Of a stretch of DNA of 41,295 nt, positions 1 to 41,295 are shown in pieces. The stretch lies in assembly GCA_019749915.1 (NCBI GenBank), contig JAIEPE010000014.1, positions 1 to 41,295 of the forward strand, given 5' to 3'. Every line of letters starts with the position of its first letter. The stretch's first letter is position 1. A program made the position numbers and the translations under genes. The notes beneath the pieces were generated by a model that was given only the letters and a program-made list of their open reading frames with translations, did no database searches and was not told where the DNA came from. This DNA comes from Alphaproteobacteria bacterium (GTDB lineage Bacteria > Pseudomonadota > Alphaproteobacteria > UBA9655).

Positions 1-1485
1 TCTGTTGCAAAAGAAATCGACTTGACCGACAAGTTTGAAAACATGGGCGCTCAAATGGTTCGGGAAGTGGCTTCCAAAACCTCAGACATTGCCGGTGATG
101 GTACAACAACAGCCACAGTTCTCGCCCACGCTATCGTTAAAGAAGGCGTGAAAGCAGTTGCTGCAGGGATGAACCCTATGGACCTTAAGCGTGGTATTGA
201 TATGGCTGTTCAAGCTGTTATTGAAGATGTTAAAAAGCGCTCTCGGTCTGTTTCCACGAACCAAGAGATTTCTCAAGTGGGAACGATTTCTGCCAATGGT
301 GAGACTGAAATTGGCGCCATGATTGCTCGTGCTATGGAAAAAGTGGGTAATGAAGGTGTGATTACGGTTGAGGAAGCAAAATCCCTTGAAACTGAGCTTG
401 ATGTAGTTGAAGGAATGCAATTTGATCGTGGATATCTCTCCCCCTATTTCATCACCAATCCAGAAAAGATGATTTGTGAGATGGAGAATCCTTACATTCT
501 TATCCATGAAAAAAAGTTGACCGGATTGCAGCCTCTTCTTCCTGTTCTCGAGTCGGTTGTTCAATCAGGCCGTCCTCTTTTGATCATTTCTGAAGATGTT
601 GAAGGCGAAGCTCTCGCAACTCTCGTTGTGAACAAACTTCGTGGTGGCCTGAAAGTAGCTGCCGTTAAGGCACCTGGTTTCGGTGATCGCCGAAAAGCAA
701 TGCTTGAAGATATCGCTATCCTTACCGGTGGTCAGCTCATCTCAGAAGACATCGGCATTAAGCTTGAAAATGTAAACATCAGTATGTTGGGAACAGCAAA
801 GCGCGTTCTTATCTCCAAAGATGACACAACTATCATCAATGGTGCTGGTTCAAAGGCAGATATCGAAGCACGTTGCAATCAAATTCGCGCTCAAATCGAA
901 GAAACTTCTTCTGATTATGATCGTGAAAAACTTCAAGAGCGTTTGGCTAAGCTTTCCGGTGGTGTTGCCGTTATCCGTGTGGGTGGTGTGACAGAAATTG
1001 AAGTGAAAGAGCGTAAAGACCGCGTTGAAGATGCTATGTATGCAACAAGAGCAGCTGTTGCTGAAGGCATTGTTGCCGGAGGCGGTGTGGCTCTCTTGCA
1101 GGCTTACAAGTCTCTTGAGTCTCTTAAGCCACAAAATGACGAGCAACGGGTCGGCATCGACATTATCCGTAGAGCTCTTCAAGCGCCAGCACGGCAAATC
1201 GCTGTAAACGCTGGCGTGGACGGGTCCATCGTTATTGGAAAGCTTTTGGATAGCAAAGACATTAACTATGGATACAACGCTCAAACGGGTGAATATACAG
1301 ACCTTGTTAAGGCTGGAATCGTAGACCCAACCAAAGTTGTCCGCATTGCTCTACAAGATGCCGCTTCTATTGCAGGACTTTTGATTACAACCGAGGCTAT
1401 GGTTGCTGAAAAGCCTGAGAAGAAAGAAGCGTCAATGCCAAATATGGATGGCATGGGCGGAATGGGTGGAGGCATGGGCTTCTAA
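1..1485 (+). CDS. groEL: 60 kDa chaperonin GroEL, 5'-truncated by window edge
   Basis: The reading frame is open from base 1 (Ser-Val-Ala-Lys-Glu-Ile) and matches GroEL from about residue 55 of the usual 548, so only the N-terminal tenth is missing and lies outside the window. Visible hallmarks are [11 protein letters not shown], the ATP-binding [11 protein letters not shown] motif just after it, the apical-domain segment [29 protein letters not shown], and the Gly-Met-rich tail ending GGMGGGMGF. GroEL forms the double-ring chamber that folds cytosolic proteins with GroES; groES would be expected immediately upstream, outside the window. The TTG at 22 is an internal Leu codon and not a start. 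The frame is intact and a strong terminator follows the stop. Confidence 0.98.
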
Positions 1486-1510
1486 AGAAGCACACCTTCC
1501 ATCACTTTAA

Positions 1511-1541
1511 AAAGAGGGTCATAAAATGGCCCTCTTTTTTT
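1511..1541 (+). terminator. Rho-independent terminator of groEL
   Basis: A 10-bp stem (AAAGAGGGTC / GGCCCTCTTT, with one G-T wobble) around a 7-nt ATAAAAT loop is followed by a run of T, starting 26 bp after the groEL stop. A-rich sequence on the 5' side means it might also work in the other direction, but no minus-strand gene runs into it. Confidence 0.9.
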
Positions 1542-1617
1542 ATTAACTCCTATTAACGAGTTTTTAAACTTCTCTTGTTAGCCTTGAATTGAAACGGATT
1601 ATAGCAAGAGGCCATTT

Positions 1618-1866
1618 ATGCGATTTTTGACATTAATCATTTTTCTATTTTCTGCCCTGAACGCCTTTGCCAGCGTTCCCGAATGCCCTTTATATTCGAC
1701 AAAACGAGAGTGCCTTGCCTCCGTTGAAGAAAATTATAAAAACTTTCTCGATTTTATTGACAATATTGAAAAAGAATACAACTCCCCCCAAGACACCTTA
1801 ATTGATGCCGCCAACGATATTAAAAAATATGAAAGTCTTGCTTGCCAAAAAACCTGCCTGAATTAA
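1618..1866 (+). CDS. Small exported Cys-containing protein, unknown function
   Basis: An 82-residue protein I do not recognise. It starts with a clear Sec signal peptide (MRFLTLIIFLFSALNAFAS, cleavage likely after AFA), leaving a mature part of about 63 residues. The mature part has four cysteines: one near its start (PEC), one in REC, and two at the C-terminus (ACQKTC). The middle is acidic and helical-looking (Glu/Asp/Asn/Lys-rich). The spaced cysteines suggest disulphides in the periplasm or outside the cell. A purine-rich AAGAGG lies 8-9 bases before the ATG. It stands alone after the groEL terminator. Export is seen from the sequence; any function would be a guess, and a chance reading frame is not fully excluded. 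Confidence 0.55.
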   Translation: MRFLTLIIFLFSALNAFASVPECPLYSTKRECLASVEENYKNFLDFIDNIEKEYNSPQDTLIDAANDIKKYESLACQKTCLN

Positions 1867-1960
1867 AAACAGGGAATTACAAAATTCAGATTACTTTGTC
1901 ATTTTTAAACGCCATAGTCATCCAGTCTCCTGCACATATCTACAGGGGCTTAAATGCTTT

Positions 1961-1986
1961 GGTTTCTAAGAAACCCTATCTTTTTT
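1961..1986 (+). terminator. Weak hairpin plus T-run after small exported gene
   Basis: GGTTTC-TAA-GAAACC (6-bp stem, tight 3-nt loop), then CTATC and six T. The stem is short and the T-run begins 5 nt after it, so this is only a plausible terminator for the gene ending at 1866, which lies 95 bp upstream. Confidence 0.35.
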
Positions 1987-2125
1987 ATCACCCACCCAAC
2001 CAATCACTCTTTAAATCATTAAGTACCCCGGGGTAACTCAACGTTTCCGTTCTAACTCGTCTGACTGAAGCAGAAACCAAAGATCTTCTAGCTAGTTCAG
2101 ATCTTCACTTTGATTCCTGTGCTCC

Positions 2126-2159
2126 TTCGAGCCGGCTTCGTTAGAGGACTCCGCTCGAA
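2126..2159. repeat. Inverted repeat TTCGAGC...GCTCGAA
   Basis: A perfect 7-bp inverted repeat (TTCGAGC at 2126-2132, GCTCGAA at 2153-2159) with a 20-nt centre inside the G+C-richer part of the gene-free stretch. It is not followed by a T-run in either direction, so it is not an intrinsic terminator. It may be part of a dispersed palindromic element. Confidence 0.4.
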
Positions 2160-2302
2160 CCTTTCGATCCTGACTTCTTAGTCCACCCTTAGAATATCTA
2201 AAGAAAATAAAAAAAGCGATTTTCTGAATTAGCCATATGCGCATGGGAGTTATTAGATTATAAAAATTGTGTTACGCTAAATGTAAGCTGGAAAACTTAT
2301 GC

Positions 2303-2899
2303 CTACACTCCCCGGCGGGACAAAAGAGCAGCTGAAAGAGTTCCCTCGTCAAGGTAATCAAGCTCGCCCCCCACAGGAACGCCGCGAGCAAGGCTTGAAA
2401 TATAGGTAATGCCTACCTCTTTCAATCTTTCGGTGATGTAATGACTAGTGGTTTGCCCTTCAACAGTCGCGTTAAGGGCTAAAATGACCTCATGAATTTC
2501 TTCCCTTTGGCAGCGCTGCAGGAGGGAAGACAAACGGATATCTTGAGGCCCGACCCCATCTAAGGCGGATAAAACACCACCTAAAACATGATAGCGCCCC
2601 TTAAAAGAAGCACTTCTCTCCAAAGCCCACAGATCAGCCACACTTTCCACAACACAGAGAAGGGTAGAATCACGCCTCACGTCTTGACAAAGGGCACAGG
2701 GATCTTGGGAATCTAAATTTCCGCAGTGGATGCAGTCCTTCACCTTTACGCCGGCGATCTGTAAGGATTCGGTTAGGGCTGGGAGCGTTGTGTTTCTGTT
2801 TTGAAGCAAATGCAAGGCAATGCGCTTTCCCGAGCGTGGTCCCAGCCCGGGAAGCTTTGAAATAAGTTGAATGAGGGTTTTGAGCTCTTCACTAATCAT
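2303..2899 (-). CDS. recR: Recombination mediator protein RecR
   Basis: The 198-residue length is typical. RecR acts with RecF and RecO to load RecA on gapped DNA. Domains in order: an N-terminal helix-hairpin-helix (LPGLGPRSGKRIALHLL, residues 16-32), a C4 zinc finger with Cys56, Cys59, Cys68 and Cys71, a Toprim domain starting near residue 80 (LCVVES with the conserved Glu), and the RecR C-terminal segment containing ARGVPVGGELDYLDEGTLSAAL, matching the Walker-B-like family signature. It follows ybaB by 3 bp on the minus strand, and the block ybaB-recR downstream of dnaX is conserved in many bacteria, so the three are probably one transcript. Confidence 0.97.
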   Translation of the reverse strand: MISEELKTLIQLISKLPGLGPRSGKRIALHLLQNRNTTLPALTESLQIAGVKVKDCIHCGNLDSQDPCALCQDVRRDSTLLCVVESVADLWALERSASFKGRYHVLGGVLSALDGVGPQDIRLSSLLQRCQREEIHEVILALNATVEGQTTSHYITERLKEVGITYISSLARGVPVGGELDYLDEGTLSAALLSRRGV

Positions 2900-2902
2900 C
2901 TC

Positions 2903-3229
2903 TTAAAATGGGAGTTTCATCCCTCCAGGAAGCTTAAGGCCGCCAGTTACCTTTTGCATTTCTTCCGCAGATTTTTCGTTCGCTTTTTTCTGGGTATCAT
3001 GAAGAGCCGCCACCAAAAGATCTTCAAGAACTTCTCCTTCCTTTGGATCGAGGAGGCTGGGATCAATTTTCACCTCCTTAATAGTGCCTTGACCATCTGC
3101 TAGTATCTTCACGAGGCCACCACCGGAAGTGCCTTCCACCTCAAGGGTAGTGAGTTTTTCTTGGACTTCCGCCATTTTTGCTTGCATTTTTTGCGCTTGC
3201 TTCATCATATCGCCAATATTACCGAACAT
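2903..3229 (-). CDS. ybaB: Nucleoid-associated protein YbaB/EbfC family
   Basis: A 108-residue protein with the family start MFGNIGDMMKQAQKMQAKM, a long N-terminal helix, a central GTSGGGLVKILADGQGTIKEVKIDPSLLDP strand region and a second C-terminal helix (LEDLLVAALHDTQKKANEKS). YbaB dimers bind DNA without strong sequence preference and affect nucleoid structure. The gene lies between the dnaX tau-coding end (gap 15 bp) and recR (gap 3 bp), the classical dnaX-ybaB-recR order. An AAGGAAAGAGAGA purine tract lies just before the ATG as ribosome binding site. Nothing unusual seen. Confidence 0.95.
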   Translation of the reverse strand: MFGNIGDMMKQAQKMQAKMAEVQEKLTTLEVEGTSGGGLVKILADGQGTIKEVKIDPSLLDPKEGEVLEDLLVAALHDTQKKANEKSAEEMQKVTGGLKLPGGMKLPF

Positions 3230-3244
3230 TTTCTCTCTCTTTCC

Positions 3245-3622
3245 TTAATTGTCTTCAATATGCGTCAGGATTGTTCCTGGGAACGTTTTTATGAGGGATT
3301 TAATAAATGGTGCCTGCAAAATCCTTTGCCTTCGTTCCTCAAGAGCTTGCTGTTCTTTTTCATGAAGGCTAGGTTGACCCATTTCAGCCGAAATTGCAAT
3401 CGTCCAGACTTCATTCCTTAACTTTTTTAACAGATCTTCCAACTGCTTTGGCAAACTTTTCGGTGCCCTTTCAGTCAAGCGGAGCTTAAGGCAAGGCGGC
3501 GCAAATTCAACAAGGTGAACATCATATAAAAGGTGAGCTTGCAACATCCCTTCCCGTTGTTGACTCACCCACTCAACAAGATCGTCAAAGGAAGAAAATG
3601 ATGGTTTTGCCTCAGTTAAGAC
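3245..3622 (-). CDS. dnaX: DnaX tau-specific C-terminal extension, read by -1 frameshift
   Basis: This frame has no start of its own that makes sense; it continues dnaX after a -1 shift at the A-run. It adds about 125 residues (Val-Leu-Thr-Glu-Ala-Lys ... to IEDN), giving tau of about 525 residues. The sequence resembles the tau C-terminal domain of alphaproteobacteria: a segment judged by the pattern VHLVEFAPPCLKLRL, then LPKQLEDLLKKLRNEVWTIAIS, then QPSLHEKEQQALEERRQ and APFIKSLIKTFPGTIL. In tau this region contacts the polymerase alpha subunit. A GTG at 3568 could in principle start a free 107-residue protein, but its position mid-domain argues against that. The frameshift is inferred from sequence, not proven. 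Confidence 0.85.
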   Translation of the reverse strand, partial: VLTEAKPSFSSFDDLVEWVSQQREGMLQAHLLYDVHLVEFAPPCLKLRLTERAPKSLPKQLEDLLKKLRNEVWTIAISAEMGQPSLHEKEQQALEERRQRILQAPFIKSLIKTFPGTILTHIEDN

Positions 3623-4821
3623 TTTTTTTTTTCGAGAGAGCTTTCTACACCTCCTTCTAAAAGCTCAGCTAAAGAGGGGAGAGGAGCCAGATGGGTCAGA
3701 CGAATCACAAGAACTTCCAGAGCTTTTTGAGGACAAGGCGCCCTCTTCATTTCCTCAAATCCCTTTAAAAGAATTTGCCAAACCCGAGTCAAGGTTGGAA
3801 GAGAAAGAGAGGCCGCAAGCTCGAGTCCCTTTTGCCGTTTTTCAGCCGTAATTTCAATGTCTTGGGCTAGCTCTGGACTAATTTTGAGGCACTGCACCCA
3901 ATGGGTTAAATCCAAAAGTTCTTCCAAAACGCGCAGCCCTTCCGCCCCTTCTTGATAAAGTTGACGGAGTTTCTCAAGAACCTCTTTGATATTTCCTTCC
4001 ATCATAACGTGGAAAAGATCTAAAAGAGCCCCTTGATCCGAAAGGCCCAACATTTCCCGAACTTGAGCCGTTGTCACGTTTGAGGAGCCATAGGTAATAG
4101 CTTGATCGAGGAGAGAAAGTCCATCGCGTACTGAACCCTCAGCAGCTTTGGCTATTAACCGTATGGCCTCTTCCTCATAAGTCACACTTTCCTTCTCACA
4201 GAGCTCTTGGAAGTAATCGGTTAAGGTTGCACTTTCAATACGTTTAAGATCAAACCGCACGCAGCGGGATAAAATTGTGGCGGGAACTTTGTGAATTTCC
4301 GTTGTAGCAAAGATAAATTTAACGTGAGCGGGCGGCTCTTCAAGGGTTTTCAACAACGCGTTAAAGGCACTTTTTGAGAGCATGTGGACTTCATCAATAA
4401 TATAAATTTTATAGCGTGCTGCAACTGCTTTATACCGGGAAGCCTCAATAATCTCCCGAATATCATCAATGCCGGTACGGCTGGCCGCATCGATTTCAAT
4501 AACATCCAGGGCATGATCTTGAGAAATTGAGGTGCAAGACCCACAAACCCCACAAGGCTCTGGGGTGGGGCCATTTTCACAATTTAAGGAACGAGCGATA
4601 ATACGCGCCGTTGTTGTTTTTCCTGTTCCGCGAATACCTGTGAGGATAAAGGCATGACCTAAGCGATTGCCTTCGATGCCCCTTCTCAAAGTTTCAACAA
4701 GGAAATCTTGACCGATCACTTCACTCAGTTTTATAGGACGATACTTACGCGCTAAAACACGATAGCCTTCTGCAGGCACCGTAGAAGTTTCAGGAATAAT
4801 TTTAAGGGCCGTATTCGTCAC
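3616..4821 (-). CDS. dnaX: DNA polymerase III gamma subunit (zero-frame DnaX)
   Basis: Clamp-loader ATPase that opens the beta sliding clamp. The zero-frame product is 401 residues. Seen in order: the N-terminal YRVLARKYRPIKLSEVIGQ, Walker A GIRGTGKT (residues 62-69), a zinc knuckle with Cys81, Cys90, Cys93 and Cys96, Walker B IIDEVHML (about 141-148), the LLKTLEEPPAHVKFIFATTE sensor stretch, and SRC of the arginine finger. The start is a GTG at 4821 preceded by AAAGGATAGGAA. It ends in Glu-Lys-Lys-Lys-Ser right after an A-run, which is a probable frameshift site leading to tau. The SRP RNA gene ends only about 20 bp upstream on the same strand with no terminator between, so the two may share a transcript. 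Confidence 0.97.
   Translation of the reverse strand: MTNTALKIIPETSTVPAEGYRVLARKYRPIKLSEVIGQDFLVETLRRGIEGNRLGHAFILTGIRGTGKTTTARIIARSLNCENGPTPEPCGVCGSCTSISQDHALDVIEIDAASRTGIDDIREIIEASRYKAVAARYKIYIIDEVHMLSKSAFNALLKTLEEPPAHVKFIFATTEIHKVPATILSRCVRFDLKRIESATLTDYFQELCEKESVTYEEEAIRLIAKAAEGSVRDGLSLLDQAITYGSSNVTTAQVREMLGLSDQGALLDLFHVMMEGNIKEVLEKLRQLYQEGAEGLRVLEELLDLTHWVQCLKISPELAQDIEITAEKRQKGLELAASLSLPTLTRVWQILLKGFEEMKRAPCPQKALEVLVIRLTHLAPLPSLAELLEGGVESSLEKKKS
3622..3656 (-). promoter_or_regulatory. dnaX: Programmed -1 frameshift signal of dnaX
   Basis: On the minus strand the zero frame reads GAA AAA AAA AAG TCT TAA, with ten A in a row (3623-3632). It contains the heptamer A-AAA-AAG in the same phase as the Escherichia coli dnaX slippery site. 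A shift of -1 there opens the frame encoding the tau C-terminus, whereas no shift ends the protein after one more residue. Upstream lies a nine-base perfect Shine-Dalgarno match AAGGAGGTG (3648-3656), inside the codons for Leu-Glu-Gly-Gly-Val, 15 nt before the A-run; E. coli uses a similar internal Shine-Dalgarno element as stimulator. A 7-bp hairpin at 3557-3579 lies further downstream, probably too far to help. Transcriptional slippage on the A-run is an alternative mechanism with the same outcome. Confidence 0.8.
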
Positions 4822-4840
4822 GTTTCCTATCCTTTAATGG

Positions 4841-4941
4841 TGAGGGGCTGATATAACGTGACCCGCAAGGATCTTACGACGGCTGCTTCCTTCCAGACCT
4901 GACCGAATTGGCAAGACTTACGTCCACAAATCAACCCCTCA
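4841..4941 (-). ncRNA. ffs: Signal recognition particle 4.5S-type RNA
   Basis: The minus strand contains the conserved SRP helix-8 core GGTCAGGTCTGGAAGGAAGC followed by AGCC, which binds Ffh. The ends close by pairing TGAGGGGTTGAT at the 5' end with ATCAGCCCCTCA at the 3' end, giving a single hairpin of about 100 nt, the small bacterial form. It pairs with Ffh for co-translational targeting of membrane proteins. It lies just before dnaX, as in many proteobacteria, and has its own promoter-like sequence at 4949-4977. Ends are assigned from pairing and may be off by a few bases. Confidence 0.95.
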
Positions 4942-4948
4942 TCCCTCT

Positions 4949-4977
4949 TATAGCAAATAAATTGGGGGAGGAGGCAA
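4949..4977 (-). promoter_or_regulatory. Putative sigma-70 promoter of SRP RNA
   Basis: On the minus strand TTGCCT (4972-4977), a 17-bp spacer and GCTATA (4949-4954) are placed so that transcription would begin about 7 bases later, at the 5' end of the SRP RNA helix near 4941. Placement rather than exact match is the main support. Confidence 0.6.
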
Positions 4978-4992
4978 GAAAAATATAGCATT

Positions 4993-5808
4993 TTAAAGCC
5001 CTCTCAATTCCATACCTGCCTCAATCAAAGAATGCTTTATTTTAATAAGGTCCAACCAAACCTCGCGTTTTTGCCCCGGAGAGCGAAGAAGATAAGCTGG
5101 ATGAAAAATAGCTATGATTTTTATTTTTTTTCCAGCCTCTGTCGTATAATCCTTCCAGGTTCCACGCATGCGCATAATCCCGTCCCGTCCTCCCAAAAGG
5201 GTTTTAGCAGCCGTCCCGCCCACGAGAATCAAAAAATCAGGGTTCACTAAATCAATATGACGCTGAACAAAAGGAAGACAGGCCTCAGCTTCTGCGGGGG
5301 TGGGTTGGCGATTTCCCGGAGGTCGCCAGGGAATGATATTGGTGATATAGAAATTCTCTCGCGTCAGCCCAATGGTTGACAACATTTTATCCAAGAGTTG
5401 ACCACTTTGGCCCACAAAAGGGAGGCCTTGACGATCCTCATCCGCCCCGGGAGCTTCGCCAATAAACATTACCCGTGCCTCAGGATTTCCATCCCCAAAG
5501 ACAAGGTTTGTGGCTGTATATTTAAGGGCACAGCCTTCAAAGGCCTGAAGGGCTTCTTTAAGTTCTTTTAAAGACTGAGCTGAGCTGGCCAATTGATGAG
5601 CGGTATCATGAGCAACTTGTGGAGAAATGAGAGGTGCCACTGGAACTCTTTCCTTTGCCTTTTCCTTTTCTTCTGAAGAAGGGGAAGGAATCTCGACTTT
5701 TTTCTCTTTTTCTTCAAAACGATTGTGAGGCGCAAGGGAGATCACCTCATCATCCCCCGCATCTTTATAAATAGATAAAAGTGTTTTTAAGACATCAGTA
5801 TTCATCAT
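4993..5808 (-). CDS. Uracil-DNA glycosylase, family 4-like
   Basis: A 271-residue protein (start ATG at 5808 chosen for the upstream AGGAATAGGT; ATG 5805 is equally possible) that removes uracil from DNA. The first 85 or so residues form a Glu/Lys/Pro-rich low-complexity linker. The catalytic domain has motif 1 [12 protein letters not shown] (about residues 117-128), [28 protein letters not shown], and motif 3 HPAYLLRSP (His about 236). Family 4 enzymes normally bind a 4Fe-4S cluster through four cysteines. Here only two candidates remain (in GCALKYTAT and in EACLPF); the position usually KC before RPPGN is PW, and the first Cys of the N-terminal pair is absent. Loss of the cluster is therefore likely. 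I believe other alphaproteobacterial members share this pattern. Confidence 0.88.
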
Positions 5809-5842
5809 ACCTATTCCTAACATACTTCTATTTTTATGGCTA

Positions 5843-6700
5843 CTAGCGCAACTTTACATAATGCTTCAAAAACTGATCTCGACTTTCCCAACGTAAAATA
5901 TCATCACTTTGACTGCTTTCTATAAAAGTAAAGTTGTCATCAAGGTTTTCCCGCTTATGAGGAAATACATTATCTCCTTGAATTTTCCCTGTCTGGCCCT
6001 TGCCTATAAAAGACCCTATACCGCTTCCCCCATGACTGATGAGAAGAAGGGCGACTGAATTGGGATTGTGATCAGTGATAAGGGGTGGCGCAAGAACATT
6101 ACTACCATCCTCTCGAAGAAGAGTAATATATCCACCGCTTTCGTTCTGAAGAGTTGTATCGACCTTAGCAAATTCAGGCTCTACAACATAGGTCATGAGG
6201 CGTTTGAATCCATCTTGACTATACACCTCACTAATTCCCAAGGTTTTAAAAGGAACTATTCCTTTTGCTCTTTGCCCACGACAGTGCAATTGGGACACGC
6301 CATACTCGTTCCCTATTCCTTGAGGCGCGGCAGGGCAAGGAAAACGCTTATTTTTCTCCACATGGGCTGCAATAGCACCGAGTACATATTCTTGATGAGA
6401 ACGAGTCTTTATAAGTGCTGCTCTTTGAATTTGCGCTGTGAGAAGGGGCAAGCTTAAGCCACCTAAAATTCCTATGATGATAAGAACGATGGAAAGTTCT
6501 AAGAGAGAAAATCCCTCTTCACCTTTGGTACGTAGAATAAAAGTTCTAAAAATTCCGTCATTGCGAGGCCCTGCAAGGGCCGCGGCAATCCATTTTTCCA
6601 ATCCATATGGATCGCCACGCCCCCGTTGGTGGCTCGCGATGACGTTTTTTTTGTAGGTCACGTCCTTAAAGTTGGAAAAAGAGAACACAAGCCGCATCAT
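5843..6700 (-). CDS. Prepilin-like protein with repeat-derived long leader
   Basis: The core is a type IV pilin/pseudopilin: leader end RTKGEEG, then cleavage before [18 protein letters not shown] with Glu at +5 (codon for F at 6511), a long N-terminal helix, and a globular part with PCPAAPQG and several Gly-rich loops. The problem is the start. The natural leader just before FSLLE has no ATG, GTG or TTG, because a palindromic repeat (6557-6644) sits directly upstream and is open in this frame. Candidate starts are the ATG pair at 6700/6697, which overlaps the end of the preceding prepilin gene, and a GTG at 6661. Either gives an about 50-63 residue leader encoded largely by the repeat. It may still be cleaved normally, or the gene may be poorly expressed. 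The exact pilin subclass cannot be told. Confidence 0.75.
6557..6644. repeat. GTCATTGCGAG-type palindromic dispersed repeat
   Basis: An 88-bp element with terminal inverted repeats CGTCATTGCGAG and CTCGCGATGACG (11 of 12 positions pair). The interior has secondary inverted pieces (AATCCAT / ATGGATT type) and is G+C-rich compared with its surroundings. Elements with GTCATTGCGAG ends are known as intergenic palindromic repeats in many bacteria, including Rickettsiales-like genomes. Here it lies between two prepilin genes and is read through in frame by the second. No other copy is visible in this window. Confidence 0.85.
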
Positions 6701-7352
6701 GATTTTCAAGATTATAAACTCCCTCCTCAAGAACACAGGAATGAGGCGCCTTATCGGTCCCATCCATAGCACGTACTTTTCCTGATGTTGGATGTCCATT
6801 ATCCATTCTTTTATCAATACTTAAGGCCTGAGCAGGCGTTAAAAGACCTCCTGTGCCATGGGTGTTATGCTTTTGGCCCAGAATAAACCAAAATCCAGAG
6901 AGTCCTTGCGGATTACTTTCAACCGTAAAGCCCCCTCCTAGAGAGGATCCCGGAGCTCCTTTTCCGAATTCTCCAACATTTATTTCACTTTCTAAGCCGG
7001 GGTTTCCAATCAGCCCAGCGCCGGCTAAATGGGCCCAAAAACCAAGGGCTTCACTTCCCGACGCAAGACCTGCTCCTTCAACAAGACCATTACCATTTCC
7101 GTTAGGCAGATTTTCCTTTATTTGAGTGGAGGCATTATGAAAATCACCAGGGAGAGAGTCGTATTTGTCTAGGAAAGTACTGGTGGCCATACGCAGTTCA
7201 TTAAGCTGAGAGATAACCCGCTTAAGACGAGCACTCTCAATAAGATCTCTCCCCTTTAAGATACCGCCAATAAGTAGCCCCATAATGATGAGTACAACTG
7301 CAAGTTCGATAAGGCTAAAACCAGCCTCAGGGTGGGATTTATTTTTCTTCAT
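6666..7352 (-). CDS. Prepilin-type N-terminal cleavage/methylation protein
   Basis: A 228-residue prepilin. An 11-residue basic leader (MKKNKSHPEAG) precedes the cleavage site and FSLIELAVVLIIMGLLIGG, with Glu at +5 as prepilin peptidase and pilin assembly require. After the helix come RLKRVISQLNELRMATSTFLDKYDSLPGDF, typical of type II secretion-like or minor pilins, a Gly-rich middle, and two cysteines near the C-terminus (SCVLEEG and ACVLFFQL) that could form the pilin disulphide loop. The start ATG at 7352 has GAAGGTG just upstream; a GTG two codons earlier is less likely. No assembly ATPase, secretin or prepilin peptidase gene is in the window, so these two genes form an isolated pilin pair. 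Confidence 0.88.
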   Translation of the reverse strand: MKKNKSHPEAGFSLIELAVVLIIMGLLIGGILKGRDLIESARLKRVISQLNELRMATSTFLDKYDSLPGDFHNASTQIKENLPNGNGNGLVEGAGLASGSEALGFWAHLAGAGLIGNPGLESEINVGEFGKGAPGSSLGGGFTVESNPQGLSGFWFILGQKHNTHGTGGLLTPAQALSIDKRMDNGHPTSGKVRAMDGTDKAPHSCVLEEGVYNLENHDAACVLFFQL

Positions 7353-7380
7353 TGTCACCTTCCCATTTTTTTGAAGTCTG

Positions 7381-7399
7381 CCTTTTTCTTTTAAAAAGG
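7381..7399. terminator. AT-rich perfect hairpin, possible terminator
   Basis: CCTTTTT-CTTTT-AAAAAGG, a 7-bp perfect stem. It lies between the CDP-alcohol phosphatidyltransferase gene and the first prepilin gene, which run in the same direction. It has few G-C pairs and no clear T-run on the minus strand, so its action as terminator is doubtful. Confidence 0.3.
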
Positions 7400-7432
7400 T
7401 AAAGCTTTTTCATGAAGGTAATAAGATGAAGT

Positions 7433-8029
7433 TTATCTTTTTATTTCATTCATTTTTTTAAACTCCAACACCCTTATGGCAGCTGTTAAAAACACCAAAA
7501 AAGTGAAAAGAAAAGCAAGTTCAGAGAAAAGAGTAGGTAATAACATCATGGCTGCAAAAAAGAAAAAAGCCTCAGGACGCTCCATAAGACCCGGGCTATA
7601 ATGAAACCCTTTTTGAGACTCATTTTCAGAGAAAATCCCAACGACAAGAAAGGAGGTCACACAGGTGAGAATGCTCCCCAGCATCAAAAGACACTCCAAG
7701 GCGCGGACTTCCGGCGATACAAGGAAAAGTCCTAAAACAATTGAAAATTCCACAATGCGGTCACCAATAATATCGAGAACTGTTCCATAGGAGGAATCCT
7801 TTTGAAAAAGCCGCGCCACCGTTCCATCAAGAGTGTCAAGAATTCCTGTAATCACCAAAAAAGCAAGTGCCAGATTTATAAAATTATAGTAAAGAGCAGG
7901 GATGATCGTGAGTCCAACAAGCGTTCCTGTTAAAGTAATAAAATTGGGTGAAACACTTTTCCCAAGAATACGAGCAAGAGGATCACAAAAAGTCTTTTGA
8001 TAAATAGGCCTTACATAAGATTCGATCAA
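7433..8029 (-). CDS. CDP-alcohol phosphatidyltransferase family membrane enzyme
   Basis: A 198-residue integral membrane protein with the family signature D65-x2-D68-G69-x2-A72-R73-x8-G82-x3-D86-x3-D90 (DTLDGTVARLF ... YGTVLDIIGD). The aspartates bind the two metal ions that transfer a phosphatidyl group from CDP-diacylglycerol to an alcohol. About five to six hydrophobic segments are visible. The acceptor alcohol cannot be told from the sequence; a second, more typical PgsA is at 13540-14100, so this one may make another lipid. The start is TTG at 8029, overlapping the TGA of the upstream flavoprotein gene (TTGA), with AAGGTGA just before it; this points to translational coupling. Confidence 0.9.
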   Translation of the reverse strand: MIESYVRPIYQKTFCDPLARILGKSVSPNFITLTGTLVGLTIIPALYYNFINLALAFLVITGILDTLDGTVARLFQKDSSYGTVLDIIGDRIVEFSIVLGLFLVSPEVRALECLLMLGSILTCVTSFLVVGIFSENESQKGFHYSPGLMERPEAFFFFAAMMLLPTLFSELAFLFTFLVFLTAAIRVLEFKKMNEIKR

Positions 8030-9420
8030 GAGATCACCTTCATTAAAAATTGAACAAGTTTTCGCGTCCAGGGTGAAAAAAGAAGGGGGGTATAAAACGA
8101 TCCCGCCACCTTTTTCGTCAATTCCGAAAGGGTTGGATAAGGGACGATCACATCAGCCAACATTCGAAGTGAGATCTTCTTTCCCAGTGCCAATCCCCAT
8201 GGCAAAATAAGTTCCCCTGCATTAGCTCCAACAATAGATACGGCTAAAATACTACCTTTTGGGCTGACTGTTACTTTTATGAAACCCTTTGTTTCTTTTT
8301 CTGTCTGCGCCCTATCACACTCGGCATAAGGCCACTGGAGCGTTTTACTGTTGGAAGGAGCCATAGAATGGAGCATTCCCACATGAGCAATTTCAGGATC
8401 GGTGAAGGTAACCCAGGGAAGAGCCTTCATGTTCACTTTGGCCGGAATATGAAAAAGGCAGTTTTTAAGCACCACTTGCGCATGGTAGGCAGCAACATGG
8501 GTGAATTGATATTGACCAATCACATCCCCAAGAGCAAAGATCTTTTTCTGGGACGTACGGAGCCGTTGGTCAACCTCAATACCTCGAGGGGTATACTGAA
8601 TCCTTGCCTTCTCAAGACCGAATCCTTCCACATTTGCTTTCCTTCCCGTGGCGATCAGAAGATGGGATCCTTCAATAACTTTTTTTCCTAAAGAAACCGT
8701 AATTCCTTTTTTGCTTTGGCTTATGGAGGTCACTTGAGTCCCCTCTATAACCTGAACACCGTCTTCCTTTAAGGAACGTCTTAAAACGTCAACAATTTCA
8801 GGGTCCTCTTTCGGAAGGAGAGAAAAAGCCTCAAGGATTGTGGTTTTAACGCCTAAAAGGCTATAGGCTTGAGCCAGCTCACATCCTATAGGTCCTCCTC
8901 CTACAACAATTAAATGATCGGGCTTTTTCTTTAAATCAAAGATGGTTTCATTAGTCAGATAATTCACTGCCTCAAGGCCCGGTATCGGAGGAATTGCGGG
9001 TGATGAACCCGTCGCGATAACATAATATTTTGCTTCAATTTTATGTTTGCCTGCTTGAAGGATTTTTGAAGAGAGAAAAACAGCTTTCTCCCGAATGACA
9101 TGAACGCCCAATTTTTCAAAACGCTGGGCGGAATCATGAGGGGCAATGACTTTAATAACCTCCTGAATATGCTGATGCAGTTTTACAAAATCGATCTTAG
9201 GGTCAATCGCTTGAAGACCAAAGGGAGATGAGGTTCGAAAAACCTTCGCCCGCTTGGCAGCCGCAAGAAGTGATTTTGAAGGGACACAACCGTAATTTAA
9301 ACAGTCTCCGCCCATTTTTCCACTTTCAATGAGAGCAACAGAAACACCTAACTGGGCAGCACCTGCAGCTACACTCAGGCCCCCCGATCCTGCTCCAATG
9401 ACACAAAGATCAACCTTCAT
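8026..9420 (-). CDS. MerA-like FAD-dependent pyridine nucleotide-disulfide oxidoreductase
   Basis: A 464-residue flavoprotein. The ATG at 9420 is chosen because it directly precedes the FAD-binding GAGSGG (residues 9-14) and has AAGGA upstream; an earlier ATG at 9501 would add a spurious segment inside the neighbouring gene. The redox-active pair is CLNYGC (Cys40 and Cys45) followed by VPSKSLL. A second nucleotide-binding motif VVGGGPIGCELA and FALGDVIG complete the fold, and a dimerisation domain follows (FTDPEIAHVGM). The C-terminal His-Pro-Thr seen in lipoamide and glutathione reductases is replaced by VPYPTLSE, as in the mercuric-reductase-like subgroup. No MerA N-terminal metal-binding domain or vicinal C-terminal Cys pair is present, so mercury reduction is unlikely. 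The true substrate is unknown. Confidence 0.9.
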   Translation of the reverse strand: MKVDLCVIGAGSGGLSVAAGAAQLGVSVALIESGKMGGDCLNYGCVPSKSLLAAAKRAKVFRTSSPFGLQAIDPKIDFVKLHQHIQEVIKVIAPHDSAQRFEKLGVHVIREKAVFLSSKILQAGKHKIEAKYYVIATGSSPAIPPIPGLEAVNYLTNETIFDLKKKPDHLIVVGGGPIGCELAQAYSLLGVKTTILEAFSLLPKEDPEIVDVLRRSLKEDGVQVIEGTQVTSISQSKKGITVSLGKKVIEGSHLLIATGRKANVEGFGLEKARIQYTPRGIEVDQRLRTSQKKIFALGDVIGQYQFTHVAAYHAQVVLKNCLFHIPAKVNMKALPWVTFTDPEIAHVGMLHSMAPSNSKTLQWPYAECDRAQTEKETKGFIKVTVSPKGSILAVSIVGANAGELILPWGLALGKKISLRMLADVIVPYPTLSELTKKVAGSFYTPLLFSPWTRKLVQFLMKVIS

Positions 9421-10108
9421 TTTTTTTCCTTTTTCTAAAAAATACAGGAAGAAGAGAAAACACGGCAAGGCCACAAAGGGGAAGGAAAATAGAGGGCTCA
9501 AAAATTATCGAAACGTCTGGTGCCTTATCCTGTTCTAAAAGGGTTGCAAGCCCCCTTCCTAAAAGAGAGTAGATGAAAGTTCCTGGAATAATACCGATTA
9601 GTGTTCCTAAGACAAAGGTTCTTACCGAGGTGTTCAAAAGAGCCGAAGCAAGAGTGACTGCCCAAAAAGGAAACAGAGGAATTAACCTTAAAAATAATAG
9701 ATAAGAGAAGGCATTTTTTTGAAACCCTTTTTCCATTTTTTTAACCCAAGGCACTCCTTTTTTCTCAAGGATTTCACCAAAAGTTGTCTTTACAATTAAG
9801 AAAAGGAAGGTAGCTCCCAGCGTAGCTGAAATATCAATGATAATAAGAGAAAGGAAGGGACCAAAAAGAAAGCCACCGAGGATCGTTAAAAACGCAGCGA
9901 TAGGAAGGGATGTTGCCGCAACAACAATATAAGTCACTCCAAATATGAGGAGAGCGATCAAAAAGCGATTCTCAACAAAGAGGATCAAATCTTGATAATA
10001 CATTTTAAGCGTTGAAAAACTAAAATAAGTTTTTAAATCAGTAGAATAAAAGGTTACTAAGATAAAAAAAATCACAAGAAGAAGAAACCAGCTTTTGTAA
10101 TGTTTCAT
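9410..10108 (-). CDS. TVP38/TMEM64 (DedA-like, VTT domain) membrane protein
   Basis: A 232-residue polytopic membrane protein with an N-terminal transmembrane segment, then the VTT/SNARE-associated core including AFLTILGGFLFGPFLSLIIIDISATLGATFLFLI, and LRLIPLFPFWAVTLASALLNTSVRTFVLGTLIGIIPGTFIYSLLG with its family-typical RLIPLFPF and GIIPGTFIYS motifs. The family is linked to lipid scrambling or membrane homeostasis. Its stop overlaps the start of the MerA-like gene by 11 bp, and that gene in turn overlaps the phosphatidyltransferase, so the three form a tight operon. TVP38 and MerA-like genes occur side by side in several bacteria, to my knowledge. It is transcribed divergently from msrB across a 70-bp gap. 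Confidence 0.92.
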   Translation of the reverse strand: MKHYKSWFLLLVIFFILVTFYSTDLKTYFSFSTLKMYYQDLILFVENRFLIALLIFGVTYIVVAATSLPIAAFLTILGGFLFGPFLSLIIIDISATLGATFLFLIVKTTFGEILEKKGVPWVKKMEKGFQKNAFSYLLFLRLIPLFPFWAVTLASALLNTSVRTFVLGTLIGIIPGTFIYSLLGRGLATLLEQDKAPDVSIIFEPSIFLPLCGLAVFSLLPVFFRKRKKNEG

Positions 10109-10178
10109 TATTTTGAGCCTTTTCCATCAAGTTTTAGTGTATACTATCTTAAAAATGACCTTATGACAAAAAAATGAA

Positions 10179-10721
10179 ATGAAAAAATTAAGCTTTTTTA
10201 TATCTTTTTGTGGAATTCTAGTTTTACAGCAGGGAATGTCTGCTGCACCCATTTCTAAGGAAAGTGAGGGAGCAATGGTTGACTATAAAGATAAACCTGA
10301 AAGCTATTGGAAAAGTCACCTTCCCGAAGACGTGTTTCACATTTGTCGTAAAAAAGGAACAGAAAAAGCCTTTTCAGGAAAGTACGATAAGTTTTATGAG
10401 AAAGGCACCTATATGTGTGCTTGTTGTGGAGGGGATTACCCGCTTTTTAGCTCAATGACCAAATTTGATTCCAAGACCGGCTGGCCCAGTTTTTGGAATC
10501 CCATCACTCCTTCTCACATCAAACTTGTAAAAGATACAAACCTTATCCATCAGTTCCTGGGAGCTAGAATAGAAGTGCTCTGCGCCCGCTGTGAATCACA
10601 CATAGGCCACGTTTTTGATGATGGTCCTGCTCCAACACATAAACGCTATTGTCTGAATTCTTTAGCCCTTTCTTTCGTGCCTGAAGGAGAGAAACCTCAT
10701 AGAACTTTTGTGCCTGAATAG
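10179..10721 (+). CDS. msrB: Peptide-methionine (R)-S-oxide reductase MsrB, probably exported
   Basis: A 180-residue MsrB that reduces methionine-R-sulfoxide. The zinc site is Cys80/Cys83 (YMCACC) and Cys135/Cys138 (LCARC). The catalytic cysteine is Cys158 in the RYCLNS motif, and GWPSFW and HIGHVFDDGP are conserved substrate-pocket segments. The first 22 or so residues (MKKLSFFISFCGILVLQQGM, then SAA) look like a Sec signal peptide, placing the enzyme in the periplasm. A possible -10 element TATACT lies at 10140-10145. It is followed 11 bp later by msrA and then sixA, apparently one operon. The usual cytosolic MsrB is about 130-150 residues, and the extra length is the leader. Confidence 0.95.
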   Translation: MKKLSFFISFCGILVLQQGMSAAPISKESEGAMVDYKDKPESYWKSHLPEDVFHICRKKGTEKAFSGKYDKFYEKGTYMCACCGGDYPLFSSMTKFDSKTGWPSFWNPITPSHIKLVKDTNLIHQFLGARIEVLCARCESHIGHVFDDGPAPTHKRYCLNSLALSFVPEGEKPHRTFVPE

Positions 10722-10732
10722 GGAGGATTTCG

Positions 10733-11317
10733 ATGTTATCTTATCTCAGCCTTCTCGGTTTTATAGGCCTTATGATAAACCCCGTAAAGTCTTCATCATC
10801 TCAAGAGATCGCCATTTTTTCAGGGGGTTGCTTTTGGTGTGAGGAGGAAGTTTTTAATAATTTGTCTGGCGTTCTTTCGGTGACGGTGGGTTATACTGGC
10901 GGCCATACATCAAACCCCACCTATGAGAAAGTTTCTCATGAAAACACGGGGCATAAAGAATCGGTTCAAATTGTTTTTGATCCTACAAAAATTACTTATG
11001 ATGATCTTCTAACTGCCTATTGGCACAACATTGACCCTTTTGATGAAAAAGGACAATTTTGTGATAAGGGTGATTCTTATAAGGCGGTAATTTTTTACAT
11101 CAATGAAGCTCAGAGAGAAAAAGCTGAAGCTTCTAAAAAGAAGATAGAGGAACGCTTTCAACAACCAATTTCCACTGAAATTCAGCCAGCAGGCCCTTTT
11201 TACCCTGCTGAGGACTACCACCAACATTATGCTGAAAAAAATCCCTTACGGTATAAATTCTATCGTTACACTTGCGGCCGAGATCAAAGGTTAACTCAAG
11301 TGTGGGGGAAATCATAA
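10733..11317 (+). CDS. msrA: Peptide-methionine (S)-S-oxide reductase MsrA, probably exported
   Basis: A 194-residue MsrA with the catalytic GGCFWCEE motif (Cys33, with a second Cys36 close by), VTVGYTGGHTSNPTYEKVSHENTGHKESV split into its conserved parts, and PAEDYHQHYAEKNP near the C-terminus. A late CGRDQR may supply a recycling cysteine. The first 23 or so residues (MLSYLSLLGFIGLMINPVKS) are hydrophobic like a short signal or anchor, matching the exported look of MsrB just upstream. GGGAGGATTT precedes the ATG. Together the pair would repair both sulfoxide stereoisomers in exported proteins; the electron donor is not in the window. Confidence 0.95.
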   Translation: MLSYLSLLGFIGLMINPVKSSSSQEIAIFSGGCFWCEEEVFNNLSGVLSVTVGYTGGHTSNPTYEKVSHENTGHKESVQIVFDPTKITYDDLLTAYWHNIDPFDEKGQFCDKGDSYKAVIFYINEAQREKAEASKKKIEERFQQPISTEIQPAGPFYPAEDYHQHYAEKNPLRYKFYRYTCGRDQRLTQVWGKS

Positions 11318-11318
11318 A

Positions 11319-11846
11319 ATGAAAATACTTTACCTCCTTCGCCATGCTCATGCTGAAGATCGTGGAACAAGTCTTTCTGACTTTGATCGCCCCTTGCAAG
11401 AAATCGGGTTAAATGAAGCTCAAGTCGTCGCAACTTATATTAAAACAAAGGCCCTTTCCTTTGATTTTGTAATGTGTTCTGCAGCCTTAAGGACTCAGCA
11501 AACCTTAGAGCCCCTGCGTTCTGTCATCGGAACGACAGATATTGAAGTTTCAGAAAATTTTTACAATAGCCCAGAAGATAAGATCCTAAAAAACTTGCAG
11601 AACATTTCCGATGATTGGAACAAAGTATTATACATTGGTCATAATCCCGGCATTGCTTTTACAGCCTTTAAACTTACAAAAACTTTTCCTGAAGTTCTTG
11701 TTGAGGGAGTCACACCAGGAACGTTAATCGGATTTCAGCTTCCTATCAATCATTGGATCGAGCTTGAGTGGTGGGAAGGAGAGGTTATAGATGTCTTTCA
11801 ACCGGAAACTCACCCATCAACACCTCCCGCACAAGAGGGATCGTAA
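11319..11846 (+). CDS. sixA: SixA-type histidine phosphatase
   Basis: A 175-residue histidine phosphatase superfamily member. The RHAHAE motif places the phospho-accepting His at residue 9; later conserved pieces are SALRTQQTLEPL and YIGHNPGI with the second catalytic His. It resembles SixA, which removes phosphate from histidines of phosphotransfer proteins, but the actual substrate here is unknown. It starts one base after the msrA stop, with GGGGGAAA as ribosome binding site inside msrA. The last 62 bases overlap the hda gene convergently, which is a long overlap for two real genes and suggests tight packing. Confidence 0.88.
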   Translation: MKILYLLRHAHAEDRGTSLSDFDRPLQEIGLNEAQVVATYIKTKALSFDFVMCSAALRTQQTLEPLRSVIGTTDIEVSENFYNSPEDKILKNLQNISDDWNKVLYIGHNPGIAFTAFKLTKTFPEVLVEGVTPGTLIGFQLPINHWIELEWWEGEVIDVFQPETHPSTPPAQEGS

Positions 11847-12465
11847 TCCGTCGCTTTTGAATGAGGGAAGCCACATTCAGTTGTTCAACCCAGAAGTGAA
11901 CACTTTCAAATGAGCGTTCCATATGTTTAAGGAGAAAATTCACCACATCTTCATCAACATGAAGTTGTAAATCCTGAAAAAGTTTACCAATCAGGCGTAC
12001 TAGCAGCGCTTCATCAGGAGCATGAATACGTATGGCTGGAATAATCTTAAGCCTTGAACTTAAATCAGGAAGGCTGACCCCCCACTGGGAGGGTGGAACA
12101 GTAGAAAGAAAAAGCACTCCTCCCTTTTTATCCAGAATATAATTATAGAAATGAAAAAGCTTTTCTTCTCTATCAATCCTTTGAGCATCATCAAGAATAA
12201 AAAGATTTTTTCCCTCAAATAAAGCTTCTAGCTGAAATTGATTAAAATCATGCCCTGAAAGATAAAGCGCTTTTGTTTTCTCTTGCCAGATATGAGATAG
12301 GTGGGTCTTTCCACATCCTCCCTCCCCATAAATGGAGAGGCAAGGATGGGGCCACTGAGGCCAGCTCATTAATTGATGATAGGCGTTTTCATTGGCAGTG
12401 GAGACAATGAAATCTTTGTCATCAAAGGCAGGGGAATGATCAAGGGGAAGGATAAGCTGTTTCAC
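11785..12465 (-). CDS. hda: DnaA-related regulator Hda/HdaA
   Basis: A 226-residue AAA+ protein related to the DnaA ATPase domain but lacking the DnaA DNA-binding domain. Family features: an N-terminal clamp-binding-like QLILPLDH, Walker A GEGGCGKTHL, Walker B LFILDDAQ, LFLSTVPPSQW as sensor region, and LSSRLK with the arginine finger. With the loaded clamp, Hda stimulates hydrolysis of DnaA-ATP to limit re-initiation. The GTG at 12465, four bases after the stop of the permease gene, is chosen because it puts QLILPLDH at the very N-terminus as in relatives; a TTG at 12498 would overlap the upstream gene. It closes the DUF2066-pgsA-permease-hda operon. Confidence 0.9.
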   Translation of the reverse strand: MKQLILPLDHSPAFDDKDFIVSTANENAYHQLMSWPQWPHPCLSIYGEGGCGKTHLSHIWQEKTKALYLSGHDFNQFQLEALFEGKNLFILDDAQRIDREEKLFHFYNYILDKKGGVLFLSTVPPSQWGVSLPDLSSRLKIIPAIRIHAPDEALLVRLIGKLFQDLQLHVDEDVVNFLLKHMERSFESVHFWVEQLNVASLIQKRRITIPLVREVLMGEFPVERHL

Positions 12466-12469
12466 GCGA

Positions 12470-13543
12470 TCAATCTGCTTTGAGAGGAACCGTGCCAAGA
12501 TAATAAGGGCTCTTCAGATAAACCTCCAAGAGATGCCGCACAAGAACGCCCATAGCCGCTGCAACAGGAAGGGCGAATAAAATGCCAATAAAACCAAAGA
12601 GAACACCACCGACTAAAAGCGAAAAAAGAACCCAAACAGGATGAAGCCCTATGCGATCTCCTACAAAATAAGGAATAAATAAATGGCCCTCAAGAACTTG
12701 ACCGAGGGCAAAAATTCCCGCAATAATTCCAATAGAAGTCCAATCAGAAAATTGAGAAAACGCAATTCCCATACTTAACATAAAGCCAACAAGTGCTCCT
12801 ACATAAGGAATAAAGGCAATAACTCCAATCACCATACCTACAACAACGCTAAAATCAAGATGCGCAAGAGTTAAGGCAATCATATAGTAAGTTCCAACTA
12901 AGAGACAAACTAATGATTGGCCTTTTGCAAAGCCCCCAATCCGATTGTTCATTTCCGTAAAGAGCCGGCGAAGTGTGGGCTCGTAGGGACGAGGCAACCA
13001 AGAATCAATTGCCTGAATAATTTTAGTCCAATCCCTTAAAAAATAAAAAGCTACGATCGGTGTAATTACAATCAGAGAGAGAAGGTTGGCAAGAGCAAGG
13101 CCACTGGTCAAAAGCTTCACAAGAAGTTTAATTCCCCACGTGATGACATCTCCAAAGTAAGAACTTGCAAACTCACGCAGTCGATTTGCATCCTCAGGTT
13201 TAATATAAAGAGAAGCATTATCAATATAAGGCTGCAATGTGACGAGAATGCGGTCTCCATACTGTGGTATGCGAGAAGCTAATCTTAAAAGTTCTGTTTG
13301 AATAAAAGGAATGGCTATAAATAGAAAAAGGCCAATGAGGAAAAAAAAGCTAAAAACCATAATACTTGTGGCAAAAGTGCGAGAAATTCCCCACCTTTCA
13401 AAACGTTTTACGGCTGGATTCATAGCATAGGCTACAAGGAGTCCTGTGAGAAACGGCATTAAAATTCCTTGAATCAGATAAAGAACACTTAAAAAAACAA
13501 AAGTGGCCCCCACCCACATCCAAATTTGACGATTTTTCATCAT
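12470..13543 (-). CDS. AI-2E family transporter (PerM/YdiK-like)
   Basis: A 357-residue polytopic membrane protein with about eight hydrophobic segments, the family segments GLLVAYAMNPAVKRFERWG near the N-terminus, a large central extracytoplasmic loop, and the C-terminal VVGMVIGVIAFIPYVGALVG and GDRIGLHPVWVLFSLLVGG blocks typical of the AI-2E/PerM family. Substrates in this family are mostly unknown and autoinducer-2 export applies to few members; I would not assign one. The ATG overlaps the pgsA stop as ATGA, so translation is probably coupled. A permease of this type before hda is common in alphaproteobacteria. Confidence 0.92.
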   Translation of the reverse strand: MMKNRQIWMWVGATFVFLSVLYLIQGILMPFLTGLLVAYAMNPAVKRFERWGISRTFATSIMVFSFFFLIGLFLFIAIPFIQTELLRLASRIPQYGDRILVTLQPYIDNASLYIKPEDANRLREFASSYFGDVITWGIKLLVKLLTSGLALANLLSLIVITPIVAFYFLRDWTKIIQAIDSWLPRPYEPTLRRLFTEMNNRIGGFAKGQSLVCLLVGTYYMIALTLAHLDFSVVVGMVIGVIAFIPYVGALVGFMLSMGIAFSQFSDWTSIGIIAGIFALGQVLEGHLFIPYFVGDRIGLHPVWVLFSLLVGGVLFGFIGILFALPVAAAMGVLVRHLLEVYLKSPYYLGTVPLKAD

Positions 13544-14100
13544 GAAATCATTAGATCCACTTTATTTAAATGCATAAACCCAAGTCTAACATAGCTTGCA
13601 CCGGAAAGCACAGTTGTTAAACCTACAAGATATCCAAAATAGATATTTAAATGAGAAATTCCACTAAAAGCCTCCATCTGGCTTAAAGCACAAAGAGCAC
13701 ATAAAAGCTGAACCGTTGTGTTCATTTTGCTAATGAACAAGGGCTCCATTTTAAGCGTACTTTTAAAAACAAATAATAGGAGAATCCCTCCAATAATTAG
13801 AACGTCCCGAAAAACAACAAGAATAACAACCCATAGCTCAATAAGCCCAATATTTCCGAGAGCCATAAAAACCCCAACCAGCAATATCTTATCAGCAATA
13901 GGATCAAGATACGCTCCAAACGTTGTACGTAATTTAAATATTCGCGCAAGAAATCCATCCAAAGCATCGGAAAGAGCGGCAAGCAAAAAGAGCCCAAAAG
14001 CTGCCATAAGTTGATGGGAAAGAATAAGCCAAACAATCACCGGCACACTTAAAAGGCGAGAAAGGCTAATAATATTGGGAAGGTTTACCGTACTTGCCAT
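13540..14100 (-). CDS. pgsA: CDP-diacylglycerol-glycerol-3-phosphate phosphatidyltransferase-like
   Basis: A 186-residue membrane enzyme that most resembles PgsA, which commits CDP-diacylglycerol to phosphatidylglycerol synthesis. The catalytic signature is D45-x2-D48-G49-x2-A52-R53-x8-G62-x3-D66-x3-D70 (DALDGFLARIF ... FGAYLDPIADK), preceded by NLPNIISLSRLLSVP, a typical PgsA start. The ATG at 14100 has AAGGAAAGGCG upstream; an ATG at 14214 would add 38 residues overlapping the DUF2066 gene and is rejected. It follows DUF2066 after 4 bp and overlaps the permease gene by 4 bp. Confidence 0.92.
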   Translation of the reverse strand: MASTVNLPNIISLSRLLSVPVIVWLILSHQLMAAFGLFLLAALSDALDGFLARIFKLRTTFGAYLDPIADKILLVGVFMALGNIGLIELWVVILVVFRDVLIIGGILLLFVFKSTLKMEPLFISKMNTTVQLLCALCALSQMEAFSGISHLNIYFGYLVGLTTVLSGASYVRLGFMHLNKVDLMIS

Positions 14101-14104
14101 ATTT

Positions 14105-14740
14105 TTATGAACGCCTTTCCTTGTCTCGTGAAAGACTCCAACCCTCCTCCTGAGAAGCCAAAATCCACCCTTTATCATTGAAGTATTTTTGGAGCTTTTG
14201 AATATTTTCAGCATATTTAACTTCCAGTACCGCGCTTTGTGGCGAGAGGGAGAGGGTTGTTACTTTTTGAACGCCAAAAGTCCCCTCTACTTCTTTTTTT
14301 ATCTGCCGCCATTCCTCAAGAGAATCATAGAAAACTATTATTTTAAAATCCGCACCTCGACTCGAATTGGCAACTCCAATATTAGAGGCTTGTTCTGAGG
14401 AACGATTTGGATGCAAGACCCAATCTTGAACTTGAGTGCCATCGAATTGAAAGGTCAAAGAAGCTGTATAACTTTTTGCCGTTGTTTTCTCTCGGTCGAT
14501 TGAAAAATTAGAAACCATATCAACGATTTTATCATGAGGAGGAAGAGGTGACGAAATCTCAGGGAAGTTTTGACCCACAAGTTTTTCAAAAGCCAAATCA
14601 TGGGCTTGGTCAAGCGCTTTGTCTCGAGCTGCTGCCGAAGAGTCTGCCGTCACAGACACTTGAATACCAGACACAGTTAAGACTTGAGCCTGAATCATTC
14701 CAGGAATGAAGAAGAGAGAAAACAAATAAATAAACTTCAT
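14105..14740 (-). CDS. DUF2066-like exported protein
   Basis: A 211-residue protein with a Sec signal peptide (MKFIYLFSLFFIPGMIQA, cleavage after IQA). The mature part starts VLTVSGIQVSVTADSSAAARDKAL, followed by LAFEKLVGQ, which resembles the DUF2066 family of periplasmic proteins whose genes sit next to pgsA, permease and hda genes. The C-terminal half has an alpha-beta repeat (ADFKIIVFYDSLEEWRQIKK and SAVLEVKYAENIQKLQKYF). The biochemical role is not known. It is probably the first gene of the four-gene operon, although the cyclo-ligase gene lies only 34 bp upstream on the same strand. Confidence 0.75.
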   Translation of the reverse strand: MKFIYLFSLFFIPGMIQAQVLTVSGIQVSVTADSSAAARDKALDQAHDLAFEKLVGQNFPEISSPLPPHDKIVDMVSNFSIDREKTTAKSYTASLTFQFDGTQVQDWVLHPNRSSEQASNIGVANSSRGADFKIIVFYDSLEEWRQIKKEVEGTFGVQKVTTLSLSPQSAVLEVKYAENIQKLQKYFNDKGWILASQEEGWSLSRDKERRS

Positions 14741-14774
14741 CTTTTACTTCCTTAAAAAAATAGTTTTCTTCATC

Positions 14775-15344
14775 TTAAGAGGGGTTAGAAAAAATTTCTA
14801 CTCTTATCAGCCCTTTTTCTGTTAAAAGATACTCCAAAGCAAAATCATGAGGTTGGCGTGGAACTTTATCCACTTCTTGATCACTAAAGCCTACCCCTAT
14901 AGTAATCACCTTATGCTGGTGAAGATACTTATCAAAATGCCCTTGGCCATATCCCAAACGATGACCCTCCTTATCAAAGGCCAACAAAGGAACAAAAATC
15001 AGATCTGGAATCACAAGAGACGCCGTAGGAGATGGCTCTAACATAGTAAAAGGGCCTGTCACGAGAGGTATCTTTGGAGTCCATTGACGAAAAATCATGC
15101 CCTCCGGAGTGATTGCAGGCAAGGCGCATTCAAACCCTTCGTCAATAAAGCGATAGAGTAAGGGTTTGATGTCTAATTCACTTCCCCAAGGCCAATAGCC
15201 CGCGATTTTTAGGTGAGAATTCAGCTTAAAGCTGTTAAAAAAATGAAAACATATCTCCATACCTGCGGAAGGATGGCTTTGAAAAAGTTCCTTGCGACGT
15301 TCCTTCATTATATGGCGGAGATGTTTCTTCTGAACAACAGGCAT
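14775..15344 (-). CDS. fau: 5-formyltetrahydrofolate cyclo-ligase
   Basis: A 189-residue enzyme that converts 5-formyltetrahydrofolate to 5,10-methenyltetrahydrofolate with ATP. Conserved parts are KERRKEL near the N-terminus, IAGYWPWGSELDIKPLL, DLIFVPLLAFDKEGHRLGYG and GHFDKYL, the last forming the ATP/folate site. The ATG at 15344 with AGGAG upstream is chosen; a longer frame to 15431 would run into the 6S RNA gene. Its position directly downstream of 6S RNA mirrors the ssrS-ygfA arrangement of other proteobacteria, where both can come from one transcript. Confidence 0.93.
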   Translation of the reverse strand: MPVVQKKHLRHIMKERRKELFQSHPSAGMEICFHFFNSFKLNSHLKIAGYWPWGSELDIKPLLYRFIDEGFECALPAITPEGMIFRQWTPKIPLVTGPFTMLEPSPTASLVIPDLIFVPLLAFDKEGHRLGYGQGHFDKYLHQHKVITIGVGFSDQEVDKVPRQPHDFALEYLLTEKGLIRVEIFSNPS

Positions 15345-15364
15345 AAAAGCTCTCCTAAAAGAAT

Positions 15365-15526
15365 GAGGGAGCCGCAATGACCGTTTGCGATTAATGTCCT
15401 CGTGTGGCCCGCGTATGCAGGTGGGTGCCATATGCCCTAATCCACGGATTAAGGCAGAAACAGCTCCCTAAAGGAAGGTATCGGCCCCAGGGAAAGTTAC
15501 ACATAACGCATCCCGCAGCGCCCCTC
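15365..15526 (-). ncRNA. ssrS: 6S RNA, regulator of sigma-70 RNA polymerase
   Basis: A gene-free stretch on the minus strand contains the 6S hallmark CCCTGGGGCCGATA, and the ends close by pairing GAGGG near the 5' end with CCCTC near the 3' end, with GC-rich pairs continuing inwards (GCGC/GC). The centre can open into the large bubble that mimics an open promoter. Length is about 160 nt, as usual. 6S RNA sequesters RNA polymerase in slow growth. It sits directly upstream of the cyclo-ligase gene, the classical location. Ends are assigned from pairing and the promoter at 15533-15561, so they are approximate. Confidence 0.88.
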
Positions 15527-15532
15527 TCTCCT

Positions 15533-15561
15533 TATGTAAGGTGTATTCCATCAAACGACAA
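15533..15561 (-). promoter_or_regulatory. Putative sigma-70 promoter of 6S RNA
   Basis: On the minus strand TTGTCG (15556-15561), a 17-bp spacer and TACATA (15533-15538), predicting a start about 7 bases later near 15526, which is where the closing stem of 6S RNA begins. The -35 element lies inside the last codons of the NamZ-like gene. Confidence 0.65.
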
Positions 15562-16594
15562 GAGGGGTTCTTTCAAGATCTTTTCTAAATCCATCACCAC
15601 CTAATAATAAATCTATGAAATAATTTTGTTTTTCATCTTTGATCCACTCAAAAGGCGCATAGGTATTTTTTAGAAAAGCCACCAACTTCACTCCCAATTC
15701 AAAGCTCTCCAGGTGACTGTAATTCGTGATGAGAAGGTGGGCGCCTGTACACATCTCTCCCTTCCCCTTTCCCGACTGAGGGGTGAAGGTCAAGGGACGT
15801 GCTTGAATACCCTTGTGGGTTTTTAAAAACCGCAAAAGATTCTCTTGGTCAAGGCCTGGCGCCCCAAGGCAAGTAAAGGGAAAACTGGTGCCGCGCCCCT
15901 CTGAGATATTCGTCCCTTCAAGCAAAACAAGGGCTGGATAAAGCAAAGCTGCCTCCCAAGAAGGAAGATTGGGAGAGGGGGGAATCCACGGATAATGATA
16001 GGGCTTATGATCATGCTGACACGACATGATGCGGATTACATGGTTTGGGTTATGATTTAAAAGAAGTTCTCCTAGGGTTTTTCCATGTTGAAAAGGAACA
16101 TCAAAATACCCTACAAGAGACTGAAACGCCGGATCAAGCGGTGGCCCTTTTTTGGCTGAGCCCAAGGGATTGGGACGGTCACATATAATGACGTCCAAGG
16201 GTGAATGTTTATCTAAAAATTGCGCACATGTGGCCCCATAGGTATAACAACGCAGGCCCACGTCTTGAAGATCGATAATCAAAACATCCACCTCAAGCTC
16301 TTTCGGGGATGAGGCGCCGTAAAGACTAAAAACCGGAATGTTGAGATGGGGATCAAAACCATTGGCTACTTTCTCCCCTTCGGCAATTTGTCCACTCCAT
16401 CCATGCTCAGGCGAAAAAATACATGTCAAAGCAGAACCAATTTTTTCCTGCAACGCATAAGCTGAAACTTGATAAGTTCGGGTCAGGGCATTTTGATGGG
16501 TGATCATCCCCACCCTTTGAGAGGAAAGGTAATTAAGAGTTTCTTTATCCTCTAAAAGGAAGTCAATTCCAGATTTTGGCAGTTGGAATCGCAT
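15551..16594 (-). CDS. DUF1343 / NamZ-like exo-beta-N-acetylmuramidase
   Basis: A 347-residue member of the DUF1343 family, whose characterised member NamZ removes terminal N-acetylmuramic acid from peptidoglycan fragments. Seen motifs: RVGMITHQNALT near the N-terminus, IFSPEHGWSG, IPVFSLYGASSPKE, VDVLIIDLQDVGLRCYTYG, VIICDRPNPLGS, and LLEGTNISEGRGTSFPF. These are the strongly conserved family blocks. Relatives are usually near 390-400 residues and often carry a signal peptide; this one has none and ends soon after LLGGDGFRKDLER, so it is somewhat short and may act in the cytosol on recycled muropeptides. It begins 6 bp after metK, and its end overlaps the 6S RNA promoter. Confidence 0.88.
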   Translation of the reverse strand: MRFQLPKSGIDFLLEDKETLNYLSSQRVGMITHQNALTRTYQVSAYALQEKIGSALTCIFSPEHGWSGQIAEGEKVANGFDPHLNIPVFSLYGASSPKELEVDVLIIDLQDVGLRCYTYGATCAQFLDKHSPLDVIICDRPNPLGSAKKGPPLDPAFQSLVGYFDVPFQHGKTLGELLLNHNPNHVIRIMSCQHDHKPYHYPWIPPSPNLPSWEAALLYPALVLLEGTNISEGRGTSFPFTCLGAPGLDQENLLRFLKTHKGIQARPLTFTPQSGKGKGEMCTGAHLLITNYSHLESFELGVKLVAFLKNTYAPFEWIKDEKQNYFIDLLLGGDGFRKDLERTPLVV

Positions 16595-16600
16595 GCTCCC

Positions 16601-17755
16601 TCACCCCAATAATTGCCATTTTAATTCATCCACAAGGTCAAGTTTTTCCCAAGAAAATTCCCCATCAGGCTCAACTTTCCGCCCAAAATGACCATAGCAA
16701 GCCGTGGGCCGGTAAATGGGTTTTTCGAGAGCCAATTTTTTTCGGATCCCCAAGGGTGTTAAGTCTAAGAGATCTCGCAACAAATAAATAAGCTGATCCT
16801 CAGAGACAAGACCCGTTCCGTGGGTGTTAAGATAAAAGGAGGTAGGATCAGTACGCCCTATAGCATAAGAAAGCTGTAAGGTACAGCGGTCCGCAAGACC
16901 CGCTGCCACAATATTTTTAGCCATATAGCGGGCCATGTAGGCTGCGGAGCGATCCACTTTTGTAGGATCTTTTCCAGAAAAGGCGCCACCCCCATGTGGC
17001 GCCATGCCCCCATAGGTATCCACAATGACTTTGCGTCCTGTAAGCCCCGTATCGCTCGCAGGGCCGCCTTGAACAAACCGGCCCGTGGGGTTGACATAAA
17101 AGAAGTCATCTCCGCAATACCACCCTTCCGGTAAAATCTTCTTAACATAGGAAAGAAGAAGACTTTTCACCTCCTCTGAGGTGACACTTTCTACGTGCTG
17201 AAGAGAGGCGACAATAGCTGTTGTCCCTACGGGTTTATAGTCTTCATATCTCACCGAAAACTGACATTTCCCATCGGGACCCAGTTGAGGCAGACGCCCC
17301 GCCCGTCGATCCTCTCCCAAAAGCCGCATGAGTTTATGGGCAAAAAAGAGAGGGGTTGGCATCAACTCTTCATTCTCTCGAGAGGCGTACCCAAACATAA
17401 TACCTTGATCGCCGGCACCTTGGCCCCTATCAAGACCACGCGAAATATCGGAAGATTGAGTTTTAAGACTCACTTCTATATTGACCGTTCTCCAATCGAA
17501 AGAGGGGTCTTCATATCCAATCTCACGAATACAATCTCGAATGATCTGATCAATTTGTTTGTGAACAAGAGATGCTGTGCTTTTTACTTCTCCAAAAACA
17601 AGAACCCGGTTGGGAGTGACAATGGTTTCGATGGCTGTTCGTGCTTGAGGATCCTGTGTCAGGTACGCATCTACAATGGCATCGGAAATTTGGTCACATA
17701 CCTTATCTGGATGGCCATTGGAGACAGATTCGCTTGTAAAAATAAAATTATTCAT
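16601..17755 (-). CDS. metK: S-adenosylmethionine synthase MetK
   Basis: A 384-residue enzyme making S-adenosylmethionine from methionine and ATP. Hallmarks: SESVSNGHPDKVCDQISDA at the N-terminus, GDQGIMFGYA with the ATP-binding loop, and GGGAFSGKDPTKVDRSAAY carrying the phosphate-binding residues. The ATG at 17755 has AAAGGAG at good spacing; a TTG one codon earlier is less likely. The start overlaps the lnt stop, as in the alphaproteobacterial lnt-metK order. Intact, full length. Confidence 0.97.
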   Translation of the reverse strand: MNNFIFTSESVSNGHPDKVCDQISDAIVDAYLTQDPQARTAIETIVTPNRVLVFGEVKSTASLVHKQIDQIIRDCIREIGYEDPSFDWRTVNIEVSLKTQSSDISRGLDRGQGAGDQGIMFGYASRENEELMPTPLFFAHKLMRLLGEDRRAGRLPQLGPDGKCQFSVRYEDYKPVGTTAIVASLQHVESVTSEEVKSLLLSYVKKILPEGWYCGDDFFYVNPTGRFVQGGPASDTGLTGRKVIVDTYGGMAPHGGGAFSGKDPTKVDRSAAYMARYMAKNIVAAGLADRCTLQLSYAIGRTDPTSFYLNTHGTGLVSEDQLIYLLRDLLDLTPLGIRKKLALEKPIYRPTACYGHFGRKVEPDGEFSWEKLDLVDELKWQLLG

Positions 17756-19310
17756 CAAAGTGCTCCTTTAAAATAACCAACCCTGCAAAAGCAAAAACGA
17801 TGGCGAGAAGACCTAAGGTGATCCAATCTCCCCACTGGGCATAAAGAGGCTTTGTCTGGGTCGGAGGGGGCAGAAAAACATCTAAAACACCCCTCGTACT
17901 CAGCTTAATACTCCCCTTCATACGTCCATAAGCATCAAAGACACTTGAAATTCCAGAATTGGCGGCACGTACTAGCGGCACTCCCTCTTCAATGGCGCGC
18001 ATGCGGGTCATTTCAAGATGTTGATAAGGGCCCGATGTATTTCCATACCAGGCATCATTGGTCACATTCAGTATCCATCTGGGGCGCTCTAGAGCTGCAT
18101 TAATAACGGCGCTGGGGAAAATAACTTCGTAACATACAAGACCGCTAAAGGATGGGAAATCATTGGGAAGAGCCACCAACTCAGGCCCAGGACCTGCCTT
18201 AAAGTCAAGAGCGCCTATGGTTATTTTTTTAATGGAACCTTCTCCAAAAAGGGCATCAATATTCTTCCGAAACGGAATATACTCCCCAAAAGGAACGAGA
18301 TGAGCCTTATCATAGGAAGCAAGGATATTTCCTTCCTTATCCAGGACAAGGATGCTATTTCTAACCTCTTTTGGGCCTGTTAGACGCAAAGCGCCGGTAA
18401 ATAAAAGAGCACCTTTTGGCAAGGCTTCCGCAATAAGCATGCGCCGAAAACTATCTTGTTCTAAAAAGAAAGGAATTGCCGTTTCGGGCCAAATCACAGC
18501 CTTCAAATTAAAGGCCGAAGGCTGGGCGGTCATTTCCAAAAGCTGACGAAAATTATCTTCCTTTTGAGCCAAATTCCACTTGAGGGTTTGAGGAATATTA
18601 GGTTGAACGATGCGAAGGGCGAGAGAGGGAGATTCCATCACCTCAGGATGATTCAAGCGATGGTGTCCCCAGACCCAAAGAAAGGGGACAAGTAAATAAA
18701 TAGAAATAGCGAGCGTTCGCTCAAAATAGTTTTTCCCAATCAAATATCCTAGGAAAACACTCAAAAGAATGGCCATAAGGCTGAGCCCATAAACCCCGCC
18801 TACTGATGCCATTTGCATCATCTCAGAGCTAAAGGCCCAGCTATAACCTAATAAATTCCAAGGAAAACCCGTGAAGAGATGCCCTCTTAGCCATTCAAAT
18901 CCAATCCAGATGCCAGCAAAGACAAAGGCGCGGCTGACACCTCGATAGGGCCACACTTTCGTCAAAGCAAAAGTAGCCCCCGTAAAGACAGCAAGCACAG
19001 AAGGAATCCCAAATAAAGCAAAGGGAACCAGCCACCAAAAAGCTTTCAAATCAACAGTTAGAGCATAAGTTATCCAATAAAGCCCTACGGTGAAGTGGCC
19101 GAGTCCAAACCACCATCCTAGAGAGAAAATACGGAGAAATGAGGATCCTTCCTCAATTTCAGCATCCAGCAAAAACCAGATGGCGCTAAAGGAGAGAAGC
19201 AGAGCTGGAAAAATGAAAAGAGGCGCAAAGGCCAAAGCCCCAAGGGCGCCCAAAAGAAAGGCGAGTCCTCTTATAAACCAAGGTTTACGCAGGGATGTCA
19301 GGTAGTCCAT
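17748..19310 (-). CDS. lnt: Apolipoprotein N-acyltransferase Lnt
   Basis: A 520-residue inner-membrane enzyme that adds the third acyl chain to lipoproteins. The N-terminal 215 residues hold about six to seven transmembrane segments, including GFEWLRGHLFTGFPWNLLGYSW, then a nitrilase-like catalytic domain: Glu276 (IWPETAIPFF), Lys335 (SYDKAHLVPFGEYIP) and Cys393 (LVCYEVIFP), the catalytic triad in the right order and spacing. A final transmembrane helix follows. The start overlaps corC by 26 bp and the end overlaps metK. Presence of Lnt agrees with several lipoproteins in the window (LpoA-like, BON). Confidence 0.96.
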   Translation of the reverse strand: MDYLTSLRKPWFIRGLAFLLGALGALAFAPLFIFPALLLSFSAIWFLLDAEIEEGSSFLRIFSLGWWFGLGHFTVGLYWITYALTVDLKAFWWLVPFALFGIPSVLAVFTGATFALTKVWPYRGVSRAFVFAGIWIGFEWLRGHLFTGFPWNLLGYSWAFSSEMMQMASVGGVYGLSLMAILLSVFLGYLIGKNYFERTLAISIYLLVPFLWVWGHHRLNHPEVMESPSLALRIVQPNIPQTLKWNLAQKEDNFRQLLEMTAQPSAFNLKAVIWPETAIPFFLEQDSFRRMLIAEALPKGALLFTGALRLTGPKEVRNSILVLDKEGNILASYDKAHLVPFGEYIPFRKNIDALFGEGSIKKITIGALDFKAGPGPELVALPNDFPSFSGLVCYEVIFPSAVINAALERPRWILNVTNDAWYGNTSGPYQHLEMTRMRAIEEGVPLVRAANSGISSVFDAYGRMKGSIKLSTRGVLDVFLPPPTQTKPLYAQWGDWITLGLLAIVFAFAGLVILKEHFDE

Positions 19311-20127
19311 GTATCCCCAAGCGTTTAATGCGGCGTGAATCGGCCTCTATAATTTCAAACTCGATGCCGGAAGGATGGGCAATTAATTCCCCCCTTTGAG
19401 GAATCCGATCCGTCAGATGAAGAACAAGTCCTCCAATCGTATCAATCTCTTCTTCCTTTTCTGCCTCGGTCCGAATGGTGCCCACTTTTTCTTCTAATTC
19501 CTCGATGTCCATACGGCCATTGACGACCACAACCCCATCAGGCCGACGAAAGAAGTGTACAGGCGTTGTCATCTGGGCCACATCTTGAATGTCGCCCACA
19601 ATTTCTTCAACCAGGTCATTAAGGGTCACAAGTCCATCAACTCCCCCATGCTCATCAACCACAATGGCCATTTTTTCACCGGTCGAGCGCATCTTTAAGA
19701 GCAAATCCAAAATACGCATGGAAGGAGAAATATAATCAATTTTGTGAAGGTGGGCTTGAATTTTGAAGTTCTTCGGTGTGCTCGTGCTATCAATAAGATC
19801 TCGCAGATGAATATAACCTAAAATATCATCGAGAGTTTGGCGATATACCGGAAGCCGCATCACCTGGCTTGATTTAAACACTGCAATGACCTGTTCAAGG
19901 GAAGAATCATGAGAAACGCCAATAATTTCGGCACGTGGAATCATCAAATCCTTGGCGGTTAAATCACGCAGACTTAGAATATTCGTGAGCATTTCCCGCT
20001 CATCAGGAGCGAGCGACGTATCTTCAATTTCTTCTTCTTCAATTAGCTCTTCGATAGTTTCTCTTAAAGAGCTATCTCCCTCCTTTTTTTTAAAAAGAAA
20101 AGGGAAATATGATCGCCAGTTTTTCAT
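19285..20127 (-). CDS. CorC/HlyC-type CBS-domain protein
   Basis: A 280-residue cytosolic protein without transmembrane segments. It has an acidic N-terminal stretch (ETIEELIEEEEIEDTSL), the family linker LSLRDLTAKDLMIPRAEIIGV, two CBS domains (about residues 65-190; MRLPVYRQTLDDILGYIHLRDL and KMAIVVDEHGGVDGLVTLNDLVEEIVGDI), and a C-terminal CorC_HlyC domain (about 200-275). The family is linked to magnesium/cobalt efflux or membrane ion homeostasis. The position between ybeY and lnt is the conserved one. Its ATG overlaps the ybeY stop (TAATG). Confidence 0.93.
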   Translation of the reverse strand: MKNWRSYFPFLFKKKEGDSSLRETIEELIEEEEIEDTSLAPDEREMLTNILSLRDLTAKDLMIPRAEIIGVSHDSSLEQVIAVFKSSQVMRLPVYRQTLDDILGYIHLRDLIDSTSTPKNFKIQAHLHKIDYISPSMRILDLLLKMRSTGEKMAIVVDEHGGVDGLVTLNDLVEEIVGDIQDVAQMTTPVHFFRRPDGVVVVNGRMDIEELEEKVGTIRTEAEKEEEIDTIGGLVLHLTDRIPQRGELIAHPSGIEFEIIEADSRRIKRLGIHGLPDIPA

Positions 20128-20591
20128 TAATCCTCATAAGGGTTTTGAATATTGAGCGTTTGTAAAATCTTTATTTCCAAACTTTCCATCTCTCCAGCTT
20201 CATGGTCTGCTTCATGATCATACCCTAAAAGGTGTAAAAATCCATGGATAATCAGATGCAGGGTATGGTGAAGGGTTGAAATACCTAATTCCTGAGCTTC
20301 TTTTAAAACAGTTTCATAGGCTAAGATAATATCTCCAAACTCACCCTTTTCATCAGAAGGAAAGGAAAGCACATTGGTTGCTTTATCTTGTTGTCGGAAA
20401 GTTTTATTAAGGATGTGGATTTCCTTATCGGTTGTCAGAACAACACTCACTTCGCTTTGAGAAAAATCCTTCTTCAAAGCATGAGAGGTTTTTTCAAGGG
20501 CAAGGGTGACTTCTTCTTCCAACAAAGGAGAAATCGTCTTCCAGCGTTTTTCTGAAATAATAAAATTAATAATGGGCTTTTTTTCGCTCAT
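20127..20591 (-). CDS. ybeY: Endoribonuclease YbeY
   Basis: A 154-residue metal-dependent RNase involved in 16S rRNA 3' maturation and ribosome quality control. The zinc motif is HGFLHLLGYDHEADH (three His as ligands), preceded by the conserved DKATNVLSFP and GDIILAYETV segments. Length is typical. It overlaps the phoH end by 26 bp and is followed without gap by corC, the standard phoH-ybeY-corC-lnt order. Confidence 0.95.
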   Translation of the reverse strand: MSEKKPIINFIISEKRWKTISPLLEEEVTLALEKTSHALKKDFSQSEVSVVLTTDKEIHILNKTFRQQDKATNVLSFPSDEKGEFGDIILAYETVLKEAQELGISTLHHTLHLIIHGFLHLLGYDHEADHEAGEMESLEIKILQTLNIQNPYED

Positions 20592-21519
20592 AAGCTCTTA
20601 CAATACGTGAAACCAGAGGATGACGCACCACGTCCTGCTCTGTAAAGTTAATATACCCCACACCCTTAACCCCTGCGAGGGTTGTCATGGCGTCCTGAAG
20701 TCCCGAGGGTGTTCCCTTGGGGAGATCAATTTGAGTCAGATCTCCCGTGATGATCATGCGAGAGTTATTACCAAGGCGAGTTAAAAACATCTTCATTTGA
20801 ACTTCAGTTGTGTTTTGAGCCTCATCCAAGATAATGACTGAATCGGAAAGGGTTCTACCGCGCATAAAAGCCAAAGGAGCCACCTCAATTTCTCCCAACG
20901 CTAGTTTTTTCGTAACTTGTTCAAGGGGCAACATGTCATGGAGCGCATCATAAAGGGGGCGTAGGTAAGGATCGACTTTCTCTCGAATATCTCCCGGTAA
21001 AAAACCAAGCCGCTCCCCAGCCTCCACAGCAGGGCGCGATAGGATAAGCCGATCCATTCTCCCCGCAAGCATCATTTCGACGCCAAAGGCAACAGCTAAA
21101 TAGGTTTTTCCCGTACCCGCAGGGCCTTCGGCAAAGACAAGCTCATTTTCCTTCAAAGATTGAATATAGGCCACTTGTTGATGAGAGCGCGCCGTAATAA
21201 TTCGGCGTTTTGTGGTGAGAAAAACTTCATCATGAGATTCTTTATCATTAGCAAGGCGAAGAGCCATCATAACATCGGTTGAATCGATGTGTTTTCCTTC
21301 TTGAAGATGAAGATAGAGAGAGGCCAAAACCGAACTTGCAATGCGTGCAGATTCCTCTTCTCCCTGGATAACAACTTGATTACCTCGGGTTGAAATAGTG
21401 ATAGGCAATTCCTTTTCAAGTAACTTTAAATTGCTTTCCTGACTTCCAAAAAGCTCAATAAGAAGAGAATTATCTTCAAACTCTAAATACGTCGTTGAGG
21501 ATTTGTCCTGAGATTCCAT
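20566..21519 (-). CDS. phoH: PhoH-like ATPase
   Basis: A 317-residue cytoplasmic P-loop protein. A short N-terminal KH-like region precedes Walker A GPAGTGKTYLAVAFG, then LILSRPAVEAGERLGFLPGD, Walker B with DSVIILDEAQNTT, and ITGDLTQIDLPKG, all PhoH hallmarks. Its exact role is unsettled; its position before ybeY ties it to RNA metabolism. The frame is open further upstream to 21636, but a good promoter at 21548-21575 lies in that stretch, so the ATG at 21519 is preferred. No strong ribosome binding site precedes it, and an ATG at 21543 is the next choice. Confidence 0.92.
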   Translation of the reverse strand: MESQDKSSTTYLEFEDNSLLIELFGSQESNLKLLEKELPITISTRGNQVVIQGEEESARIASSVLASLYLHLQEGKHIDSTDVMMALRLANDKESHDEVFLTTKRRIITARSHQQVAYIQSLKENELVFAEGPAGTGKTYLAVAFGVEMMLAGRMDRLILSRPAVEAGERLGFLPGDIREKVDPYLRPLYDALHDMLPLEQVTKKLALGEIEVAPLAFMRGRTLSDSVIILDEAQNTTEVQMKMFLTRLGNNSRMIITGDLTQIDLPKGTPSGLQDAMTTLAGVKGVGYINFTEQDVVRHPLVSRIVRAYERKKAHY

Positions 21520-21547
21520 AGTTTTTTCATTTTTGAACTTCATTTTC

Positions 21548-21575
21548 ATTATAGGCGAAAATTCAATGATTTCAA
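21548..21575 (-). promoter_or_regulatory. Sigma-70-like promoter of the phoH operon
   Basis: On the minus strand TTGAAA (21570-21575), a 16-bp spacer and a perfect TATAAT (21548-21553). Transcription would start near 21541, leaving a short leader before the phoH ATG at 21519. It probably drives phoH-ybeY-corC-lnt-metK. Confidence 0.65.
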
Positions 21576-21652
21576 AGACCATAATCATGACTCTCCAATA
21601 AGTTTGCGAGATAATTAAGTCTTTTAGCTCTCCCACAAAGGAAGATGTTCGA

Positions 21653-21773
21653 GATCTTGGTCCCAGTTCTCCTTAAAAAGGAGAAACTTTTGGACATTCT
21701 ACAAACAAATCAAAAAAATAATTATTTTGTTTCAATACATTAAAACTTCTTCTTGCCAAACCTAACCAAGATC
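21653..21773. repeat. Divergent intergenic region with inverted repeats
   Basis: Between phoH and the transporter gene lie a 9-bp inverted pair GATCTTGGT (21653-21661) and ACCAAGATC (21765-21773), a perfect hairpin TTCTCCTT-AAA-AAGGAGAA (21667-21685), and an AT-rich palindrome around AAAATAATTATTTT (about 21713-21728). None is followed by a proper T-run in a useful direction. They may be operator or leader structures for one of the two divergent genes; this is inference. Confidence 0.35.
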
Positions 21774-21779
21774 ATTTAG

Positions 21780-23141
21780 ATGGAGGTCCGTTTAGGTGAA
21801 GGGCAAACCCCCCTTTTGTTTGGAGTGAATTCATTGACAGCTGCTGTAATTACTCAAGAATCCTTAAGTGTCCCCTACAAGGGAAGTTATATCCGAAAAG
21901 TTATTTTGTCTTGCATGATAGGCAATGCCCTTGAATGGTATGACTTTGCTTTATATGGTTTTTTTGCAAAAACCATCGGGCAACTTTTCTTTCCCAACTT
22001 TAGCACCTTTGCTTCTCTGATGGCCACCTTTGGCATCTTCGCGGCGGGATTTATTATGCGGCCTCTGGGAGGGATCATATTTGGGCATATTGGCGATAAA
22101 ATTGGGCGCAAGGATGCTCTTTTATGGTCAATCTACCTGATGGCCATCCCCACAGCTCTTATTGGTCTTCTGCCAACCTATGATCAAATTGGATGGTTTG
22201 CTCCCCTTCTTTTAACCCTCATTCGCTTAGCTCAAGGCCTTTCTATGGGCGGTGAGTTTACGGGTTCTATGATTTTTGTTGTAGAGCATGCCCATACAGG
22301 GAATCGTGGCCTTTACGGAAGTTGGGTCGTTTTTAGTCTTCTGGTGGGAATTTTAGTGGGCTCTGCCGTTGCAACGTCAACCTGTCATTTCCTCTCTCAG
22401 GAAGAGCTTTATGCTTGGGGATGGCGCATTCCCTTTATTATTAGCGTTGCTGGAGGCTTTGTTGGCTCCATTATGCGCAGAACGGTGGATGAGCCAGAAC
22501 AATTCAAACAAGCTAAAGCCCTCCACAAAGAGCATTCAACGCCCATTGTTGCACTGTTTAAATCTCACGCGAAAATGATTCTTTATGTCATTACCATCGA
22601 ACTTTCGCTTTCCATTGGGTTTTATATGATTGTCACGTTCATCAATAATTACCTAACGGCTCTTCTCAATTTTTCAATGGTAATGAGTCTTTTAACAACA
22701 ACGATTGGTATGCTCGGCATGGGTATCGCCATTCTTCTTTCTGGATGGCTTTCTGATAAAATTGGGAGAAAGGCAGTCTTAATCTCAAGCTCTCTTGCTT
22801 TTACTTTCTTTTCTTATCCTCTTTTTCTATGCTTAGAAGAGGGTTTTACCTCAGCCCTTTTTGCTCAAGTTGCTCTTTCCTTTATTATGGGGTCATTCTT
22901 TGCCCCCATTCCCGCAACCCTTGTCGAGCTCTTTCCCCTTACGGTCCGCTCTTCAGGCATATCCATTTCTCACAGCTTAAGTATGGCCATCTTCGGAGGC
23001 AGCGCGCCACTTATTGCAACCGCTCTTATAAGTTATACAAACAATAATGCGGCGCCTGCTCTTTACTTAGGCGGTGCTTCTCTTATTGGGGCCATTGCCC
23101 TTTTCTTTATGAAAGAGCGTTCTAAGGAAGAGTTGCAATAA
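21780..23141 (+). CDS. MFS transporter, metabolite:H+ symporter (ProP-like) type
   Basis: A 453-residue inner-membrane transporter with about 12 transmembrane segments. The MHS subgroup is shown by GNALEWYDFALYGFFA in the first segment, FIMRPLGGIIFGHIGDKIGRKDAL (loop 2-3 signature GDKIGRK), RLAQGLSMGGEFTGS, and a second GWLSDKIGRKAVL in the repeated half. Relatives move proline, betaine, alpha-ketoglutarate or other small organic solutes, and abundant MHS carriers are typical of host-dependent alphaproteobacteria. The precise substrate cannot be told. No clear ribosome binding site precedes the ATG at 21780, so a later start in the non-conserved first 35 residues is possible. It overlaps the next, convergent gene by 20 bp. 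Confidence 0.9.
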   Translation: MEVRLGEGQTPLLFGVNSLTAAVITQESLSVPYKGSYIRKVILSCMIGNALEWYDFALYGFFAKTIGQLFFPNFSTFASLMATFGIFAAGFIMRPLGGIIFGHIGDKIGRKDALLWSIYLMAIPTALIGLLPTYDQIGWFAPLLLTLIRLAQGLSMGGEFTGSMIFVVEHAHTGNRGLYGSWVVFSLLVGILVGSAVATSTCHFLSQEELYAWGWRIPFIISVAGGFVGSIMRRTVDEPEQFKQAKALHKEHSTPIVALFKSHAKMILYVITIELSLSIGFYMIVTFINNYLTALLNFSMVMSLLTTTIGMLGMGIAILLSGWLSDKIGRKAVLISSSLAFTFFSYPLFLCLEEGFTSALFAQVALSFIMGSFFAPIPATLVELFPLTVRSSGISISHSLSMAIFGGSAPLIATALISYTNNNAAPALYLGGASLIGAIALFFMKERSKEELQ

Positions 23142-23529
23142 ACGCGTAATCGGCGCACTGAGATCCACATTTGGGAAGTCCTTGTGAATTGATATAGGGC
23201 TTGCAATGGGTATTTTTGGGACCACAGGTACCTGTTTCACAACTCCCTTCGTTCGCATCACAATAATAGCACCCATCACTCATACAAAGCTCATAGAGCC
23301 GCATCCAGCGTTTTATTTGATTTGATGGAAGATTGTGAGGAGTTACTTTTCCTTTTGCATCAAAGCTCACTCTTTGAACACCATAAATATCCGTAAGCTT
23401 CTGACGCTCCCTGTCGCCCACATCCCATTGAGCATAAAAGCGCAGCGATACATCGGGAATCTCCTCCCCATAGACCGCGCTCAAAAAAATTGGTAAAAGT
23501 AGTAGCCTCCGTAAAACTTGACCCTTCAT
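23122..23529 (-). CDS. Small exported Cys-rich protein, unknown function
   Basis: A 135-residue protein that I do not recognise. The ATG at 23529 has AGGAGAG directly upstream and gives a good signal peptide ([21 protein letters not shown], cleavage near YGE). The mature part has an N-terminal segment with [17 protein letters not shown], then a C-terminal half with eight cysteines in about 50 residues ([18 protein letters not shown], then GTC, HC, KC and QC). Such density suggests several disulphides or a metal site, and a periplasmic or secreted location. It converges on the transporter gene and overlaps its end by 20 bp. Confidence 0.65.
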
Positions 23530-23683
23530 ATTCTCTCCTATCAGAGAAGTCCCGAGCACTAAAGGTGCCATATTTAAGGGGATAAAAAAAGGAGAAACTT
23601 TAAAATACTATAACATATCTATGGCACTTCAAAATAAGATGGCCTATAACAATAGGGTCACTCTGAAAAGCAAGGAGAAAATG

Positions 23684-24139
23684 ATGGCAGCCAGTGTTAA
23701 TAAAGTCATTTTAGTAGGAAACCTAGGAAAAGATCCTGAAGTTCGCATGACCCAGGAAGGCATGAAGATTGTTAATCTTGCCTTAGCCACTTCCGAACAA
23801 TGGAAAGATAGGAACACGCAAGAGCGCAAAGAGCGTACGGAATGGCATCGGGTTGTAATCTTTAATGAACATCTTGCTGACGTTGCTGATAAATACCTCC
23901 GCAAGGGGGCCAAAATTTACATTGAAGGGCAGCTCCAAACCCGTAAATGGACAGACCAAGAAGGGAAAGAGCGTTACACAACAGAAGTTATCATCCCACG
24001 TTTCCGAGGCGAATTAACCATGCTAGACAGCCGGGGCCAAGGCGCAGATAACGAGATCCCTTCCTTTGAAGCGCCTAAAAGTAGCGCCCGCGAAGAGCCA
24101 GTCTCTTTAGGTGAAATTGACGACGAGATTCCATTTTAA
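23684..24139 (+). CDS. ssb: Single-stranded DNA-binding protein
   Basis: A 151-residue SSB. The OB fold begins [19 protein letters not shown] and contains [38 protein letters not shown] as the conserved block; a short Gly/Ser/Pro-rich linker and the acidic tip EIDDEIPF follow, which binds partner proteins. The ATG at 23684 (second of an ATG pair) has AAGGAG at proper spacing; an in-frame ATG at 23621 would add 21 residues unlike SSB and is rejected. gyrA follows 21 bp later, as in many alphaproteobacteria. Confidence 0.96.
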
Positions 24140-24160
24140 GTTTTTTCAAGGAGCTTCCCT

Positions 24161-26836
24161 TTGACTGAAAATAAGGCCATTGCTTTTGTAAACATAGAAG
24201 ATGAGATGAAAAATTCTTATCTTGATTATGCGATGAGCGTCATCGTTAGTCGTGCTTTGCCTGATGTTCGTGATGGACTTAAGCCTGTTCACAGGCGCAT
24301 TCTCTATGCCATGTATGAGTCAGGATACGATTACAGTCGTCCCCACAAAAAATCCGCCCATATCGTGGGAGGCGTTATCGCGAAATACCATCCTCATAGC
24401 ACAGAAGCCGTTTACGATTCTTTGGTCCGTATGGCCCAAACCTTTTCTTTGCGGCTTCCTCTTATCGACAGCCAAGGAAACTTTGGATCTATGGATGGAG
24501 ATCCTGCGGCGGCAATGCGGTATACAGAAGCACGCCTTTCTCGCCCAGCCCACTATCTTCTTACTGATATTGATAAGGAAACTGTGGATTTTAAAGCCAA
24601 CTACGATGAATCAACCATAGAGCCGACCGTTCTTCCCAGTCGTATTCCTAATCTTCTTGTTAATGGTGCTGGTGGTATTGCTGTGGGCATGGCCACAAAT
24701 ATTCCTTCTCACAATCTAGGAGAAATTATTGATGGTTGCTGTGCTCTGATTGAAAACCCTGATTTAACTGTTGAAGAACTTATGGAACATATTCCAGGTC
24801 CTGATTTTCCAACAGGGGGCCTTATCATGGGAAGAAGAGGCATTTACAGCGCTTTTAAAACAGGTCGTGGATCTCTTATCATTCGCGGCCGGACCCATAT
24901 TGAAACCATTCGGAAAGACCGAGAAGCTATCATTGTCACAGAAATTCCATATCAAGTGAACAAAGCCAAAATGATTGAGCGTATGGCAGAGCTTGTGATT
25001 AATAAAGAACTTGAAGGTATCGCTCACCTTCAAGATGAATCGGATCGCAATGGGGTTCGGGTTGTTATTGAATTAAAAAAAGACGCCATCCCTGAAGTTG
25101 TTCTTAATCGTCTCTATACAATGACTCCACTGCAAACAAGTTTTGGGGTGAACATGCTTGCCCTGAATGGAGGGCGTCCTCAACAAATGGGGCTCAAGGA
25201 GATCCTTGAATGCTTTATTCTTTTCCGTGAGGAAGTCATTACAAGGCGCACACAATATGAACTGAAGAAAGCACGGGATCGTGCTCATATATTAGTGGGT
25301 CTTGCTTTGGCTGTTGCGAACCTTGATGAAATGATTGCCCTCATTCGAAAAGCTCCTGACCCACAAACGGCGAAAGATCAAATCCTCTCTCGTGCTTGGG
25401 CTGTACAAGATATTGAGCCTCTTATTCAACTTATTGATGAACCTGGGTTCCCGATTATTAATGGCACTTACAAGATGTCGGAAGTTCAAGCCAAGGCTAT
25501 CCTTGATCTAAGACTTCATCGTCTCACGGGCCTTGAGCGGGAAAAAATTGCTCAAGAACTTCACGAAATTGTGGGAGAAATTAAAGAATATCTCCATATC
25601 CTAAGCTCACGTGATCGTCGTCTCGAAATTTTGCGCACAGAACTTATTGAAATTAAAGAAAATTATGCAACGCCCCGACGCACCACTATTGAAGACGCTG
25701 AAATGAATGCAGATGAGGAAGATCTCATTCAACGGGAAGACATGGTCGTCACTGTCAGTCTTGGTGGGTATATCAAACGGGTTCCTGTGACAACTTACCG
25801 TGCTCAAAAACGCGGGGGCAAGGGACGTTCTGGCATGGCCACCCGTGAGGAAGATACAGTTTCAGAAGTCTTTGTGGCCAATACCCATACCCAAATGTTG
25901 TTTTTCACAACCTCGGGACGTGTCTTTGGAATGAAGGTCTATAAACTTCCTCTCGGCACACCTCAAGCTCGCGGTAAGGCCATTGTGAATCTTTTACCTC
26001 TCGAAGAGGGCGAAACAATCTCTACAATTATGCCTATGCCTGATGATAAAGCTCTCTGGGAAAAGATGCACATTCTCTTCGCTACTTCCTCGGGGCAGGT
26101 CAGAAGAAACGCCCTTTGCGATTTTACGAACATTCGAGCTAATGGAAAGATTGCCATGAAGCTGGAAGAAGGAGAACAACTTATTGCTGTCAGTTCTTGT
26201 AACGAGACAAATGATGTGCTTTTAACAACAAGAGAAGGTCGTTGCATTCGTTTTGCTGTAACTGACGTCCGCGAATTTGTTGGAAGGACCTCAACAGGTG
26301 TTCGTGGAATTCGCCTCACGAAAGACGATAAAATCGTCTCTATGTCTATTCTTCATCAAGTTGATTTTACTATTGAAGAGCGGGATGCTTATCTGAAACA
26401 GGCCATAAAGCTCCGCCGTCAGGAAGGGGATGAAGCCAGTGAAGAGGCTACAATTTCCTTATCTCAAGAACGTTTTGAGGCAATGGCTGCGGTCGAAGAG
26501 TTTATTCTTTCCGTCAGTGAAAATGGTTTTGGAAAACGTAGCTCTGCTTATGAATATCGTTGTACAAACCGAGGCGGACAAGGAATCACAACCATGGACG
26601 TAACTGCTAAAACAGGCAAACTTGTGGACTCCTTCCCCATCAAGACTGAAGATGACGTTATGCTTGTAACAAATACAGGTAAGCTCATCCGTTGTCCTGT
26701 TCATGACATCCGTATTGCAGGGAGACGTACTCAAGGCGTTACGCTTTTCCGGGTTGATAAGAATGAGGCGGTCGTTTCTGTTGCCCGCATTCAAGACGAT
26801 GGACACGAAGAGCTAGAAGAGCTAGATAATGGCTAA
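24161..26836 (+). CDS. gyrA: DNA gyrase subunit A with atypical quinolone-determining loop
   Basis: An 891-residue gyrase A subunit, which cuts and rejoins DNA to introduce negative supercoils together with GyrB. The start is TTG with AAGGAG 8-9 bases upstream. The catalytic tyrosine is Tyr121 in [10 protein letters not shown], and the C-terminal beta-pinwheel has the GyrA box as QKRGGKG, which separates it from ParC. In the quinolone-determining loop the sequence is [11 protein letters not shown], so the near-invariant Gly-Asp-Ser (E. coli 81-83) is Ser-Thr-Glu at residues 80-82, while Asp86 is kept. That change would be expected to weaken fluoroquinolone binding. An acidic insert ([12 protein letters not shown] region) lies in the C-terminal half. 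coaD overlaps its last 8 bases. Confidence 0.97.
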
Positions 26837-27329
26837 GCTACTACATACCGGCATTTATCCTGGCACATTTGACCCCATTACTTTGGGCCACCTTGACATT
26901 ATTCAACGGGCCACATCCATTCTTGATCGCCTTATCATTGCTGTAGCAACAAATAGTGAAAAAACCCCCTTATTTTCGATTGAAGAGCGCATTCAACTTA
27001 TTGAACAGGAAATTAAGTCTCTATCGCTCCCTCAGGGGGTTGAGATTGCCGTGAAACCCTTTGATACCCTTCTTGTCAATTTTGCCAAGCAAGAAAGGGC
27101 TCACATTCTCGTGAGAGGTCTCCGTCCTGTCTCTGACTTTGAATATGAATTTCAAATGGCCGGAACCAACCGTACATTATGCCCAGAGATTGAAACGGTT
27201 TTCCTTGTTGCCTCCGAAAAATGCCAATTGATCGCCTCTCATCTTGTCAAGGAAATCGCCCGTCTAAAAGGAGACACAACCCCCTTTGTTTCCAAGAATG
27301 TCAGCGATAAGTTGAAAGAACGCTTTTAA
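26829..27329 (+). CDS. coaD: Pantetheine-phosphate adenylyltransferase CoaD
   Basis: A 166-residue enzyme that makes dephospho-CoA from 4'-phosphopantetheine and ATP. Hallmarks: [19 protein letters not shown] (nucleotidyltransferase T/HxGH-type motif), [23 protein letters not shown], and SSHLVKE-like [11 protein letters not shown] near the C-terminus. Length is typical. Its ATG lies within the gyrA end (8-bp overlap), so translation is likely coupled. The stop overlaps the convergent LysE-type gene by 4 bp. Confidence 0.96.
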
Positions 27330-27982
27330 GCGCAAACACAGCTTGGCGCCCACAAAATCAAAGAAAGCGCAATCGCCAACATCACGCAGCCAATGAAAAA
27401 ATCAAGAATTTTCCATGAAAGCGGTTTTTGAAAAAAAGGCCCTAAATAACCAGCTCCATAACCTAAGGTAAAAAACCAGATAAAGGAGGCAAGAATCGCC
27501 CCCAAAGCAAAGAATATCCTTTCGAATTCAGAAAATTGGGCTCCAATACTTCCCAAAAGCACAACCGTATCCAAGTAAACATGGGGATTCAAAAAACTTA
27601 GAGCCAGAACGGTCCCTATCGTCATTTTTAGATTTGGACGCTCACGATTCTCCTCAATTTTAAGGAATTCAGACTTAAAGACTGAATGAAAAGAACGAAA
27701 TCCATAATATCCCAAAAAGATAGCCCCGCCCCACCTTGCAATCGTCAAAAGAAATATGTTTGAAGCCACAACAGCTCCAAAACCACCTACCCCCACACAG
27801 ATAAGGAGAGCATCAATCAACGCACATATAAGGGCCGTTATAAAAACAAAATTTTTTAAAATTCCTTGTTTAAGAACAAAAGCATTTTGGGCCCCGATGG
27901 CAATAATCAAGCCCGCCCCCGTTCCGCATCCTTCAATAAAAGGAGCCACACAAAAACTTTCCAAAATTCTCTCCAAAAACAT
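27326..27982 (-). CDS. LysE/ArgO family amino-acid exporter
   Basis: A 218-residue inner-membrane protein with about six transmembrane segments. The LysE family signature GAGLIIAIGAQNAFVLKQGI lies near the N-terminus (family G-x-GPNxF/GAQNAF type), and TVLALSFLNPHVYLDTVVLLGSIG is the second conserved block, typical of the LysE/ArgO branch that exports basic amino acids. The first 20 residues are unusual for the family (SFCVAPFIEGCGTG), and a start slightly downstream cannot be excluded. It is monocistronic between coaD and the tRNA. Confidence 0.9.
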   Translation of the reverse strand: MFLERILESFCVAPFIEGCGTGAGLIIAIGAQNAFVLKQGILKNFVFITALICALIDALLICVGVGGFGAVVASNIFLLTIARWGGAIFLGYYGFRSFHSVFKSEFLKIEENRERPNLKMTIGTVLALSFLNPHVYLDTVVLLGSIGAQFSEFERIFFALGAILASFIWFFTLGYGAGYLGPFFQKPLSWKILDFFIGCVMLAIALSLILWAPSCVCA

Positions 27983-28041
27983 CTCATTTTCAAATAATTA
28001 TATAAAATCGTAAAAATTTTACAATGAAATCCCTTTTCCTC

Positions 28042-28069
28042 TTGAAAATAGAACAATCCTGGTTATGAT
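28042..28069 (+). promoter_or_regulatory. Putative promoter of tRNA-Gly
   Basis: TTGAAA (28042-28047), a 16-bp spacer and TATGAT (28064-28069); the start would be near 28076, about 11 bases before the mature tRNA 5' end. It may also serve the deacetylase gene downstream. Confidence 0.6.
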
Positions 28070-28086
28070 GGGCCCCATCTATTTAA

Positions 28087-28161
28087 GCGGGCGTAGCTCA
28101 GGGGTAGAGCACAACCTTGCCAAGGTTGGGGTCGAGGGTTCAAATCCCTTCGCCCGCTCCA
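28087..28161 (+). tRNA. tRNA-Gly (anticodon GCC)
   Basis: A complete cloverleaf: acceptor GCGGGCG / CGCCCGC, D-arm GCTC-AGGGGTA-GAGC, anticodon stem CAACC / GGTTG around TTGCCAA (anticodon GCC), T-arm GAGGG-TTCAAAT-CCCTT (one G-T pair), discriminator T and an encoded CCA end. It reads GGC and GGU codons. Confidence 0.98.
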
Positions 28162-28187
28162 GTGATCAAAAGGTCCGACCCGAACAC

Positions 28188-28913
28188 ATGGGTACAAAAA
28201 TGAAATTTCTTGTCATTTTCCTTGTTCTTATCGGATGTGCGGGGTTTCTTTACTGGCTTAAAGGGCATACAGCTCCTCAATTGATTGGTAAAGCTCAATT
28301 TTCAATAAAAACTAATAAAAAAATTGTAGCCCTGACCTTTGATGATGGTCCTTCAATTCCTTTTACCAGCGATATCCTTGATATTTTAAAAGAGAAGGGA
28401 GTAAAAGCAACCTTTTTTATCTTAGGAAAACATGCTGAGATTCACCCTGAACTCGTTCAAAGAATATATCAAGAAGGGCATGAAATTGGCAATCATTCTT
28501 GGTCTCACGCTCGACTTATCTTTAAGACACCTGCGTTCGTTCGAGATGAGATTGAGCGTACTGATCACCTTATTAGGACGTTAGGATATACAGGACCTAT
28601 TCACTTTAGAGCTCCTTATGGCAACAAACTTCTTATTCTTCCGTGGATTCTTAAAAGGATGGATAGACTCCATATTTTGTTTGATGTGATTGCTAAAGAT
28701 TGGGAAAAACCATCTCCTCATATCATGACTCAACGTATTATAGAGCAGCTCCACCCTGGAGCCATCATTCTCCTCCATGATGCAGATGAGAACAACATAG
28801 AAGACAGATCATACACAGTTCAAGCTCTTAAAACAATTATTGAGGCTGTGAGAAAACAAGAATATCAATTTCTCACGATCAGCGAATTACTTAAAGAAGA
28901 TACAGAAAGTTAA
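28188..28913 (+). CDS. Polysaccharide deacetylase (NodB/CE4 family), membrane-anchored
   Basis: A 241-residue protein with an N-terminal hydrophobic segment (FLVIFLVLIGCAGFLYWLKG) that is a signal anchor; the LIGC stretch also fits a lipobox, though the residues after the Cys are hydrophobic. The CE4 motifs are ALTFDDGP (motif 1, catalytic and metal Asp), GNHSWSHA (metal His pair), FRAPYG (motif 3) and a late LLHD. Such enzymes remove acetyl groups from peptidoglycan or other N-acetylated glycans, which can protect against lysozyme. The ATG at 28188 is taken; the ATG at 28200 is equally plausible. A longer frame to 28065 runs through the tRNA and is rejected. Confidence 0.9.
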   Translation: MGTKMKFLVIFLVLIGCAGFLYWLKGHTAPQLIGKAQFSIKTNKKIVALTFDDGPSIPFTSDILDILKEKGVKATFFILGKHAEIHPELVQRIYQEGHEIGNHSWSHARLIFKTPAFVRDEIERTDHLIRTLGYTGPIHFRAPYGNKLLILPWILKRMDRLHILFDVIAKDWEKPSPHIMTQRIIEQLHPGAIILLHDADENNIEDRSYTVQALKTIIEAVRKQEYQFLTISELLKEDTES

Positions 28914-29179
28914 TTTGTAACTTCCTCTATCATTCACTTAATAGAAAGAAGCTTCTTGCCTACAACTGAGAGAGGTGATTCTATCTCACCTGATAAGTCA
29001 AGCTCTGTCATTAAAAAAATATTGAAAAATATTAAAAATTTTCATGAGGGGTCCCTGGATAAGTTTCATATTTAAATAAGAGTTAATATCATTTTACTTT
29101 CAAACAATAAGACGGAAAACGAGTCTTTGCTTTCTCAACAGCATTTGGCATACTAAGAGGATGATAGAGAGAAGGAATC
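28914..29179. other. Intergenic gap before glutamate dehydrogenase gene
   Basis: Contains a 12-bp palindrome AAGAAGCTTCTT (28946-28957) and a hairpin AGGTGA-TTCTATC-TCACCT (28973-28991) without a T-run, then AT-rich sequence. No gene or convincing promoter pair could be picked out, although the promoter of the next gene should lie here. Confidence 0.4.
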
Positions 29180-32100
29180 ATGGTTAAAAAAGATTTAACA
29201 GTTCAAGAGCAAAAAGAGGCGATCCTTACATCAATTGCCAAAAAGATTTCTCATAAAGTTGCGCCTCCGTATAAGATCGCAGCTGAAACTTTTGCAAAAC
29301 TTTTTTATGGAAATGTCTCTCTTGAGGATCTTAGGGAAACTTCTCTGGATGCTCTTGTCAATTCTACCTATGAGATGTGGCAATTCAGTCTCATTCGCAA
29401 GCCAGACCAACCAAAAATCAAGTGTTTTGTTGAAAGAGAAAAGCTCAACGGAACTTACGTTTCACAAACCATCATCGAACTTATCAATGATAACAAGCCC
29501 TTTCTCGTGGATTCAGTGGCTGGCGCTATTAATAGTTTAGGCTATTCCATTCACCTTATCGTGCATCCAGTCATGCAAGTTGAGCGTGACACTTCCCATC
29601 ATTTAAAAAAGGTTTTCAACAGAACCCAAGAAACTAAAAAAGGAAGCTATGAGTCTTTTATTCGATGCGAGATTTTAGGCCCATCTTCTCCAGAAAAATT
29701 AAAAATTTTAAAGCAAGAAATTGAGCGTTCTCTTGAAGACGTTGAGGCTTCCGTTGAGGATTGGCAGCCCATGCGAAAGCGTTTAGAAAATGCGATCATA
29801 AATTTAAAGAAAAATCCTCCCCCCATTTCTAAGGAAGCCCTTAAGGAGTCAATTTATTTTCTTGAATGGATAGAAAATAATCATTTTACCTTCCTTGGTT
29901 ATTGTGAATATTCCATAAGTAAAGAAAAAGGACAGCACCATAGAATTTTTGCACCAGGAAAGGGCCTTGGTATCTTAAAAAGTTCCCCCAAGCAGGAGCT
30001 TTCCCATATTTTTGAGGGTGTCCAACTTAACTTAACGGTTTGGAATTTTATCACCGATCAGGATCCTCTTATTTTAACGAAAACAACGCAAGTCTCCCTC
30101 GTTCATAGGCGCGATCCTATGGATTCTATTACTATTAAGCATTTTGATAATGATGGTAAGGTTATTGGCTTTTATCAATTCGTTGGCCTTTTTACCTCCG
30201 TTGCCTATAATCAGAGTGCCCAAGAAATTCCTCTTTTGCGGCGTAAAATTTCTCGCACTTTGAAGCGATCTGGTTTTGATGAGCAATGGCATGATGGAAA
30301 AACCCTTCTACACATTTTGGAATCTTTTCCACGCGATGAACTTTTTCAAGCCTCAGAAGATTGGCTTTTTGAAACCTCTATGGCCATTCTTCAACTGCAA
30401 AATCGGCAGCGTTTAACTCTTTTTATACGTCCAGATAAATTTGCAAGGTTTGTAACGTGCCTCGTTTATGTTCCTCGGGACAGATATGATAGCGAGCTCA
30501 GAAAAAAAATCGGCGACGTTCTAGAAAAAGACTTAAATGGAAAAATTACAAATTGGCAAGTCCAGCTGGGAGAACTTGCCTTTGCGCGTATTCATTTTTC
30601 TATTCGTATATTGCAAAAACAGCCCTTATCCTATGATGTTAAAGCCATAGAAAATGATCTTTCAGAAGCTACTTTAACCTGGCGAGATAGTTTACAAAAG
30701 GCTCTTTTCAAAGTTAAAGGTGAAGAAAAAGGCCTTCAACTCTTTGAAAAATATGGCATGAGTTTCAGTAAAGGATATCAAGAGAAATTTCCAGCACAGG
30801 AAGCTGGATTTGATATCAATGAAATCGAAAGCGCTTTTTCAACATCAGGATTAAAAGCATCTTTAGGTTATGCAGATGGTGAAGAACGTAACAAACTTAA
30901 GTTTAAAATTTATTCCGTTGAAGGCCCTGTTTCACTTTCGAATGTTTTGCCTGTCCTAGAAAATATGAACATGCATGTTCTGAGTGAACTTCCTTTCTTA
31001 GTAACGCTCCCCAACAATGAGAAAGCTTGGATTCATGATTTCGAATTGGAAACTCGAGAGGGAGATAAAGCTGACCTCGAACATATCCGAGAGAACTTCT
31101 TAAGTGGATTTAATCACGTCTGGCAAAATGAGGTTGAAAACGACGGATTTAATCGCCTTATTGTTAGAGCTAATTTTACCTGGCGTGAATGCCAGCTCAT
31201 ACGTGCTTATGCAAAGTACCTTCGTCAACTTCAAGTTACCTTTAGCCAAGCCTATATGGAAGAAGTTTTAGCTAACCATCCTCTTATTTGCCGTATGTTA
31301 ATTCAGCTCTATACTTTTCAATTTTGTCCCGATTGTAAAGAAGATCGTGATAGCGCAAGAAATGAGATATTAAAGCGTATTTTCTCTCATTTAGAGGACG
31401 TCATAAATTTGGACGAAGACCGCATTTTACGAAAGTTTGTAAATATGCTGATGTCAACGTTGCGAACGAATTATTATCAACTCGAAAACAACCTTCCAAA
31501 ATCATATCTTTCTTTTAAAATTGACTGTAAAGAAATCGATGAGATGCCTCTTCCTCGGCCACTTTATGAAATTTTTGTATACTCACCTCGTGTTGAAGCT
31601 ATTCACTTGCGAGGAGGTAAGGTAGCTCGAGGTGGAATTCGCTGGTCAGACCGTAGAGAAGATTTTCGGACTGAAGTACTTGGTTTAATGAAGGCCCAAA
31701 CAGTAAAAAATGCGGTCATCGTTCCTGTTGGGTCAAAGGGTGGATTTGTCCTTAAACAGCTTCCTGCTCCTGAAGATAGGGAAGCTCTTAAACAAGAAGT
31801 TATTTCTTGTTATAAAACAATGATTTGTGGTCTTCTAGACCTTACAGATAACATCATTGATAAGGATATTGTCTCTCCCCCCAATCTTATAAAAAGGGAT
31901 GATGATGACCCCTATTTAGTTGTTGCTGCCGACAAGGGAACTTCTTCTTTTTCTGATTTTGCAAATCAACTTGCTGCTGATTATCATTTTTGGTTAGGGG
32001 ATGCTTTTGCTTCAGGAGGTTCTTCAGGTTATGATCATAAAAAAATGGGAATTACCTCCAAAGGGGCATGGGAATCAGTAAAACGCCATTTTAGAGAAAT

Positions 32101-34021
32101 GGGGATGGACGTGACCCGTGAAAAAATTACGGTTATCGGCATTGGTGATATGTCAGGAGATGTCTTCGGCAATGGAATGCTTCTCTCTCACCATTTAAAA
32201 CTTCAAGCTGCTTTTAGTCATTTACATATTTTCATAGATCCTGAACCTGATCCTGAAAAAAGTTATCAAGAACGAAAAAGACTTTTTAATCTCCCCCAAT
32301 CATCATGGGCTGATTATAATTCAGCCTTAATTTCCAAAGGAGGAGGCGTTTTTGACAGGAAAGCAAAGTCAATTTCTCTCACACCAGAAATAAAAAATCT
32401 CCTTGAAATTCATGAAAATCATTTAACTCCTTCCGAGTTAATCACTTATATTTTAAAGGCCTCTGTAGATCTAATTTGGTTTGGAGGCATTGGAACTTTT
32501 ATTAAAGCAAAAGGCGAAAATAATGCTGAGGTCGGTGACCGAGCTAATGATGCTGTTCGTATTAATGGCGTTGATGTTCGCGCGAAAATCATTGCTGAAG
32601 GAGCTAATTTAGCTGTCACTCAGCTGGGACGCATTGAATATGCAAAAAATGGAGGACGTATCAATACGGATGCCATTGATAATTCGGCAGGAGTCGATTG
32701 TTCTGACCATGAGGTTAACATCAAAATTCTCTTGAGCCAGGCTATGATGAATAACGGTTTGAAACTTGACAAACGGAATATTCTTCTCGAAGAAATGACT
32801 GATGATGTCTCACGGTTAGTTTTAAAAGATAATTTCTGGCAAAATCAAATTCTTAGTTTAGCACAGAGCCATGGATTAGCGCTTCTAGATGAACAAGCCC
32901 GTTTCATGAGAGATTTGGAAACTGAAGGAGTCCTTAACCGTGCTCTCGAAGGCTTGCCTGATGAAACAGAAATTGCTCGAAGAGCAGCAGACAGACAAGG
33001 TCTCACCCGTCCAGAACTTGCAGTCTTGCTAGCTTATTCAAAATTAGCTTTAAAACATCAACTTATGCAATCTGAGATTCCCGACTTACCCATCCTTCAT
33101 TCGCGTCTTCTAGGTTATTTTCCTGAAAGACTTCAATATGCTTACCGAGAAGAGATTATCGCTCACCCTTTAAGGCGAGAAATTACATCAACTCTTTTTA
33201 CCAATAGTATTGTCAACCGTATGGGAATTACCTTTATTTCTGAAATGAAACACCAAACAGGTAAAGAAGGGGCTGACGTTGCAAGAGCTTATTTGGTGGT
33301 CAGAGATATTCTCGATTTAGTCTCCCTTTGGCGCGATATAGAAACATTAGAAAACCTCCCTGTGACGACTCAAAATGAACTTATGCTCAGCATTTATCAA
33401 AACGTAAAAAGATATACGGATTGGTTCTTAAGGTTCATGAAAGAACATCACAGTGTGGAAGATACCATTGATCTTTTTAAGGAAAACATTGACACTTTAA
33501 AAGAAGAACTCAGTGCTCTCTTCACCCCACAACAACTGCAAGCCTATAGTGATAAATGTGATGAATATGAACATATTGGTCTTTCAACAAGTTTAAGTGA
33601 ACGACTCGTTATCTTGGAACCACTTATCTCTGGGCCAGATATGGTTGTTCTTAGCAAGGATACAAAGCAAGAGATTCAATTGGTAGCACGCGTTTATTTT
33701 TCCCTCAGTCAACAACTTGGATTTGATTGGCTCAGAAAAACAGCTCGTTCTCTTTCGGGTGATACTCATTGGCAACAAGGAGCCGCTAATGCTCTGATTG
33801 AAGATTTATATGCAACACAAAAAATCCTCGCCTATAAAATTTTGACAAATCAAAAATCCCCGGATGAGTTTTTCATGGAAGACGGAACCCTCATCAAGGA
33901 GATCCTCTATAGCTCTAATATTGAATCGACTTTATTTGATCTCATGAATGCTTCAACAGTGGATTTCGCCATGATGACAGTTATCAATCAACGCCTGCGA
34001 ACACTTGCACAAGCCTCATGA
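29180..34021 (+). CDS. gdhB: NAD-dependent glutamate dehydrogenase, large (180 kDa) type
   Basis: At 1613 residues this is the large NAD-specific glutamate dehydrogenase, which oxidises glutamate to 2-oxoglutarate and ammonia and so feeds amino acids into the TCA cycle. The N-terminal half (about residues 1-700) holds ACT-like regulatory regions (FLVDSVAGAINSLGYSIHLIVHPV). The catalytic part has HLRGGKVARGGIRWSDR with the substrate-binding Lys, MKAQTVKNAVIVPVGSKGGFV, IGIGDMSGDVFGNGML for the dinucleotide fold, and AEGANLAVTQLGRIEYA. AGAAGGAATC precedes the ATG. This form is typical of alphaproteobacteria, including host-dependent ones. hemW overlaps its stop by 4 bp. The gene symbol follows common use and may vary. 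Confidence 0.97.
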   Translation: MVKKDLTVQEQKEAILTSIAKKISHKVAPPYKIAAETFAKLFYGNVSLEDLRETSLDALVNSTYEMWQFSLIRKPDQPKIKCFVEREKLNGTYVSQTIIELINDNKPFLVDSVAGAINSLGYSIHLIVHPVMQVERDTSHHLKKVFNRTQETKKGSYESFIRCEILGPSSPEKLKILKQEIERSLEDVEASVEDWQPMRKRLENAIINLKKNPPPISKEALKESIYFLEWIENNHFTFLGYCEYSISKEKGQHHRIFAPGKGLGILKSSPKQELSHIFEGVQLNLTVWNFITDQDPLILTKTTQVSLVHRRDPMDSITIKHFDNDGKVIGFYQFVGLFTSVAYNQSAQEIPLLRRKISRTLKRSGFDEQWHDGKTLLHILESFPRDELFQASEDWLFETSMAILQLQNRQRLTLFIRPDKFARFVTCLVYVPRDRYDSELRKKIGDVLEKDLNGKITNWQVQLGELAFARIHFSIRILQKQPLSYDVKAIENDLSEATLTWRDSLQKALFKVKGEEKGLQLFEKYGMSFSKGYQEKFPAQEAGFDINEIESAFSTSGLKASLGYADGEERNKLKFKIYSVEGPVSLSNVLPVLENMNMHVLSELPFLVTLPNNEKAWIHDFELETREGDKADLEHIRENFLSGFNHVWQNEVENDGFNRLIVRANFTWRECQLIRAYAKYLRQLQVTFSQAYMEEVLANHPLICRMLIQLYTFQFCPDCKEDRDSARNEILKRIFSHLEDVINLDEDRILRKFVNMLMSTLRTNYYQLENNLPKSYLSFKIDCKEIDEMPLPRPLYEIFVYSPRVEAIHLRGGKVARGGIRWSDRREDFRTEVLGLMKAQTVKNAVIVPVGSKGGFVLKQLPAPEDREALKQEVISCYKTMICGLLDLTDNIIDKDIVSPPNLIKRDDDDPYLVVAADKGTSSFSDFANQLAADYHFWLGDAFASGGSSGYDHKKMGITSKGAWESVKRHFREMGMDVTREKITVIGIGDMSGDVFGNGMLLSHHLKLQAAFSHLHIFIDPEPDPEKSYQERKRLFNLPQSSWADYNSALISKGGGVFDRKAKSISLTPEIKNLLEIHENHLTPSELITYILKASVDLIWFGGIGTFIKAKGENNAEVGDRANDAVRINGVDVRAKIIAEGANLAVTQLGRIEYAKNGGRINTDAIDNSAGVDCSDHEVNIKILLSQAMMNNGLKLDKRNILLEEMTDDVSRLVLKDNFWQNQILSLAQSHGLALLDEQARFMRDLETEGVLNRALEGLPDETEIARRAADRQGLTRPELAVLLAYSKLALKHQLMQSEIPDLPILHSRLLGYFPERLQYAYREEIIAHPLRREITSTLFTNSIVNRMGITFISEMKHQTGKEGADVARAYLVVRDILDLVSLWRDIETLENLPVTTQNELMLSIYQNVKRYTDWFLRFMKEHHSVEDTIDLFKENIDTLKEELSALFTPQQLQAYSDKCDEYEHIGLSTSLSERLVILEPLISGPDMVVLSKDTKQEIQLVARVYFSLSQQLGFDWLRKTARSLSGDTHWQQGAANALIEDLYATQKILAYKILTNQKSPDEFFMEDGTLIKEILYSSNIESTLFDLMNASTVDFAMMTVINQRLRTLAQAS

Positions 34022-35196
34022 CAAAGTCCTTTGGCCTTTATATTCATTGGCCTTTTTGTTTATCAAAGTGCCCTTACTGTGATTTTAACAGCCATGTTCG
34101 GGAAAATATCGACCAAGCACGCTGGCAAAAGGCTCTCTTGAACGAGCTAGAAAATACAGTTCAAACCTATGAAAATGGTGTTCTAGGGAGCATTTTCTTT
34201 GGAGGAGGCACCCCTTCCCTCATGGAACCTGACACTGTTGAGCTCCTAATTGAGAAGGCAAAAATTCTTTTCCCTTATTCAGAGACCCTAGAAGTCACCC
34301 TGGAAGCCAATCCCAGCACAGTTGAATCATCTCGCTTTAAGGCATTTTCTGAAGCGGGCGTAAACCGCCTTTCCTTAGGGATCCAGTCCTTAGAGGATAA
34401 AGCTCTCACTTTTCTGAGAAGACGACATTCGTCAAAAGAAGCTCTCCAGGCTTTAGAAATTTCAGCAATCTATTTTCCCAGATTTTCCTTTGACTTAATT
34501 TATGCTCGCCCTGAGCAAACTCCTGAAGACTGGAAAAATGAATTGAAAAAAGCCTTATCTTACGCCAAAGGCCATCTCTCATTATATCAACTTACAATTG
34601 AACCTCAGACAGCATTTGCAACTCGTCTGGCTCGAGGGGAGAAAATGACTCTTGAAGAGGAACCTTCTGCCTATTTATATGAATTAACGGAAGAAATCAT
34701 GGAGAGAGCGGGACTGCCTCCTTACGAAATCTCAAATTATGCAGCACCTTCAGAGGAATGTTTTCACAATCTCATCTATTGGCATTTTGAAGATTACGTA
34801 GGTATTGGCCCTGGAGCTCACGGTAGGATTACTCTAGGAAAAAATAAATATGCTACCTCTCGTTATAAAGCACCAGAAACTTGGCTTAGGGAAGTTGAAA
34901 AAAATGGCCATGGTCTTGAGATTTTTCAAAAACTTTCCCCTTTAGAAAAGCTTCAGGAATTTACCTTGATGAATTTAAGACTTACCCAAGGCCTTAGTTT
35001 GAGTCGCCTTAAGAAAGAAACAGGATTAGAGAGGGGAGAGGCCTATTGTGATAAGAATTTAAAATTTTTAGAAGACGAAGGCCTTTTAACCGTCACTGCA
35101 ACCCATCTTATTCCCACTTTTGAAGGAAGACTTCGCTTGAATGGATTGATTTCCTTTATTCTTAAAAAGTCTGTGGAGCAGGACTTAGAGTCTTAA
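34018..35196 (+). CDS. hemW: HemW-like radical SAM heme chaperone
   Basis: A 392-residue radical SAM protein. The cluster motif is C-x3-C-x2-C in CLSKCPYCDFNSHV near residue 14; FFGGGTPSLM, NRLSLGIQSLEDKAL and ISNYAAP with ECFHNLIYWHFEDYVGIGPGAHG follow, all HemW hallmarks. Earlier annotated as coproporphyrinogen III oxidase-like, HemW binds heme and is thought to insert it into respiratory proteins. The ATG overlaps the glutamate dehydrogenase stop (ATGA). The last 35 bases overlap the convergent LpoA-like gene. Confidence 0.94.
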   Translation: MTKSFGLYIHWPFCLSKCPYCDFNSHVRENIDQARWQKALLNELENTVQTYENGVLGSIFFGGGTPSLMEPDTVELLIEKAKILFPYSETLEVTLEANPSTVESSRFKAFSEAGVNRLSLGIQSLEDKALTFLRRRHSSKEALQALEISAIYFPRFSFDLIYARPEQTPEDWKNELKKALSYAKGHLSLYQLTIEPQTAFATRLARGEKMTLEEEPSAYLYELTEEIMERAGLPPYEISNYAAPSEECFHNLIYWHFEDYVGIGPGAHGRITLGKNKYATSRYKAPETWLREVEKNGHGLEIFQKLSPLEKLQEFTLMNLRLTQGLSLSRLKKETGLERGEAYCDKNLKFLEDEGLLTVTATHLIPTFEGRLRLNGLISFILKKSVEQDLES

Positions 35197-36334
35197 AACC
35201 ATCTGGTGTTACCTCAAGAATAGCAAGCCCCCTTTCATTAAACCCTTGAGGTGTTAAACGAAACAACCCATCTACACCTGCAAACCCTTGTAAAAAAGTA
35301 AGGTTCTGTACGGAATATCCTTTTTCAGAAAGAGCCACACTTAAAGCTACAGCATCATAGGCAAGACTTGCAATGCGAGGAGGCCTATATCCATAAGCTT
35401 TTTGAAAACGTGATTCAAAAAGTTTCTGTTCTTGTGGATTTGGAGACGCAAAGAAACCTTCTTTAAAAGTAGAGGCAAGTTGAAGAGTCTCAGGGGTATC
35501 CCATTGTCCACTTCCCAAAATGATTAAGGGCATTTCAGGAGAAAGGAGATTTATAAGATGAGAAAGGTTTTCTCCCCCTTCTGGGATAAAAAGAGCCTGA
35601 ACCCCTTTCGACTTATATAAGGTGACATCTTCTAAAAGGCGAGCATTACCTGGATTGCCCTCTAATAGATCCCCTTTTGAATAATGGGTCGTGCCCAAAA
35701 GTTCAATTTTTCCCTGAACTTCAAGTTGCTTTAAAGTTTGATCAATGAGTTTCCCATAATCATCTTCGGGCGTTAGAGCTGCAAACTTTGAAATTCCTTT
35801 CCCCTTTGCAAATTCAGCCACACGGATAACTTGTTGGGAAGGAATAAATCCTAAAATAAAAACACCATTACCTGCGACCCTCTGATTGGTTGAAAAGGCA
35901 ATAAGACTAACATTTCGGGAAGCAACTAAGGGTTTTATAGCTTCAACTTCTGGCGAAAACACAGGCCCTAAAAGAAGCTCAGCTCCTTCATTTAAAGCAT
36001 TCAGAGCCGCTTGATGCGCCCCTCCCTGATTTGTATCCTGAGGCAAAAGAACAATGGAAGAAGAAGGGCCTACTTCAAATAAAGCCAATTCAGCTGCTTG
36101 GAGCAATCCCTTACCTAAATCAGCTTGAGATCCTGTAAGCGGAAGTAATAGTCCTATCTTGTGGGTAAGAGGTTCTTTCACAATAGATGAAGGAGGTGGA
36201 GCTATAGATTTTTTTGTAGGGAGAGGTGCTGAAGGTTTTGAGGTCACAACAGTTTTTAAAGGTTGCTCATGACCGCACGAGGTAAGGCTTACTAAAAGAA
36301 TGCCCCACATAAAAAACCACAACATTCTTGTCAT
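35162..36334 (-). CDS. Penicillin-binding protein activator (LpoA-like) lipoprotein
   Basis: A 390-residue lipoprotein with a signal peptide and lipobox LTSC (Cys at residue 20), then a Pro/Ser/Lys-rich linker to about residue 55. The remainder is a type 1 periplasmic binding fold: HKIGLLLPLTGSQADLGKGLLQAAELAL, ALNALNEGAELLLGPVFSPEVEAI, PLIILGSGQWDTPETL, and YGYRPPRIASLAYDAVALS. This resembles the C-terminal domain of LpoA, an outer-membrane activator of peptidoglycan synthase PBP1a; the N-terminal TPR domain of gammaproteobacterial LpoA is absent, as in alphaproteobacterial relatives. It is divergent from rsmI with a 67-bp gap, a conserved neighbourhood. Confidence 0.88.
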   Translation of the reverse strand: MTRMLWFFMWGILLVSLTSCGHEQPLKTVVTSKPSAPLPTKKSIAPPPSSIVKEPLTHKIGLLLPLTGSQADLGKGLLQAAELALFEVGPSSSIVLLPQDTNQGGAHQAALNALNEGAELLLGPVFSPEVEAIKPLVASRNVSLIAFSTNQRVAGNGVFILGFIPSQQVIRVAEFAKGKGISKFAALTPEDDYGKLIDQTLKQLEVQGKIELLGTTHYSKGDLLEGNPGNARLLEDVTLYKSKGVQALFIPEGGENLSHLINLLSPEMPLIILGSGQWDTPETLQLASTFKEGFFASPNPQEQKLFESRFQKAYGYRPPRIASLAYDAVALSVALSEKGYSVQNLTFLQGFAGVDGLFRLTPQGFNERGLAILEVTPDGFKTLSPAPQTF

Positions 36335-36401
36335 TCCTAATCTCCCGTGTTGAAATAGGTTTCTAAAATATAAATACTATTTTCTCTAACATGAGTAAAT
36401 C

Positions 36402-37235
36402 ATGCTTTACCTTATAGCAACACCCATCGGTAATTTAAAAGACATCACCTTAAGAGCTCTTGAGGTTTTAAAAGAGGTGGATATCATTGCCTGTGAAGAC
36501 AAGCGGGTTTCATCAAAGCTTCTACATCATTATGGCATTTCAAAAGCACTTTTTTCTTATCATGACCATAATGCTGACCAAGTGCGTCCTCGCCTCCTTT
36601 CTTTTTTAAAAGAGGGAAAAAAAGTCGCTTACATTACGGATGGAGGTATGCCTCTCATTTCAGATCCTGGATTTAAACTTGTAAGAACTTGCCAGATAGA
36701 AAATCTACCTTACACGGTTCTACCAGGCGCTTCTGCGCCTTTAATGGCTTTATGCCTTTCAGGGTTTTCCCCAGATCGTTTTTACTTTAGTGGTTTTTTA
36801 CCTCCAAAAACCACCGCTCGAAGCAGTGCTTTGGAAGCTTTAAAAAACATGACCGTTACACTTATTTTTTTTGAATCCCCAAAAAGACTTGTGTCTTTTT
36901 TAAAGGATGCACAAAAGATTTTTGGAGATCGAGAGGGTGCTATATGCCGCGAAATGACAAAACTCTATGAAGAAGTTCAAAGAGGGCCTTTATCATCGCT
37001 TATTCAACATTATGAAGTGACTCCCCCCCGTGGAGAGATTGTAGCTCTGATTGAGGGGGCCTCCTCACTTTCTACTTTATCAGAAGGAGAATTTGAGGCA
37101 CATTTAGAAAAAGCACTAAAAACTTCCACTGTTAAGGAAGCCGTAGACATGGTTTCGAAAGCTTTTGGACGCTCAAAACGTGAGGTATATCAACGTGCCC
37201 TTTCCCTTAAAGAAAAGAAAGAAAGCATATCTTAA
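36402..37235 (+). CDS. rsmI: 16S rRNA (cytidine-1402-2'-O)-methyltransferase RsmI
   Basis: A 277-residue methyltransferase for the 2'-O position of C1402 in 16S rRNA. Seen: LYLIATPIGNLKDITLRAL at the N-terminus, DIIACEDKRVSSKLLHHYGI, YITDGGMPLISDPGFKLV, LPGASAPLMALCLSGF, and FYFSGFLPPK, then a Lys/Ser-rich C-terminal helical tail. It starts directly with the conserved motif, with no strong ribosome binding site before the ATG. yraN begins inside its end. Confidence 0.96.
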   Translation: MLYLIATPIGNLKDITLRALEVLKEVDIIACEDKRVSSKLLHHYGISKALFSYHDHNADQVRPRLLSFLKEGKKVAYITDGGMPLISDPGFKLVRTCQIENLPYTVLPGASAPLMALCLSGFSPDRFYFSGFLPPKTTARSSALEALKNMTVTLIFFESPKRLVSFLKDAQKIFGDREGAICREMTKLYEEVQRGPLSSLIQHYEVTPPRGEIVALIEGASSLSTLSEGEFEAHLEKALKTSTVKEAVDMVSKAFGRSKREVYQRALSLKEKKESIS

Positions 37236-37557
37236 AGGGATTTGGGCTGAGAAAATTGCAGGCTTGTATCTTCAATTCAATGGATATACTATTTTAGAGA
37301 GGCGATTTAAAACACCTTTTGGTGAAATTGATTTGATTAGCCGAAAAGGTTCCTATATTGTAGCGGTAGAAGTAAAAACACGCGCAACCTATGAGAAAGC
37401 AGCTCTATCTATATCTCCGCGCCAAATGAGAAGGATTCAAAATTCTCTTTCATTTTATATAAAGCGCTGTTCTTCTCTTGATTTAAGGTTTGATGTCATT
37501 CTAATCTCTCCTTGGAAATGGCCCCATCATATTCAAGGAGCATGGTTCCCTCACTAA
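37195..37557 (+). CDS. yraN: YraN family (UPF0102) nuclease-like protein
   Basis: A 120-residue protein. Family motifs: AEKIAGLYLQFNGYTILERRFKTPFGEIDLI, with GEIDLI, and IVAVEVKTRATYEKA, the Holliday-junction-resolvase-like EVK. The GTG at 37195 is chosen because GAGGT lies at proper spacing; a TTG at 37165 would lengthen the overlap with rsmI from 41 to 71 bp. Function is not settled; genetically it lies beside rsmI in many bacteria. A late WKWPHHIQGAW is the usual end. Confidence 0.9.
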   Translation: MPFPLKKRKKAYLKGIWAEKIAGLYLQFNGYTILERRFKTPFGEIDLISRKGSYIVAVEVKTRATYEKAALSISPRQMRRIQNSLSFYIKRCSSLDLRFDVILISPWKWPHHIQGAWFPH

Positions 37558-37569
37558 ATGGAGAAATAA

Positions 37570-38142
37570 ATGTACAAAAAATATTCAATCCTTCTGCCTA
37601 TTTTACTTTCAGGCTGTGCAGTCCCCCTTGTTGGTGGTATTGGGAGTGTTGGAATGCATGCGGTTGAAGATCGTGGTTTGGGCGGCACATTTAGTGATGA
37701 GGCTCTTCAATTTACGATTCGTTCAAAACTTTGTGGAGAAGTTCCTAATTGTCATGTTATTGACATGACTGTCTATAAGGCTCGGGTTTTGATGACAGGC
37801 GTCGTTGAAAGTTCTCAAGTCAAAGCTGATATCATCCGTGTTGCTAAAAGCGTTGAAGGCGTTAAAGAAGTCATAGATGGGTTAAACGTTGAAGGACAAG
37901 ATACCTTTGCTGAATATGTTCGAGATGGCTGGATCACAACAAAACTAAAATCGGCATTATATTCTGAAGATGAAGTTTATGCTCCTAATTATACTATTAC
38001 AACTTTTGATAGGGTTGTTTACATTTTTGGAACAGCAGGATCAAATGAAGAAATGCAAATCGTGATCAACAATGCGTCTGATATTACAGGCGTTAAAAGA
38101 GTGGTTAATTTAATAGAAGTTAAAACTAACATAGCCAAATAA
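37570..38142 (+). CDS. BON-domain lipoprotein (DolP/OsmY-like)
   Basis: A 190-residue lipoprotein: signal peptide with lipobox LSGC (Cys16), then two BON domains (about residues 45-115 and 120-188). The first has DMTVYKARVLMTGVVESSQVKADIIR with SVEGVKEVIDGL; the second YTITTFDRVVYIFGTAG with ITGVKRVVNLIEV. This layout matches DolP (YraP), which supports outer-membrane integrity. It follows yraN after 12 bp with GGAG before the ATG; rsmI-yraN-dolP order is shared with many proteobacteria. Confidence 0.92.
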   Translation: MYKKYSILLPILLSGCAVPLVGGIGSVGMHAVEDRGLGGTFSDEALQFTIRSKLCGEVPNCHVIDMTVYKARVLMTGVVESSQVKADIIRVAKSVEGVKEVIDGLNVEGQDTFAEYVRDGWITTKLKSALYSEDEVYAPNYTITTFDRVVYIFGTAGSNEEMQIVINNASDITGVKRVVNLIEVKTNIAK

Positions 38143-38161
38143 ACATAAAAACGGGGGTGGC

Positions 38162-39679
38162 ATGTTTTCACGGCTCAATACGGTTTCCTTTCAAGGCGTA
38201 GACGTCATCACCATTGATGTGCAGGTCAAAATTTCCTCAGGCATGCCTCATTTTTCTATTGTAGGTTTGCCTGATAAAGCTGTTGCAGAATCAAGGGAGC
38301 GCGTCAGGTCAGCTTTTCATTCTATGGGACTTTCGCTACCCTACCAACGCATTACTGTAAATCTAGCTCCTGCCGATGTGCAAAAAGAAGGAAGTCACTA
38401 TGACCTTCCCATTGCCTTAGGTCTTCTCGCCGTTATGAAGGTCATTCCTTCTGATTCCATTGCAGATTATATTGTTTTAGGAGAACTTTCTCTTGATGGC
38501 CGTATTGCTCCTATTTCTGGAGTCTTGCCCGCAGCTATTCATGCTGTCTCTCTTGGAAAAGGAATCATCTGCCCCAAGGTTTGCGGAGGAGAAGCGGCCT
38601 GGGCAGGAGATATTAATATTCTAGCTGCTAATACTCTCCTTTCCCTTCTCAATCACTTTAAAGGAACCCAAGTTCTTTCTCCACCGGAAGCTATCATGGA
38701 AGATGAAATGCCATGCACGCTTTTAGATCTTCGTGATGTTAAAGGTCAAGAGACGGGAAAAAGGGCCCTTGAGATTGCAGCTTCCGGAGGCCATAATTTA
38801 TTGATGCTTGGGCCTCCCGGCTCTGGAAAATCCATGTTAGCTGCCCGTCTTCCAGGAATTTTACCCCCCCTTACCCCCTCTGAAGCCTTAGAAGTGACGA
38901 TGATTCAAAGCTTAGCTGGACGGCTCAATGAAGGAAAATTAATCCGAACCCGTCCTTTCCGTGATCCTCATCATTCTGCTTCCATGCCTGCTCTTGTGGG
39001 AGGTGGACTTAAAGCTCAACCAGGAGAGATTTCTCTCGCCCATCATGGAGTTTTATTTTTAGATGAACTTCCCGAATTTGCCCGCGCAACCCTTGAAGCC
39101 CTCCGTCAACCTTTAGAATCTGGAAAAACAACCGTGGCAAGGGCCAATGCGCATGTCACTTATCCTTCACGCATTCAGCTCGTTGCGGCCATGAACCCTT
39201 GTCGGTGTGGATACATATCCGATACGAGTCGGGCCTGCTCGCGAGCTCCTAAATGTGCCATCGATTACCAAGCAAAAATCTCAGGTCCTCTCTTTGATCG
39301 TATTGATTTACATATTGATATTCCTGAAGTGTCGGCTGCTGATCTTACTTGCGTTTCAACAGGAGAGACCAGCGCTACAGTTGCAGAAAGAGTTAAAAAG
39401 GCCCGCACAAACCAGCAAATTCGCTATGAAGCATTCGAAACACCTTTTCGTCTTAATGCTCACATTGATGGCGAACTTTTAGAGAAAGTGGCCATGCCTG
39501 ACGATGCTGGCCAGAAAATATTAAAGGAAGCGGCTGAAAAATTTAAGCTTTCTGCACGGGGCTATCGACGTGTTTTACGGGTCGCCCGAACCCTTGCAGA
39601 TATGAATAATTCTCTCTCTGTTTCAGCAGAACATATTGCAGAGGCCTTAAACTATAGGCGATTGCATTTTGCAACTTAA
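38162..39679 (+). CDS. comM: YifB/ComM family Mg-chelatase-like AAA+ ATPase
   Basis: A 505-residue AAA+ protein. An N-terminal Lon-protease-like domain (MPHFSIVGLPDKAVAESRERV) is followed by Walker A GPPGSGKSML, Walker B VLFLDELPEF, a Cys-rich finger (NPCRCGY ... ACSRAPKC), SGPLFDRIDLHI with the arginine finger, and a C-terminal helical domain RGYRRVLRVARTLADM. In Vibrio, ComM is a helicase that extends homologous recombination of incoming DNA. Here a role in transformation is inference only. GGGGGTGG precedes the ATG. It ends the rsmI-to-comM cluster. Confidence 0.94.
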   Translation: MFSRLNTVSFQGVDVITIDVQVKISSGMPHFSIVGLPDKAVAESRERVRSAFHSMGLSLPYQRITVNLAPADVQKEGSHYDLPIALGLLAVMKVIPSDSIADYIVLGELSLDGRIAPISGVLPAAIHAVSLGKGIICPKVCGGEAAWAGDINILAANTLLSLLNHFKGTQVLSPPEAIMEDEMPCTLLDLRDVKGQETGKRALEIAASGGHNLLMLGPPGSGKSMLAARLPGILPPLTPSEALEVTMIQSLAGRLNEGKLIRTRPFRDPHHSASMPALVGGGLKAQPGEISLAHHGVLFLDELPEFARATLEALRQPLESGKTTVARANAHVTYPSRIQLVAAMNPCRCGYISDTSRACSRAPKCAIDYQAKISGPLFDRIDLHIDIPEVSAADLTCVSTGETSATVAERVKKARTNQQIRYEAFETPFRLNAHIDGELLEKVAMPDDAGQKILKEAAEKFKLSARGYRRVLRVARTLADMNNSLSVSAEHIAEALNYRRLHFAT

Positions 39680-39733
39680 TAGGTTGACCTGAAAGGACAT
39701 TAAGATTTGATTTGACAAAGCTTAAGAATTTAG

Positions 39734-39748
39734 AATTTATTATAAATT
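39734..39748. repeat. AT-rich inverted repeat between convergent genes
   Basis: AATTTAT-T-ATAAATT, a perfect 7-bp inverted repeat with a one-base centre, overlapping the stop of the ExoD-like gene. The loop is too small and the stem too AT-rich for a good terminator, but it is the only dyad between the two convergent genes. Confidence 0.25.
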
Positions 39749-40382
39749 ATGATGACAGATTTTTAATAAACAAAAGAGCTTCAATAGCATGTAGAGCCAA
39801 TACATAGATAAAAGACAAGTATACTATAAAACAAAGATAGCCTATAGAAATAAGAAACCCGTCCTTTTCTATCATTCCCATACTAAAGATCGCTAACAAA
39901 GCTCCAAAAATAAAATTGCTAAAAGGGATAGGAAGCATAAGTAAACAAGCTAAGAAAAGAATTGTGATGCCGTTTATAATTTTCATAAGGTGGTAAGTCA
40001 TAAAGGTTAATCTTGGCTTTGCTAGTCGCTCTAATTGAAGAACATAGGGTATCACTGCCGAGATTATCTCCGTAATTCTTGTATGAGAAATTGTTTTCTG
40101 GGCAATTCTCTTTGGTAACCAAATAGACTTCCTTCCCAAAATCATTTCAAAAGCAAGAATAACGATAGGAAAGCTAAAAACCACAGCAACGCCAGGTATA
40201 ACTGAAAATGGTAAAATGCTTGGTAAAGCAAAAAACAAAATGACTATGCCAAATGCTCGGTTGCCTAATGTGTGTAGAATATGTTGGTAGGTTAAGTCTC
40301 CGTTTAAATTTTTATTTTCAATAAACTTCATAAGAATTTCAGAAGAGCGTTTGGGAATTACCTTATGTTTTTTAAAGTGCAT
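39747..40382 (-). CDS. ExoD-like exopolysaccharide synthesis family membrane protein
   Basis: A 211-residue membrane protein with about four to five hydrophobic segments. The ExoD family pattern is seen in LTYQHILHTLGNRAFGIVILFFALPSILPFSVIPGVAVVFSFPIVILAFEMILG followed by the basic WLPKRIAQK and, later, LPIPFSNFIFGALLAIFSMGMIEKDGFLISIGY. ExoD was named from a Rhizobium alkali-sensitive exopolysaccharide mutant; its biochemical role is unknown. It is separated from neighbours and probably monocistronic. Confidence 0.88.
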   Translation of the reverse strand: MHFKKHKVIPKRSSEILMKFIENKNLNGDLTYQHILHTLGNRAFGIVILFFALPSILPFSVIPGVAVVFSFPIVILAFEMILGRKSIWLPKRIAQKTISHTRITEIISAVIPYVLQLERLAKPRLTFMTYHLMKIINGITILFLACLLMLPIPFSNFIFGALLAIFSMGMIEKDGFLISIGYLCFIVYLSFIYVLALHAIEALLFIKNLSS

Positions 40383-40939
40383 GAAGCCTTCTCACTCTCA
40401 TTAATGAATTAACGAATAATTATTTTTTATCTTTTTATACTTTATAAATACATATAAACCATAAGTTTTTAATTTTTTATTAAATTTCTGAAAAATAAAA
40501 ATATTAATATATCACTCTTCTTAACCGAATATGTCCCGGTAAATGCCAATTGTTGCAACAATTGCATAACGTCATTAATTTTTGAAAGATGTAAGACTGT
40601 GTATTGTTCAGAAAACAGCTTACTAACAGCAGGAAGTTGTTTTTACGATGCTGAAGAAGGTGGAATTATAACAGAAGCGACCATTTGTTTTGGCAGGCAT
40701 GGTAACTGCTTTTTAAAGCAAGCTAATATTAGAATGTTACTGGTTATCCAGGAGCTAAAGGTGGACAGTTATCCCAGAGGATATCGTCCAATGTTTAGCT
40801 GTGCATACCACGAGAAGAAGGGGAGAAGCTATATTTTCAGAGAGCTTTTCCCAATGACACAGGACGGTGGATACCGTATACTTCTATTAAACTTGCCTTA
40901 AGGTGAGCGAGTATAAAAATAATAATTTTATCAGGGATC
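40383..40939. other. AT-rich gap without convincing gene
   Basis: About 557 bp that separate the ExoD-like gene from the efflux gene. The left part (40400-40520) is very AT-rich. An 18-bp perfect palindrome lies at 40547-40564. From 40599 (GTG) to 40901 an open frame of 100 codons runs on the plus strand, ending 38 bp before the efflux gene; it has four cysteines in its first half but no ribosome binding site, signal peptide or family resemblance that I recognise, so I leave it uncalled. It could be a decayed gene. Confidence 0.4.
40547..40564. promoter_or_regulatory. Perfect 18-bp palindrome, candidate operator
   Basis: CAATTGTTGCAACAATTG is its own reverse complement. It lies about 380 bp upstream of the TolC/CzcC-type efflux gene and 165 bp upstream of the ExoD-like gene in the divergent gap. 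Length and symmetry fit a dimeric repressor site, but no regulator gene is in view and no second copy occurs in the window. Confidence 0.45.
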
Positions 40940-41295
40940 ATGAGAAACAGCTTATTCTTTTGGGCAATTAGGAGCATGTTTTTGTTTCTATTTTTAATAA
41001 TTGCCCCAGTAGTAAATGCTGAAGATGTCCTATCACTAGATCAGTTAATAGAAATAGCTCTTCAAAACAACAAAGCTTTAAAAGTTGCAAAACACAATGT
41101 TGATATTGCTAAAGCTCGCTTAATGCAGGCAGGTCAATACCCCAATCCTAGACTTAACCTATTAAATAGTGATGATAGTTTGTTAACAGACGAAGGAGAG
41201 TATGCAAGAAGTGTTGGAATCAGCCAAGAATTTCCAGTGGCGGGTCGTATTGGAAATCAAGAAAATGTAGCTCAAATAGATATTGAAATCGCCTC
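40940..41295 (+). CDS. TolC/CzcC-type outer-membrane efflux protein, 3'-truncated
   Basis: The frame opens with ATG at 40940 and runs off the window after 118 codons. It begins with a signal peptide (FLFLFLIIAPVVNA, cleavage after VNA), then LSLDQLIEIALQNNKALKVAKH, the usual TolC-family first helix, KARLMQAGQYPNPRLNLLNS, and ISQEFPVAGRIGNQ. The QYPNP and QEFPVAGRIG features resemble CzcC-like members that pair with heavy-metal RND pumps, whose genes would lie downstream outside the window. The substrate is inferred only from that resemblance. Confidence 0.88.
   Translation, partial: MRNSLFFWAIRSMFLFLFLIIAPVVNAEDVLSLDQLIEIALQNNKALKVAKHNVDIAKARLMQAGQYPNPRLNLLNSDDSLLTDEGEYARSVGISQEFPVAGRIGNQENVAQIDIEIA

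Follow-up and report, generated by a model that had tools for sequence, protein, structure and literature searches.

How can a bacterium make full-length tau when the reading frame of its dnaX gene closes just before the tau C-terminal domain? The question is raised by a dnaX gene in the window (the whole stretch of DNA analysed, 41,295 nucleotides), which is one contig of a draft alphaproteobacterial genome of 2.08 Mb in 73 contigs. The original prediction, made from the letters of the window, proposed a programmed frame change at a run of A residues, with the zero frame ending one codon past the run and a tau C-terminus of about 125 residues lying in the -1 frame. The locus is laid out as follows, all features being on the minus strand:

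3616..4821, minus strand: dnaX zero frame, 401 aa, gamma-like (AAA+ core, lid, domain III), start GTG at 4821; matches to PF13177, PF22608 and PF12169.
3623..3632, minus strand: A10 run, the putative slip site, in the codons GAA AAA AAA AAG, read from the sequence.
3616..3618, minus strand: zero-frame stop TAA of dnaX, the second codon past AAG, in the context GAA AAA AAA AAG TCT TAA.
3245..3631, minus strand: -1 frame extension of dnaX, 128 aa counted from the lysines, comprising a linker and the tau C-terminal domain (PF12362), stop included in the coordinates.
4841..4938, minus strand: small SRP RNA (RF00169; 57 bits, gathering score 40), directly upstream of dnaX; context, outside the proposed mechanism.
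2903..3229, minus strand: ybaB/ebfC (PF02575), directly downstream of dnaX; context.

Both parts of the predicted layout were borne out. The zero frame indeed closes at 3618-3616, one codon past the A-run; its product matches NF006585 at 605.4 bits (cut-off 604) and ends 13 residues past the domain III match. From the run, the -1 frame extends to a TAA at 3247-3245, adding 125 residues beyond the three lysines, and the resulting tau form would have 525 residues. PF12362 (‘gamma and tau subunits C terminal’) matches the whole extension with an E value of 3.5e-29. The best AlphaFold model of the C-terminal segment has a pLDDT of 84.7 (five models range from 84.7 to 55.4); a structure search with this model returned nothing at an E value of 0.001 or better, and E. 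coli tau domain V (2AYA) was matched weakly, at rank 3 (E 0.063, TM 0.47, rmsd 7.6). Farther downstream of dnaX lies what we take to be a recR-like gene.

Plain transcription and translation of this gene would thus yield a gamma-like clamp-loader subunit of 401 residues, with domains I-III, whose translation stops one codon past the A-run, and full tau of 525 residues, whose C-terminal domain is expected by homology to contact the polymerase, would need a -1 shift at the run. Because the zero frame stops right after the run and the tau domain lies in the -1 frame, the gamma-like form would be the default product and tau would depend on a slip.

The genome belongs to a family of uncultured alphaproteobacteria, which was sampled as 17 genomes, and its order comprises the identical 17. 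We found dnaX in 15 of them; the other two, 63% and 82% complete, gave only weaker AAA+ gene matches. All 15 family genes have the same two-frame layout: an A-run in one phase, a zero-frame stop close by and a -1 frame that encodes the C-terminal segment. The run is A9 in seven genes and A10 in eight; its length varies while its phase stays constant, since the runs differ by substitutions at their 5' boundary. In every gene the -1 frame stays open beyond the run, for 67 to 189 residues, and PF12362 is present in the extension of 14. The two-frame dnaX is therefore real in every family copy examined, which confirms the initial observation, and a programmed frame change at the run is well supported. 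Single-frame relatives that lack the A-run, named by the original prediction as evidence to the contrary, do not occur among the 15 family genes, none of which has become a single frame. In L014 (G011), the dnaX of a relative with a genome of 1.2 Mb, the putative slip site is kept and the tau C-terminal domain has lost approximately its first half.

The pattern of substitution indicates what selection has kept. In nine pairs chosen of 105, dN/dS of the -1 extension was 0.145-0.277, whereas the zero frame gave 0.027-0.078. Five of the nine pairs have a dS greater than 1, which makes their ratios rough. The zero-frame stop is the second codon past AAG in 14 of the 15 genes (10 TAA, 1 TAG and 3 TGA), the exception being L008, where a TAG stands two codons later. 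The +1 frame also stops near the run in 14 genes, 5-13 codons from its start; the distance is 32 codons in L012. The lysines are encoded by AAA AAA AAG in all 15 genes, and each of the eight other invariant lysine columns mixes AAA and AAG (L015 and L032 are out of register in the tract columns of this alignment). The codon 5' of the lysines is GAA (8), TTA (3), TCA (2), CTA (1) or GTA (1); it thus encodes E, L, V or S and ends in A in every case, and codons ending in A make up 69% of Glu, 26% of Leu, 14% of Val and 13% of Ser codons in these genes. An invariant third base was found in 7 of 375 degenerate ungapped columns overall and in none of the 147 ungapped columns with three or more amino acids; the codon before the lysines was compared separately and lies outside both sets. 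The third-base A at this codon could be partly inherited, amino-acid changes there needing no third-base change. Together, the invariant AAA AAA AAG and the A-ending codon before it mean that the run is kept at nine A or more, which exceeds the need of A_AAA_AAG by three.

These data bear on three explanations in which no programmed slip would take place. That the true dnaX has eleven A and a single frame, its split being a sequencing or assembly error, is scarcely credible: homopolymers are error-prone and most of the family genomes are drafts in many contigs, but a miscounted A would scatter the phase, and all 15 genomes agree on one phase with two run lengths. The zero-frame stop codons, moreover, vary yet persist, and most long A-runs lying sense in long stop-to-stop frames of the same genome are read through, as detailed below. 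We give next to no weight to decay of a gene whose tau is no longer needed; the partial loss of the C-terminal domain in L014 would fit it, but the dN/dS values of the extension, the -1 frame that is open in all 15 genes and the PF12362 matches in 14 speak against it. It is very unlikely, too, that the gene is split and the tau C-terminal domain is made as a separate protein by reinitiation past the stop. A GTG at 3568 opens a frame of 107 aa that could serve such a protein, but the PF12362 match begins before it (profile position 2 falls at extension residue 13, and a reading from the GTG matches only from position 12, with an E value of 1.5e-25). This GTG is present in four of nine aligned sequences, our own included (nine of the 15 genes were aligned), and reinitiation would leave the conserved A-run unexplained.

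If the frame is changed by a slip, the question becomes which enzyme slips. The original prediction pointed to an E. coli-like site, with an internal Shine-Dalgarno and a downstream hairpin around the slippery heptamer, and left the balance between ribosomal and transcriptional slippage open. The two putative stimulators are:

3648..3656, minus strand: AAGGAGGTG, Shine-Dalgarno-like, separated from the run by 15 nt and from the heptamer A_AAA_AAG by 19 nt; judged incidental.
3557..3579, minus strand: hairpin proposed earlier; not supported, as its folding is no better than that of shuffled sequence.

The heptamer itself was correctly predicted to have the phase of the E. coli dnaX site, and it is in phase in all 15 family genes. 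The stimulators fared differently. Although AAGGAGGTG is present 15 nt before the run, as claimed, it is not a conserved stimulator: when related dnaX genes were aligned, as had been suggested, the A-run and its phase proved conserved and the full 9-mer did not, being found in 1 of 15 genes, our own, and missing even from the 97%-identical L004. Shorter Shine-Dalgarno pieces (5-6 nt) precede the run in six other family genes, at distances of 8-31 nt; L008 carries GGAGG 15 nt before the run. In our own genome, folding showed no excess structure over shuffled sequence in either the 96 nt around the site (z 0.04) or the 75 nt downstream (z -0.43), and the predicted hairpin was not borne out. We also compared downstream secondary-structure folding across the 15 genes by z against shuffles and by predicted shapes, and saw no fold shared by the family: z ranged from -2.47 to 1.78, and fell below -2 in two genes, L007 (z -2.47) and L008 (z -2.19). 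A small stem right after the run (L001 and L005, with another form in L006) was set aside, as it is not common to most of the other shapes printed. Hairpins in the nascent RNA upstream were likewise not supported in the 15 genes (z from -0.86 to 1.42). In columns 360-379 the synonymous codon identity was 0.41, below the mean of 0.47; it reached 0.67 in the last eight columns counted, three of which are the lysines. With the full AAGGAGGTG in a single gene, no shared structure, and gamma and tau roles reversed, the E. coli-like reading does not hold.

The tRNA complement offers a further comparison. In the part of PMC5009743 available to us, A_AAA_AAG is described as the best E. coli ribosomal shift heptamer, shifting in E. 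coli is put down to its having only one tRNA-Lys, which pairs weakly with AAG, and the presence of two lysine tRNAs is suggested as a possible reason why Thermus uses polymerase slippage. Our own genome has both tRNA-Lys UUU and tRNA-Lys CUU. The CUU tRNA is intact in 12 of the 17 family genomes (ARAGORN); among the loci returned, no intact copy was present in the remaining five, of which three are 63-83% complete and two are G009 (92%) and G008 (97%). At a contig end of G008 there is a 48-base fragment that matches the CUU gene exactly.

We also surveyed long A-runs elsewhere in our own genome, which has 44 distinct runs of A9 or longer (54 overlapping hits). Twenty-one of these lie in the sense direction within stop-to-stop frames of at least 480 nt, and 18 of the 21 read on for at least 57 nt, although in some the start codon may come after the run. 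In the other three the frame closes within 18 nt: these are dnaX, L188 and one ordinary gene end, at which the other frames are short. Because 18 other long frames with sense runs of A9 or more read on, the polymerase of this organism may slip little. L188 (G000:C49:15477-15485), presumably a transposase-like gene, is split at an A9 and was considered as a second slippage gene; it is more likely a decayed copy, since five further copies in the genus continue through this place without an A9 run. One of the 18 runs that read on is an A11 in the coding frame of L214 (G000:C71:12943-12953), with about 350 residues in frame downstream; we take L214 to be a tilS-like gene.

On this evidence we favour slippage of RNA polymerase on the A9 or A10 run as the probable route to tau, over -1 shifting of the ribosome. 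RNA polymerase, by slipping on the nine or ten A, would produce a share of mRNAs with one A more (or two fewer); these would be read straight through as tau, and the remaining mRNAs would give gamma-like products. The balance that had been left open tilts this way because a minimum of nine A is kept, because the stimulators are missing and because both lysine tRNAs are present in our own genome. The alternative is that the ribosome shifts to -1 at A_AAA_AAG, or somewhere along the A-run, and so produces tau from an mRNA that is itself faithful, the gamma and tau roles being swapped relative to E. coli; this is distinctly less likely, though it deserves serious attention. It is favoured by the heptamer, intact and in phase in all 15 genes and always in the -1 direction, a regularity that we count against polymerase slippage; by the internal AAGGAGGTG of our own gene and the GGAGG of L008; and by the folding downstream in L007 and L008. 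We weigh against it that the full Shine-Dalgarno occurs in one gene only and 19 nt from the heptamer, that no hairpin is common to the family, that synonymous constraint upstream is not clear, that our own genome has a tRNA for AAG, and that nine A are kept where the heptamer needs six. Also counted against polymerase slippage are the five genomes in which no intact CUU tRNA was seen, the 18 A9+ frames that read on, the Shine-Dalgarno pieces in six genes, the downstream folding of the two genes with z below -2 and the loss in L014. Both processes might act on the run together, since the site meets the sequence needs of each, but no conserved stimulators of ribosomal shifting were found and we regard joint action as improbable. 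We thus infer, from sequence, that slippage occurs at dnaX, that it is transcriptional, and that both DnaX proteins are made and used.

Two-frame dnaX is, as a gene type, known since 2013. In the portion of PMC3711429 (Antonov et al. 2013) available, 17 two-ORF dnaX genes from 12 genera are described in which tau needs recoding; 12 of the 17 have poly-A, nine of them with 10 A. Transcriptional realignment is favoured there for two-ORF dnaX, and clusters with one direction of shift are taken as a sign of ribosomal shifting. The family genes resemble that set in their adjacent frames, in the -1 relation at the DNA level, in the poly-A junction and in a tau reached via recoding. They differ in belonging to an alphaproteobacterial family, in the presence of the layout in all 15 dnaX genes found, and in the comparative evidence that the family provides on stop, run and tRNAs. 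The family adds a new, widely conserved case, its newness being judged against the two of the 12 genera, Chloroherpeton and Chlorobium, that are named in the portion available. Among the literature matches listed, by title and the start of the abstract, we found no report of a two-frame dnaX for this lineage or for Holosporales-like bacteria.

Among the other known systems, again as far as the available parts of the cited papers go, Thermus thermophilus dnaX undergoes transcriptional slippage on A9 (PMC5009743, PMC1088944). Like Thermus dnaX, the family genes have an A9-type run at the gamma/tau border (15 of 15), nearby stops in other frames and, in our own genome, a tRNA for each lysine codon; unlike in Thermus, where tau is the unshifted product of one frame, here the gamma-like form is unshifted. 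The family shares with E. coli dnaX the in-phase A_AAA_AAG (15 of 15) and a gamma that ends right after it, but the roles are reversed (the zero frame stops at 401 aa), there is no conserved Shine-Dalgarno or hairpin, and there are two lysine tRNAs. Such a reversal of roles seems to be much less widespread among bacteria than the E. coli arrangement (PMC5009743). In Blochmannia vafer and B. floridanus, a poly-A frameshift in dnaX is thought to be corrected by slippage (PMC3017870). The likeness to our case extends to the poly-A frameshift and to slippage as its presumed correction; in B. vafer, by contrast, dnaX is one of eight genes with homopolymer frameshifts and the frameshift lies downstream of the gamma site (PMC3017870), whereas here the site is conserved at the gamma/tau border.

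Among the genes listed from its class, the two-frame layout appears to be confined to this family. A class-wide scan found dnaX in 380 of 387 genomes. Among the genes listed, frames of about 400 aa occur only in the family, bar three genes at contig ends; outgroup dnaX is one open frame, bar three contig-end cuts, one gene split over two contigs, one of 446 aa (G408), and G212, which has a TAG marked inside the match, yet whose frame is open for 535 aa from the start taken by our script. In the order of the nearest outgroup genome, dnaX was found in 40 of 42 genomes, with frames of at least 516 aa except for one of 446 aa (G408) and one split over two contigs. Candidates for independent origins elsewhere in the class did not hold: among the genes listed, the short frames of G122, G071 and G182 are contig-end cuts. 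The short single-frame DnaX proteins L083, L084 and L087, from three named alphaproteobacteria (414-439 aa from the script's start), end by eye in a tau-like C-terminus without an A-run. In a tree of 51 DnaX sequences, the 15 family members form one clade with support of 97/54, the second figure being weak, which appears in 96% of bootstrap trees. The nearest neighbours of this clade are a Holosporales MAG, whose branch is very long, and then Caedibacter sp. 38-128 and the G032 group, in an order that the tree leaves unsettled. An in-frame A9 or A10 also lies near the gamma/tau border, at dnaX codons 380-400, in four single-frame genes: L042, L069, L099 and L123, whose hosts are two other alphaproteobacteria, a Kiritimatiellae MAG and a Fibrobacter MAG. 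Stops stand 0-7 codons off in both other frames, which makes these four Thermus-like candidate slippage sites.

In one alphaproteobacterium, a different way to a short DnaX is documented. According to the parts available of the papers on Caulobacter crescentus, gamma there is tau processed by ClpXP (PMC5422525), and a Gly-rich tract stops ClpXP on DnaX (PMC6677533). The comparison lies in an alphaproteobacterial way to a short DnaX, which in Caulobacter is critical for survival; the difference is that in Caulobacter full-length tau gets cut, whereas here the Gly-rich stop tract is missing. In the linker between domains III and IV, all 15 family genes have at most 3 Gly per 10 residues. Among outgroup linkers, 15 of 25 contain a stretch of 10 residues with at least 4 Gly and 10 of 25 are at 3 or below, including the near ones L066, L233-L235, L239 and L240. 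Because near outgroups are also without it, loss of the Gly-rich linker may predate the slip site, and the argument from the linker is weak. We put forward only tentatively, and rather doubtfully, the idea that the Gly-rich linker was lost in this lineage and that polymerase slippage took over the choice between gamma and tau from proteolysis, with gamma as the default and tau as the dependent product.

If such a shift took place, the gamma:tau ratio would be set by the run length (A9 or A10) and RNA polymerase. If tau is indeed made by a slip, whatever became of the linker, the full-length form of a replication protein needed by most bacteria would hinge on that slip across a whole bacterial family. 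The lineage would then join E. coli, Thermus and Caulobacter as one more case where bacteria seem to retain a short DnaX. The variation between A9 and A10 at a fixed phase provides a natural comparison set for run length against gamma:tau ratio. Annotation pipelines may label such dnaX genes as truncated or frameshifted.

Two further features of the window were noted. A 6S RNA (RF00013) lies at 15365-15524 on the minus strand, with a score of 71.4 bits, and at 5843-7358, also on the minus strand, two adjoining frames contain what we take to be pseudopilin-like stretches.
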